From: Desulfarculales bacterium
GTDB taxonomy: Bacteria; Desulfobacterota; Desulfarculia; Desulfarculales; Desulfarculaceae
Length of the DNA stretch: 43,519 nt
Direction of reading: 5' to 3'
NCBI GenBank assembly: GCA_031267815.1
Contig: JAIRYI010000018.1
Span: forward strand, 1-43,519
Part shown: piece by piece, positions 1-43,519 of the stretch
Position numbering within the stretch: the first letter of the stretch is position 1
How the letters are laid out: each line of letters opens with the position of its first letter
Position numbers and translations under genes: made by a program
Notes under the pieces: generated by a model
Told to the model about the DNA's origin: nothing
Databases searched by the model: none
What the model saw: the letters and a program-made list of their open reading frames with translations, nothing else

Positions 1-85
1 GTATTTTATTTTTAAGCCAAGCAGCCGGGAATACGCGGTTTGAATCCGATGGATTAGACTGCTAATAATGTTACAGCGGAGCAGG

Positions 86-105
86 GGGCGGCATGCATGC
101 CGCCC
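86..105. repeat. 20-bp perfect palindrome downstream of cysK
   Basis: GGGCGGCATGCATGCCGCCC reads the same on both strands. It lies 41 bases past the cysK stop, where a terminator would be expected. In the cysK direction no T-run follows it, so a rho-independent terminator is not supported. It could be a protein-binding palindrome or a simple stem. Bases 1-85 hold nothing else that I recognise. Confidence 0.4.
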
Positions 106-146
106 GCAACAGGTGTAAAAAAAGTCGAAGTTTTCCCGGCCGATGG

Positions 147-1073
147 TTAAGCAAACATCACGGTTGACAGGTAACGTTCTCCCGTATCGGGCAAAATAGC
201 CACAATGAGTTTATCTTTATTTTCCGCCCGTCTGGCCAGTTCCGTGGCCGCCCACACTGCCGCTCCGGAAGAAATGCCCACCAGGAGACCTTCTTTTTTA
301 GCCAGCAGACGCCCGGTGGCAAAGGCGGCTTCATTTTCGACTGTGATAATTTCATCATAGACGGAAGTATTCAAGACCTCAGGGACAAAGCCGGCCCCGA
401 TGCCCTGGATCATGTGCGGCCCGGGCGTGCCTTTGGAAAGCACCGGTGAGGCGGCCGGTTCCACCGCGATTACCTTTATGGCGGGATTTTTAGACTTCAA
501 ATATTCGCCCGCGCCGGTTATAGTGCCGCCTGTGCCTATACCGCTGACAAAAATATCAACTTTGCCGGCGGTGTCCTCCCAAATTTCCGGGCCGGTGGTC
601 TCCTTATGGATAGCGGGGTTGGCGGGATTGGTGAACTGGCTGGGAATAAAGCTGTCAGGAGTTTCCCTCGCCAGTTCCTCGGCCTTGGCAATGGCGCCTT
701 TCATGCCCTTGGGGCCTTCGGTCAGAACCAGTTCCGCGCCATAGGCTTTCAGCAGATTACGCCGCTCCACACTCATGGTTTCCGGCATAGTCAGAATTAC
801 CCGGTATCCTTTGGCAGCGGCCACCGCGGCCAGACCAATGCCGGTATTGCCGCTGGTTGGTTCAATAATAATGGACTCGGGTTTCAAAAGCCCCTTTTGC
901 TCCGCACCCTCAATCATGGCCTTGGCAATACGATCTTTAACACTGCCCGCCGGATTGTAGTATTCCAGCTTGCCCACGATAACAGCGGAAAGATTCAGTT
1001 CCTTTTCATAATTGCCAAGTTCCAGTAAGGGGGTTTTGCCAATCAGATCCGTAATTTTTTTATGAATGCCCAT
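147..1073 (-). CDS. cysK: Cysteine synthase (O-acetylserine sulfhydrylase)
   Basis: This PLP enzyme of the fold-type II family makes L-cysteine from O-acetylserine and sulfide in the cytoplasm. The 308-residue length is normal for CysK. The PLP-binding lysine is K46 in the PAGSVKDR motif. The substrate loop [10 protein letters not shown] lies at about 73-82, the phosphate-binding [10 protein letters not shown] at about 178-187, and the SSGAA segment that contacts the pyridine nitrogen near 268. The ATG start is supported by AGAAAGGA about seven bases upstream. The gene stands alone and diverges from the hydE side with its own good promoter. A cystathionine beta-synthase-like role is less likely because no extra domain is present. 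Confidence 0.95.
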
Positions 1074-1124
1074 TTTAATATCCTTTCTCGATTACATAGC
1101 GCGCCTACTAATTTAATATGCTTT

Positions 1125-1154
1125 ATATTACCCTCACCTCTCCCGGTTTGTCAA
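1125..1154 (-). promoter_or_regulatory. Sigma-70-type promoter of cysK
   Basis: On the minus strand TTGACA (1149-1154) and TAATAT (1125-1130) are separated by 18 bases, about 50 bases before the cysK start. The -35 box is a perfect match and the -10 box is close. Its -35 box lies 13 bases from the -35 box of the divergent promoter. Confidence 0.6.
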
Positions 1155-1167
1155 GAATAAAAGGAGC

Positions 1168-1198
1168 TTGACAGGCCCGCAAAGACGGTTATTATATA
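1168..1198 (+). promoter_or_regulatory. Candidate promoter for the HD remnant and hydE
   Basis: TTGACA at 1168-1173 is followed after 17 to 19 bases by overlapping AT-rich -10 candidates (ATTATA, TTATAT, TATATA, 1191-1198). It faces away from the cysK promoter, so the two genes share a compact divergent control region. The exact -10 cannot be chosen by eye. Confidence 0.5.
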
Positions 1199-1252
1199 AC
1201 ATATTAAATATATAGGTATTATTAATTCCATACCAGGCTAAGGACTCCGGTA

Positions 1253-1393
1253 ATGGCAAAATTAATCAACCGCCAGGAAGCCTGGCAGCTTCTGACCGAA
1301 TTCAATAAAGATGAATTTCATCTGAAACATGCTCTTATTGTGGAAGGAGTCATGCGTTACTTTGCCCGCAAACTGGGATATAATGAACTCTAA
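1253..1393 (+). pseudogene. Truncated HD-domain hydrolase (N-terminal 46 residues only)
   Basis: An ATG-started frame of 46 codons ends in TAA. Its product resembles the N-terminal helices of a common HD-domain phosphohydrolase family: a REEAWxLL-like start, then KHALIVEGVMRYFARKLGYNE. Members of that family continue at this point into the stretch that carries the HD metal-binding pair. Here the frame stops before it, and no reading frame of the 23 bases before hydE continues the homology. The gene therefore lacks every catalytic residue. It is either the remnant of a deletion or a short protein kept for another reason. It follows a plausible promoter and precedes hydE by 23 bases, so it is probably cotranscribed with it. 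Confidence 0.6.
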
Positions 1394-1416
1394 CCATTAC
1401 AAACAGTAATATTTTT

Positions 1417-2502
1417 ATGATAGACAAACTTTATCACAACCGGGACTTAAGCGATCAGGAATTTTCAGATCTGCTGGCCGGCGATGCTTATGACCGGCAG
1501 TTGTTTGCCCGCGCCGCTCAGGTACGGCATAAAGTTTACGGCAAGGCGGTTTATATACGCGGGCTGGTGGAATTATCAAATTATTGCCGCAACAACTGTT
1601 ATTATTGCGGTATCCGCCATGATAACCGTAAGTTATCCCGCTACCGCCTGGACAGGGAGCAAATCCTGGCCTGCTGTTCCGACGGCTATGCCCTGGGCTT
1701 CCGCACCTTTGTCCTCCAGGGAGGGGAAGACCCTTATTATAATGATGACCTGGTCTGCGAGATAGCTTCCGCCATCAAGGAAGCCCACCCCGATTGCGCT
1801 CTCACTCTGTCGCTGGGGGAAAAGAGCAAGGAGAGCTACCGCAGATTTTTCAACGCCGGAGCGGACCGTTATCTCCTCCGCCACGAAACCGCCGCCGAGG
1901 AACATTACCGCCGCCTTCATCCTCCCGCCATGAGTCTGGCGAGACGTAAACAGTGCCTGATGGATCTCAAGGAAATCGGCTATCAGGTCGGATCCGGCTT
2001 CATGGTCGGCTCCCCTCACCAGACCGGCCGGCATCTGCTGGCTGACTTACGCTTTCTGCAAGAGCTGCAGCCGGCCATGATCGGCATAGGCCCTTATCTT
2101 ACCCATCAGGATACGCCTTTCAAACTGTTTGGGAACGGAAGCCTGCGCCTTACGCTGCGCCTGATCGGCATATTGCGGCTCATGTTTCCTATGGCCCTTA
2201 TTCCGGCCACTACCGCCCTGGGTACGGTTGATCCCAAGGGGAGAGAATTGGGCCTGATGGCCGGCGCCAATGTGCTTATGCCCAATCTGTCGCCCCTGAA
2301 GGTGCGCAAGCTATACGAATTATATGACAATAAAATATGCACCGGCGAAGAGGCGGCGGAGTGCCGAATGTGCTTGAATGACCGCGTTGCCGGCTGCGGC
2401 TATGAAATTGTGGTTCACCGGGGCGACGCCAAAACCGCGCCGGCGGCGGATACTCTGCCCGGCTTAGTTCTTGAGGCGGAGGCGGCCACGCTAACCGCCT
2501 GA
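1417..2502 (+). CDS. hydE: [FeFe]-hydrogenase maturase HydE (radical SAM)
   Basis: HydE helps build the 2Fe subcluster of the H-cluster of [FeFe]-hydrogenases, together with HydF and HydG. The radical SAM motif CX3CX2C is at C57, C61 and C64 (NYCRNNCYYCG). The segments LQGGEDPYY, LSLGEKS and LLRHETA are typical of HydE. Near the C-terminus C308, C316 and C319 have the spacing of the optional second Fe-S site described for the Thermotoga maritima enzyme. The length of 361 residues fits. Neither hydF, hydG nor a hydrogenase gene is in the window. The ribosome-binding site is weak, which may mean translation depends on the short upstream frame. The related biotin synthase and PylB families are less likely given the C-terminal cysteines. 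Confidence 0.92.
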   Translation: MIDKLYHNRDLSDQEFSDLLAGDAYDRQLFARAAQVRHKVYGKAVYIRGLVELSNYCRNNCYYCGIRHDNRKLSRYRLDREQILACCSDGYALGFRTFVLQGGEDPYYNDDLVCEIASAIKEAHPDCALTLSLGEKSKESYRRFFNAGADRYLLRHETAAEEHYRRLHPPAMSLARRKQCLMDLKEIGYQVGSGFMVGSPHQTGRHLLADLRFLQELQPAMIGIGPYLTHQDTPFKLFGNGSLRLTLRLIGILRLMFPMALIPATTALGTVDPKGRELGLMAGANVLMPNLSPLKVRKLYELYDNKICTGEEAAECRMCLNDRVAGCGYEIVVHRGDAKTAPAADTLPGLVLEAEAATLTA

Positions 2503-2521
2503 CATTGGCCGTGACCGTAAT

Positions 2522-3085
2522 TTATTTTCCCGGGGCCGCTTTATCCAAATCTCGCCTTTTATTCTCATCCCGGTATAAATCCCGAAATTCCACATAAGTT
2601 CTGGTCCCTCTGGCGAAAGCGCTCATTTCCTCCGCCGTGAGATTGCGCCTTATTTTACCGGGATTGCCGATAATCAGATTTCCGGCCGGCACTCTGGTGC
2701 GCATGCCCACCAGCGTGCCGGCCGCCACTGCCACCTCATCTTCCAGCCAGGCTTCGTCCAGCACAATGGAACCCATGCCAATCAACACCCGGTTACCCAC
2801 ATTGCAGTGATGGAGAATGGCCCCATGCCCTACCGTGACATCATCGCCAATGCTCAAGCGGGTGGGGCCATGCATAGAACTGCTGTGTACAACGGCGTTG
2901 TCCTGAATGTTAGTGCGGGCGCCAATGCTTATCGGTATATGTTCAGTGCGGATCACCGCTCCGTACCAGATCCCCGCCTGCGGGCCTATTTCCACATCGC
3001 CGGCCACTACCGCGCCCGGAGCAATCCAGGCGCTCTCATGGATACGCGGAGCTTTGCCGTTAACGTTCATAATTATAGGCTTCAT
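2522..3085 (-). CDS. Gamma-class carbonic anhydrase-like hexapeptide-repeat protein
   Basis: The 187-residue protein is a left-handed beta-helix of hexapeptide repeats in the YrdA/CaiE/Cam-like group. The three zinc-ligand histidines of gamma carbonic anhydrases are present as H67 (NIQDNAVVH), H87 and H92 (TVGHGAILHH). The Q61-D62 pair is kept. The usual R-G-D triplet reads R46-T47-E48, so the conserved aspartate is a glutamate. The start is supported by AAGGAG. It converges on hydE, whose stop is only 19 bases away. Reversible CO2 hydration is the default assignment, but many close relatives have no measured activity, so the biochemical role remains open. Confidence 0.85.
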   Translation of the reverse strand: MKPIIMNVNGKAPRIHESAWIAPGAVVAGDVEIGPQAGIWYGAVIRTEHIPISIGARTNIQDNAVVHSSSMHGPTRLSIGDDVTVGHGAILHHCNVGNRVLIGMGSIVLDEAWLEDEVAVAAGTLVGMRTRVPAGNLIIGNPGKIRRNLTAEEMSAFARGTRTYVEFRDLYRDENKRRDLDKAAPGK

Positions 3086-3294
3086 TATGTACTTTTCTCC
3101 TTTGTATTTTTAAGTTAATTTTGCCTGCTATTAACTAAAATTAATAACGTTTATCCTGATTTTTGTGTTAGAATATAAGTTATAAGAGTCAACGTAGCAC
3201 ATTGCAATGATTTTTTAATCTTCGTACGAAATATGCATATAAGACCTTCAGCCGTAATATGGCGTTCTTGCTTTGCCTCCAGGCTTAATTTTCC

Positions 3295-3309
3295 TTGCCG
3301 GTACGGCAA
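3295..3309. promoter_or_regulatory. Operator-like palindrome 1 in the ppdK leader
   Basis: TTGCCGGTACGGCAA has perfect 6-base arms around GTA. Its core CCGGTA-CGG recurs in the palindrome at 3333-3350, centred about 39 bases away. The rest of the 300-base gap (3086-3385) is AT-rich on its gamma-carbonic-anhydrase side, and I could not identify a convincing promoter by eye. Confidence 0.4.
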
Positions 3310-3332
3310 AGTCAAGCCCGCTTTCTTTAGTC

Positions 3333-3350
3333 TTTACCGGTAACGGTAAA
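3333..3350. promoter_or_regulatory. Operator-like palindrome 2 in the ppdK leader
   Basis: TTTACCGGTAACGGTAAA has perfect 7-base arms around GTAA. It ends 23 bases before the GAGGAGG ribosome-binding site of ppdK. It could bind a dimeric regulator as DNA or form a small hairpin in the leader RNA. The similarity to the palindrome at 3295-3309 favours a protein-binding site. Confidence 0.4.
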
Positions 3351-3385
3351 TAAAGAGCTTTTCAAATTTATTTGAGGAGGAACTT

Positions 3386-6082
3386 GTGACGAAAAACGTA
3401 TATTTTTTCGGCAATAAAAAAGCTGACGGCTCTGCTGAAATGCGTGATTTGCTGGGCGGTAAAGGCGCCAACTTGGCGGAGATGACCAAACTGGGCATCC
3501 CCGTGCCGGCGGGATTTACCATAACTACGGAAGTCTGCACTTATATCAATTCCCACGGGGGTAAATACCCCCCCGGCATAAAAAAAGAAATCATGGATGC
3601 TTTGCGCAAGACAGAAGGGATCATGGGCGCCAAATTCGGGCACCCGGAAAACCCTCTTTTAGTATCGGTGCGCTCCGGAGCGCGCATCTCTATGCCGGGC
3701 ATGATGGATACAGTGCTGAACGTGGGCCTCAACGACCGCACGGTTAACGGTTTGGCGGCCAAAACCAACAATGACCGTTTTGCCTGGGACGCCTACCGCC
3801 GTTTTGTCAACATGTACTCTGATGTGGTGCTGGGGGTAAAAGCCTTGGGCGATGAAGACTATGATCCCTTTGACGAAATTCTTGCCCGGATAAAGAAAAA
3901 ATATAAAGTCAAACACGACACCGAACTCAGTACGGAAGCGTTGCAAGATACGGTGCGCGCCTTTAAAACTTTGGTGATGGAACGGACCGGGAAAATATTC
4001 CCCGATGACCCCATGGAACAATTGCGCGGGGCAATCAACGCGGTTTTTGAATCCTGGCACATTCCCAGAGCTCAGATTTACCGCCAGATGAACAACATTC
4101 CCGAAGAGTGGGGTACCGCGGCCACGGTGCAGTCCATGGTCTTCGGCAACATGGGGGAAGATTCGGCCACAGGAGTGGCTTTCAGCCGCGACCCTTCCAG
4201 CGGCGAAAATTATTTCTTCGGGGAATTTATGATTAATGCCCAAGGAGAAGACGTGGTGGCGGGAGTACGCACTCCCCAACCCATAAACGGGTCCAGAAAA
4301 GTGCCCAAGGGCGTAGTGACCATGGAAGAAGCCATGCCGGACACTTACAAGCAACTGGTTGCCCTGCGCGACAAATTGGAACACCATTACCGCGACATGC
4401 AGGATATGGAGTTTACCATTCAGCAGGGCAAACTGTGGATGTTGCAGACCCGCAACGGCAAACGCACCGCCAGCGCGGCCATCAAAATCGCGGTGGATAT
4501 GGTCGGAGAAAAACTTATCAGCAAAAAAGAGGCGCTAAATCGCCTGGAACCAGCCCAGCTGGATCAATTGCTCCACCCCATGCTGGACCCCAAAGCTGAA
4601 AAAACTCTGATCGCCCGCGGTCTGGCCGCCAGTCCGGGAGCCGCCATCGGCCGGGTGGTGTTCAGCGCCGCCGAAGCGGAAAAGCTGACCCAAACCGGCG
4701 ACCCGGTCATCTTGGTGCGCATCGAAACCAGCCCTGATGACATCAAAGGCATGCATATAGCCCAGGGCATTCTCACCAGCCGGGGGGGTATGACCAGCCA
4801 CGCGGCGGTGGTGGCCAGGGGCATGGGCACCTGCTGTGTGGTGGGCAGTTCAGATATTACTGTCGATTACAAAAAAGGCATTTTCGCCACTACCGCCGGT
4901 CTGGTGGTTAAAAGAGGCGATTTCATCAGCCTGGACGGTGGCAAAGGGGAAGTTTACAAGGGACGGGTGCCTAAAGTTGACGCCCAGCTCAGCGGCGATT
5001 TCGCCACTTTTATGAAATGGGCGGATGAAGTCCGCCGCCTTAAAGTGCGCACCAATGCCGATACCCCCCGCGACGCCAGTGTAGCGCGCAATTTCGGCGC
5101 GGAAGGCATTGGCCTGTGCCGCACCGAACATATGTTTTTCCAAGATGACCGTATTATCGCGGTTCGGGAAATGATTATGGCGGAGAGTCAGGAGCAGAGA
5201 AAACAGGCTTTGGCCAAACTGCTGCCCATGCAGCGCCAGGACTTTATCGGCATATTCCAGGCTATGGAGAGCCTGCCGGTCACCATCCGCACCCTTGACC
5301 CGCCCCTGCACGAATTTCTGCCTCATACCGCCAAAGAAGTCAAGGAACTGGCCGCGGTCATGAAAGTGAAAGTCGCGGAAATGGAGAAAAAAATAGAACT
5401 CCTGACCGAAAATAACCCCATGCTGGGCCACCGGGGCTGCCGGCTGGGCAATACCTTCCCTGAAATTACCGAAATGCAGGCCCGCGCCATATTTGAGGCG
5501 GCCTGCGTGGTCACCAAACAAGGCCGCAAAGTGCTGCCGGAAATTATGATCCCTCTGGTCGGTTTTGAAAGCGAACTCAAACTGCAGAAAGAAATTGTGC
5601 AGAACGTGGCCGAAGAGGTAATAAATTCTCAAGGATTGAAACACAAAATAAAATATCTAATCGGCACCATGGTGGAACTTCCCCGAGCCTGCCTGACCGC
5701 CGATCGCATCGCCCTGGAAGCGCAATTTTTTTCATTTGGAACCAACGACCTGACCCAGACCTGTCTGGGCATAAGCCGTGACGACGCCAGCCGCTTCCTC
5801 CCTTATTATCTCAAGGCCGGCATCCTGTTGCAGGAACCGTTTGTCTCCATTGACCGCCAAGGGGTGGGAAGATTGATGGAAATCGGAGTAAGCAAAGGCC
5901 GCAGTGTAAAAAAAGACCTTAAATGCGGCATTTGCGGCGAACACGGAGGAGACCCGGCCAGCGTGGAATTCTGCCACAGCCTGGGGCTGGACTATGTCAG
6001 CTGCTCGCCTTACCGGGTGCCCATCGCCCGGCTGGCGGCGGCGCAAGCGGCGCTGAAAGAGGAAGATAAAACCCGGAGCTAG
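3386..6082 (+). CDS. ppdK: Pyruvate, phosphate dikinase
   Basis: PPDK interconverts ATP, pyruvate and phosphate with AMP, PEP and PPi in the cytoplasm. It serves gluconeogenesis or a PPi-linked glycolysis in anaerobes. The 898 residues match the family. The N-terminal ATP-grasp region covers roughly 1-360. The swivelling phosphohistidine domain has GGMTSHAAVVARGMG with catalytic H472 and the neighbouring regulatory threonine T470. The C-terminal PEP/pyruvate barrel carries FGTNDLTQ and the catalytic cysteine C850 in CGICGEHGGDP. Translation starts at GTG, preceded by a strong GAGGAGG. No PPDK regulatory kinase gene (DUF299) is adjacent. Confidence 0.97.
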   Translation: MTKNVYFFGNKKADGSAEMRDLLGGKGANLAEMTKLGIPVPAGFTITTEVCTYINSHGGKYPPGIKKEIMDALRKTEGIMGAKFGHPENPLLVSVRSGARISMPGMMDTVLNVGLNDRTVNGLAAKTNNDRFAWDAYRRFVNMYSDVVLGVKALGDEDYDPFDEILARIKKKYKVKHDTELSTEALQDTVRAFKTLVMERTGKIFPDDPMEQLRGAINAVFESWHIPRAQIYRQMNNIPEEWGTAATVQSMVFGNMGEDSATGVAFSRDPSSGENYFFGEFMINAQGEDVVAGVRTPQPINGSRKVPKGVVTMEEAMPDTYKQLVALRDKLEHHYRDMQDMEFTIQQGKLWMLQTRNGKRTASAAIKIAVDMVGEKLISKKEALNRLEPAQLDQLLHPMLDPKAEKTLIARGLAASPGAAIGRVVFSAAEAEKLTQTGDPVILVRIETSPDDIKGMHIAQGILTSRGGMTSHAAVVARGMGTCCVVGSSDITVDYKKGIFATTAGLVVKRGDFISLDGGKGEVYKGRVPKVDAQLSGDFATFMKWADEVRRLKVRTNADTPRDASVARNFGAEGIGLCRTEHMFFQDDRIIAVREMIMAESQEQRKQALAKLLPMQRQDFIGIFQAMESLPVTIRTLDPPLHEFLPHTAKEVKELAAVMKVKVAEMEKKIELLTENNPMLGHRGCRLGNTFPEITEMQARAIFEAACVVTKQGRKVLPEIMIPLVGFESELKLQKEIVQNVAEEVINSQGLKHKIKYLIGTMVELPRACLTADRIALEAQFFSFGTNDLTQTCLGISRDDASRFLPYYLKAGILLQEPFVSIDRQGVGRLMEIGVSKGRSVKKDLKCGICGEHGGDPASVEFCHSLGLDYVSCSPYRVPIARLAAAQAALKEEDKTRS

Positions 6083-6280
6083 CACTCTGTAACACTTAAA
6101 AATGTATATTTTAGCAGCCTGAGCCATTGGGTGTAAACGATAGCTTTCCGGTTGCTTGGCTTAAAAGCTTTAGCACCTTTAATAGGAACAAGCAGCAACG
6201 CCCCCCAGCCTATATCGGGGCGCATAAACAGCAGGCTGGCCGCAACACCCAGCAATGGGGAAATCGCGCCCGTCAGAGTA

Positions 6281-6778
6281 CTAGCCCCCTGCCGCCAGGT
6301 TGCGCAGCCAGAATTTTTGCAGGGCCTGACGCAGGGGAATATTCTCCACCTGAGCCAGCCGGGTTTCCAGCCGGGCCAGTTCCTCCGGGGAGGGTGGGGA
6401 GGGAGCGGTATCCAAATAAACTCTGGCCGGGGCCTCCGCGCGGGCGGTAATGAATTTCAGCCCTTCCACCGCAAAACCGGCCTGACGGAACTTGTCCATG
6501 ATGTCGGAAACGCTCAAGCTCAATTCCTGGCGCAAGGCCGCGCCTTGCACCGCCAGCACTAAATCTCCGGGCCGGGACCGGGAAAAACACACCGGCCGCA
6601 CCCGCGGCGCCAGATAAGGTCCCATAAGTTCCGGCCAGCTGCGCAGCATGTCAGCCGGCGGCAAGCGCCGGCTGACATGCCAGGGAAGCATAAGCGGCAT
6701 TATATTATTAAGAAAAGCTCCCTCGGCCGCTTTACCCGCTCCATTCATGGCAGACGCGTTTTGCTTAACAAACTTCAT
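6281..6778 (-). CDS. DUF721 (DciA-like) protein
   Basis: The 165-residue protein has the DUF721 core at about 40-110. A tryptophan-containing helix (SWPELMGPYLAPRVRP) is followed by a strand pair ending in GDLVLAVQGAALRQELS and a helix with the KFRQAGF region. DUF721 includes DciA, the ancestral loader of the replicative helicase DnaB, which has a KH-like N-terminal fold. That role is a family inference and has not been shown for this shorter deltaproteobacterial type. The C-terminal 50 residues are low-complexity and helical. A GGGG/AGGG stretch precedes the ATG. It lies downstream of pbpC on the same strand, separated by a likely terminator, so it probably has its own promoter. Confidence 0.7.
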   Translation of the reverse strand: MKFVKQNASAMNGAGKAAEGAFLNNIMPLMLPWHVSRRLPPADMLRSWPELMGPYLAPRVRPVCFSRSRPGDLVLAVQGAALRQELSLSVSDIMDKFRQAGFAVEGLKFITARAEAPARVYLDTAPSPPSPEELARLETRLAQVENIPLRQALQKFWLRNLAAGG

Positions 6779-6906
6779 ACCCTACCCCATGTTGGAGTTA
6801 TTCCAATTTTATTTAGCGGTCGAATCAAAGTGCGATTTAGACCCACTCGCAAGAAATACTTTAGTGTTTACTGCATGTTAGCCCTATAACGCAATTTCAA
6901 TTCCCA

Positions 6907-6951
6907 ACAAAAATTATAACCCCTTTTATTAAAAATCAGAATTAAAAGGGG
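6907..6951 (-). terminator. Probable terminator of the A2M-pbpC operon
   Basis: Read on the minus strand, CCCCTTTTA (6943-6951) pairs with TAAAAGGGG (6920-6928) and is followed by TTATAATTTTTG. The stem begins inside the last codons of pbpC and includes its stop. The stem is AT-rich at its top, so strength is uncertain. Confidence 0.5.
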
Positions 6952-9116
6952 CCCGGATCGCGCAAATTCTCTCTTCCCCCCAGTACCGTATAGCTCACTT
7001 CCACCCGTTGCCCCTCACTCTCCGCCGCCAGAGTATGGCGGCCGGGGGTGAGAAGCAGGCGGTGACTCTGTCCCTGCCCGGTCAATTCCCGGCCGTTCAA
7101 AAACCAGGCCACTTCCCTGCCCTCAGGCAGACCGCGCAAACGGCAGGTCAGAGCCTGACGTTCCGGGCTTATATTGGGATCAAAAGCGTATACTCCTCCG
7201 GGCGCCGGATTGTTCAGGCGCAGTCCGGCGGAAACCGGCGGCTCTTGCTCATGCAAAGGGCAATCATCCAAAGAATGCATTACCAGTTCCTCGGACACCC
7301 GCGGGCAGTTGGGTCCGGGACTAAGCCCGCTGTCCAGGCAAACTTTGACTCGCCTTATTCCCGGCGGATCCAAAGGCAGGCTGCCATACAGATTCTGATG
7401 CACCAAAAGCATCACCTGGCGCCAGAGAGGAGCGGCTCCGCTGACCCCGGACACTCCCAGCATGGGCCGGCCGGCAAAGTTTCCCGTCCATACCCCCACC
7501 GTATAATCTTTACTGTAACCAACACACCAGTTATCCCGGTGGCGCTGGCTGGTTCCGGTTTTGACCGCGGCGGGGAAAGGCAGTTGCAGTATCCCGTTGC
7601 GCCCGAAACCCAAGGCCCGGGCCTGATCGTCGGCCAGGGCATGAGTAATCAGAGCGCTGGCCTGAGGGGTCAAAGCCTGAATAAGAGGAGATGGCTCCTG
7701 CCCCTTCCATAACCGGGGTCCCTGCCAAAGCCCCTGGCTGGCTAAGGTGGCATAAGCGTTGGTAAGGGCCAGGAGAGTAACCTCCCCGTTGCCCAGAGCC
7801 AGGCCGGGACCGTAATGCTGGGGGCTGTAGGGCAGCGTGAAACCCAGGGAACGCAGCGTATCCAGCATGACGGCCGGCGAGACGCTGCAGGCCAGACGTA
7901 AAGCGGGTAAATTAAGGGAACTGGCAAGGGCTGTTTTCAGGCTCACCTGGCCGTGGTAACGCCCGTCGTAATCCTGGGGCCGGTAAGTGCCGCCGTCCGT
8001 ATTCAGCAGCAAAGGGCTGTCGTCCAGAGGCTGGGCCAGGGAATAACCCTGCTCCAGAGCCAGGGCATAGAGAAAAGGCTTAAGCGCGCTGCCGGGCTGG
8101 CGCAGGCTCAACACTCCATCCACCTGACCGCTGTCCGGATTATAAAAATCATCCGAACCCACCCAGGCCATGACCGCTCTGTCCCGGTTGCGCAAAACCA
8201 CTACCGCCGCCTGGCTCAAGCCCAGATTGGCCATCCGGCGGCACAGATTTTTTGCCAGATAGCTGATCCGGCTCTGCCAGGCAGGATTAAGATAGGTGGC
8301 AATCACTTCCGGAGCGCCGGCCGGCAGCGCCCGGCTCAAAGCCCGGCTGAAATGAGGGGCGGGCAGAGGCGCCGGGGGCGGATCTTCAATATGCAGCGGC
8401 TCATCCAGGGCTTGAGCCAGTTCATCCTCCCGCAAAGCTCCCATTTCGGCCATGGCGCGCAGAATATGATCGCGCCGGGCCTGGAGACGATCTCGGTTTT
8501 GCGGACGGAGCAGACGGGACGGATCCTGAGGCAGGGCCATTAAAAGCGCCGCTTCCGCCGGGCTTAGACGCCAAGGGTCTTTACCAAACAAAAATTCGCC
8601 GGCCGCGCTCAGTCCCACCAGAGGGCCGCCGAAAGGCGCCATATTGAGATACCAGGCGAGAATATCGTCTTTGCTGTAGTGAAGCTCCAGCCACAAAGCC
8701 CGGCCCATTTCCCGCAATTTGTGATAGTAGCCGCGCCCGCCCGGCCTTTCCAGGCGGGCCAGCTGCATAGTGACGGTGGAAGCGCCGCTGACCACTTTTC
8801 CTTGGCTCAAATTTTGCCACAGGGCCCGGGCCAGGGCCAGAGGATCAACGCCCGGATGGAGATAAAAGCGCCGGTCTTCAGCCGCCACAGCGGCGGCGCG
8901 CAACAGAGGAGGAACTTCTTTCAACCAGCGCCCGGCCCGGATATCAGGATGATCGATGCGGGCAATATAATTGCCTCCGGCGTCCAGGATGGTCCGGTAG
9001 TGACCGTTGTGATAGCCAGGGACAAACGGAGGCTGGGCCATAAAGGCCAGCAGGAGCCATAGCCACAGGCTGGCCAGACCCCACAGTCCGGCCAGCCTGA
9101 AGTCGCGCCGGGTCAT
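6942..9116 (-). CDS. pbpC: Penicillin-binding protein 1C
   Basis: This is a bifunctional class A penicillin-binding protein of the PBP1C type, anchored in the inner membrane and working on periplasmic peptidoglycan. A single membrane anchor lies at about 10-28. The GT51 glycosyltransferase domain carries E80 in EDRRFYLHPGVD and the SGASTVTMQL motif. The transpeptidase motifs are S343-A-L-K346, S400-L-N402 and K519-T-G-T522. The C-terminal beta domain characteristic of PBP1C (BiPBP_C) lies at about 640-715. The start lies 3 bases after the alpha-2-macroglobulin stop, so the two genes are translationally linked. This pairing is well known in E. coli and relatives. The 724-residue length is close to the E. 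coli protein. Confidence 0.95.
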   Translation of the reverse strand: MTRRDFRLAGLWGLASLWLWLLLAFMAQPPFVPGYHNGHYRTILDAGGNYIARIDHPDIRAGRWLKEVPPLLRAAAVAAEDRRFYLHPGVDPLALARALWQNLSQGKVVSGASTVTMQLARLERPGGRGYYHKLREMGRALWLELHYSKDDILAWYLNMAPFGGPLVGLSAAGEFLFGKDPWRLSPAEAALLMALPQDPSRLLRPQNRDRLQARRDHILRAMAEMGALREDELAQALDEPLHIEDPPPAPLPAPHFSRALSRALPAGAPEVIATYLNPAWQSRISYLAKNLCRRMANLGLSQAAVVVLRNRDRAVMAWVGSDDFYNPDSGQVDGVLSLRQPGSALKPFLYALALEQGYSLAQPLDDSPLLLNTDGGTYRPQDYDGRYHGQVSLKTALASSLNLPALRLACSVSPAVMLDTLRSLGFTLPYSPQHYGPGLALGNGEVTLLALTNAYATLASQGLWQGPRLWKGQEPSPLIQALTPQASALITHALADDQARALGFGRNGILQLPFPAAVKTGTSQRHRDNWCVGYSKDYTVGVWTGNFAGRPMLGVSGVSGAAPLWRQVMLLVHQNLYGSLPLDPPGIRRVKVCLDSGLSPGPNCPRVSEELVMHSLDDCPLHEQEPPVSAGLRLNNPAPGGVYAFDPNISPERQALTCRLRGLPEGREVAWFLNGRELTGQGQSHRLLLTPGRHTLAAESEGQRVEVSYTVLGGRENLRDPGPF

Positions 9117-9119
9117 CTG

Positions 9120-12100
9120 TCATTGCACCTCAAATATGCCGGCCGGACTGTGACCGAAAATTTCCGGCTGGTACATTTCCTCGCCCCGCAGCGCCCGGTG
9201 AATGAATTTGCCGGGAAAAGCGGCGCGCAGTTTATAGCTGTAACTGTAAACTCCCGGCTCCAGAACGCCGGCATAGAGCATCAGCCCGTCGCGGCGCATT
9301 TCAATCCAATCCCAGGGCAAGCTGCCATTATGATCCTGCTCCGGATCGCTCAGGACCGCGCCGGTGGCCTGGAGCGGCTCCAGCCCGGCGGGCAGAGGAT
9401 CAAAGACCAAGACATGGAGGCGGCTTTCCGGAACGCTGACCGTTACGGTGCAGTTGAGTACCTGCCCCAGGCTGGCTTTGCCCTCCTGAGCGTTTTCCCC
9501 GGTTTCAGGGACAATGACGCGGCTTAAGGTAAAGCCGGAATTTACCGCCGGCTGCTCCGCCCCGTTTAAACGGTAAGCTAGGCGGGCAGTGTAATATATC
9601 GGCCCCCCCTCGGCCTCGACGGTCAAAGATTGGCGCGCGCCGCCCAGCTGCTCTCCTTCCACTTCCAGGCGTAAAGGCTGATCATGGAGCCCGCTGAAGC
9701 TCCGGGCGGCCAATTCCCGGCCCGCCAGGATCACTTTTACCTCCGCTCCTTCTTCGGACAAGGACAAGCTCTCCAGATAAGCGTTCAGGCCCAACAGACT
9801 GTAAGCCGCCTCCTGGGTGTTTATATAGGGCTTGGCGGCCAGTGAATCGCCCAGCCACACGGCCAAAGCCTGCAAGCCGGGATAGTCCGGCCGGGTCAGA
9901 GTCAAGGCATATAGAGCCAGGGCATTGTCACGCAGTTCAGATCCCAGAGCCGCCGGGCAAAGCCCGGCCCTGACCCTTCCGAAATGCAAATGGGCGGCGC
10001 TGATCACCGCGCTTTTCTCCAGCCTGGCAATCAGTTCCGCGGCCATATTATCCTGGCCCAGGGATTTGGCGGCCAGAAGCAGGGCGGAAACGGCAAACGG
10101 GTCTTGTCCGGAAAGACGGGAAATTGCCTGGCGCAGCAGGTTGTTAAGCTGGGCGGCGCCGGAATCCGAGTCAAGCTCTCCTCCCTGGGCCGGATCATAG
10201 CGCCGGGCCAGCATCCAGATCATCATGGCCTCGCTGCCGGAGCAGATAGATCCAGGCCGGCTCGAACGCAAGGCCTTATCCAAAAAGGCGTAGGCTCTGG
10301 ACTCCAGGTCCGCGTTCATGCTCTGGCCGGTCAGATTTTTAATTACCTGGTTGGCCAGCAGAACATAGGCGGTAGGATAGGGATTGGGATACCGCTCATC
10401 CCCGGCTCCGCCCGGCCAGAGATAAAACTGCCCCTCATCAGATGCGAAATCAGCCCAGGAGGCCAGCAGTTCCTTCAATAGGGCCGCTTCTCCTTCCCGC
10501 GGCTCCATTCCCAGAATATCGCCCCGGGCTTGAATGAAGGCCAGGCCCACCGCTTTGCTTGCTCTCTGTTCCAGACACAGCCAGGGATACTCGCGCAGAT
10601 AACGCGCCGCCACATCCAGGGAAGCCGTGGGGAGAGGCGAAGCGGTGACGGCAAGTCTGGCCAGACGGCTGTCCGCGGCGGCGGGCAATTCCACTTCCGC
10701 CTGACCTGGTTGTTCCGGCCGGGCCAGACCGGTGCTGGCGGCGGCGGCTTCCGGACCCGGCGGCAAAACGGGAATGGTAAAAGAAGCGGCGTCGCCGGCG
10801 GAAGCCATCATTCCGCTTACGGTCAGTCTGGCCTCGCGGGTTTCTCCAAGGGGTACGCTCAAGGGGAACTCCACGGTCCTGCTTTCATTGGGCCCCAGAA
10901 AAATAAACTGCTTATCCGGGCCTTCGCCGATTACCCCCTCCGCTTCAAAATTGAGGCTCACCGGGTAAGGGCCGCTGTTGGTCATATTCTGCACCATAAA
11001 CCGCGCCCGCAAACTGTCGCCCATGGTGAGAAAGGCAGGCAGAGCGGGCAGAATCTGCAGATCCTTGCTGGCCACTATTTCCAGACTGTCCAGGCCGAAT
11101 CGGTTTTCCCGATCCGCGGCCAGCGCCACCACCCGGTAAGCGGTCAGGCTGTCGGGAAGCTTGAACTTGGCTTGCAGTTTGCCCTGAGAGTCTGTTTCTC
11201 CCTGGGCCAGCCAGAAAACGTCCGGGGCGAAATTCTGACGCAACAGGGACTGAGCGTCTTCATAGCCTCCTCCTCCCAACGCCGAATTATCTCCTTTGTC
11301 TCCCGATTTGAAGCGCTGCTCAATAATATTGGGGCGCAAATCATAGCTCACCACTTTAAGAGGCCAGCCGGCGTTAAAAGTTTCATACGGATCATAATTG
11401 TTTTTGTTCCCGGCCGCGTTCAAAATCCGCTCATCCACCGCCAGCAGGGTGAGTTGGCAGGAGAGAGGCAAGTCAGCTTTTCTGACCGCCGCTTCCACTT
11501 CCACTTCCGCGCCGGGTTTAAATTTGGAGCCGTTGGAGCTTAGATCCACCTGCAGGGATTCCTGGTTTTTAACCGTAAAGGCCAGGTTGCCGTACCGTAC
11601 CGTCGGTTTGGCCAAATCCGGCCCGGAGGAAGGCGGTTGCCCGGAACGCCCGCGCAGGAGGAGTACTCCTACATAAATATTGGGGGAATCGGTATCCCGC
11701 AGAGGCACTTTAATGAGCGGGGACGGTCCCCGCAATTCCTCGGTCCAGGCGCGCAGCACCCCTTCCCTTTCCACGCTGATAAGGGCCAGAGCCTCCGGGA
11801 AAGGATTTTTGACCATTATTTCCGCGCTCTCACCCAACTCCAACTGGGTTTTGGGGCTGACCAGTTCCAAACTGAACCCATCGCCGCTCCACCAGCTGTT
11901 GTCGCCGCCGCCGTAAAGGTAGATGGTGCTGAAGCCGGTAAATTTGCCTCCCTGTTCGTCTCTGACCGTGGCGGCGACAAGGTATTGACCGGAAAATTCC
12001 GGGCTGAACTCCACTTGGGTCCCGGAAGAAGGCAAATCCACTGTTTTTTCTTCCACCAGATCCTGATTAAGCTTGCCTACGGTATGATAAAATCCGTCGT

Positions 12101-14771
12101 TGCCCCGCTCCCTCACCACATCCCATTTAAGACGCAGGAGACGCAGATCGGCTTTAAGCGGCGGCGCTTGCGAATTGTCGGCCCCGGCGGCCAGCAGATC
12201 CACCGTGAAAGGCCGGCCGGCCGGAACCAGATAAGGATTTTTAATCCCCAGATAATATAAACAGGGATGAATATAGGAACTGGCCGCGTTGCCGGCCACC
12301 AGACCGGCGAGGTCGGTCACTTCGGCCCGCACGTACAGGCTCATGGTCCTGCCTTCCGCTTTTTGCATAAGGGGCAGGGGCAGACTTGCTCCGCCCTGTT
12401 CATCCAGCCTGCCTTCCACCGTTCCCAGATCCCGGTTGAAAGAGGATATCTCTTCCCAGGTTTCAGGGTCGGAAATATATTTCTCAATGGCCGGCTCAAC
12501 CACATAATCGGCAAGCCGTTCCGGGCTAAAGGGCGCCAGGGACTGGGCAGCCGTGAGTTTTACCTGAGCTCCGGCCAGAGGAGCGCCGAAAAAATAAGAG
12601 GCATCCACCTCAGCCCGGTCGCCGGAGGGCAGGCGTAAACCAACTTTATAGTCAGGAGGCCGGAATACGCTGACTTGGAAAGCCTGCCAGCAATCAATCT
12701 TTTCTCCCTCTCCCCAGATCAGGCGCAGATTGTAATAACCCAGGCGGGCCTTCTCTTCCAGCCGGAAACTGCCGCTCAAGGAACCGTAGGCGTTAAGGGC
12801 CGCCTTTTCTTCATTTATCACTTTGCCTTCCGGGTCGGTTATCTGCACCTTGACCTCCCGCCCCTCCGGCAAGGCGAGCGCGCCGGCGCGCATCTGGCGC
12901 ACGTAGGCCAGATAATTGACCGTCTGCCCCGGCTGATACAGCGGCAGCTGGCTCACCACATGCACGCGCCTGTCAGCCTGACCGGACAGATCCTGATCAG
13001 CATAATTGGCGGCGGCATAGTTAAGGCTGTTATTATAATAATTGCTGCTGAGGGCAGCCAATTGGCCGTCTTTTTCTGCGCTGATGAGAATATCAGGATA
13101 ACCCCAGTCATTCTTGGCGGCCCGCGCCGGTTTGAGTTCGGTCAGGCCGGGAAAGGAAGCCAGACCGTTCTCGTCGCTCCTGCCCTGCCACAGCCGCCTG
13201 CCTTCCTGATCCCAGACCGTCAGGTTAACCCCGGCCAAGGGTTTCCCCTGGCTTAAGCTGGTAGTCAAAAGCAGAGAACTGTCCAGGCCATATTTCAGGG
13301 AAATGCCCAGATCACTGTATTGTAAAAGCGCCCGCTGGGTTGTTTCCTGTTTCCCCTCACCGTCCCGGAAGCGGTATTCCAGCAGGACAATCCCTCCGTC
13401 CACCGCCTGACCCAGCAGTTTTTCCAAATCCAGAACATAGGGGGAAGTCTGGTTCTTCCTGACAGGTACGGTTATGGCCCGATCCCTGACCGCCAGGGCG
13501 GGGGCCGGCGGCTCAGAAACAGTTTTTGACCTCCAGTAATTTTCCTGGAACCATTTATGAACGGCCGCGGCGGAATCTTCTTTATACCAGTAAGCGGAGA
13601 CGGTGAAATTAGCCAGGTTGCGCAGCCAGATGCGCTGGCTGGAAGGGAAAGCATTTTCCATCGTCCCCTGGCCTGTGGCCGCGTAAAAAAGGGGATAATA
13701 ATCTCCGGTCTTAAACTCAATGACTTCGTCCCGCTCCATCCTGCTGCCATAGACGTCCTCCAGCCCGGCCGCCAGGGTAAGCCGGTAGCCGGCCGCGGGC
13801 CGGAAAGAGCCGGGCAGATAATAATAGCCAGTCTGAGTCTGATCGGAAACCCAGTCGCCCAGGGCGATTTCCTGGGCCGTTTTCCCCTTATTATCCAACA
13901 GTTCCAGTTTCAGGGCCGCTTTCAGGGCCTGTCCGCTGACCGGGTTGTTAAAAAAGAGGCTTAACCCTGACTCGGGATTATACTTACCCTCAACCCCCTC
14001 CCCCATTTTCCAGTCTTTTATGCGCAACGGGTCAAAGGAGAACAGAGAAAAAACCATAGGTTCCAGGGTGGGCTGATAACCGTGCGGGCCGCGCAAACCG
14101 GGCTTGACGGTAAGAGTCAGAGCGCGGCTTACCGGCAGCTTCTGATCCGCCTCGTATTTATAGGCGCGGCTGAGATAACTTTCCGGATTCTCCCAGGAAG
14201 GAATGGGCAATTCGCTTATGCGCAAGGCAATGGCCTGGCCGTCATCCAGGGTCAAAAGGCTGCTCTCACGCAGACTGTCCACATCCACCGCCTGGTTGAA
14301 AGTAAGGATAAAATTTACCTGATTGCCCAAAAGGAAAGGGGTTTGTTCCTCATTCCGGCTTCTTGCCGGCAGAGAAGCGCTTATGGCCGGGGTGGAGATG
14401 GTGAAAACGCGCTCCTTCTCCATAATCTCGCCTTGCAGAGACTTGACGCCCGCTTCCACTTTGCAGTACAGGGTCATGGCTTCGCGGGCCGGTTGGTTGA
14501 AGAGATAGGCTAAAGTGCGCTGGTCCAGCCAGCGGTAATTGCCGGGCGGAGGCGGGGTCTGATAATCGCCGCTCAAAGATACTTTAAGCGGTGAGGCGGC
14601 CGGATCCTGACTCATATCTCCCAGAGGACGCACAGGCGCGCTGAAACGGACCACCACCTGGCTTAAACGTTCCACCTTCCCCACCGGAGAAAAACTTTCC
14701 AGGGTCAAAGCCGCCTGAGCCGCTCCGGCCATACTCAGAAACAGACCGATCAATACAACATGCCGCCACAT
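9120..14771 (-). CDS. Bacterial alpha-2-macroglobulin (YfhM-like), thioester type
   Basis: This giant periplasmic protein is thought to trap attacking proteases and bind them covalently. The signal peptide is residues 1-20 (MWRHVVLIGLFLSMAGAAQA), without a lipobox cysteine, so unlike the E. coli lipoprotein it is predicted soluble or surface-loose. Macroglobulin domains fill the N-terminal half, including LYQPGQTVNYLAYVRQ of the MG2 type near 610. The A2M domain contains LPDSLTAYRVVALAADREN around 1200-1215. The thioester motif C1399-L-E-Q1402 is intact, within a helical TED domain, and is followed by the C-terminal MG10 region. At 1883 residues it is longer than the E. coli protein of about 1650. 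AAGGAAA precedes the ATG. It is the first gene of an operon with pbpC. Confidence 0.95.
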   Translation of the reverse strand: MWRHVVLIGLFLSMAGAAQAALTLESFSPVGKVERLSQVVVRFSAPVRPLGDMSQDPAASPLKVSLSGDYQTPPPPGNYRWLDQRTLAYLFNQPAREAMTLYCKVEAGVKSLQGEIMEKERVFTISTPAISASLPARSRNEEQTPFLLGNQVNFILTFNQAVDVDSLRESSLLTLDDGQAIALRISELPIPSWENPESYLSRAYKYEADQKLPVSRALTLTVKPGLRGPHGYQPTLEPMVFSLFSFDPLRIKDWKMGEGVEGKYNPESGLSLFFNNPVSGQALKAALKLELLDNKGKTAQEIALGDWVSDQTQTGYYYLPGSFRPAAGYRLTLAAGLEDVYGSRMERDEVIEFKTGDYYPLFYAATGQGTMENAFPSSQRIWLRNLANFTVSAYWYKEDSAAAVHKWFQENYWRSKTVSEPPAPALAVRDRAITVPVRKNQTSPYVLDLEKLLGQAVDGGIVLLEYRFRDGEGKQETTQRALLQYSDLGISLKYGLDSSLLLTTSLSQGKPLAGVNLTVWDQEGRRLWQGRSDENGLASFPGLTELKPARAAKNDWGYPDILISAEKDGQLAALSSNYYNNSLNYAAANYADQDLSGQADRRVHVVSQLPLYQPGQTVNYLAYVRQMRAGALALPEGREVKVQITDPEGKVINEEKAALNAYGSLSGSFRLEEKARLGYYNLRLIWGEGEKIDCWQAFQVSVFRPPDYKVGLRLPSGDRAEVDASYFFGAPLAGAQVKLTAAQSLAPFSPERLADYVVEPAIEKYISDPETWEEISSFNRDLGTVEGRLDEQGGASLPLPLMQKAEGRTMSLYVRAEVTDLAGLVAGNAASSYIHPCLYYLGIKNPYLVPAGRPFTVDLLAAGADNSQAPPLKADLRLLRLKWDVVRERGNDGFYHTVGKLNQDLVEEKTVDLPSSGTQVEFSPEFSGQYLVAATVRDEQGGKFTGFSTIYLYGGGDNSWWSGDGFSLELVSPKTQLELGESAEIMVKNPFPEALALISVEREGVLRAWTEELRGPSPLIKVPLRDTDSPNIYVGVLLLRGRSGQPPSSGPDLAKPTVRYGNLAFTVKNQESLQVDLSSNGSKFKPGAEVEVEAAVRKADLPLSCQLTLLAVDERILNAAGNKNNYDPYETFNAGWPLKVVSYDLRPNIIEQRFKSGDKGDNSALGGGGYEDAQSLLRQNFAPDVFWLAQGETDSQGKLQAKFKLPDSLTAYRVVALAADRENRFGLDSLEIVASKDLQILPALPAFLTMGDSLRARFMVQNMTNSGPYPVSLNFEAEGVIGEGPDKQFIFLGPNESRTVEFPLSVPLGETREARLTVSGMMASAGDAASFTIPVLPPGPEAAAASTGLARPEQPGQAEVELPAAADSRLARLAVTASPLPTASLDVAARYLREYPWLCLEQRASKAVGLAFIQARGDILGMEPREGEAALLKELLASWADFASDEGQFYLWPGGAGDERYPNPYPTAYVLLANQVIKNLTGQSMNADLESRAYAFLDKALRSSRPGSICSGSEAMMIWMLARRYDPAQGGELDSDSGAAQLNNLLRQAISRLSGQDPFAVSALLLAAKSLGQDNMAAELIARLEKSAVISAAHLHFGRVRAGLCPAALGSELRDNALALYALTLTRPDYPGLQALAVWLGDSLAAKPYINTQEAAYSLLGLNAYLESLSLSEEGAEVKVILAGRELAARSFSGLHDQPLRLEVEGEQLGGARQSLTVEAEGGPIYYTARLAYRLNGAEQPAVNSGFTLSRVIVPETGENAQEGKASLGQVLNCTVTVSVPESRLHVLVFDPLPAGLEPLQATGAVLSDPEQDHNGSLPWDWIEMRRDGLMLYAGVLEPGVYSYSYKLRAAFPGKFIHRALRGEEMYQPEIFGHSPAGIFEVQ

Positions 14772-14820
14772 AAGGATGTTTCCTTTTTAAAAATAGACTG
14801 TATAATATTAGAGTTCATTT

Positions 14821-14847
14821 CATAAATCGCCCGGAAGACGGTTTATG
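14821..14847. repeat. Imperfect hairpin upstream of the A2M gene
   Basis: CATAAATCG (14821-14829) pairs with CGGTTTATG (14839-14847), with one G-T pair. It lies about 50 bases before the A2M start in the divergent region shared with the MFS gene. It could be an operator or a leader hairpin. The evidence is only the symmetry. Confidence 0.3.
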
Positions 14848-14911
14848 AGAGCCTCGTCTCACTTTAATAAACGAAAATTTGAGCCGGGATCTCGCCGCTC
14901 ACCGAGCGCCG

Positions 14912-14961
14912 CGCCGGACATGCTCTCCGGCGTAAGAAGTCATTCTTGGAAAATGACTTCC
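14912..14961. repeat. Dispersed two-hairpin element R1, copy A
   Basis: The element has CGCCGG...CCGGCG (14912-14932), a 4-base link, then GAAGTCATT (14936-14944) pairing with AATGACTTC (14952-14960). A very similar element, with the same order and the same spacing between the two hairpins, is at 40030-40078. This copy lies in the A2M/MFS divergent intergenic region, where its right arm is followed by an AT-rich stretch. Confidence 0.55.
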
Positions 14962-15030
14962 AAAGAATAAATATATTTTTATTTTAGCGCAGATAAGTTA
15001 CGATATCAAATTTTTAGGAGGCCGCGCCAT

Positions 15031-16182
15031 ATGTCCACTTTGTGGACAAAGCCTTTTGTCTTTGTCAGTTTAGCCAATTTCTTTACTTTTTTTGGTTTTC
15101 AGACTATTATCCCCATCCTGCCTCTGTACCTGGATTCCTGGGGAGCCAGCGGGACCCAGGTAGGTCTGATCCTGTCGGGTTTTTCCCTGGCCGTACTCAT
15201 TGCCCGGCCTTTGACCGCCTTGGGGCTGGAAAGAGGACTCGATAAAATATGCGTGCTGACCGGCGCCGTTATCTGCCTGGCCGCTATCGGCGGCTACGGT
15301 CTGGCCGGCAGCCTGCTGTTGCTGGCCTTTTGCCGCATGCTGCACGGCGTTGGTTTCGGCAGCGCTTCCGTGTCTTACGGATCCATTGTGGCCCGCCTGG
15401 TGCCTCCGGGCAGGAGGGCCGAAGGAATGGGCTATTTTGGCATGAGTATAGGTCTGGCTCTGTGCCTGGGGCCGGTGGCCGGCACCTATGCCTATGAATA
15501 TCTCGGATTTTCCTATTCGTTAATTTTTGCCGGTTTCCTGACCGTTTTGGGCATTATCTGGCTTTCTTATCTGCCCGCCGGAGAAGCCACCGCCCCCACG
15601 GGCAAACTCAAGCTTCATTGGCGTCATTTTTTTGAAAAAAGAGTATCCTATCCCTGCCTGCTGGCCGATCTGTTCGGCATTTCCTTCGGAGCCATAGTGG
15701 TCTATGTCCCTTTGTGGGGCAAAGAGCTGGGCATAAACAATGTGGGCTTTTTCTTTCTCCTCAACGCCGCCTGCACTTTGTTCATACGTATTTTCTCCGG
15801 CAAGCTGGCTGACCGCAAAGGCTATGCCTGCATACTCCTGCCCGCCGCTTTTTTACAGGGTCTGGCTTCGCTCTTGCTCATGTGGGCTGAAAGCTATATC
15901 TGGCTGATGGGGGCGGGAATATGCATGGGCCTGGGGCTGGGGGCGGCTTACCCCACCCTGCAGGCCTGGGTGGTGGATCTGGCGCCTCTGGAACGGCGCG
16001 GCGCGGCCCTGGCTTTTTACTACAATGCCTATGACCTGGGCATTGGCTGCGGCATAATCTTTTTCGGCTGGATGGCCGACGCCTACGGATACCCCAGCAT
16101 GTACGGCATATCGGCCCTGAGCATGGTCATCTATTTGGCAAGCTATACCGGCTATCTGCTTAAGAAAAAACGCCGCCCGTGA
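15031..16182 (+). CDS. MFS transporter, 12 transmembrane segments
   Basis: This 383-residue inner-membrane protein has hydrophobic segments throughout and the pattern of a 12-helix major facilitator of the drug/sugar H+ antiporter type. The loop between helices 2 and 3 contains RPLTALGLERGLDK, and the loop between helices 8 and 9 contains GKLADRKGY, a typical motif-A-like signature. GPVAGTYAYEYLGF in helix 5 resembles the antiporter motif C. GGAGG lies 11 bases before the ATG. It diverges from the A2M operon and converges on the ABC permease gene. The substrate cannot be read from the sequence. An efflux role is the usual guess for this group but is unsupported by context. Confidence 0.85.
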   Translation: MSTLWTKPFVFVSLANFFTFFGFQTIIPILPLYLDSWGASGTQVGLILSGFSLAVLIARPLTALGLERGLDKICVLTGAVICLAAIGGYGLAGSLLLLAFCRMLHGVGFGSASVSYGSIVARLVPPGRRAEGMGYFGMSIGLALCLGPVAGTYAYEYLGFSYSLIFAGFLTVLGIIWLSYLPAGEATAPTGKLKLHWRHFFEKRVSYPCLLADLFGISFGAIVVYVPLWGKELGINNVGFFFLLNAACTLFIRIFSGKLADRKGYACILLPAAFLQGLASLLLMWAESYIWLMGAGICMGLGLGAAYPTLQAWVVDLAPLERRGAALAFYYNAYDLGIGCGIIFFGWMADAYGYPSMYGISALSMVIYLASYTGYLLKKKRRP

Positions 16183-16243
16183 AAGCTGAACCAGACCAAG
16201 CCGGTTCTTGGGCAGAGTTGAGATTCCGCCGGCTGCCGCCTCT

Positions 16244-17050
16244 TTAATGCGGCCAGAAAATTACCCGGCGCTCCAAGCTGCCCAAGGCGGTCATGGACAG
16301 GAAGGTGACCAATCCCGTATAAATAATGCCGGCCACCATACGCGGATAATCCGCGAAGTCCGCGTAATACTGCACAAAACGCCCCAGCCCGGAGGAAGCG
16401 CCAAACAGTTCGGATACGGTCAGCATAATGAATGACATGCCCAACCCGACATGCATGCCGCTGAAGATAAAAGGGAGCGCCGCCGGAAAGGCAACCAGTC
16501 GTAAATATTCAAAAGGTCCAAAGCCCAACACCCTTGCGTTGTCGCGATGCCGTTCCGATACGGCCACCGTTCCGGCAAGAGAGTTCAGGAACACCGGCCA
16601 GAACGCGGCCACCAAAACAATGGCAATGGCCGAACTGCGGAAATTGGGCAGCAGGGCTATGGCATAGGGCACATAGACCGTTGGCGGAACCGGCGCGGCC
16701 ACCCGGGCAAAAGGAATAAACAAAGCCTGCAGCCACTTTGTGCTTCCCACCACCACGCCCCATCCGGCGCCCAAAACTACGGCCAGAAAGTATCCGGGAA
16801 TAAGAATAAGAAAAGACGACCATGTGCTGCGCAGCAACTCCGGCAGAGATTCCCACAGCGCCAGGGCGGTGGTCCAGGGCGCCGGAAACAGGTATTGGTG
16901 TTTTGCCGGCAGCAGCCAGCTGGCGCTGCCCCATAGGGCCAGCGCCAGCGCGAACAGGGTCAGCCCCCGCAGCGAATACAGAACCGAAAACAATCGGCTG
17001 TTTTTCGGCGCCGGAGATATGAAGGCCCGTTCAGATTTTTTTATGCCCAT
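16244..17050 (-). CDS. ABC transporter permease, TauC/SsuC type
   Basis: This 268-residue inner-membrane permease belongs to the nitrate/sulfonate/taurine/aromatic (NitT/TauT) group. It has about six membrane helices. The cytoplasmic EAA loop that docks on the ATPase lies at about 162-196 (SLAGTVAVSERHRDNARVLG and following). Its start lies 3 bases after the ATPase stop, and AGGAGAAGG inside the ATPase coding end serves as ribosome-binding site, so the two are coupled. It is the last gene of the corrinoid methyltransferase operon. The divergent gene at 22909 encodes the fitting binding protein. The likely substrate is a small methylated organic compound, inferred from the neighbours only. Confidence 0.9.
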   Translation of the reverse strand: MGIKKSERAFISPAPKNSRLFSVLYSLRGLTLFALALALWGSASWLLPAKHQYLFPAPWTTALALWESLPELLRSTWSSFLILIPGYFLAVVLGAGWGVVVGSTKWLQALFIPFARVAAPVPPTVYVPYAIALLPNFRSSAIAIVLVAAFWPVFLNSLAGTVAVSERHRDNARVLGFGPFEYLRLVAFPAALPFIFSGMHVGLGMSFIMLTVSELFGASSGLGRFVQYYADFADYPRMVAGIIYTGLVTFLSMTALGSLERRVIFWPH

Positions 17051-17053
17051 GAT

Positions 17054-17929
17054 TCAGATGCCTTCTCCTGAAGAGGTAACGTATAAACCGGCGTGCATCT
17101 GCCGGTAAGCGTCACGGCTGTAATAGCCGCTGATCTCCGCGCGAACGGAACGAAACTGATCAGAGGCGAAAAGGCCGGCGCTGGAACGCGGGCGTGAAAA
17201 GTCCAACTTAATCTCACCAATAATACGCCCCGGACTGGAACCCAGAATCAGAACCCGGTCTCCCAGAAAAATCGCTTCATCAATATCATGGGTGACAAAT
17301 ACCACCGTGCGCCGGGGAAAGGATTCCATCCATATTCCCAGCAATAATTCCTGCAGGCGGATCCGGTTGGCGGGATCAAGGGCGCCGAACGGTTCATCCA
17401 TCAGTAAAACCGGGCTGCCCAGGGCAAGAGTACGGGCGATGGCGCCGCGCTGGCGCATGCCGCCGGAAAGCTCATGGGGATATTTTTTACCGGCGTCGCC
17501 CAAGCCTACCATGGCCAAATAATCATCGGCCATTTTGCGGCATTCGTTTTTGGACCGTCCCGGCGCGGCCTTGGTCACCGCCAGAGCCACATTATCCCGT
17601 AAGCGGAACCAGGGGAACAGTGAATATTCCTGAAACACCGTTCCTCTCTGCAAAGAAGGGCCGGTAACCGCCTGGCCTCTCCAGGAGATACGCCCGCCCG
17701 CCGGACGCTCCAAACCGGCCAGCAAGCGCAAAAGAGTGGTTTTGCCGCTGCCGCTGGCGCCCAGCAGCGATACGAATTCGCCTTCCTTGACCGTCAGGCT
17801 GATGTCTTCCAGCACCGTCACTTTATCATAAGCAAAATACAGTTTATCAACCCATAAACCCTGAGAGGGAGCGCCGTCCGCGGAAGCGGGACTGGCGGAA
17901 GCGGGACTGTTGGCGTTTAAAATGCTCAT
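17054..17929 (-). CDS. ABC transporter ATPase, TauB/SsuB type
   Basis: The cytoplasmic ATPase energises the permease next to it. Walker A is GASGSGKT (57-64, K63), the Q-loop glutamine Q100, the signature LSGGMRQ (154-160), Walker B VLLMDEP (174-180, E179) and the switch histidine H214. The 291-residue length is slightly above the family norm because of an N-terminal extension of about 25 residues rich in Ala, Ser and Pro. That extension is encoded partly by a 15-base tandem duplication. It sits about 50 bases downstream of the RACo-like gene in the same operon. Confidence 0.92.
17881..17910. repeat. 15-base tandem duplication inside the ABC ATPase gene
   Basis: CGGAAGCGGGACTGG is followed at once by a copy differing only in the last base. 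On the coding strand it encodes the repeated Ala-Ser-Pro stretch near residues 8-16 of the ATPase. The multiple-of-three length keeps the frame. Confidence 0.7.
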
Positions 17930-17978
17930 TTCTCTGATGTCGCTTTGTTGGAGGTTATGCTTAAAATCATTATTCCCG

Positions 17979-19637
17979 TTACTTTGAAGGGAAAGCCATG
18001 GCGGCTATAAATACTTCCTGAAACTGCGGATCGCCGGCCAGATCACAACAATGAACGCGTCCGGCAATGCTCTGCGCGGCGCCGCGGCTCGGCTGATTGA
18101 GCAGAAAAATACGGGCGCCGGATTTGGCGGTATTGCCGGCGAATCGCACCCGGCCGGCTAATTGCGGCGGCAAAAGCCCCAAATCCAGCAGACTGCGCTC
18201 ACGCAGATGATAACCGAAAGACCCGGCGACAAACACTTGCTCCACTTCATCAGCCCTGAGGCCGGCCTGGGTTAAAAGCAGTTCAATGCCGGCGCGGACG
18301 GCGGCCTTGGCCAACTGCACCTGGCGGATATCTTTCTGGGTAAGAAACACCTCCCCGATCAGGCGGAAGCGGGTTTTGCCGTTATCACGCTCCATTCGGG
18401 CGGCTAATTCTCCCCCCGTGGCGTTAAAACGTCCGTTGGGAGAAACTCCGCCTTTACGGACAAGTTCCGCCACCGCGTCCATCAGGCCGCTGCCGCATAT
18501 CCCCTGAGCCGGAGCGCCGGCAACGGTTTTAATGACCGCTGAACCGTCATCCCGCAAACGGTAATATTCAATCGCGCCCGCGGCGGCGCGCATGCCGCAT
18601 GAAATATTCATGCCTTCGAACGCCGGCCCGGCGGCGGCGGAGGCGGCAAACATTTCTCCGTCCCGGGCCAGCACTATTTCGCCGTTGGTGCCTATGTCCA
18701 CCAACAAAGTGACGCCCGGACGCCGCGCCAGATCAGCGGCTATGATTCCGGCCGTAATGTCCGCTCCGATATATCCGGAAATAACAGGAGGGAAGTAGGT
18801 CTCCCCAAACTCCGCCCCCCACAGTCCCAAAGGCCTTGACGGCAGCGAGACGTGGCCGCTAAATTCAGGGCTAAAGGGATAACGGCCCAAAGCTTCCGGA
18901 TTCAGCCCAGCGGCCAGATGCGCCATACAGGTATTGCCGCTCAACACTGTTTCATAAATGTGGGCAATCTCTACGCCGGCCTGGGCGCAGGCCAGGCCGG
19001 CCAGTTGGTTAATCGCGGAAACAACTTCCCGGTTCAAGATTTCCAAGCCTGCTTTTTCCGAAGCGAAATGTATGCGCCCAAGCACGTCCTGGGCATAGCG
19101 GGTCTGAGGATTGAGCCCGCTGAATGAAGCCAGTTCACGCCCATCATTAAGGTTTATTACCGCCACCGTCAAAGTGGTGGTGCCTATATCCGCCGCCAGA
19201 CCGAAAAGAGCTTTGCCGGTATCGCCTGTTTCCCAGCCCAAATGCCGCCCGTCCGCCAAAATCTCGGTAGCGCCGCTTACAGCGTCGTACCGTTTAAGCA
19301 TGCGGGGCATTATGGCGCATGCAACGGAATCTCCCTCATCATGAACTTGCAGCCCGGCGGCAGAGCGCGCGATCCGCACTTGCGCATCAAGTTCGCCCAC
19401 TACCGTCCGGCAGGCAAGAACACGTACCGGCGGCTGAAGAACAGAAGCTTTTGCGGCGTCAGCGGCAATATCCGCGCAATCCCCGGAGGTGAGTTCAACC
19501 AGGCATTTGCCGCAAACGCCCATTCCATCGCAGGGAGATTCAAGCGCGGCGCCGGCGCGGCGGGCGGCGGAGAGCAAAGTAACTCCCGGCGCAACTTCAG
19601 CCTTGATTTCATCTGGAAGAAAACGCACTGTGGGCAT
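17979..19637 (-). CDS. RACo-like corrinoid activation protein (2Fe-2S + ASKHA ATPase)
   Basis: Proteins of this type use ATP to push an electron onto an inactive Co(II) corrinoid and restore Co(I). An N-terminal 2Fe-2S ferredoxin domain (about 1-85) has C36, C42, C45 and C76. A linker follows, then an actin-like ATPase fold of the DUF4445 type from about 145, with ADIGTTT (149-155), VDIGTNGEIVL and a late FVAGSFG motif. The ferredoxin at the N-terminus matches RACo rather than methanogen RamA, whose Fe-S domain is C-terminal. At 552 residues it is somewhat shorter than characterised RACo. It lies 13 bases behind a methyltransferase gene, and its partner is presumably the corrinoid protein encoded at 20688-21368. 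Confidence 0.88.
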   Translation of the reverse strand: MPTVRFLPDEIKAEVAPGVTLLSAARRAGAALESPCDGMGVCGKCLVELTSGDCADIAADAAKASVLQPPVRVLACRTVVGELDAQVRIARSAAGLQVHDEGDSVACAIMPRMLKRYDAVSGATEILADGRHLGWETGDTGKALFGLAADIGTTTLTVAVINLNDGRELASFSGLNPQTRYAQDVLGRIHFASEKAGLEILNREVVSAINQLAGLACAQAGVEIAHIYETVLSGNTCMAHLAAGLNPEALGRYPFSPEFSGHVSLPSRPLGLWGAEFGETYFPPVISGYIGADITAGIIAADLARRPGVTLLVDIGTNGEIVLARDGEMFAASAAAGPAFEGMNISCGMRAAAGAIEYYRLRDDGSAVIKTVAGAPAQGICGSGLMDAVAELVRKGGVSPNGRFNATGGELAARMERDNGKTRFRLIGEVFLTQKDIRQVQLAKAAVRAGIELLLTQAGLRADEVEQVFVAGSFGYHLRERSLLDLGLLPPQLAGRVRFAGNTAKSGARIFLLNQPSRGAAQSIAGRVHCCDLAGDPQFQEVFIAAMAFPSK

Positions 19638-19650
19638 CCTAAGCCTGTCC

Positions 19651-20691
19651 TTATAAATGTTCGTTCCGTACGGCGTCAGTCATGGCGCGAATAACCGCCA
19701 GCCTGGTGGAAGTACTCAGGCCGCAGGCAGGGGCAATTATGTCTACGCCGTCATCCATCAGCTTGCGCGCGCGCCTGACTACTTTTTCCGGCGGGCCAAA
19801 CTCCAGCAGAAAAGTGCTGATATTGCCCATGGCGGCTATTTGGGGGAATGAACGCTTGAGCCGGGCCAGATTAATCATCGCGTCAACACTGACGGCGTCA
19901 GATTCAATCAAGGGCCACAGATCGCGGCAACGTTCTGTATCGCCGCAGATATGAACAATGGTGGGCGCTCCCTCTTCATGGACAGCCCGGACAATATCAC
20001 GCAAATAGGGGACCGCGAATTCTTCAAAAAGCGCCGGCCCTAAAATTTCCCCGGTAGCGCTGGGATCACCGACAGCCACCACATCAGCCCCTTTGCGCAC
20101 GGCTAACCGGGCATATTGCGACAGGAAATCCGTCACCTGGCGCTGCACCCGATGGGCTTCTTTTTTATTCTTTCTGAGTTCTTTAAAAAAAGAGCGCGGC
20201 TCCACCAGAGAGGCGGAAGTACTCAGAGGACCGGTAATGCTTACGATTACGGGCAAGTCCGTCCCAGCCCCAGCCAAGCGTTCAACAGCTTCAAACACTA
20301 TGGGCAGGCGCGCGGACGTAAACAGTTTTTCCGTATCCCATGGGGGGACGTCAGCAGCCGAGGCATAGGCTTCAGATACGATTTTAGGCTCACAGGCCAG
20401 TGTTCCCGGATCAATGACGCTGCCCAAGGCTTCAGCTTCCACTGTCATGCAAAAAGGAACGGCGAGGTTTTCGAAGCCGGTGGCCCGAGCCACGGCCAAG
20501 GCCAGATCGGCCATTTTCGCGCCATGGAAATGAGCGTCAGGCAGAGTGGCGGAACAATCCCCGGCAATCTCCGTAATAGCGGCGTTCATCATGCCGCCCA
20601 TGCAGGCCACCGGAGGCCGGTCCACATGCTGGCAGCGCAAAGCCTTAAGCAGGCGCTGCCGGGGAGTGAGATTTACATCCTGAACCGTCAT
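19651..20691 (-). CDS. UroD/MtaA-family corrinoid-dependent methyltransferase (copy 2)
   Basis: The 346-residue TIM-barrel protein belongs to the uroporphyrinogen decarboxylase superfamily branch that contains MtaA, MtbA and CmuA methyltransferases. The zinc site of that branch is visible as H247-x-C249 (TIVHICGD) and C323 (IIAPACGLS), which argues for methyl transfer rather than porphyrin decarboxylation. The start ATG overlaps the stop of the corrinoid-protein gene by 4 bases (ATGA), so translation is coupled and interaction with that protein is likely. It could act as methyltransferase I on the imported substrate or methyltransferase II on the carrier. The sequence alone does not decide. 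Confidence 0.88.
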   Translation of the reverse strand: MTVQDVNLTPRQRLLKALRCQHVDRPPVACMGGMMNAAITEIAGDCSATLPDAHFHGAKMADLALAVARATGFENLAVPFCMTVEAEALGSVIDPGTLACEPKIVSEAYASAADVPPWDTEKLFTSARLPIVFEAVERLAGAGTDLPVIVSITGPLSTSASLVEPRSFFKELRKNKKEAHRVQRQVTDFLSQYARLAVRKGADVVAVGDPSATGEILGPALFEEFAVPYLRDIVRAVHEEGAPTIVHICGDTERCRDLWPLIESDAVSVDAMINLARLKRSFPQIAAMGNISTFLLEFGPPEKVVRRARKLMDDGVDIIAPACGLSTSTRLAVIRAMTDAVRNEHL

Positions 20692-21368
20692 GACGCGCTC
20701 AAACTTCCCAGGATCCGCCTTTGCGCAAGCAGCTTCAAGGCCAGATCGCCCGCGGCCATGGCGTTGGCCGAATAACCGTCAGCCCCGATTTTTCGCGCAA
20801 ACCCTTGAGAGATGGGAGCCCCGCCTATCATCACTTTAATCCGCTCCCGAAGGCCCGCTTCATGCAACATCTCAATGACTCGCGCCATGCCGGCCATAGT
20901 GGTCGTCATCAGGGTGGACAGGCCTATGATATCAGCTTTTATTTCCTTCGCTTTGGCAACAAACACGGAGGGAGGCACGTCGCGTCCAAGATCATGAACT
21001 TCAAATCCTTTGGCCTCCAAAATAATTTTAACCAAATTTTTGCCGATATCATGGGTATCTCCCTCAACAACCCCGATCACGATTCTGCCGGGCGCTGACG
21101 AGCTGTCCGCGGCTATATGCTGGCGCAGGACCTCAATGCCCGCATACATGGCGTCGGCGGCTATGAGAAGTTCGGGAACAAAGTATTCATCTTCTTCAAA
21201 TAGCCGCCCCGCGCGCTCCATGCCGTGGGCCAGACCTTTATCAATGGCTTCATAAGCATCGATTTTTTCCTCTACCACCTCCCGCGCCAGATCCGCCGCT
21301 TTATTTTCTTCCATCTCCACAACCGAGTCAGAAAGTTCCTGAAATAAAATTTCCTTGCTTTTGGCCAT
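20688..21368 (-). CDS. Corrinoid (B12-binding) methyl-carrier protein, MtaC/MtbC type
   Basis: This 226-residue protein carries the methyl group on cobalt. A helical cap domain occupies about 1-90. The Rossmann-like B12 domain has the motif D104-x-H106-x-x-G109 (GDTHDIG), with H106 the lower cobalt ligand. SxL lies at 151-153 and the GG pair at 182-183 (MIGGAP). Size and motifs match the MtaC, MtbC and MttC family. It lies between the two UroD-family methyltransferase genes, overlapping the downstream one by 4 bases. A dispersed hairpin (21393-21422) sits upstream, inside the operon, and might alter its expression relative to the first gene. Confidence 0.93.
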   Translation of the reverse strand: MAKSKEILFQELSDSVVEMEENKAADLAREVVEEKIDAYEAIDKGLAHGMERAGRLFEEDEYFVPELLIAADAMYAGIEVLRQHIAADSSSAPGRIVIGVVEGDTHDIGKNLVKIILEAKGFEVHDLGRDVPPSVFVAKAKEIKADIIGLSTLMTTTMAGMARVIEMLHEAGLRERIKVMIGGAPISQGFARKIGADGYSANAMAAGDLALKLLAQRRILGSLSAS

Positions 21369-21392
21369 GCCTCACCTCTTAAGTTAGCAGAC

Positions 21393-21422
21393 CCTGAAAA
21401 AGCCGAAACCGACTTTTTCAGG
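21393..21422. repeat. Dispersed inverted repeat R2, copy A
   Basis: CCTGAAAAAG (21393-21402) pairs perfectly with CTTTTTCAGG (21413-21422) around a short CCGAAACCGA centre. A copy with about three differences lies at 28901-28930. This copy is in the 102-base gap between the first methyltransferase gene and the corrinoid-protein gene. It has no T-run after it in the direction of transcription beyond its own arm. Confidence 0.6.
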
Positions 21423-21470
21423 ATCGGTTGAGTTAAATTTCTCGGATAAACTCCTGTTTAAATCTCCAAG

Positions 21471-22529
21471 TCACAAATATTCCGGCCGCACCGGCCAGCC
21501 CGCTTCCCGGGCCGCGTCAAGCATAGCGTCAATATTGGCAAAAGGCGTTTCCGTGGCCAGACTGCAACCGCTGGCCAGGATAAAGCCGCGCGGATTGTCC
21601 CATGCCTCGCGGATACATTTACGGGCCGCCGCGCGCACATCCGCGCAAGTGCCTTGCAGCAACACCTCCGCGGGCGGAATATTACCCATCAGGCACACCC
21701 GGCCGCCTACAATCTTTTTGGCTTCATCAAGGTGAGCCATGTTGTCTATGGACAGGCAGGCCGCGCCGGTATCCGCCATGCCGGTCCATATGGGCGCGGT
21801 CTTGCCGCAAATGTGCAGCGTCACCGAGGCAATGCCGCGCGCTTTGATATGCTCGGTTAATTTTGTCAAATACGGCTGGGAAAAATCCTTAAACAGCCTG
21901 GGACTGATGACAGTGGACGAACTCATGGCGCAGGTGAGGCTGGGGACAGCGCCAATATCAATGACCGCGTCAGCAAGCCGGAGGGAAGCTTCGCAGGCAA
22001 TGGCGATTACCCGGTGCGCGCTTTCCGGTTTTTTAAGCATCCAGCGGGAAAGGTTGTCCGCTCCGACCAAAAGTGAGGCCAAAGTAAAAGGTCCTTCAAC
22101 TCCGCAGGAAACAGGAACTTCCTGCCCGATGGCCTCCAGAGTGCGGCGGGTGGCTTCCAAAAGCGCCGGGAGCGGCCCGTCTTTATAAGGGTCATGAGGC
22201 GTAAGCCGGTTTATATCGCTTTCATGGCTGATGGCCGGTGAATCAAGATGAGCGGTTTCATCCAGAGGCACACGCACTTTTGATCCCATCGCCTCCGGCT
22301 GAACGTACAAATCGGTGAATACGCGCACAGCGTCAAACCCAAAACGCCGGTAGGTGGCGATGGTGGCGCGGGCCAAGGTTGCGCCGCTAATGCGCAATTC
22401 CGAAACCTTCACCCCTATCACCCGGGCGGCGGTATTCGAGATAGACGGCACACAGCGCATCCGGTCTGCCGGCCGGCCCTCTTGTAATGCCTGAGCGCGC
22501 TCGACAGGCGTCATTAAATCTTCAGGCAT
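21471..22529 (-). CDS. UroD/MtaA-family corrinoid-dependent methyltransferase (copy 1)
   Basis: This is the first gene of the operon. It encodes a 352-residue TIM-barrel protein of the MtaA/CmuA branch of the UroD superfamily. Zinc ligands are H239-x-C241 (VTLHICGK) and C322 (LASGCSLATET), as in methylcobalamin:thiol methyltransferases. It resembles the other UroD-family protein of the operon only loosely, so the two probably have different methyl donors or acceptors. AAAGGAG lies 10-12 bases before the ATG. In methanogens MtaA passes the methyl group to coenzyme M. A bacterium would more likely use tetrahydrofolate or a thiol, but this is inference. No MttB, MtaB or MtrH homologue is in the window. 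Confidence 0.88.
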   Translation of the reverse strand: MPEDLMTPVERAQALQEGRPADRMRCVPSISNTAARVIGVKVSELRISGATLARATIATYRRFGFDAVRVFTDLYVQPEAMGSKVRVPLDETAHLDSPAISHESDINRLTPHDPYKDGPLPALLEATRRTLEAIGQEVPVSCGVEGPFTLASLLVGADNLSRWMLKKPESAHRVIAIACEASLRLADAVIDIGAVPSLTCAMSSSTVISPRLFKDFSQPYLTKLTEHIKARGIASVTLHICGKTAPIWTGMADTGAACLSIDNMAHLDEAKKIVGGRVCLMGNIPPAEVLLQGTCADVRAAARKCIREAWDNPRGFILASGCSLATETPFANIDAMLDAAREAGWPVRPEYL

Positions 22530-22675
22530 GTTCTTTCATCTCCTTTAAGTTTAAAGTATGCGCCAACATCCATATAGCCTGTATAAGATTGAAAATTAAG
22601 GATAATTTATATTTTAAGCAACGGCTTGCCCAACCCCGGCCAAGTTGATCTCCATAAATAGATACTGTTCTTCAA

Positions 22676-22713
22676 CTTAATCCATACTAATCCTATCAGT
22701 TTAGTTGACATTG
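22676..22713 (+). repeat. 38-base direct repeat, copy 1, with promoter-like TTGACA
   Basis: The 38 bases match those at 22741-22778 at all but about four positions; the period is 65 bases. The copy ends in TTTAGTTGACATTG, so it contains a perfect -35 box (22705-22710). A weak -10 (GATTAT, 22728-22733) follows 17 bases later. It lies in the 379-base divergent region between the methyltransferase operon and the binding-protein gene. The rest of that region is AT-rich and holds the second copy and the R3 hairpin; no known riboswitch was recognised. Confidence 0.65.
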
Positions 22714-22740
22714 CGCATCATCTTTAAGATTATTTTGTAA

Positions 22741-22778
22741 TTTAATTCATACTAATCCTACCAATTTAGTTGACATTG
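22741..22778 (+). repeat. 38-base direct repeat, copy 2, with promoter-like TTGACA
   Basis: This is the second copy of the repeat. TTGACA is at 22770-22775, and TATCGT, a moderate -10, follows after 17 bases (22793-22798). If used, it gives a leader of about 100 bases before the binding-protein start, and that leader includes hairpin R3. The copies may be tandem promoters or binding sites of one regulator. Confidence 0.65.
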
Positions 22779-22798
22779 GGATTTAAGCATGTTATCGT
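22770..22798 (+). promoter_or_regulatory. Candidate promoter of the substrate-binding protein gene
   Basis: TTGACA (22770-22775), 17 bases, then TATCGT (22793-22798). It is the nearer of two promoter-like sites embedded in direct repeats. The -35 box is perfect and the -10 box matches four of six positions. Confidence 0.45.
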
Positions 22799-22833
22799 AC
22801 AAAAATAATTTCAGTATTTTTAAGCAAGCGACT

Positions 22834-22871
22834 GATTCCCGATAAAAAGTACAGCCTTTCTACCGGGAATC
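22834..22871. repeat. Dispersed inverted repeat R3, copy A
   Basis: GATTCCCG (22834-22841) pairs with CGGGAATC (22864-22871). The left arm continues GATTCCCGATAAAAA, and exactly these 15 bases recur at 25186-25200 at the end of queF. Here it lies in the leader of the binding-protein gene, 37 bases before its start. Confidence 0.55.
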
Positions 22872-22908
22872 ATAAAATTACACAACACTGCAACAACAAG
22901 GAGATACT

Positions 22909-23979
22909 ATGAAAAAATGGGTATATTGGGCGATTTTGGCAATTCTGATTCCAGCCGGGGCTGATTATGTTCAAGCTGGAGAGGCCACTAATCTCAAGGT
23001 GGGCTATTTGCCCGCCTCGGGACACGGAAAGATTTTTGTCGCCTACGAACGCGGTTATTTCAAGGAAGAAGGATTTGACGCCGAATTGATTTCCTTTATT
23101 AATTCCGCTGACGGGATCGCGGCCATCCGCTCAGGCAAAATTGACGTCGGCGGTTTCGGCACGGTAGCGCCGCTGCTGCAAATCTCCACCGGCGCGGATT
23201 TGCGCATCATCGGCGGTCTCATGGGTACAGACTCAGCCATTCTGGCTATGGGGGAAAAAGCGGACAGCATCAAAACCGTGAGTGATTTGAGAGGCCTGCG
23301 GGTAGCCACCGTCCGCATGGCTTCCGGTGACGCCGTTTTGCGCGGAGCGCTCCTGGAGGCCGGCTTATCATGGAAAGATGATCTGGAAATTTTTGAACTC
23401 AAAAGCCCGGGCGCGGTTATTGAAGCAATCAAAAACGGACAGGTGGACGCGGGGATGGTTTGGGGGCCTCATGATGTGGCGGCGCTTGCCCAAGGCCTTA
23501 AAATCGTGCTGATTTCTGACGACATGTATCCCGGGCATCCCTGCTGCCGCCTTGCAGTTACAGGGGAAGAATACGAACAGGATCTGGACAAATGGAAACG
23601 CTTTCTCCGCGCCCTTCTCAAAGCGGAGCGCTACGCTTTCACCGGCGGCGTGGCCCATCAGCGTCAAGTTGTTGAAGATATTAGTAAATATGCTCCATTA
23701 GATACCAAGCTTATCGATCAAAGCTATTATCACAGCCATCTTGACCAATCCACCGATCCCAATGCCAGCGGAGTCCTCACTATGTGGGAGGTGGTAAAGG
23801 CAGTGGGATTCGCCCAAAAAGACGAAAATATCTCGCGTTTTATTGAAATCGCGGCTTACCGGGAGGCCTTGGAAAGCCTGCTGGCGGAAGAACCGGACGA
23901 CGCCTATTGGAAAAATCTAAAACCGGTTTTCGAAGAGCGGGATACCGGCAATTACGGAGGGGGGCGCGCGCAACCCTGA
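22909..23979 (+). CDS. ABC transporter substrate-binding protein, NMT1/TauA/SsuA type
   Basis: This is a 356-residue periplasmic solute-binding protein. The signal peptide covers residues 1-23, with cleavage after VQA. The mature part shows the NMT1/THI5-like pattern: LKVGYLPASGHGKIFVAYERGYFKEEGFD, then SADGIAAIRSGKIDVGGFG, and later VDAGMVWGPHD. It is the receptor expected for the TauBC-type ATPase and permease encoded at the far end of the divergent operon, which has no binding protein of its own. AAGGAG precedes the ATG. A terminator follows it. The ligand is unknown; a methylated or aromatic anion is suggested only by the neighbouring methyltransferases. Confidence 0.9.
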   Translation: MKKWVYWAILAILIPAGADYVQAGEATNLKVGYLPASGHGKIFVAYERGYFKEEGFDAELISFINSADGIAAIRSGKIDVGGFGTVAPLLQISTGADLRIIGGLMGTDSAILAMGEKADSIKTVSDLRGLRVATVRMASGDAVLRGALLEAGLSWKDDLEIFELKSPGAVIEAIKNGQVDAGMVWGPHDVAALAQGLKIVLISDDMYPGHPCCRLAVTGEEYEQDLDKWKRFLRALLKAERYAFTGGVAHQRQVVEDISKYAPLDTKLIDQSYYHSHLDQSTDPNASGVLTMWEVVKAVGFAQKDENISRFIEIAAYREALESLLAEEPDDAYWKNLKPVFEERDTGNYGGGRAQP

Positions 23980-24043
23980 CAATACTAACCTTGGGGGAAT
24001 AAAAGCAAAACATGCTCCCCTTTCCCCATAAATCTCAAACCAG

Positions 24044-24085
24044 GCGTTGGAGGCGGTCGTAGCGGCTGCCCCCAACGCTGTTTTT
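24044..24085 (+). terminator. Rho-independent terminator of the binding-protein gene
   Basis: GCGTTGGAGGC (24044-24054) pairs with GCCCCCAACGC (24068-24078) with one mismatch and is followed by TGTTTTT. It lies 64 bases past the stop. The VUT gene ends at 24096 on the other strand. Confidence 0.75.
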
Positions 24086-24095
24086 CATAAAACCT

Positions 24096-24578
24096 TCAGC
24101 ACAGAGGGCCTTCTTCCCGACGGCGGGCAATAGAGTATATGATAAAAGCGCTCACCATTTTGCTTATGGTCATACTCAGAAAAGTAAGCGGAGAAAACAT
24201 ATCAATCAGACCCAGGAAAATCAGGCTGTCGATGGGGGTGCTGACCGCGCTGGAAAGCAAAATGCGTTTGTAAAAAGGCTTGCCGGAAAATGTATACAGA
24301 CCCCAATCGATTAATTCGCTGCTTAGAAAAGCCGCCATGCTGGCCGCGGCTATTTCCGGGGTGGCCATATACCAACTGATAATGCCGCCCAATAACATAG
24401 CCGGCAGGACAAGGTGGCCTATTTTGCGCTGGGCGTAATCGCGGATTACAAAAGTAAAGCCCACCAGCAAAGATACGGGAGGCCATACGCCGCCTCCGGG
24501 CAGGACATACACCGGCGCGTAGGCAAAGGCCCAATTGACAAGAACAACATTGGCTATGTATAAAAGCGCATAAGGCAT
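24096..24578 (-). CDS. VUT family queuosine-precursor transporter (YhhQ-like)
   Basis: The 160-residue inner-membrane protein has about five to six hydrophobic segments and the VUT (DUF165) hallmark RDYAQRKIG at about 46-54. It also has conserved acidic and serine positions in SSELIDWGLYTF and STPIDSLIFLG. E. coli YhhQ of this family imports preQ0/preQ1. The divergent neighbour is queF, which strongly supports a queuosine-precursor role. The protein is shorter than E. coli YhhQ (about 220 residues), mostly at the N-terminus. No clear ribosome-binding site precedes the ATG. Confidence 0.8.
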   Translation of the reverse strand: MPYALLYIANVVLVNWAFAYAPVYVLPGGGVWPPVSLLVGFTFVIRDYAQRKIGHLVLPAMLLGGIISWYMATPEIAAASMAAFLSSELIDWGLYTFSGKPFYKRILLSSAVSTPIDSLIFLGLIDMFSPLTFLSMTISKMVSAFIIYSIARRREEGPLC

Positions 24579-24702
24579 GGCAAGAATCTTTTTATTTAAG
24601 TAGGATTAAAGCAAATTATTTTGTTGATTATAGCTTAATCGGCGTAAAAGGCAACGAGGGGAGGCAAAGCGCGCTTCCGGGCCGCGGGATATGAGGGAGA
24701 TT

Positions 24703-25197
24703 ATGTCTGGGAAAAATACCGAAAAAAATATTGAGACAGAAGGACTCAGCAAGTTGGGAGGGGTAACTTCTTACCGCTACCGTAATCCCGGCCCTGATAT
24801 ATTGGAAGCTTTCGCCAATCTTTACCCGCAACGGGATTATCTCATAACCTTGACTCACCCGGAATTCACCAGCCTCTGCCCACTGACCGGCCAGCCTGAC
24901 TTCGCCACTGTGACGGTCCGTTATGTGCCTGACAAGCTTTGCGTGGAATCAAAATCATTTAAACTTTACATGGCCGCCTACCGCGATCACGGGGCTTTTA
25001 TGGAAAGCCTGACCAATAAAATAGCCGATGATCTGATCGCCGTTCTGTCGCCCCGCCGCCTGAGCGTAAGCGGCGTATTCAATGTGCGGGGGGGCACGGC
25101 CATTTCCGTGCAGGTGGATCACATAGATCCATCCTTGCCGGGCACCCGAAGAGACTCTCTGGCCTCTCTCTGGCGGATCTATTCCGATTCCCGATAA
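24703..25197 (+). CDS. queF: NADPH-dependent 7-cyano-7-deazaguanine reductase
   Basis: QueF reduces the nitrile of preQ0 to the amine preQ1 in queuosine synthesis. The short type I form is seen. The segment EFTSLCPLTGQPDFAT carries the nucleophile C59 and D66, and ESKSFKLYM follows. In the Bacillus enzyme the next motif is F-H-E; here it is F-M100-E101, so the histidine is replaced by methionine while the substrate-binding glutamate is kept. I chose the ATG at 24703 because GAGG lies six bases before it; an in-frame ATG at 24691 has a poor site. The last codons and stop lie inside dispersed repeat R3. Confidence 0.9.
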   Translation: MSGKNTEKNIETEGLSKLGGVTSYRYRNPGPDILEAFANLYPQRDYLITLTHPEFTSLCPLTGQPDFATVTVRYVPDKLCVESKSFKLYMAAYRDHGAFMESLTNKIADDLIAVLSPRRLSVSGVFNVRGGTAISVQVDHIDPSLPGTRRDSLASLWRIYSDSR

Positions 25198-25223
25198 AAA
25201 ACACCGGACTTTTATCGGAAATC
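25186..25223. repeat. Dispersed inverted repeat R3, copy B, overlapping the end of queF
   Basis: GATT-C-CCGATAAAA (25186-25199) pairs with TTTTATCGG-A-AATC (25210-25223), with one opposed mismatch. The first 15 bases are identical to those of copy A at 22834. The queF stop codon (25195-25197) is inside the left arm, so the repeat supplies the protein's C-terminus. No T-run follows, so it is not a clear terminator. Confidence 0.6.
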
Positions 25224-25390
25224 GTAATCTGACCAATGCCCGGCGGCCGGACGCCGAAATTGGCCACGCCGCTCCGGCCTCCGATTCCGGGACTGTTTAG
25301 GCCGGATCAATGGAAAGCGGCGCTTAATATGTTATAATTTTTAATCTAAAATATGACGCCGATAATTTTACCAGATAAGGATCACCCATC

Positions 25391-25600
25391 ATGGCTTACC
25401 GTGAAAAAATATGCTTGGAACAGGATTGTCAGGATGCCTGGGAAGAGATGGTTAAACATGTGGATCACAATGAAATAAGCAGATTTTCCTATTGCCCCTT
25501 CTGCGCCAACCAGATAACCACCCGCTGCTCGGCCTGCAATGAATATGTAAACGACGCTGTCTACCGCTTCTGTCCCTGGTGCGGGGAGCGTTTTGAATAA
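25391..25600 (+). CDS. Small double zinc-ribbon protein
   Basis: This 69-residue protein has three CxxC pairs: C35/C38 (CPFC), C46/C49 (CSAC) and C61/C64 (CPWC), plus C8 and C13. The pattern is that of a stand-alone zinc ribbon, perhaps with two metal sites. AAGGA precedes the ATG. It is flanked by queF on the same strand and converges on the helicase gene 24 bases away. No function can be assigned; such proteins often mediate protein or nucleic-acid contacts. Confidence 0.75.
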   Translation: MAYREKICLEQDCQDAWEEMVKHVDHNEISRFSYCPFCANQITTRCSACNEYVNDAVYRFCPWCGERFE

Positions 25601-25624
25601 AAAACGGAGATAAAAATTCCCTTT

Positions 25625-28417
25625 TTAAGTGAACAGGCCCATCTGCCTGGCCTTGCCTTGGGCCGGCGGGTTGCTTTCCCGCAAAAACGCGCCCCGCAGC
25701 CTGTTCCACAGAGGAGAATCCCTGCCCGCCAGGCGGCGGCCAAAAAGAACTCTCTCCCGGGCCCGGCTGATGAAGAGCCTCTCTTTGCCCCTGGTCAAGG
25801 CCACAAATAAAAGCCTGGCTTCTTCTTCCTCGTCCGCCCGGCCGCCGGGAGGCTGATAGGGCATCAGCCCCGCTTCCAGCCCCGCCACAAACACTACCGG
25901 GAACTCCAGGCCCTTGGCCGCGTGCATGGTCAGGAGACTGACCTTCTGAGTGCGGAAATTAAAATCTTCCAGCTCCTCCAAAGTCTTATCTTTAGCCCGC
26001 TGTACCGGAACATTCAACCGGTTAAGGGCGTCATGGATGATTTCCCCCTGCTGGTGCAGACGGTAAATAACAGCTATGTCCTGGGGGGCGTATTCCTTCT
26101 GTCCGGAATTTCTCCTCTCCACCTGGCGTGAATCCAGGCCGCCCAAAAGTTCCAGGCTCTGCCGGGCAATCCAGCGGGCCTCGCTCCAGGGGTCAGGCAG
26201 GGTCGCGGCCACAGGCGTCAGACCGGCGGGCAGCACTGGCAACATAGTTTTTTCCTCAATGCTTAAAAGCTGCCCGGCCAATTCCACAATCAAAGCCTGA
26301 CTGCGATAATTGCGTTTCAGATCCAGGCTGGCGCAAGGAGCAAAGTCTTGGTCAAAACATTGAAAAAGTTCTCGCCTGGCCCCCCGAAAAGCATAAATGG
26401 CCTGGCGGGGATCACCTATAGCGGTCAGCCGGCTTTTGCCCCGGCTCCGGCTGAGCAGTAGTTTAAGCATTTCCGCCTGGGCAGGATTAACATCCTGATA
26501 TTCATCCACCAGGATATGACGGTAACTTTGCCAGGGTTTGCCTTGGCTCAGTTCCCGGCAGGCCTGATAAACCAGGTCATCCAGATCCCAAGCTCCCATT
26601 TCCCGCAACCGCCGGGCATATAAGCGGCCGCAGGGATGACTGGCCGGGCCAATCCCCTGTTTCTCCAGGCTCAAGGCCTGAGCCAGATCCGCCACCGGGC
26701 TGTCTATCTCTTCTTGCCGGGCCAGATCTTTAAGTACAGCCAGACGCTCTTCTTCATCCAACACTCTCTCGGGCCTGCCCATAATTTCCCAGCCCAGACG
26801 ATGAAAGGTGCTGAGTCTGACCGCCGGATTAGCCAGACGGAGGCCAAGCTCCTGCGCCGCTTTGTTGGTAAAAGTCAGACCCAATATCTCTGACGCTTCT
26901 ATTCCCCGATTTAACAGATAGTTAATACGCTCAATTAACACTCTGGTTTTGCCCGATCCCGGACCGGCGCTGATCCGCAAGTGGCTGCCCCGATGAACAA
27001 CCGCGGCCTGTTGTTCATCGTCCAGGCTTGCGCCGGGAGGGACCAGGCATGCCTGGGGGGCCGGAACCGCTTTTTCTTCTGATTTTGTCTCCGGGCGCAT
27101 GAGAAAAAGGGCTGCCGGAGAGGAAGGCAGGCCCAAAAGGCTGGCCTGACCTTTGATAGCGTCCCTTTCCTGGGCGGTGAACAGTTCCACCCGGCCAAAC
27201 TGCCCGTCATAGCCGCCGTGCAGAATCACTTCTCCGCCGCGCAGGCGGCGCAGGGCTTCGGCCATGATTTCCCCTCCCGTCCGCCGCGCCTCTTCCAAAG
27301 GCCAGTGGCGTAGAATAAACAGCTCCGCGCCCGCCTGGCGCAAAAGTATGTCTTTCCAGGCCGCGACCGTTTTACTCCCCGCCCCTTTGCCCAGCACCTG
27401 GCTTAATACCTGATTTAAAGAGGTGAGAGACTCGACCTGGGGCGGAGCGGACGGCTTATAGCCCAAGGGGCGGTCCGCCAATTCTTCCACCCGGTTCAAT
27501 ACCCCGATAGTCAGAGGGCGGGCGCAAATCGGACATACTCCCCGGCATGCCCGGCTTTCTTCCGGGGTCAGGCATACCCCGCAGGCACGGTGGCCGTCCA
27601 AATGATATTTGCCTTCATCCGGGAAAAATTCTATGGTGCCGGCAAAATAAGGATGCCCGGGGCGGGAAAGGGCGGCGCGCAGAGAAGGGAAATCTCCTTC
27701 GCAAGCCAGCAGATTGGCCTCGCGGGCCAAGGTATCCAGGCTGTGAGCATCGGAGTTGCTTACCAGGACATAGCGGTCAAGCATGGAAAGACGCCAATTC
27801 ATGGCCGGATCAGAACTCAAGCCGGTTTCCAGGGCGGTAATGTGCGCGCTCAAATCGGCAAAGCATTCCTCTAAAGTATTAAAACCGCTTTTGCTGCCAA
27901 AAAGGCTGAACCAGGGAGTCCAGATATGAGCAGGGATAAAAATGGCGTCCGGGTGGGAGTCCAGACATATTTCCAGCAAATCGCGGGCGTCCAGGCCCAG
28001 AATAGGCCGGCCGTCGCTCTTTATATTGCCCAGTTTGTCCAAGGTGTTGTTAAGACGCCGCGCCGCCGCGAAATTGGGCAGGACAAGCAGGCAGTGAATC
28101 CTGCGGGTCTGGCCGCCGCTTTTATATATGCAGGAGACTTCGCCGCTCAGAACAAAGCGCGTATCTCCTCCTCCAACCGCCTCCGGCAGGGAAGCGCCCA
28201 ATTCATGCCGGCGCGATTGAGGCAGGGAGTAGACTCCTTCGCCGCCGGGAACCAAGCCTGCTTCCAGTTCCGCCATCCAGGCGGGATGGGTGATGTCGCC
28301 TGTTCCCAGAAGATTAATGCCTTTCATCCGCGCCGCCCGCCATAATCCGTCCAGAGACAAATTTTTGGAAGTGGCCCGGGAAAAGCGGGAATGAATATGT
28401 AAATCGGCTACCAGCAA
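25625..28417 (-). CDS. PHP - zinc ribbon - UvrD/Rep helicase fusion protein
   Basis: This 930-residue protein joins three parts. Residues 1-255 form a PHP-type metal phosphoesterase domain: DLHIHS with H7 and H9, PAHIW with H164, and SNSDAH with D223 and H225. A zinc ribbon follows, with C279, C282, C295 and C298. From about 465 there is a superfamily 1A helicase: Walker A AGPGSGKT (484-491), LVDEYQDVNPAQ, GDPRQAIYAFRG, LTMHAAKGLEFPVVF and LFVALTRGKERL. Such fusions are known as a UvrD-like group in anaerobes. A DNA-repair role is likely, but the phosphoesterase target is unknown. Translation starts at TTG, chosen because AAGGAG lies seven bases upstream and DLHIHS follows directly. Confidence 0.9.
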   Translation of the reverse strand: MLVADLHIHSRFSRATSKNLSLDGLWRAARMKGINLLGTGDITHPAWMAELEAGLVPGGEGVYSLPQSRRHELGASLPEAVGGGDTRFVLSGEVSCIYKSGGQTRRIHCLLVLPNFAAARRLNNTLDKLGNIKSDGRPILGLDARDLLEICLDSHPDAIFIPAHIWTPWFSLFGSKSGFNTLEECFADLSAHITALETGLSSDPAMNWRLSMLDRYVLVSNSDAHSLDTLAREANLLACEGDFPSLRAALSRPGHPYFAGTIEFFPDEGKYHLDGHRACGVCLTPEESRACRGVCPICARPLTIGVLNRVEELADRPLGYKPSAPPQVESLTSLNQVLSQVLGKGAGSKTVAAWKDILLRQAGAELFILRHWPLEEARRTGGEIMAEALRRLRGGEVILHGGYDGQFGRVELFTAQERDAIKGQASLLGLPSSPAALFLMRPETKSEEKAVPAPQACLVPPGASLDDEQQAAVVHRGSHLRISAGPGSGKTRVLIERINYLLNRGIEASEILGLTFTNKAAQELGLRLANPAVRLSTFHRLGWEIMGRPERVLDEEERLAVLKDLARQEEIDSPVADLAQALSLEKQGIGPASHPCGRLYARRLREMGAWDLDDLVYQACRELSQGKPWQSYRHILVDEYQDVNPAQAEMLKLLLSRSRGKSRLTAIGDPRQAIYAFRGARRELFQCFDQDFAPCASLDLKRNYRSQALIVELAGQLLSIEEKTMLPVLPAGLTPVAATLPDPWSEARWIARQSLELLGGLDSRQVERRNSGQKEYAPQDIAVIYRLHQQGEIIHDALNRLNVPVQRAKDKTLEELEDFNFRTQKVSLLTMHAAKGLEFPVVFVAGLEAGLMPYQPPGGRADEEEEARLLFVALTRGKERLFISRARERVLFGRRLAGRDSPLWNRLRGAFLRESNPPAQGKARQMGLFT

Positions 28418-28857
28418 GAAAACTCTCCTTGACGGCCGATAGAAATATCAGGCGCTGTCCTTAAAATAATTGCATCGTCCACATTACTGACAATATCGCC
28501 GTTCAGTTCCTTGGCGTCCAAAATGTAGACTTTGTCATTTCCCTTGTAAAGGGCGCAAACGATACCCGCATGGCGGAACATTACATCCGCATCGTTCGCC
28601 CTGAAAAACAAGGCTCCGGCGTTAGTGAAACACAATTTGCCATTGCTCATCCCGGTGCAATTCAGGTTCTTCAAAATTGATTCCCGTCCGAGTACATCGC
28701 TGATCTTTGCGGTCTTGATATAACGTTTGTATGCTGCTTCATTGAACAGTTCGTCAATCGGCAAGTCGTCACGGACAATTTCATCGTAACGGATCCTTTT
28801 ATGATTACAATGCAATTTCGCGCAATATTTTTTACAAAAAATATTTTGATTGTACAT
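28408..28857 (-). pseudogene. Fragment of a COG2865-type (AlbA_2/RecG-like) regulator
   Basis: The frame encodes up to 149 residues. From about HKRIRYDEIVRDDLPIDE onward it resembles the middle of COG2865 proteins, which join an AlbA_2 N-terminal domain to an ATPase-like and winged-helix part: FTNAGALFFRAND, then a CALYKGNDK segment and an ELNGDIVSNVDDAI segment. The AlbA_2 domain and everything after VDDAI are missing, and the tail runs into the ribosome-binding site of the helicase gene. This is a gene remnant rather than a working protein. The first ATG lies within the promoter described below, so translation from it is unlikely if that promoter is used. Confidence 0.7.
28824..28845. promoter_or_regulatory. 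Perfect AT inverted repeat at a predicted transcription start
   Basis: AATATTTTTT (28824-28833) and AAAAAATATT (28836-28845) are perfect inverted repeats separated by AC. The repeat begins four bases after the -10 box of the minus-strand promoter, so it covers the expected start site, as an operator would. As DNA it is also intrinsically bent-type sequence. Confidence 0.4.
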
Positions 28858-28876
28858 AACAACATTTTTTTGTCAA
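28849..28876 (-). promoter_or_regulatory. Strong sigma-70-like promoter ahead of the COG2865 fragment and helicase
   Basis: On the minus strand TTGACA (28871-28876) and TACAAT (28849-28854) are 16 bases apart. Both boxes are close to consensus. It would transcribe the fragment and then the PHP-UvrD helicase gene. Confidence 0.55.
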
Positions 28877-28900
28877 TAGTTTTGCAATCATATAGTCGAT

Positions 28901-28930
28901 CCTGAAAAAGCCGCAAACGACTTTTTCAGA
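28901..28930. repeat. Dispersed inverted repeat R2, copy B
   Basis: CCTGAAAAAG (28901-28910) and CTTTTTCAG (28921-28929) surround CCGCAAACGA. It matches copy A at 21393-21422 at about 27 of 30 positions. It lies just upstream of the promoter of the COG2865 fragment and before the larA-like gene. Confidence 0.6.
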
Positions 28931-29003
28931 GAAGAAGACTTACCTTCAGGCGCTTTCCTGTTTTATTCAGCGATCTGCAAACAAACTTTTTTAAAAAACT
29001 GCC

Positions 29004-29031
29004 TTGACAGGACTGCTCTTTATTATATCAA
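29004..29031 (+). promoter_or_regulatory. Candidate promoter of the LarA-family gene
   Basis: TTGACA (29004-29009), 16 bases, then TATCAA (29026-29031). An alternative TATATC gives a 14-base spacer. It is about 70 bases before the favoured start. Confidence 0.4.
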
Positions 29032-29101
29032 GCTGACAAGCAAATAAAAAAGGCGTATGATTAAGCAACGGGCAAAGGAGGCAAAAAACGCACGGAAAAA
29101 A

Positions 29102-30397
29102 ATGAGAATCAATCTTAACTATGGCCAGACGGGCATCAGAGTGGAACTTGACGATCTCTGGCCGGTTGATATTTACAGACGCCCGGCCATGCCGGTGTTG
29201 TCTGACGATGCTTTGGCGGTGGAGGAAGCGCTTGACCGCCCTTTTAGCGGAGAGGGCCGGTCTCCCTGGCAGGGAGAAAAAGCCTGTATTCTCATCAGCG
29301 ACAAAATTTGGCCCACGCCCAACGGCCTGCTTTTAAACGCGCTCCTGGGACGTCTGGAAGCGGTCGGGGTTAAGGATATAACCGTACTCCTGGCCAATGG
29401 CCTTAACCGCCCCCCCGGCGTCCAGGAACTGGAAGAATTGGCGGGCGGGCCGGCGGTGTTGCAGCGGGCCAAAGTGCTGTGCCATTATGCCCGGAAACTG
29501 GATACCCATGTGAATCTGGGTGTGACCGGCCGGGGAACCCCCATTCTGGTAAACCGCCATTTTGCCCAGGCGGATATAAAAATCGTGACCGGAATGGTGA
29601 GCCCTCATTTCATGGCCGGTTATTCCGGCGGAGATAAAGTCATCAGCCCCGGAATCTGCCATCAGGAAACCATCACCCACCTGCGTTCCGCCCGTATTCT
29701 GGAAGACCCCCGCGCCGCCAATCTAGAACTGGCCAACAACCCCATGCACGCCGATCAGATGGAAATAGCTTCCCGTCTGGGAGTTGTCTGGGCTTTAAAC
29801 GTTGCCCTGGACGAACGGCGCAGGCTTTCTTTTGTCAATTTTGGAATCCTTGCCCCCAGTCACGGCCAAGCGGTGAAATTTGTAGAAAAATATGTGACTA
29901 TGCCGGTAAAGAGACTCTATGACACGGTGCTTACCTCAGCCGGCGGCTATCCTCTGGATCAGACCTATTATCAGGCGGTAAAGGGCATGGTGGGAGCCAC
30001 CGGCCTTATGGCTCCGGGGGGGCAGTTGTTCCTTGCCGCTGAATGTAAACAGGGACTGGGGTCGCCGGAATTCGTACAGGCCCAGCGCCGCCTCCTGGCC
30101 CAGGGGCCGGAACGGTTTCAGCATAACCTGCTCAATAAGCCCCAGGCGGAAATAGATGAATGGGCCACGGAAATGCTTTTGAAAGCCATGCGCCGGGGAA
30201 CTATGACTCTTTACGCTCCCCTGCTCAATCAGGAGCAATCTCTGCTCACCGGAATCAAAGTGATAAGCAACCTGGAACCGGCTTTACGCCAGTGGCTGGA
30301 CAGCCGGGAAGACAAAGCAATTGCGGTGGTGCCGGAGGGACCTTACGTGATCCCCCAAGGTTTCAGCCCGCAGATATGCCTGCCTTTCCAAACTTAA
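29102..30397 (+). CDS. LarA-family (DUF2088) protein with altered active site
   Basis: The family prototype is the nickel-pincer lactate racemase LarA. The fold signature is clear: SDxxxPTPN, then PHFMAGYSGGDKVISPG. Counting from 29102, H169, K179 and H193 fall where LarA of Lactobacillus plantarum has H174, K184 and H200, which attach the cofactor. Two other positions differ: the LarA R75 site is W70 and the catalytic H108 site is N102 (GLNRPP instead of GTHRP). Lactate racemisation is therefore doubtful; another 2-hydroxyacid or a different reaction is possible. No larB, larC or larE is nearby. An in-frame ATG at 29057 exists, but the family begins at MRINLNYG. Confidence 0.8.
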   Translation: MRINLNYGQTGIRVELDDLWPVDIYRRPAMPVLSDDALAVEEALDRPFSGEGRSPWQGEKACILISDKIWPTPNGLLLNALLGRLEAVGVKDITVLLANGLNRPPGVQELEELAGGPAVLQRAKVLCHYARKLDTHVNLGVTGRGTPILVNRHFAQADIKIVTGMVSPHFMAGYSGGDKVISPGICHQETITHLRSARILEDPRAANLELANNPMHADQMEIASRLGVVWALNVALDERRRLSFVNFGILAPSHGQAVKFVEKYVTMPVKRLYDTVLTSAGGYPLDQTYYQAVKGMVGATGLMAPGGQLFLAAECKQGLGSPEFVQAQRRLLAQGPERFQHNLLNKPQAEIDEWATEMLLKAMRRGTMTLYAPLLNQEQSLLTGIKVISNLEPALRQWLDSREDKAIAVVPEGPYVIPQGFSPQICLPFQT

Positions 30398-30436
30398 CCG
30401 CCGGCGCCTGCCCCCAGGCCTTATCTTTCGCTGTCA

Positions 30437-30463
30437 CGCTCAAAATACTTCGTATTTTGAGCG
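30437..30463. repeat. Perfect 12-base-pair hairpin between larA-like and rpsT
   Basis: CGCTCAAAATAC and GTATTTTGAGCG are perfect inverted repeats around TTC. It lies between two converging genes, where a bidirectional terminator would be useful. Neither side has a T-run, so intrinsic termination is unproven. Confidence 0.45.
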
Positions 30464-30521
30464 GTTGGGGTAAAATTACGCTTCCGATGCAATCGCCGAA
30501 TGCGGCGCGGGCGGGCAAGAC

Positions 30522-30788
30522 TCAAACGTTCAGTTTGGCGGCTTGGGCGGAAAGGCGGGCCACATAACGGGAAGCGGTGCGGCGGGGGATAATTCCTTTG
30601 CCCGCGACTTTGTCAATTATGGAAGAAGCTTTGCGCAAGGCCTGACCGACCAAAGCCCGGTCTTCACCGGCCAGGGCAAGGCGGACGGATTTTAGCGCAT
30701 TGCGGACTTTGGTGCGATAAGCTTTATTGCGCAGCCTGCGCTCTTCATTTTGCTTGGCCCTTTTCAAGGCGGAAACATGGTTAGCCAA
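30522..30788 (-). CDS. rpsT: 30S ribosomal protein S20
   Basis: This is the 88-residue primary binding protein of 16S rRNA. The basic helical sequence ANHVSALKRAKQNEERRLRN and the later GIIPRRTASRYVARL are typical of S20. Translation begins at TTG, preceded by AGGAGG nine bases upstream. E. coli rpsT also starts with UUG, a feature tied to its autogenous control, so the same kind of control is plausible here. It diverges from murJ and converges on the larA-like gene. Confidence 0.97.
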   Translation of the reverse strand: MANHVSALKRAKQNEERRLRNKAYRTKVRNALKSVRLALAGEDRALVGQALRKASSIIDKVAGKGIIPRRTASRYVARLSAQAAKLNV

Positions 30789-30893
30789 CTTAGCGATCCT
30801 CCTGTTATACTATCTATCCGTAACTCATTTGCACTGAATTAAAGATAAGTAATAACCGGTTTCACGCTTGATGTCAAGAGTAATGAAGCGGAT

Positions 30894-32468
30894 ATGAGCC
30901 ATCAGGAAACAAAAAAAATGGTTAAAGCCGCTTCCGTGGTGGGAGCGGCCACTTTTCTAAGCCGCATCTGCGGATTTATCCGTGATATAATCATTGCCTA
31001 TCTGTTTGGCGCCGGCCCGGCGGCAGACGCCTTTTTTGTCGCTTTCCGGGTGCCCAATCTGCTGCGCCGTCTGTTTGCCGAGGGAGCGCTGACCATAGCC
31101 TTTATTCCTATTTTCACCGAGTCTCTCCTGCGCGAAGGCCGGGAAAAAGCCTGTGAGCTGGCCCGTTCGGTCAGCGGCGCGCTTTCTTTGGTTTTACTGT
31201 TAATATGCGCCCTGGGCATGATTTTCACCGGAGCGGTGCTGGCGGTCATTGCTCCCGGTTTTATTCCCGGTTCGTCTGTCTATGAGTTGAGCCTCCTGCT
31301 CGCCAGAGTCTGTTTTCCTTTTATATTTTTTATCAGTTTGGCCGCTTTGAGCAGCGGTATTTTAAATACCCAGGAACATTTTATCAGCCCGGCCATTTCC
31401 CCGGTACTGCTCAACTTAAGCCTGATCTGCTGCGCCTTGGGCCTTGATCTGGATCCTCCGGTTTTAAGCCTGGGGGTGGGGGTTCTATTGGGAGGCGGGG
31501 CTCAGCTGTTAATTCAGATCCCCTTTCTCAAAGCCCGCGGCATGAGCATCCTGCCCCGCTTTAAATTCAAAAATCCCTATCTCAAACAAATTATAACTCT
31601 TATGCTGCCCGCTGCCTTCGGGGCCGCCGTTTATCAGATAACCGTGGTCCTCAATACGGTTTTAGCTTCCTTTCTGCCCGGCGGAAGCGTAAGTTATCTC
31701 TATTACGCCGACCGCATGGTGGAATTTCCCCTGGGAATATTCGCGGTGGCTCTGGCCACGGCGGTGCTGCCCAGTCTCTCCCGTCAGGCGGTCAGTCACC
31801 AGAAAGAGGAGTTTATCGCCACCCTCAATTACGCGCTAAGGCTCACCATGTTTATCTGCCTGCCTGCCATGGCCGGTCTGTTGCTGCTGGCCGAACCTTT
31901 GATTGCGGTGCTTTTTGCCCGGGGAGAATTTGACTGGCCGGCCGTGGAAGCCACTACCCGGGCGCTCTGGGGTTACGGCGCCGGCTTATGGGCCTTCGCC
32001 GCTCTGCGCGCTATTCTGCCCGCCTTCTACGCCCTCAAGGACACCAAGACCCCGGTTAAAGTGGGAGCAGTTATTCTCCTGCTCAACTTGGGCGTTGGCC
32101 TGGGCCTTATGCACGTCTGGCAACACGTAGGCCTGGCTCTGGCCACAAGCATTTCCAGCAGCGCCAATTTAATAATTTTGTTATGGATATTAAACCGTAA
32201 GCTAGGTTCTCTGGGATTGGCTAAAATCCTGCGCTCACTGTTTTTCATAACCGTTGCCTGCCTCTTTATGGCCCTGGGAGTCAGGACCGGCCTGGAAATC
32301 CTGGGCCAGTACCATGACTGGCAGAACGGAGGGCGGATGATCAGCGCCTGCTGGCTGGGATTATTGATTGTCACGGGCGCCGGTTTGTATCTCATCGCCG
32401 CCCGGCTATTTAAAATTGATGAATTGCGGGAATTGGGGCGCATGCTTAAACACCGATCGGGTGAGTAA
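30894..32468 (+). CDS. murJ: Lipid II flippase MurJ
   Basis: MurJ flips lipid II across the inner membrane for peptidoglycan synthesis. The 524-residue protein has about 14 hydrophobic segments and the family's N-terminal signature: TFLSRICGFIRDIIIAYLFG, then ADAFFVAFRVPNLLRRLFAE and GALTIAFIPIF. The arginines in these segments are those lining the MurJ cavity. The ribosome-binding site is weak. Start at 30894 gives MSHQETKKMVKAASVVG, matching relatives better than an ATG at 30918. rpsT is divergent upstream, an arrangement common in proteobacteria. Confidence 0.95.
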   Translation: MSHQETKKMVKAASVVGAATFLSRICGFIRDIIIAYLFGAGPAADAFFVAFRVPNLLRRLFAEGALTIAFIPIFTESLLREGREKACELARSVSGALSLVLLLICALGMIFTGAVLAVIAPGFIPGSSVYELSLLLARVCFPFIFFISLAALSSGILNTQEHFISPAISPVLLNLSLICCALGLDLDPPVLSLGVGVLLGGGAQLLIQIPFLKARGMSILPRFKFKNPYLKQIITLMLPAAFGAAVYQITVVLNTVLASFLPGGSVSYLYYADRMVEFPLGIFAVALATAVLPSLSRQAVSHQKEEFIATLNYALRLTMFICLPAMAGLLLLAEPLIAVLFARGEFDWPAVEATTRALWGYGAGLWAFAALRAILPAFYALKDTKTPVKVGAVILLLNLGVGLGLMHVWQHVGLALATSISSSANLIILLWILNRKLGSLGLAKILRSLFFITVACLFMALGVRTGLEILGQYHDWQNGGRMISACWLGLLIVTGAGLYLIAARLFKIDELRELGRMLKHRSGE

Positions 32469-32579
32469 AGCCCTATTGGCAACCGCGCCCGCCTCAATTA
32501 TAATTTTAATCACAGGCGGAATTCAAAGCGGACAGTTTCTTGATATCGGGATCAACCAGCACAAAATAAGGAGAAAATT

Positions 32580-33755
32580 ATGGAATCCTCGGTGGCGGTT
32601 ACCTATGAAATAGACGATATGCTGACAGCGGCCGAAGACCTCAGTCAGCAGATAAAAAGCAGTCTTACCCTGAAGGCCAACAGCATAGGCATATTGCTGG
32701 CTGAAGGAGAAAGCGAGCCGGATCAACTGCTTCCGGCCCTGAAAGAAAGGCTGGGCATTGAAATTATCGGATGCACGGTCACGGCCCAAATAAGTTCTCA
32801 AGGCTATCACCGGCTCTCCAATTCCCTGCTGGTGTTAAGCGCCGATGATTGCCGTTTTTCTGCCCAGGTCAGCGAGGAACTTGATGAAAACTATGCTGCC
32901 CAGCTTACCCGCGCCTATGAAAAGGCGCGGGACAGGCTTAACGGAGAGGAAGTTCAGGCGGTATTTCTGTTTTCCATTGTAAGCGATTATTTCACTCCTG
33001 ACGATACCCTGGCAGTCATAAGCCGGTTGGCGGGAGGCAAGCCCGTGTTCGGCGGCAATGCCGCCGACTATTACCGCATTGACGATATCCGCGTTTTTGC
33101 CGAAGGCCAGGCTTTTCGCCACAATGCCGTGTTGCTGCTGCTCAGCGGCAATATTAAACCGGCTTTTATCATACGCAATATCCCCCGCAGTTCCCTGGGC
33201 ACATCCATAGTAACCAAGGCTCACGGCGGAACCGTGGAAACCATCGACAATATGACTGTCTATGAATACATGCAGTCTCATAAACTGGATGTGGAAACCG
33301 ATTTAAGCCTGTTTTTCGCTCCGTTAAGCGTGCAGTACGCCGACCAGGACGATTCTGACGAGCCGGTATGCCGTCCCTTTTATACCATGGATCGCAGCAC
33401 CGGGTTTGCCACTTCCCACGGCAAGATACCTCAGGGAGCCACTGTATCCATAAGGCTGATTCAGACTGATGACATTAAAAAAGCCACCCGCGAGGCGGTC
33501 AACTATATAGCCGGACAGATTAAAAATCCTCCGCCAGGCTATAAATACTCCACTGTCTTCATAGCTTCCTGCGCTATCCGCCATACGGTGCTGGGCCTGG
33601 AAAATGCCTTTGAGGGAGAATTTATCAAAGAGATGCTCCCATCCATCACTACCGCCGGCTTCTATGCCTATGGCGAATACTGCCCAACTTCCATAAAGTC
33701 CGGCGTCGCGCACAATATGGCCCACAATCTTTCTATTGCTTTATGCCTGTTCTGA
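32580..33755 (+). CDS. FIST domain sensory protein
   Basis: The 391-residue soluble protein consists of a FIST N-terminal domain (about 30-230) and a FIST_C domain (about 240-375). Recognisable parts are the IGILLAEGE strand region, [36 protein letters not shown], and the C-terminal [10 protein letters not shown] and [14 protein letters not shown] segments. FIST domains are thought to bind small ligands such as amino acids and usually feed two-component or cyclic-di-GMP signalling. The hybrid kinase gene begins 16 bases after the stop, so the two very probably act together. No membrane segment or signal peptide is present, so sensing is cytoplasmic. An ATAAGGAG site precedes the ATG. Confidence 0.88.
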
Positions 33756-33771
33756 AAAGGCCGGCTTTTTG

Positions 33772-35598
33772 ATGAGCATATTATCCGATAACGACAGGAA
33801 ATCCCCTGCCAACCCGGATCCGGCGGGACGGGACCGGGAGAACCAGCTTTTAAATAAAAAGCTCAAGCGCCTGCAATTCGAATACGACAATTTGAAAAGC
33901 AGCTATGAATATTCGGAAAAAATGCGCTTAAAACATGAAAAAGAACGGGATAAACAGGATACCTACAACCGCCTTTTTCTGGAAAATTCTCCTGATATTA
34001 TCATCTTGCTGGACGGCCAGCTCAATTTCATTAACGGCGCGGCCAATCTGAATCACTATTTCGGCATACCGCAAAGCATCAATTTGATCGGGGAACACAT
34101 ACGCGATATCTTGCGCCTGACCAAGGCGGCGCCGCAATGGGCCGATAAATTCATTGCCGACTGCCATAAGGTAATGAGCGAGCGCCGGCCGGAAAACCAC
34201 AATGAAGAACTCAGCTTCATTCCCGGTCAATCCCTGTTTGTCAGAACTATGATAAGCCCGGTAATTGACCGCCTGGAGCAGTGCCTGGGTATTTTAATCA
34301 TTTACACCGATATCACCGAACTCACTTTGGCCAAGGAAAAGGCGGAAGCGGCCACCAAAGCCAAAAGCGAATTTCTGGCCAATATGAGCCATGAAATCAG
34401 AACGCCTTTAAATGGCATACTCGGCATGCTCTCTCTTCTTCTGGACACCGAACTCGGCCCCCAGCAGCGGGAATACGCCGGCATCGCCAGAAGCAGCGGC
34501 GAAGTATTGCTCTATCTGGTGAACAGTATTCTTGATTTCAGTAAAATAGAAGCCGGGCATATGGAACTGGAGAAGACTGATTTCAGTCTGGCGGGAATAC
34601 TGGATGAAACCGTTTCTCTTTTTGCCTACCGGGCCTATGAGAGCGGACTTGTCCTGAAATATGAAATCGATCCGTGTACCCCGCTCTTCCTGAACAGTGA
34701 CGCCGGCCGCCTGCGCCAGGTGCTTATCAATTTGGTGGGCAACGCTTTGAAATTCACCAATCAGGGGAGTGTACTGATAAAAGTATCCACGCCCGCTCAG
34801 GGGCGGCTGCGCTTTGAAGTAAAGGACAGCGGCATAGGCATTGATCCGGAAAAAATCGCCCTTCTTTTCCAACCTTTCTCCCAGGCCGACTCTTCCACCA
34901 CCCGCAAATACGGCGGGACAGGCCTGGGCCTGTCTATTTGCAAACGGCTGATAAATCTTATGCAGGGAGAGATCGGGGTGCAAAGCCGGATGGGCGCCGG
35001 CTCCACTTTTTGGTTTGAAATCCCCTTCAACCCTGCCCAGGATATCTCCTCTCCTGACGCCGATCAGGAAATCTTAAAACAGGTCCTTCTCCCCGCCCCC
35101 CTGAACAAAACCGCTCTTGCCGCCTTCCCGGAAGGGGCGGTGGCCGCTCCCGGCTCCACCCTCTCTCCTCAAGCCGCCCTCACCGCCGCGGCCTCCCCTC
35201 CGGCAGACGCCCCCGCTCTGTCAGGCGCCCGGATTCTTCTGGTGGACGACTCCAAGATCAATCAACTGGTGGCCAAAGGAATACTGCAAAAAATGGGGTA
35301 CCGGGTGACTATGGCTGACAACGGAATGCTGGCTTTGGAGGCCTTGCGCGCTGATGAATATGATCTGGTGCTGATGGACTGCCAGATGCCGGAAATGGAC
35401 GGATACGAAGCCACCAGGGCCATACGCGCCGGCCAGACCGGCCCGGAGCGGACAACCGAAATTCCCATCGTGGCCATGACCGCCAACGCGGTGGCCGGAG
35501 ACCGGGAAAAATGTCTGGACGCCGGCATGAATGACTATCTCACCAAACCTATCCTGCCTGAAGCCCTCAAGCAGGCTTTGCTCAAATGGCTCCCTTAA
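33772..35598 (+). CDS. Cytoplasmic hybrid histidine kinase (coiled coil-PAS-HisKA-HATPase-REC)
   Basis: This 608-residue protein has a coiled coil (about 21-63), a PAS domain (about 65-185) and a HisKA helix with phospho-acceptor H207 ([15 protein letters not shown]). The HATPase domain has [18 protein letters not shown] and [14 protein letters not shown] Pro/Ala-rich linker of about 45 residues leads to a receiver domain with D536 ([13 protein letters not shown]) and the switch lysine in YLTKPI. No transmembrane segment exists, so input probably comes through PAS and the FIST protein encoded just upstream. The final phosphotransfer partner is not in the window. A TTG-started frame from 33736 would overlap the FIST gene; the ATG at 33772 is preferred. 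Confidence 0.92.
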
Positions 35599-35602
35599 GG
35601 CG

Positions 35603-35797
35603 ATGACAAAAAATTCCATTTACGGGCCCAATTGTTTTCGCTGCCGCCATTTTGCAATTACCTGGCAGATAAAACGCGCCTATGCCTGCCGGCTTATGGG
35701 GTTTAAATCCGCCAGTCTGCCCAGCCTGGTGGTGCGCCGCAGTTCAGGGCAGGCCTGTCTGGGATTTGAAGCCAAACCAGCCAAAAAATCAACCTGA
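35603..35797 (+). CDS. Conserved 64-residue four-cysteine protein
   Basis: The product has C11 and C14 (NCFRCRHF), C29 (AYACRLMGFKS) and C52 (SGQACLGFE). The layout CxxCxxF-x-TW...Y-x-C-x-x-M-GFKS...PSLVV...SG-x-x-C-x-x-F matches a small uncharacterised protein family I recognise from proteobacteria but cannot name. Four cysteines in this arrangement suggest a structural zinc. It begins 4 bases after the hybrid kinase stop, so it is probably the last gene of that transcript. The function is unknown. Confidence 0.65.
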   Translation: MTKNSIYGPNCFRCRHFAITWQIKRAYACRLMGFKSASLPSLVVRRSSGQACLGFEAKPAKKST

Positions 35798-35880
35798 CCG
35801 CCCCCCGCCCCCCGCCCCAGAACGGCAGCGATAGAGCCAAAGAAGCGGCAGGCAGCGGCCGGTTCCCCGTCTCCAGAAAT

Positions 35881-36120
35881 TTATACCTCGGCAAGCTGTT
35901 TTTTTATGCCGGTCAGCCGGCGCTCCGCTTTGAGCAGACGGCCGTTTAAAATTTTAGCTATTTTAAGCGCGTCTTTGGCGCTGCTTAACCGGTCTCTTTT
36001 ATTTTCTTCTTTGGCAGCCAGATCAATGCAGATCAATAGCTGTACATTCAAGCTCTTGGAAGTCTGTTCATCTTTTATTTTAGGTCTGACTGTTTTTTTT
36101 CTGTCTGTTTTTTCCGTCAT
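35881..36120 (-). CDS. Small helical protein, 79 residues, unknown function
   Basis: From the ATG at 36120, preceded by GGAAGGA, the product starts with a charged, flexible segment (MTEKTDRKKTVRPKIKDEQT). It continues as a predicted long amphipathic helix pair with many Lys, Arg and Glu and ends in KKQLAEV. No family is recognised. It lies between the FIST/kinase transcript (convergent) and lpxI (same strand). The frame is open further upstream to 36246, but those codons look non-coding. The 160 bases between it and lpxI contain a very AT-rich stretch near 36197-36213 that may be its promoter. Confidence 0.5.
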   Translation of the reverse strand: MTEKTDRKKTVRPKIKDEQTSKSLNVQLLICIDLAAKEENKRDRLSSAKDALKIAKILNGRLLKAERRLTGIKKQLAEV

Positions 36121-36280
36121 ATTTTTTCCTTCCCGTAAGGGCATCATGACTTTGCAAAAGATCCGCCGCTCCCGGTCAGGGGGCAACATTCTCATATAAT
36201 TATATATTATAATTGATCTTCGTTCCCGCGTCCCCACCTGGGCCAACGCCGCGGAAATGACCGCCTTTTCCGGAACATTT

Positions 36281-37090
36281 TCAGACGGGAGAACGGGCCA
36301 CTATGCAAATGTTCCGCTCATTAGCCGCCCGGATCATCTCTTCTTTATCAAAGACCAAGGTGCGCCCTGCCTCGATGCACAAACAAACCGCCCCTGCCTG
36401 AGTCATGGCGGCAATAGTTCCTGTTCCCACCGAGGGCAGGTCAAAACGTTCGTCCTGGTTAATTTTACACCGCTTGACCACCACCGTGCCTGAACTCACC
36501 AGCGCCCCTCCCCGCAGAATGCAGGCGTCGGTGCCTTCCACCGCTTCCACCGCCACCACCACCTTATTCTTTAGCACCAGAGCCTGCCCGATGTCCAGCC
36601 GCCCTAAACTGTTAAATATTTCCCAGCCCAGATCCATGTCTGTCTGTTCCCTGGGCCGGGGCGCGCGCCTGGTATAAAGTCCGGGCGCGGCCAAAAGCGC
36701 GGGAAGAAGGATATGACTGGGACGGATAATGAGACCTTCCTCCTCCATGGCCTGAGCCAAAATCCGCAAGAGGCCGTCGTCAGCCATATTTTTAAACCGC
36801 GGCAGCAAGGTTATGAGTTTGAAGTCAGGGCGGATATTGTGGAAAAGCCTGGCTTTGTTGACCCCTCCGCTCATGACTAACTGATTTACTCCGGCGGCTT
36901 TGAAAGTTTTAATCAGCTTGCCCAACTGACCTAATCTTATCCAGGTCAGGCTGTCCACCTCCTGTTCCAAGGCAGGATCAGCCTCTCCCTCCAAGGCAAC
37001 GGCCACCACTTGCATGCCTTCCGCCCGGGCCGCTCTGGCGATTAAGCGGGGAAACTGGCCGTTGCCGGCGATTATGCCTATTTTATCCAT
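36281..37090 (-). CDS. lpxI: UDP-2,3-diacylglucosamine pyrophosphatase LpxI
   Basis: LpxI hydrolyses UDP-2,3-diacylglucosamine to lipid X and UMP, replacing the unrelated LpxH of E. coli. The 269-residue DUF1009 protein starts with a small Rossmann-like domain (IGIIAGNGQFPRLIARAA) and ends in the catalytic domain. That domain has MDLGWEIFNSLGRLDIGQ, VVVAVEAVEGTDA and the conserved D213-x-R-F-D217-x-P segment. The position, 12 bases after lpxA, agrees with the lipid A operon seen in many alphaproteobacteria and deltaproteobacteria. Confidence 0.93.
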   Translation of the reverse strand: MDKIGIIAGNGQFPRLIARAARAEGMQVVAVALEGEADPALEQEVDSLTWIRLGQLGKLIKTFKAAGVNQLVMSGGVNKARLFHNIRPDFKLITLLPRFKNMADDGLLRILAQAMEEEGLIIRPSHILLPALLAAPGLYTRRAPRPREQTDMDLGWEIFNSLGRLDIGQALVLKNKVVVAVEAVEGTDACILRGGALVSSGTVVVKRCKINQDERFDLPSVGTGTIAAMTQAGAVCLCIEAGRTLVFDKEEMIRAANERNICIVARSPV

Positions 37091-37102
37091 GAAGTTAAAA
37101 TA

Positions 37103-37876
37103 TCAGCGGGAAATGCCGCGTTCGGCGCTTTTGATGAATTCCAGCAGACGCCGGATCTCCGCCAGCATGGGTACGGAATCATTTATCAGTTCCACGGCTC
37201 TCTTTACCGTATGTTGGCTGCGGAAAAGAATTTTATGGGCCTGTTTCAAAGCATCCACAACCTCCGGGCTGAACCCGGAGCGCTTCAATCCCACTATATT
37301 GACGGAAGGCGAGCCGGCCCGTATTCCTTCATAAAGCATATAAGGAGCCGCGTCCTGAGACAGAGAACTGCAGCCGCCGATAAAGGCATGGGTCCCGATG
37401 CGGCAGAACTGGTGAACCGCCACCATACCGCCCATGCCCACATTATCCTCAATAATAATATGCCCGGCTAAAGTGGTGGCATTGGCCATCACCACCTGAT
37501 TGCCTATCCGGCAATCATGGGCCACATGGCTGTAGGCCATAATGAGGCAATCATCGCCAATGCTGGTCACGCCTCCTCCTTCCCCGGTACCGCGGCTGAT
37601 GGTGACGAATTCACGAATCCGGGTACGGGCGCCAATGACCAGCCGGGTCGGTTCGCCTTTATATTTAAGATCCTGCGGGTCAGAGCCAATGGAGGCGAAA
37701 GGCCATACCCGGCAGTCAGGGCCGAGCGAGGTGTCCTTTTCTATGTTGACATGATGATCAATGCAGCAATTTTCGCTGATTTCCACTCCCGGTCCAATAA
37801 CCGTATAAGCCCCTATAACCGTCCCGGCAGCTATCCGGACGCTGGCGTCCACAAGGGCAGTGGGATGAATGTTCAT
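37103..37876 (-). CDS. lpxA: Acyl-ACP:UDP-N-acetylglucosamine O-acyltransferase LpxA
   Basis: LpxA performs the first step of lipid A synthesis in the cytoplasm, as a homotrimeric left-handed beta-helix. From the ATG at 37876 the length is 257 residues, close to E. coli LpxA. The catalytic histidine corresponds to H120 in AYSHVAHDCRIGN. The following ANATTLAGHI and MVAVHQFCRIG segments are diagnostic. GAGGAAAG precedes this ATG; a TTG six codons upstream has no good site. It lies between fabZ and lpxI. Confidence 0.96.
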   Translation of the reverse strand: MNIHPTALVDASVRIAAGTVIGAYTVIGPGVEISENCCIDHHVNIEKDTSLGPDCRVWPFASIGSDPQDLKYKGEPTRLVIGARTRIREFVTISRGTGEGGGVTSIGDDCLIMAYSHVAHDCRIGNQVVMANATTLAGHIIIEDNVGMGGMVAVHQFCRIGTHAFIGGCSSLSQDAAPYMLYEGIRAGSPSVNIVGLKRSGFSPEVVDALKQAHKILFRSQHTVKRAVELINDSVPMLAEIRRLLEFIKSAERGISR

Positions 37877-37902
37877 AATTATTTCTTTCCTCAAGGCAAC
37901 GG

Positions 37903-38382
37903 CTACGGTGAGGGGGCAAGGCCGGATTCGCTGACCGCTCCAATCGCGGCGGCCATTTCCGCATGGGCCGCCAGCTTTTCATTTACAAAAGCTCTGGCGT
38001 CCATACGTACCGCCCGCTGGGAAATATGCTTGTTCCGGACTTCCAGGATGAGCTGATCACCGGGCACTACCGGGCGGCGGAATTTTACCTTATCCATGCC
38101 GATGAAATAGAAAATTTTGTCGCTGAATATTTCCGGATGGGAGAGATAAGCCATAATGCCGCCCGCCTGAGCCAGCGCTTCCAAAATCAGCACACCCGGC
38201 ATTACCGGATGAGAAGGGAAATGCCCCTGAAAAAATTGTTCATTATAAGTGACATTCTTCAACGCCCGGATGTATTCCCGTTTTTTAACTTCCAAAACCC
38301 TGTCAATCAGCAGAAAAGGATAGCGGTGCGGGAGCAGGCTCATTATTTTTTTAATATCAAGATTTTCAATATTCCCGGACAT
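37903..38382 (-). CDS. fabZ: 3-hydroxyacyl-ACP dehydratase FabZ
   Basis: FabZ dehydrates 3-hydroxyacyl-ACP in fatty-acid elongation and so competes with LpxA and LpxD for the same acyl chains. That is the usual reason for its place in this operon. The hot-dog fold shows H54 in [12 protein letters not shown] and E68 in EALAQAGG. I chose the ATG at 38382 because GGAGG lies five bases before it. An ATG four codons earlier has a weaker site. The length from this start is 159 residues. Confidence 0.95.
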
Positions 38383-38399
38383 AAAATCCTCCATCTTCT

Positions 38400-39413
38400 C
38401 TACTGCCTGAGCTTTTTTTCCACCTGTTTGAGGCGTTCGAATAATTCCGGCAGGCGATTGACCAGAAGAATGGTTTTCAGATATTGTTTCACCGGCAGGG
38501 GGGGTGAACCCTGTATCCGGGCGCCGCCGGCCACCGAGCTGATCAGGCCGCTTTTAGCTCCTATTTGAACATCATCGCCGATTTCCACATGTCCGCCTAT
38601 TCCCACCTGGCCGCCCATGATCACATGACGGCCCACTTTCGAGCTTCCGCTTATTCCGCTTTGGGCCGCAATCATGGTGTGTTCGCCCACCACGCAGTTG
38701 TGAGCTATCATTACCTGATTATCTATTTTAGCACCCTGTTTGATCCAGGTTTTACCCGTGGTGGCCCGGTCCACAGTTGTGCCGGCGCCTATTTCCACTT
38801 CATCGTCAATCTGGACAATACCCAACTGGGGAATCTTGAAATTACTCTCCCCCGGCACAAAGCCGAAACCGTCCGCTCCGATAACCGCCCCGGCATGGAG
38901 AATGCAACGCCTGCCCACCGAGCAGTCATGATAAACGGTAACCTTGGGATAGAGCAGGCTGCCATCGCCTATTTTAGCGTTGTCTCCCACCGTCACTCCG
39001 GGATGAAGGATGACCCGGTCGCCTATCTCCGCATTATGGCCGATATAGACAAAAGGATAGATACTGACGTCTTTCCCCAGTCGGGCGCTGGCTTCAATAA
39101 CCGCTGTGGGGTGAACTCCGGTTGCCTGATAGGGCTTGGCCGCGGCCAGGGTCAATATCTTGGCGTAAGCCAGATAAGGATTATCCACCTTTATCACCGC
39201 CAGACCTTCCGGCACAGCCTGATCTTTACCCACCAACACCACTCCGGCTCCGGTGGCGGGCAAAAGGCCGGCGTAGCGCGGGTTGGCCAGAAAAGATATA
39301 TCCGCCGGCCCCGCCTCTTCCAGACCCTTAAGCCCGCTTACCAGATAATCGGGGCTTCCGCCCTCAAGGGATCCGCCCAGGAAGGCGGCCAGTTTTCCCA
39401 ATGATATTTCCAT
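38400..39413 (-). CDS. lpxD: UDP-3-O-acylglucosamine N-acyltransferase LpxD
   Basis: LpxD adds the second 3-hydroxyacyl chain in lipid A synthesis. The 337-residue protein has the N-terminal uridine-binding domain (about 1-100), then the hexapeptide beta-helix. The catalytic histidine is H238 in [11 protein letters not shown], matching E. coli H239. A C-terminal helix ends in [12 protein letters not shown]. The order skp-lpxD-fabZ-lpxA is the widespread Gram-negative arrangement. Confidence 0.96.
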
Positions 39414-39439
39414 TTTTATTTTGGCGCAGATCCAAAAAA

Positions 39440-39967
39440 TTAAGGATTTTCACGGTTAAAGACGCTGATTACTTCATCGGTGATATCAGTCAGGCTGGCG
39501 TCATGGAATAGTATAACCCGCCTTTCCAGGATCAGGTTGTAGCCCTGCTGTTGGGCCAGCTTTTGCAATATCTCTCCCATTTTGCTGATGATGGGATCCA
39601 AAACCGCTTTTTCCGCGGCGGCTACTTCAGTGGGCACGGCCATCCGGCGGGCATTAAAATTCCGCGCCTTAGCCTGCAACTCTTCTTCTTTTTGCGCTCT
39701 GGCTTCCGGATTCAGCATGGCGGCCTGCTTTTGATAATCCTGCTGCATTCTTTGCAATTCCTCGCCCAGTTTGCTGAGTTCCGCTTCCAGGCTCTCCACC
39801 CGCTGCTTTATTTCCGCCTGAGCCCGCTTGGCGGTATTGACTTCATTTATAGCCCGGTTGGAATCCATTATCACTATTTTTACCGGATCCGCCCGGGCGG
39901 ACAGAGCAGGGATCATGATGACAGCGGCGATAAACCCGAAAATGATAACTTTGACTGACTTTGCCAT
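39440..39967 (-). CDS. skp: Periplasmic chaperone Skp/OmpH family
   Basis: Skp holds unfolded outer-membrane proteins in the periplasm and hands them to the BAM complex. The signal peptide covers about residues 1-26 (ending ALSARA, cleaved before DPVK). The mature protein is a long coiled coil (about 45-125) with the OmpH pattern KIVIMDSNRAINEV at its start and LILERRVILFHDASLTDIT near the end. From the ATG at 39967 the length is 175 residues; AAGGAG lies upstream. A GTG four codons earlier overlaps that site and is rejected. The gap to bamA is unusually long and holds repeat R1. Confidence 0.92.
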   Translation of the reverse strand: MAKSVKVIIFGFIAAVIMIPALSARADPVKIVIMDSNRAINEVNTAKRAQAEIKQRVESLEAELSKLGEELQRMQQDYQKQAAMLNPEARAQKEEELQAKARNFNARRMAVPTEVAAAEKAVLDPIISKMGEILQKLAQQQGYNLILERRVILFHDASLTDITDEVISVFNRENP

Positions 39968-40029
39968 TAATAAAAGCACTCCTTAAAAATTTAGGAAAAT
40001 ACAGGCCGAAATCATTGCCGCGGACAGAA

Positions 40030-40078
40030 CGCCGGGCATACTCCTCCGGCCTTGTAAGTCATTTACGGAATGACTTCC
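40030..40078. repeat. Dispersed two-hairpin element R1, copy B, between bamA and skp
   Basis: GCCGG (40031-40035) pairs with CCGGC (40046-40050). After the same 5-base link as in copy A, AAGTCATT (40056-40063) pairs with AATGACTT (40069-40076). It lies in the 131-base gap between bamA and skp, inside an otherwise tight operon. Confidence 0.55.
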
Positions 40079-40098
40079 GATTTATAATTCCGATAATA

Positions 40099-42744
40099 TC
40101 AGAATACGCTGCCCACCGTGAATTCCCAGCCGCCGGTGCCGTCTCCGTCCATGGGATCAATGATATAGCCGTATTCCAGCCGCAGCGGCCCTAACGGAGA
40201 ATTCCAGCGGATACCCAAGCCCACGCTCTGACGCAAATCGGTGAATTCCCAGGAACTGCCCCAGACATTGCCGATATCGGTGAATACCACCCCCATGAGT
40301 CCCATCTTTTCCAGCAGAGGGAAGCGGTATTCCAAGTTAAGCAGAGCCAGATAGTCGCCGCCCATATAGTCGTTGGTGGCCGGGTCTCTTTCCCCTACGG
40401 ACATATAGCGGAAGCCGCGCATGGTGTTGATGCCGCCCATGAAAAACCGTTCGAAAATAGGCATGTTGTCATCATCGCCGGTGCCGGTCATCCAGCCTAG
40501 GCGGCCATGCACAACTCCCACGTGACCGAACCAGAGGGGAAGATAAACCGAGCCGTCGCCTATTACCCGGATAAAATTGACATTGCCGCCCAGTTCCTCC
40601 GGAGCGTACTCCACACTTAGACTCACGTCTGAACCCTGGGTGGTAAGAAAAGCGTTGTCACGGGTGTCGCGGCGCAGAATCGCCCGCAGGGAACTGGTGC
40701 TGTGCTGACCCGCCGATTCCCTGATGTAATAAGATGAGGCATAAGGCTGGAGGTCATACAGATCGCTGATCTCATAAGTATAATAAGTATACAGGCGGAC
40801 CCGGTCCCAGGGCGTGGGCCAGCCCATACGTATCCTGCCCCCGGTGGTGCGCCGGGTATAAGAATTATATTCCCTGTCCCAATCATAAACATCCACGCCG
40901 AAGCTTACCGGAGAATCCAAAAACCACGGTTCGGTAAAACTGATGATATAGCGGTTGCCTTTGCCCCCGATGCTGCCGGAGAATGTAAGCTGCTGGCCCA
41001 GGCCGAAAAGGTTCATTTCCCCGACTGATCCCATGATCATAGCGCTGTCGGCGGTGGAATAGCCTACCCCCAGCTGAATCTGCCCGGTACGCTTTTCCTT
41101 GACGTCGATGCGCAGATCCATACGGTCCTCGGCGCTGCCTTTAGGCGTGGCTATGCTGACGTCCTCAAAATAATCCAGAGCGCGCAGGCGCATAGTGCCC
41201 TGGCGCAGAGCGGTGGAGGAAAACAGATCGCCTTCCGCCACGCTGAACTCCCGGCGAATGACTTTATCTCTGGTTCTGTTGTTGCCGGTAATCAGAATAC
41301 GCTCAAAATACACCTTCTGCCCTCTGGTGACGGTATAATCCATGGAGACGGAATGATTAACCCTGTCCAGAGACATATTGGGGCGTACGTCAGCGAAAGC
41401 AAAACCCTGGTCCGCGTATAAAGTGGTAATGTAAGATATGTCGGCGCGCAATTTTTCCCGCTCAAACCAATCCCCCGGCTGCAAGGTGAGCGCGGGAACC
41501 AATTCCTGCTGGGAGATCAGCATGTCGCCTGACAGAGACAGAGAAGACAGAGAATAGCGGGAGCCTTCCTCCACATTGATGGTGATGATGATATCATCGC
41601 CTTCCATGGTGACGGCGGGTTCGCCCACCCGGGAGTCCAGATAACCCAGACTGATATAATAATCGCTCAGGCGTTCGGTATCCTGGTTCAGCTTTTCCGG
41701 TTCCAGGACGTTGGCGCTGGTGATCCAGGTAAACCAGCCTTTCTCGCTGGTGGCCATCTGCTCTTTCAGATCATCTTCGTCAACTTGGGCATTGCCCACA
41801 AAGCGAATGCTTTTGATAAAGGATTTGTTGCCCTCTTCAATATTGAAGGTGATGGATTTCTCACCGCCTTCCAGGTCTTCCACCGCCGTCCGTATTTTGG
41901 CGTTATAATAACCGGCGTTCCGGTATACGCTTAGAATTTTGCCTTCAATTTCTCCTATAACCTCGGGCCGGTATACTTGAAAGGCGCGCAGGCCGGCCTG
42001 TTCGCGCAAATCATCCTCGCTTACTTCGCTGGCCCCCACAATCAACACTTGGCGCACGCTGGGTTTTTCCACCACGTTTACAGTGAGGATCCGGCCCGCG
42101 ACCCCGCTTTCCACATCTATGCGCACATCGTCGAAATAGCCCATGGCCCAGATGGCCCGTAAGTCATTATTGACCGCCTCCGGAGAGTAAACGCCGCCGG
42201 GTTTGCTGGTCATTATCTGCATAACAGCGTCGGACTCTATGCGCCGGGTACCCAGCACATCCACCCGGCTCACCTGTTCCTGCCCGGAGGCCAGGGCGAT
42301 AATTTCGCGCACCAGGCGGTCATATTGGGAAACCATGTTGTTGAGACTGGAACCTTCGGTAAAAATGCTCTGCGGCTGGCGTATGCCCATGGAGTCCAAC
42401 AATCTGACGTCCAAAGACCAGTGGCTGCCCACCACGGTCAGAGACCCGAAAAGCGCGAAGTCGGCTCCCAATTCTCCGGCCAGATCGCGGACGCTGGACA
42501 TATCCAGTCTTCTGCCGCCGGCCTGCACCAGCCGGTTGACCTCCCGCACGGGAATTCCTCTGGCGCCGGCCTCGCTCAGCCGGGAGGTGAGATTTTCCTG
42601 AATGCTGATCCTGAGCTGATCCTGGGGCTCGCTGCTGGATACATCAAACGGGAATACCGCTATCACAAAAGCATCAGCCGCCCAGGCCTGGCCTCCGCTG
42701 AACATGACTGCCAATATCAAGATTAGGGGAAAAATTTTTTTCAC
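40099..42744 (-). CDS. bamA: Outer membrane protein assembly factor BamA with extra N-terminal domain
   Basis: BamA inserts beta-barrel proteins into the outer membrane. The signal peptide is residues 1-22 (ending GQAWA). Residues 24-150 form an additional domain resembling the N-terminal domain of TolB or the FlgO/CsgG group (FVIAVFPFDV, then ELGADFALFGSLTVVGSHWSL). Five POTRA domains follow at about 155-530. The 16-strand barrel ends in the canonical terminal phenylalanine (FTVGSVF), and a conserved VRGF-like loop is seen as TMRGFRY. At 881 residues it is longer than E. coli BamA (810), mostly because of the extra domain. Translation starts at GTG with AAGAGG upstream. lolD lies 32 bases upstream. 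Confidence 0.95.
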   Translation of the reverse strand: MKKIFPLILILAVMFSGGQAWAADAFVIAVFPFDVSSSEPQDQLRISIQENLTSRLSEAGARGIPVREVNRLVQAGGRRLDMSSVRDLAGELGADFALFGSLTVVGSHWSLDVRLLDSMGIRQPQSIFTEGSSLNNMVSQYDRLVREIIALASGQEQVSRVDVLGTRRIESDAVMQIMTSKPGGVYSPEAVNNDLRAIWAMGYFDDVRIDVESGVAGRILTVNVVEKPSVRQVLIVGASEVSEDDLREQAGLRAFQVYRPEVIGEIEGKILSVYRNAGYYNAKIRTAVEDLEGGEKSITFNIEEGNKSFIKSIRFVGNAQVDEDDLKEQMATSEKGWFTWITSANVLEPEKLNQDTERLSDYYISLGYLDSRVGEPAVTMEGDDIIITINVEEGSRYSLSSLSLSGDMLISQQELVPALTLQPGDWFEREKLRADISYITTLYADQGFAFADVRPNMSLDRVNHSVSMDYTVTRGQKVYFERILITGNNRTRDKVIRREFSVAEGDLFSSTALRQGTMRLRALDYFEDVSIATPKGSAEDRMDLRIDVKEKRTGQIQLGVGYSTADSAMIMGSVGEMNLFGLGQQLTFSGSIGGKGNRYIISFTEPWFLDSPVSFGVDVYDWDREYNSYTRRTTGGRIRMGWPTPWDRVRLYTYYTYEISDLYDLQPYASSYYIRESAGQHSTSSLRAILRRDTRDNAFLTTQGSDVSLSVEYAPEELGGNVNFIRVIGDGSVYLPLWFGHVGVVHGRLGWMTGTGDDDNMPIFERFFMGGINTMRGFRYMSVGERDPATNDYMGGDYLALLNLEYRFPLLEKMGLMGVVFTDIGNVWGSSWEFTDLRQSVGLGIRWNSPLGPLRLEYGYIIDPMDGDGTGGWEFTVGSVF

Positions 42745-42776
42745 GTTCGTAAACCTCTTCGCTTTAAGCCCGCCCC

Positions 42777-43454
42777 TCAGGGCAGGGGTTTGATGACGCC
42801 TTCCACTAATTGAAAACGCCTTCGCATAAGATTGGCCAACTGCTCATTATGGGTCACCACTACGGTGGTCAGGTTATATTCTCTGTTCAAGCGCAATAAC
42901 AATTCATAAATCATCTGCCCGGCGCGCGCGTCCAGGTTGCCGGTGGGCTCGTCGGCCAGCAGTATCTTGGGCTCCATTATCAAAGCCCGGGCGAAAGCCA
43001 CCCGCTGCTGCTCTCCGCCGGAAAGCTGAGCCAGACGATGATGGGAGCGGGCGCTCAAACCCACCTGCTCCAACAGCTCCGCGGCCCGTTCTCCGGCCCT
43101 GCTCCGCTTCCAGCCGGCAATAAGCGCCGGCATCATGATATTTTCCCGCGCCGAAAATTCCGGCAGCAAATGATGAAACTGAAAAACAAAACCAATCATT
43201 TGGTTGCGGAAGCCTGCCAGCATCTGAGGGCTGCGGATAAAAATATCCTCTCCCGCCACCAGTAGTTTACCTTGATCCGGGCGATCCAGCGCCCCCAAAA
43301 TGTGCAAAAGCGTTGATTTTCCCACTCCCGAGGCCCCCAGCACCGCCAGAGTCTGGCCTTCCTCCACTTCCCAGTTTAAATTATGCAAAACGCGCACCTC
43401 ATCGCCGGTATCGCGGTAGGTCTTGCAAATTTCCTTCAGTTCAATCAGAGGCAT
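42777..43454 (-). CDS. lolD: Lipoprotein-releasing ABC transporter ATPase LolD
   Basis: LolD powers release of lipoproteins from the inner membrane to LolA, together with LolC/E. From the ATG at 43454 it has 225 residues. It has Walker A GASGVGKS (40-47, K46), signature LSGGEQQ (144-150), Walker B ILLADEP (164-170, E169) and the [10 protein letters not shown] switch histidine. The [20 protein letters not shown] segment is typical of the LolD/MacB/FtsE group. Context (bamA, skp, lpx) favours LolD. The frame is open to 43499, but the family begins at MPLIELKEI. Bases 43455-43519 hold no feature I can identify; the expected lolC/E would lie just beyond the edge. Confidence 0.88.
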
Positions 43455-43519
43455 AAATTCTCTTAAAAATATTTTCCGTGGGGTAAAGCGCCCGCCCATC
43501 GCGCGGCTTTGGATTTGCC

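Follow-up and report, generated by a model that had tools for sequence, protein, structure and literature searches.

A full-length LarA relative that lacks the nickel ligand, the first catalytic histidine and Arg75 of lactate racemase

Four papers (PMC7583248, PMC11770544, PMC11851776 and PMC12611868) assign roles to five residues of lactate racemase, LarA. Arg75 contacts both the phosphate of the cofactor and the carboxylate of the substrate, His108 and His174 are the first and second catalytic histidines, Lys184 is the cofactor-attachment lysine and His200 is the nickel ligand. Departures from this set have been described. In a single-histidine subfamily that includes proteins of Blautia wexlerae and Streptococcus plurextorum, His174 is replaced by asparagine and Arg75 by lysine, while His108, the nickel ligand and the lysine are kept; these relatives have been proposed to act in one direction only (PMC12611868). 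The LarA homologue groups 12, 13 and 16 do not conserve the catalytic and NPN-binding residues and are possibly not true LarA homologues, according to PMC7583248. Among the results listed, our literature searches found no report of a LarA without His108 or His200.

We analysed a 43,519-nucleotide stretch of a Desulfarculales genome (contig JAIRYI010000018.1; hereafter the window), in which positions 29102..30397 of the forward strand encode a LarA-family protein of 431 residues. The open reading frame, its frame and its coordinates were borne out; an alternative ATG upstream, at 29057, would give a protein of 446 residues. Both Pfam domains score above their cut-offs (Lar_N, residues 7-205, 140.7 bits; LarA_C, residues 274-417, 65.9 bits). 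By sequence, the closest solved structure is that of Isosphaera pallida LarA, a broad-spectrum enzyme (9eid, E 1.4e-72). An AlphaFold model of the window protein, built with 32 homologues as input, has a mean pLDDT of 88.3 and aligns with 9eia_B at Z 51.3 and an rmsd of 2.1 over 418 residues; the control, a model of the homologue from Dethiosulfatarculus, reached a pLDDT of 92.2, with Z 51.5 and an rmsd of 2.2 over 417 residues. Dethiosulfatarculus sandiegensis is placed by NCBI in Desulfarculaceae, the family of the source genome. With both Pfam domains and the full-length fold, the window protein belongs to the LarA superfamily: it is a full-length LarA relative whose predicted fold matches lactate racemase from end to end. 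Its score against the NCBIfam model for nickel-dependent lactate racemase (NF033504) is 275.3 bits, below the equivalog cut-off of 460, and none of the four other LarA-homologue models listed is matched above its cut-off.

We located the active-site residues by phmmer and MAFFT alignments, using LarA numbering (the 2yjg racemase) for the reference positions. Trp70 (TGG, 29309..29311, forward strand as for all codons here) replaces LarA-Arg75 and Asn102 (AAC, 29405..29407) replaces LarA-His108; both exchanges had been predicted originally from the sequence, and no other histidine occupies the His108 place. The same prediction named His169, Lys179 and His193 as kept cofactor-attachment positions. 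Lys179 does correspond to LarA-Lys184 (29633..29638, a stretch that begins with Asp178 in place of LarA-Arg183). His169 (CAT, 29606..29608) is likewise kept, as the second catalytic histidine LarA-His174 rather than as an attachment residue. His193, finally, is mispaired: the nickel-ligand column holds Arg195 (CGT, 29684..29686), which pairs with LarA-His200 without a gap. In the predicted models, Arg195 of the window protein and His199 of the Dethiosulfatarculus control each directly follow the equivalent helix (188-194 and 192-198, respectively). The offsets to LarA, cited as a constant 5 to 7 in support of a sound alignment, are in fact 5 or 6 here; pairing His193 with the ligand required 7, and the wider range masked the error. 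Of the three cofactor residues (Arg75, Lys184, His200) one is thus kept, as is one catalytic histidine of two. The segment Tyr290-Gln291-Ala292-Val293-Lys294 (29969..29983) retains the substrate-binding LarA-Tyr294, Gln295 and Lys298, with Ala292 at a place where threonine is invariant in close homologues. LarA-Asp72, Asp356 and Trp358 are also kept.

The window protein shares its full-length fold with Isosphaera pallida LarA (LarAH2/Sar; 9eia, 9eid) and the group 2 short-chain hydroxyacid racemases, and is 35% identical to the Isosphaera protein in the structural alignment. Common to all of these are a phenylalanine or leucine followed by methionine past the second histidine, together with Trp358, Tyr294, Gln295, Lys298, Lys184 and His174. 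Unlike them, the window protein lacks Arg75, His108 and the nickel ligand His200. It resembles the single-histidine subfamily in that one catalytic histidine has become asparagine; in contrast to that subfamily, it has lost His108 and the nickel ligand and kept His174, which places it outside, and its fold match to the single-histidine structure 9q3k_A is weaker (Z 33.8, rmsd 3.2, 415 residues aligned). Going by the published description of groups 12, 13 and 16 alone, the window protein is like them in missing NPN-binding and catalytic residues and unlike them in lying inside the canonical clade. Among the homologues compared, none shared its residue set. Judged by its residues, the window protein does not qualify as an NPN-dependent racemase.

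The residues that it has lost do not vary among its close homologues, wherever these cover them. A genome_contigs scan with alignment A1 supplied the best 80 relatives, which with L010, L011 and L012 make 83 distinct homologues (L008 and L009 duplicate L047 and L082), 42-51% identical to the window protein. His174, Lys184 and His200 are each present in 83 of 83, and Arg75 and His108 in every sequence that covers them (82/82 and 81/81). Among the 29 same-class relatives, the five residues are all kept in the 28 with full coverage, and the partial L012 has the three within its reach; a 395-genome sample of the phylum gave nine more homologues, and all nine keep the five. Of the columns that do not vary in the other rows, the window protein alters 11 of 60, and the next highest member 2 of 62. 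Divergence alone was rejected as the cause: the terminal branch of L093 is longer than that of the window protein (0.98 and 0.90, respectively), and L093 alters two invariant columns and keeps the active-site residues. Of the columns conserved to at least 95%, the window protein alters 18/69 in the N-domain and 3/37 in the C-domain (Fisher p 0.039). In the alignment, then, the substitutions cluster in the cofactor domain, with the C-domain's substrate residues unchanged.

Fast evolution of the whole genome was likewise rejected. At invariant columns of the full sets (24 and 29 relatives), LarB of the source genome is altered at 1/50 and LarE at 1/32, which makes the loss specific to LarA. In narrower sets these two proteins are the most altered or nearly so (LarB 8/134, against at most 5/139 in others; LarE 5/97, against at most 3/100). 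Some general acceleration of the genome is possible, though far below that of LarA.

The reading that we prefer, with moderate confidence, is that the window protein is a pseudo-racemase: a LarA fold among the short-chain 2-hydroxyacid racemases that carries the changes His200 to Arg, Arg75 to Trp and His108 to Asn. The fold and the hydroxyacid pocket would have been kept and the two-base nickel chemistry lost. An asparagine at position 108 rules out two-histidine, proton-coupled hydride transfer, in agreement with the different mechanism envisaged in the original prediction, so the two-base reaction of lactate racemase presumably cannot run in this protein. A working nickel-pincer cofactor would most likely no longer be carried. 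The earlier suggestion that the protein may bind this cofactor is weakened, because the nickel ligand and the arginine that contacts phosphate and carboxylate are both gone; given the retained Lys184 and the presence of LarB and LarE, some form of the cofactor may still be bound. Some selection would be holding the reading frame, and a leftover role might be, for example, the binding of a 2-hydroxy- or 2-oxoacid between the domains. Several observations count against the pseudo-racemase. Lys184, His174, Asp72, Tyr294, Gln295, Lys298 and Trp358 remain, more than a dead protein needs; the variable columns are as drifted as in a neutral simulation, a test that does not support selection on the whole protein; and no operon partner that hints at a role was found at the locus.

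The strongest competitor, which we consider possible and clearly less probable, is that the gene is a relic: relaxed selection in a small genome would be letting an ordinary LarA decay, its frame still open by chance. The source genome is indeed small, at 2.38 Mb compared with mostly 3-6 Mb in family mates, and the gene stands outside any lar cluster. To set against this, 431 codons run without a stop or frameshift, the substrate residues and the C-terminal motif are intact, and the changes are biased to the cofactor domain. We simulated neutral decay by random substitution in intact homologue genes up to 11 altered invariant columns. In 4000 runs, 5.9% stayed free of stops and 2.4% reached the observed 14 minimal codon steps (E167S takes three base changes and R178D two). 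Both together, no stop and at least the observed steps, occurred in 3 of 4000, by a statistic that was picked after the codons had been seen. The variable columns do not discriminate: 89.5% of the window protein's residues there occur in other members, the lowest value of all members, and 39% of 191 stop-free runs were at least as rich in family-like residues as the window protein, so this drift test does not reject neutral decay. On these mixed results, neutral decay of the window LarA gene is disfavoured. No relative close enough for dN/dS turned up among 63 genomes of the class, in the 395-genome sample of the phylum or among the 80 best relatives from genome_contigs; plasmids gave 15 records, all below 60% identity, and viral contigs yielded no close relative.

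The LarA gene stands alone, with a UvrD-type helicase and a small open reading frame, both on the opposite strand, upstream and MurJ downstream; no lar-type neighbour or operon partner that would point to a role or substrate was found beside it. Among the loci of the best 80 homologues, with neighbours named by eye, 17 have a LarC-like neighbour cluster and 15 a LarB-like one. The small open reading frame (28408-28857, reverse strand, 149 residues), between the helicase and the LarA gene, has no Pfam or NCBIfam match and is possibly a gene fragment, which would suit a locus in decay.

Elsewhere in the window, the helicase gene itself (25625-28417, reverse strand) encodes 930 residues in which a TIGR00375-like N-terminal part is joined to a UvrD-type helicase. 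At 24096-25197, QueF-II (preQ1 synthase) is divergent from an open reading frame with a weak match to Vut_1 (queuosine precursor transporter), a possible queuosine salvage pair. A cognate corrinoid protein flanked by two MtaA/CmuA-type methyltransferases (19651-22529, reverse strand) forms a methyl-transfer cluster with them.

Whether a cofactor is at hand bears on any remaining activity. The source genome, a draft in 109 contigs that is 92% complete, encodes one Lar_N protein. A lack of all cofactor-synthesis genes, which would have told against the original prediction, does not apply: LarB (281 bits, cut-off 175) and LarE (314 bits, cut-off 150) are both encoded. LarC, the third protein proposed for checking, was not found in the source genome, its expected place after lon lying beyond a contig end. 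LarC was detected in 55 of 60 genomes, with all 19 family mates among the 55; of 27 high-quality genomes, the source genome is the sole one without it. In five of five family mates examined, larC directly follows lon. The orthologous lon of the source genome lies on contig C94 and is 67% identical; pnp, a peptidase gene and an MBL-fold gene accompany it in the order seen in genome G002. The lon sequence stops at the contig end, with about 527 of 832 residues encoded. The absence of LarC therefore proves nothing, and we dropped co-loss of LarC with the LarA residues as an explanation, since the expected larC site falls in unassembled sequence. That LarB and LarE are conserved suggests continued synthesis of the cofactor or a precursor. 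The user could be the window LarA, a LarA hidden in unassembled sequence or a protein of some other type. Some genomes carry larB, larC and larE and no larA, as PMC11796402 states.

Two side observations concern these genes. LarE of the source genome (contig C98; 1386-2204 of locus L125, reverse strand) shares 55-63% identity with LarE of a second family of the class, f4, compared with only 34-43% with that of its own family, whereas LarB follows its own family; this hints at horizontal exchange of LarE. In family f4 (for example, G023 and G026), LarC matches span about 1-234 of the 375 positions of the Ni_insertion model, and LarC may be split or shortened there.

The presence of LarB and LarE, both conserved, fits an active NPN enzyme with new chemistry, in which Lys179 would hold the cofactor and His169 would serve as sole acid/base for a one-way or non-racemising hydride transfer. 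The retention of Lys184, His174, Asp72, Lys298 and Gln295 would also fit, and single-catalytic-histidine relatives suggested to be unidirectional provide a parallel (PMC12611868). Those relatives, however, keep His108 and the nickel ligand, and their exchange of Arg75 for lysine is conservative (according to the same text), whereas the window protein has arginine at the nickel-ligand position and tryptophan at that of Arg75, and no relative with the same residue set was found. We therefore regard an active enzyme of this kind as unlikely. Less probable still is an organic hydride carrier on Lys179, either the nickel-free precursor of the pincer (P2TMN) or a pincer with nickel that has no protein ligand, serving one-way redox between 2-hydroxy and 2-oxo acids; if true, this would be an NPN-family enzyme working without protein-coordinated nickel. 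Least probable of all are assembly errors or a shift in alignment register: the genome is a draft in many contigs, but three alignments concur and are gap-free at these places, the eleven codon changes are scattered with the frame intact, and the model sets Arg195 where the control has His199.

In the texts consulted here, the losses described concern His174 and Lys298, or groups whose divergence put homology itself in doubt. A triple loss (the nickel ligand, one catalytic histidine and Arg75) inside the canonical clade, where the genome also encodes conserved LarB and LarE, offers a natural test of the LarA scaffold without nickel chemistry. It also carries a warning for annotation: a match at the level of domains would name the window protein a lactate racemase.
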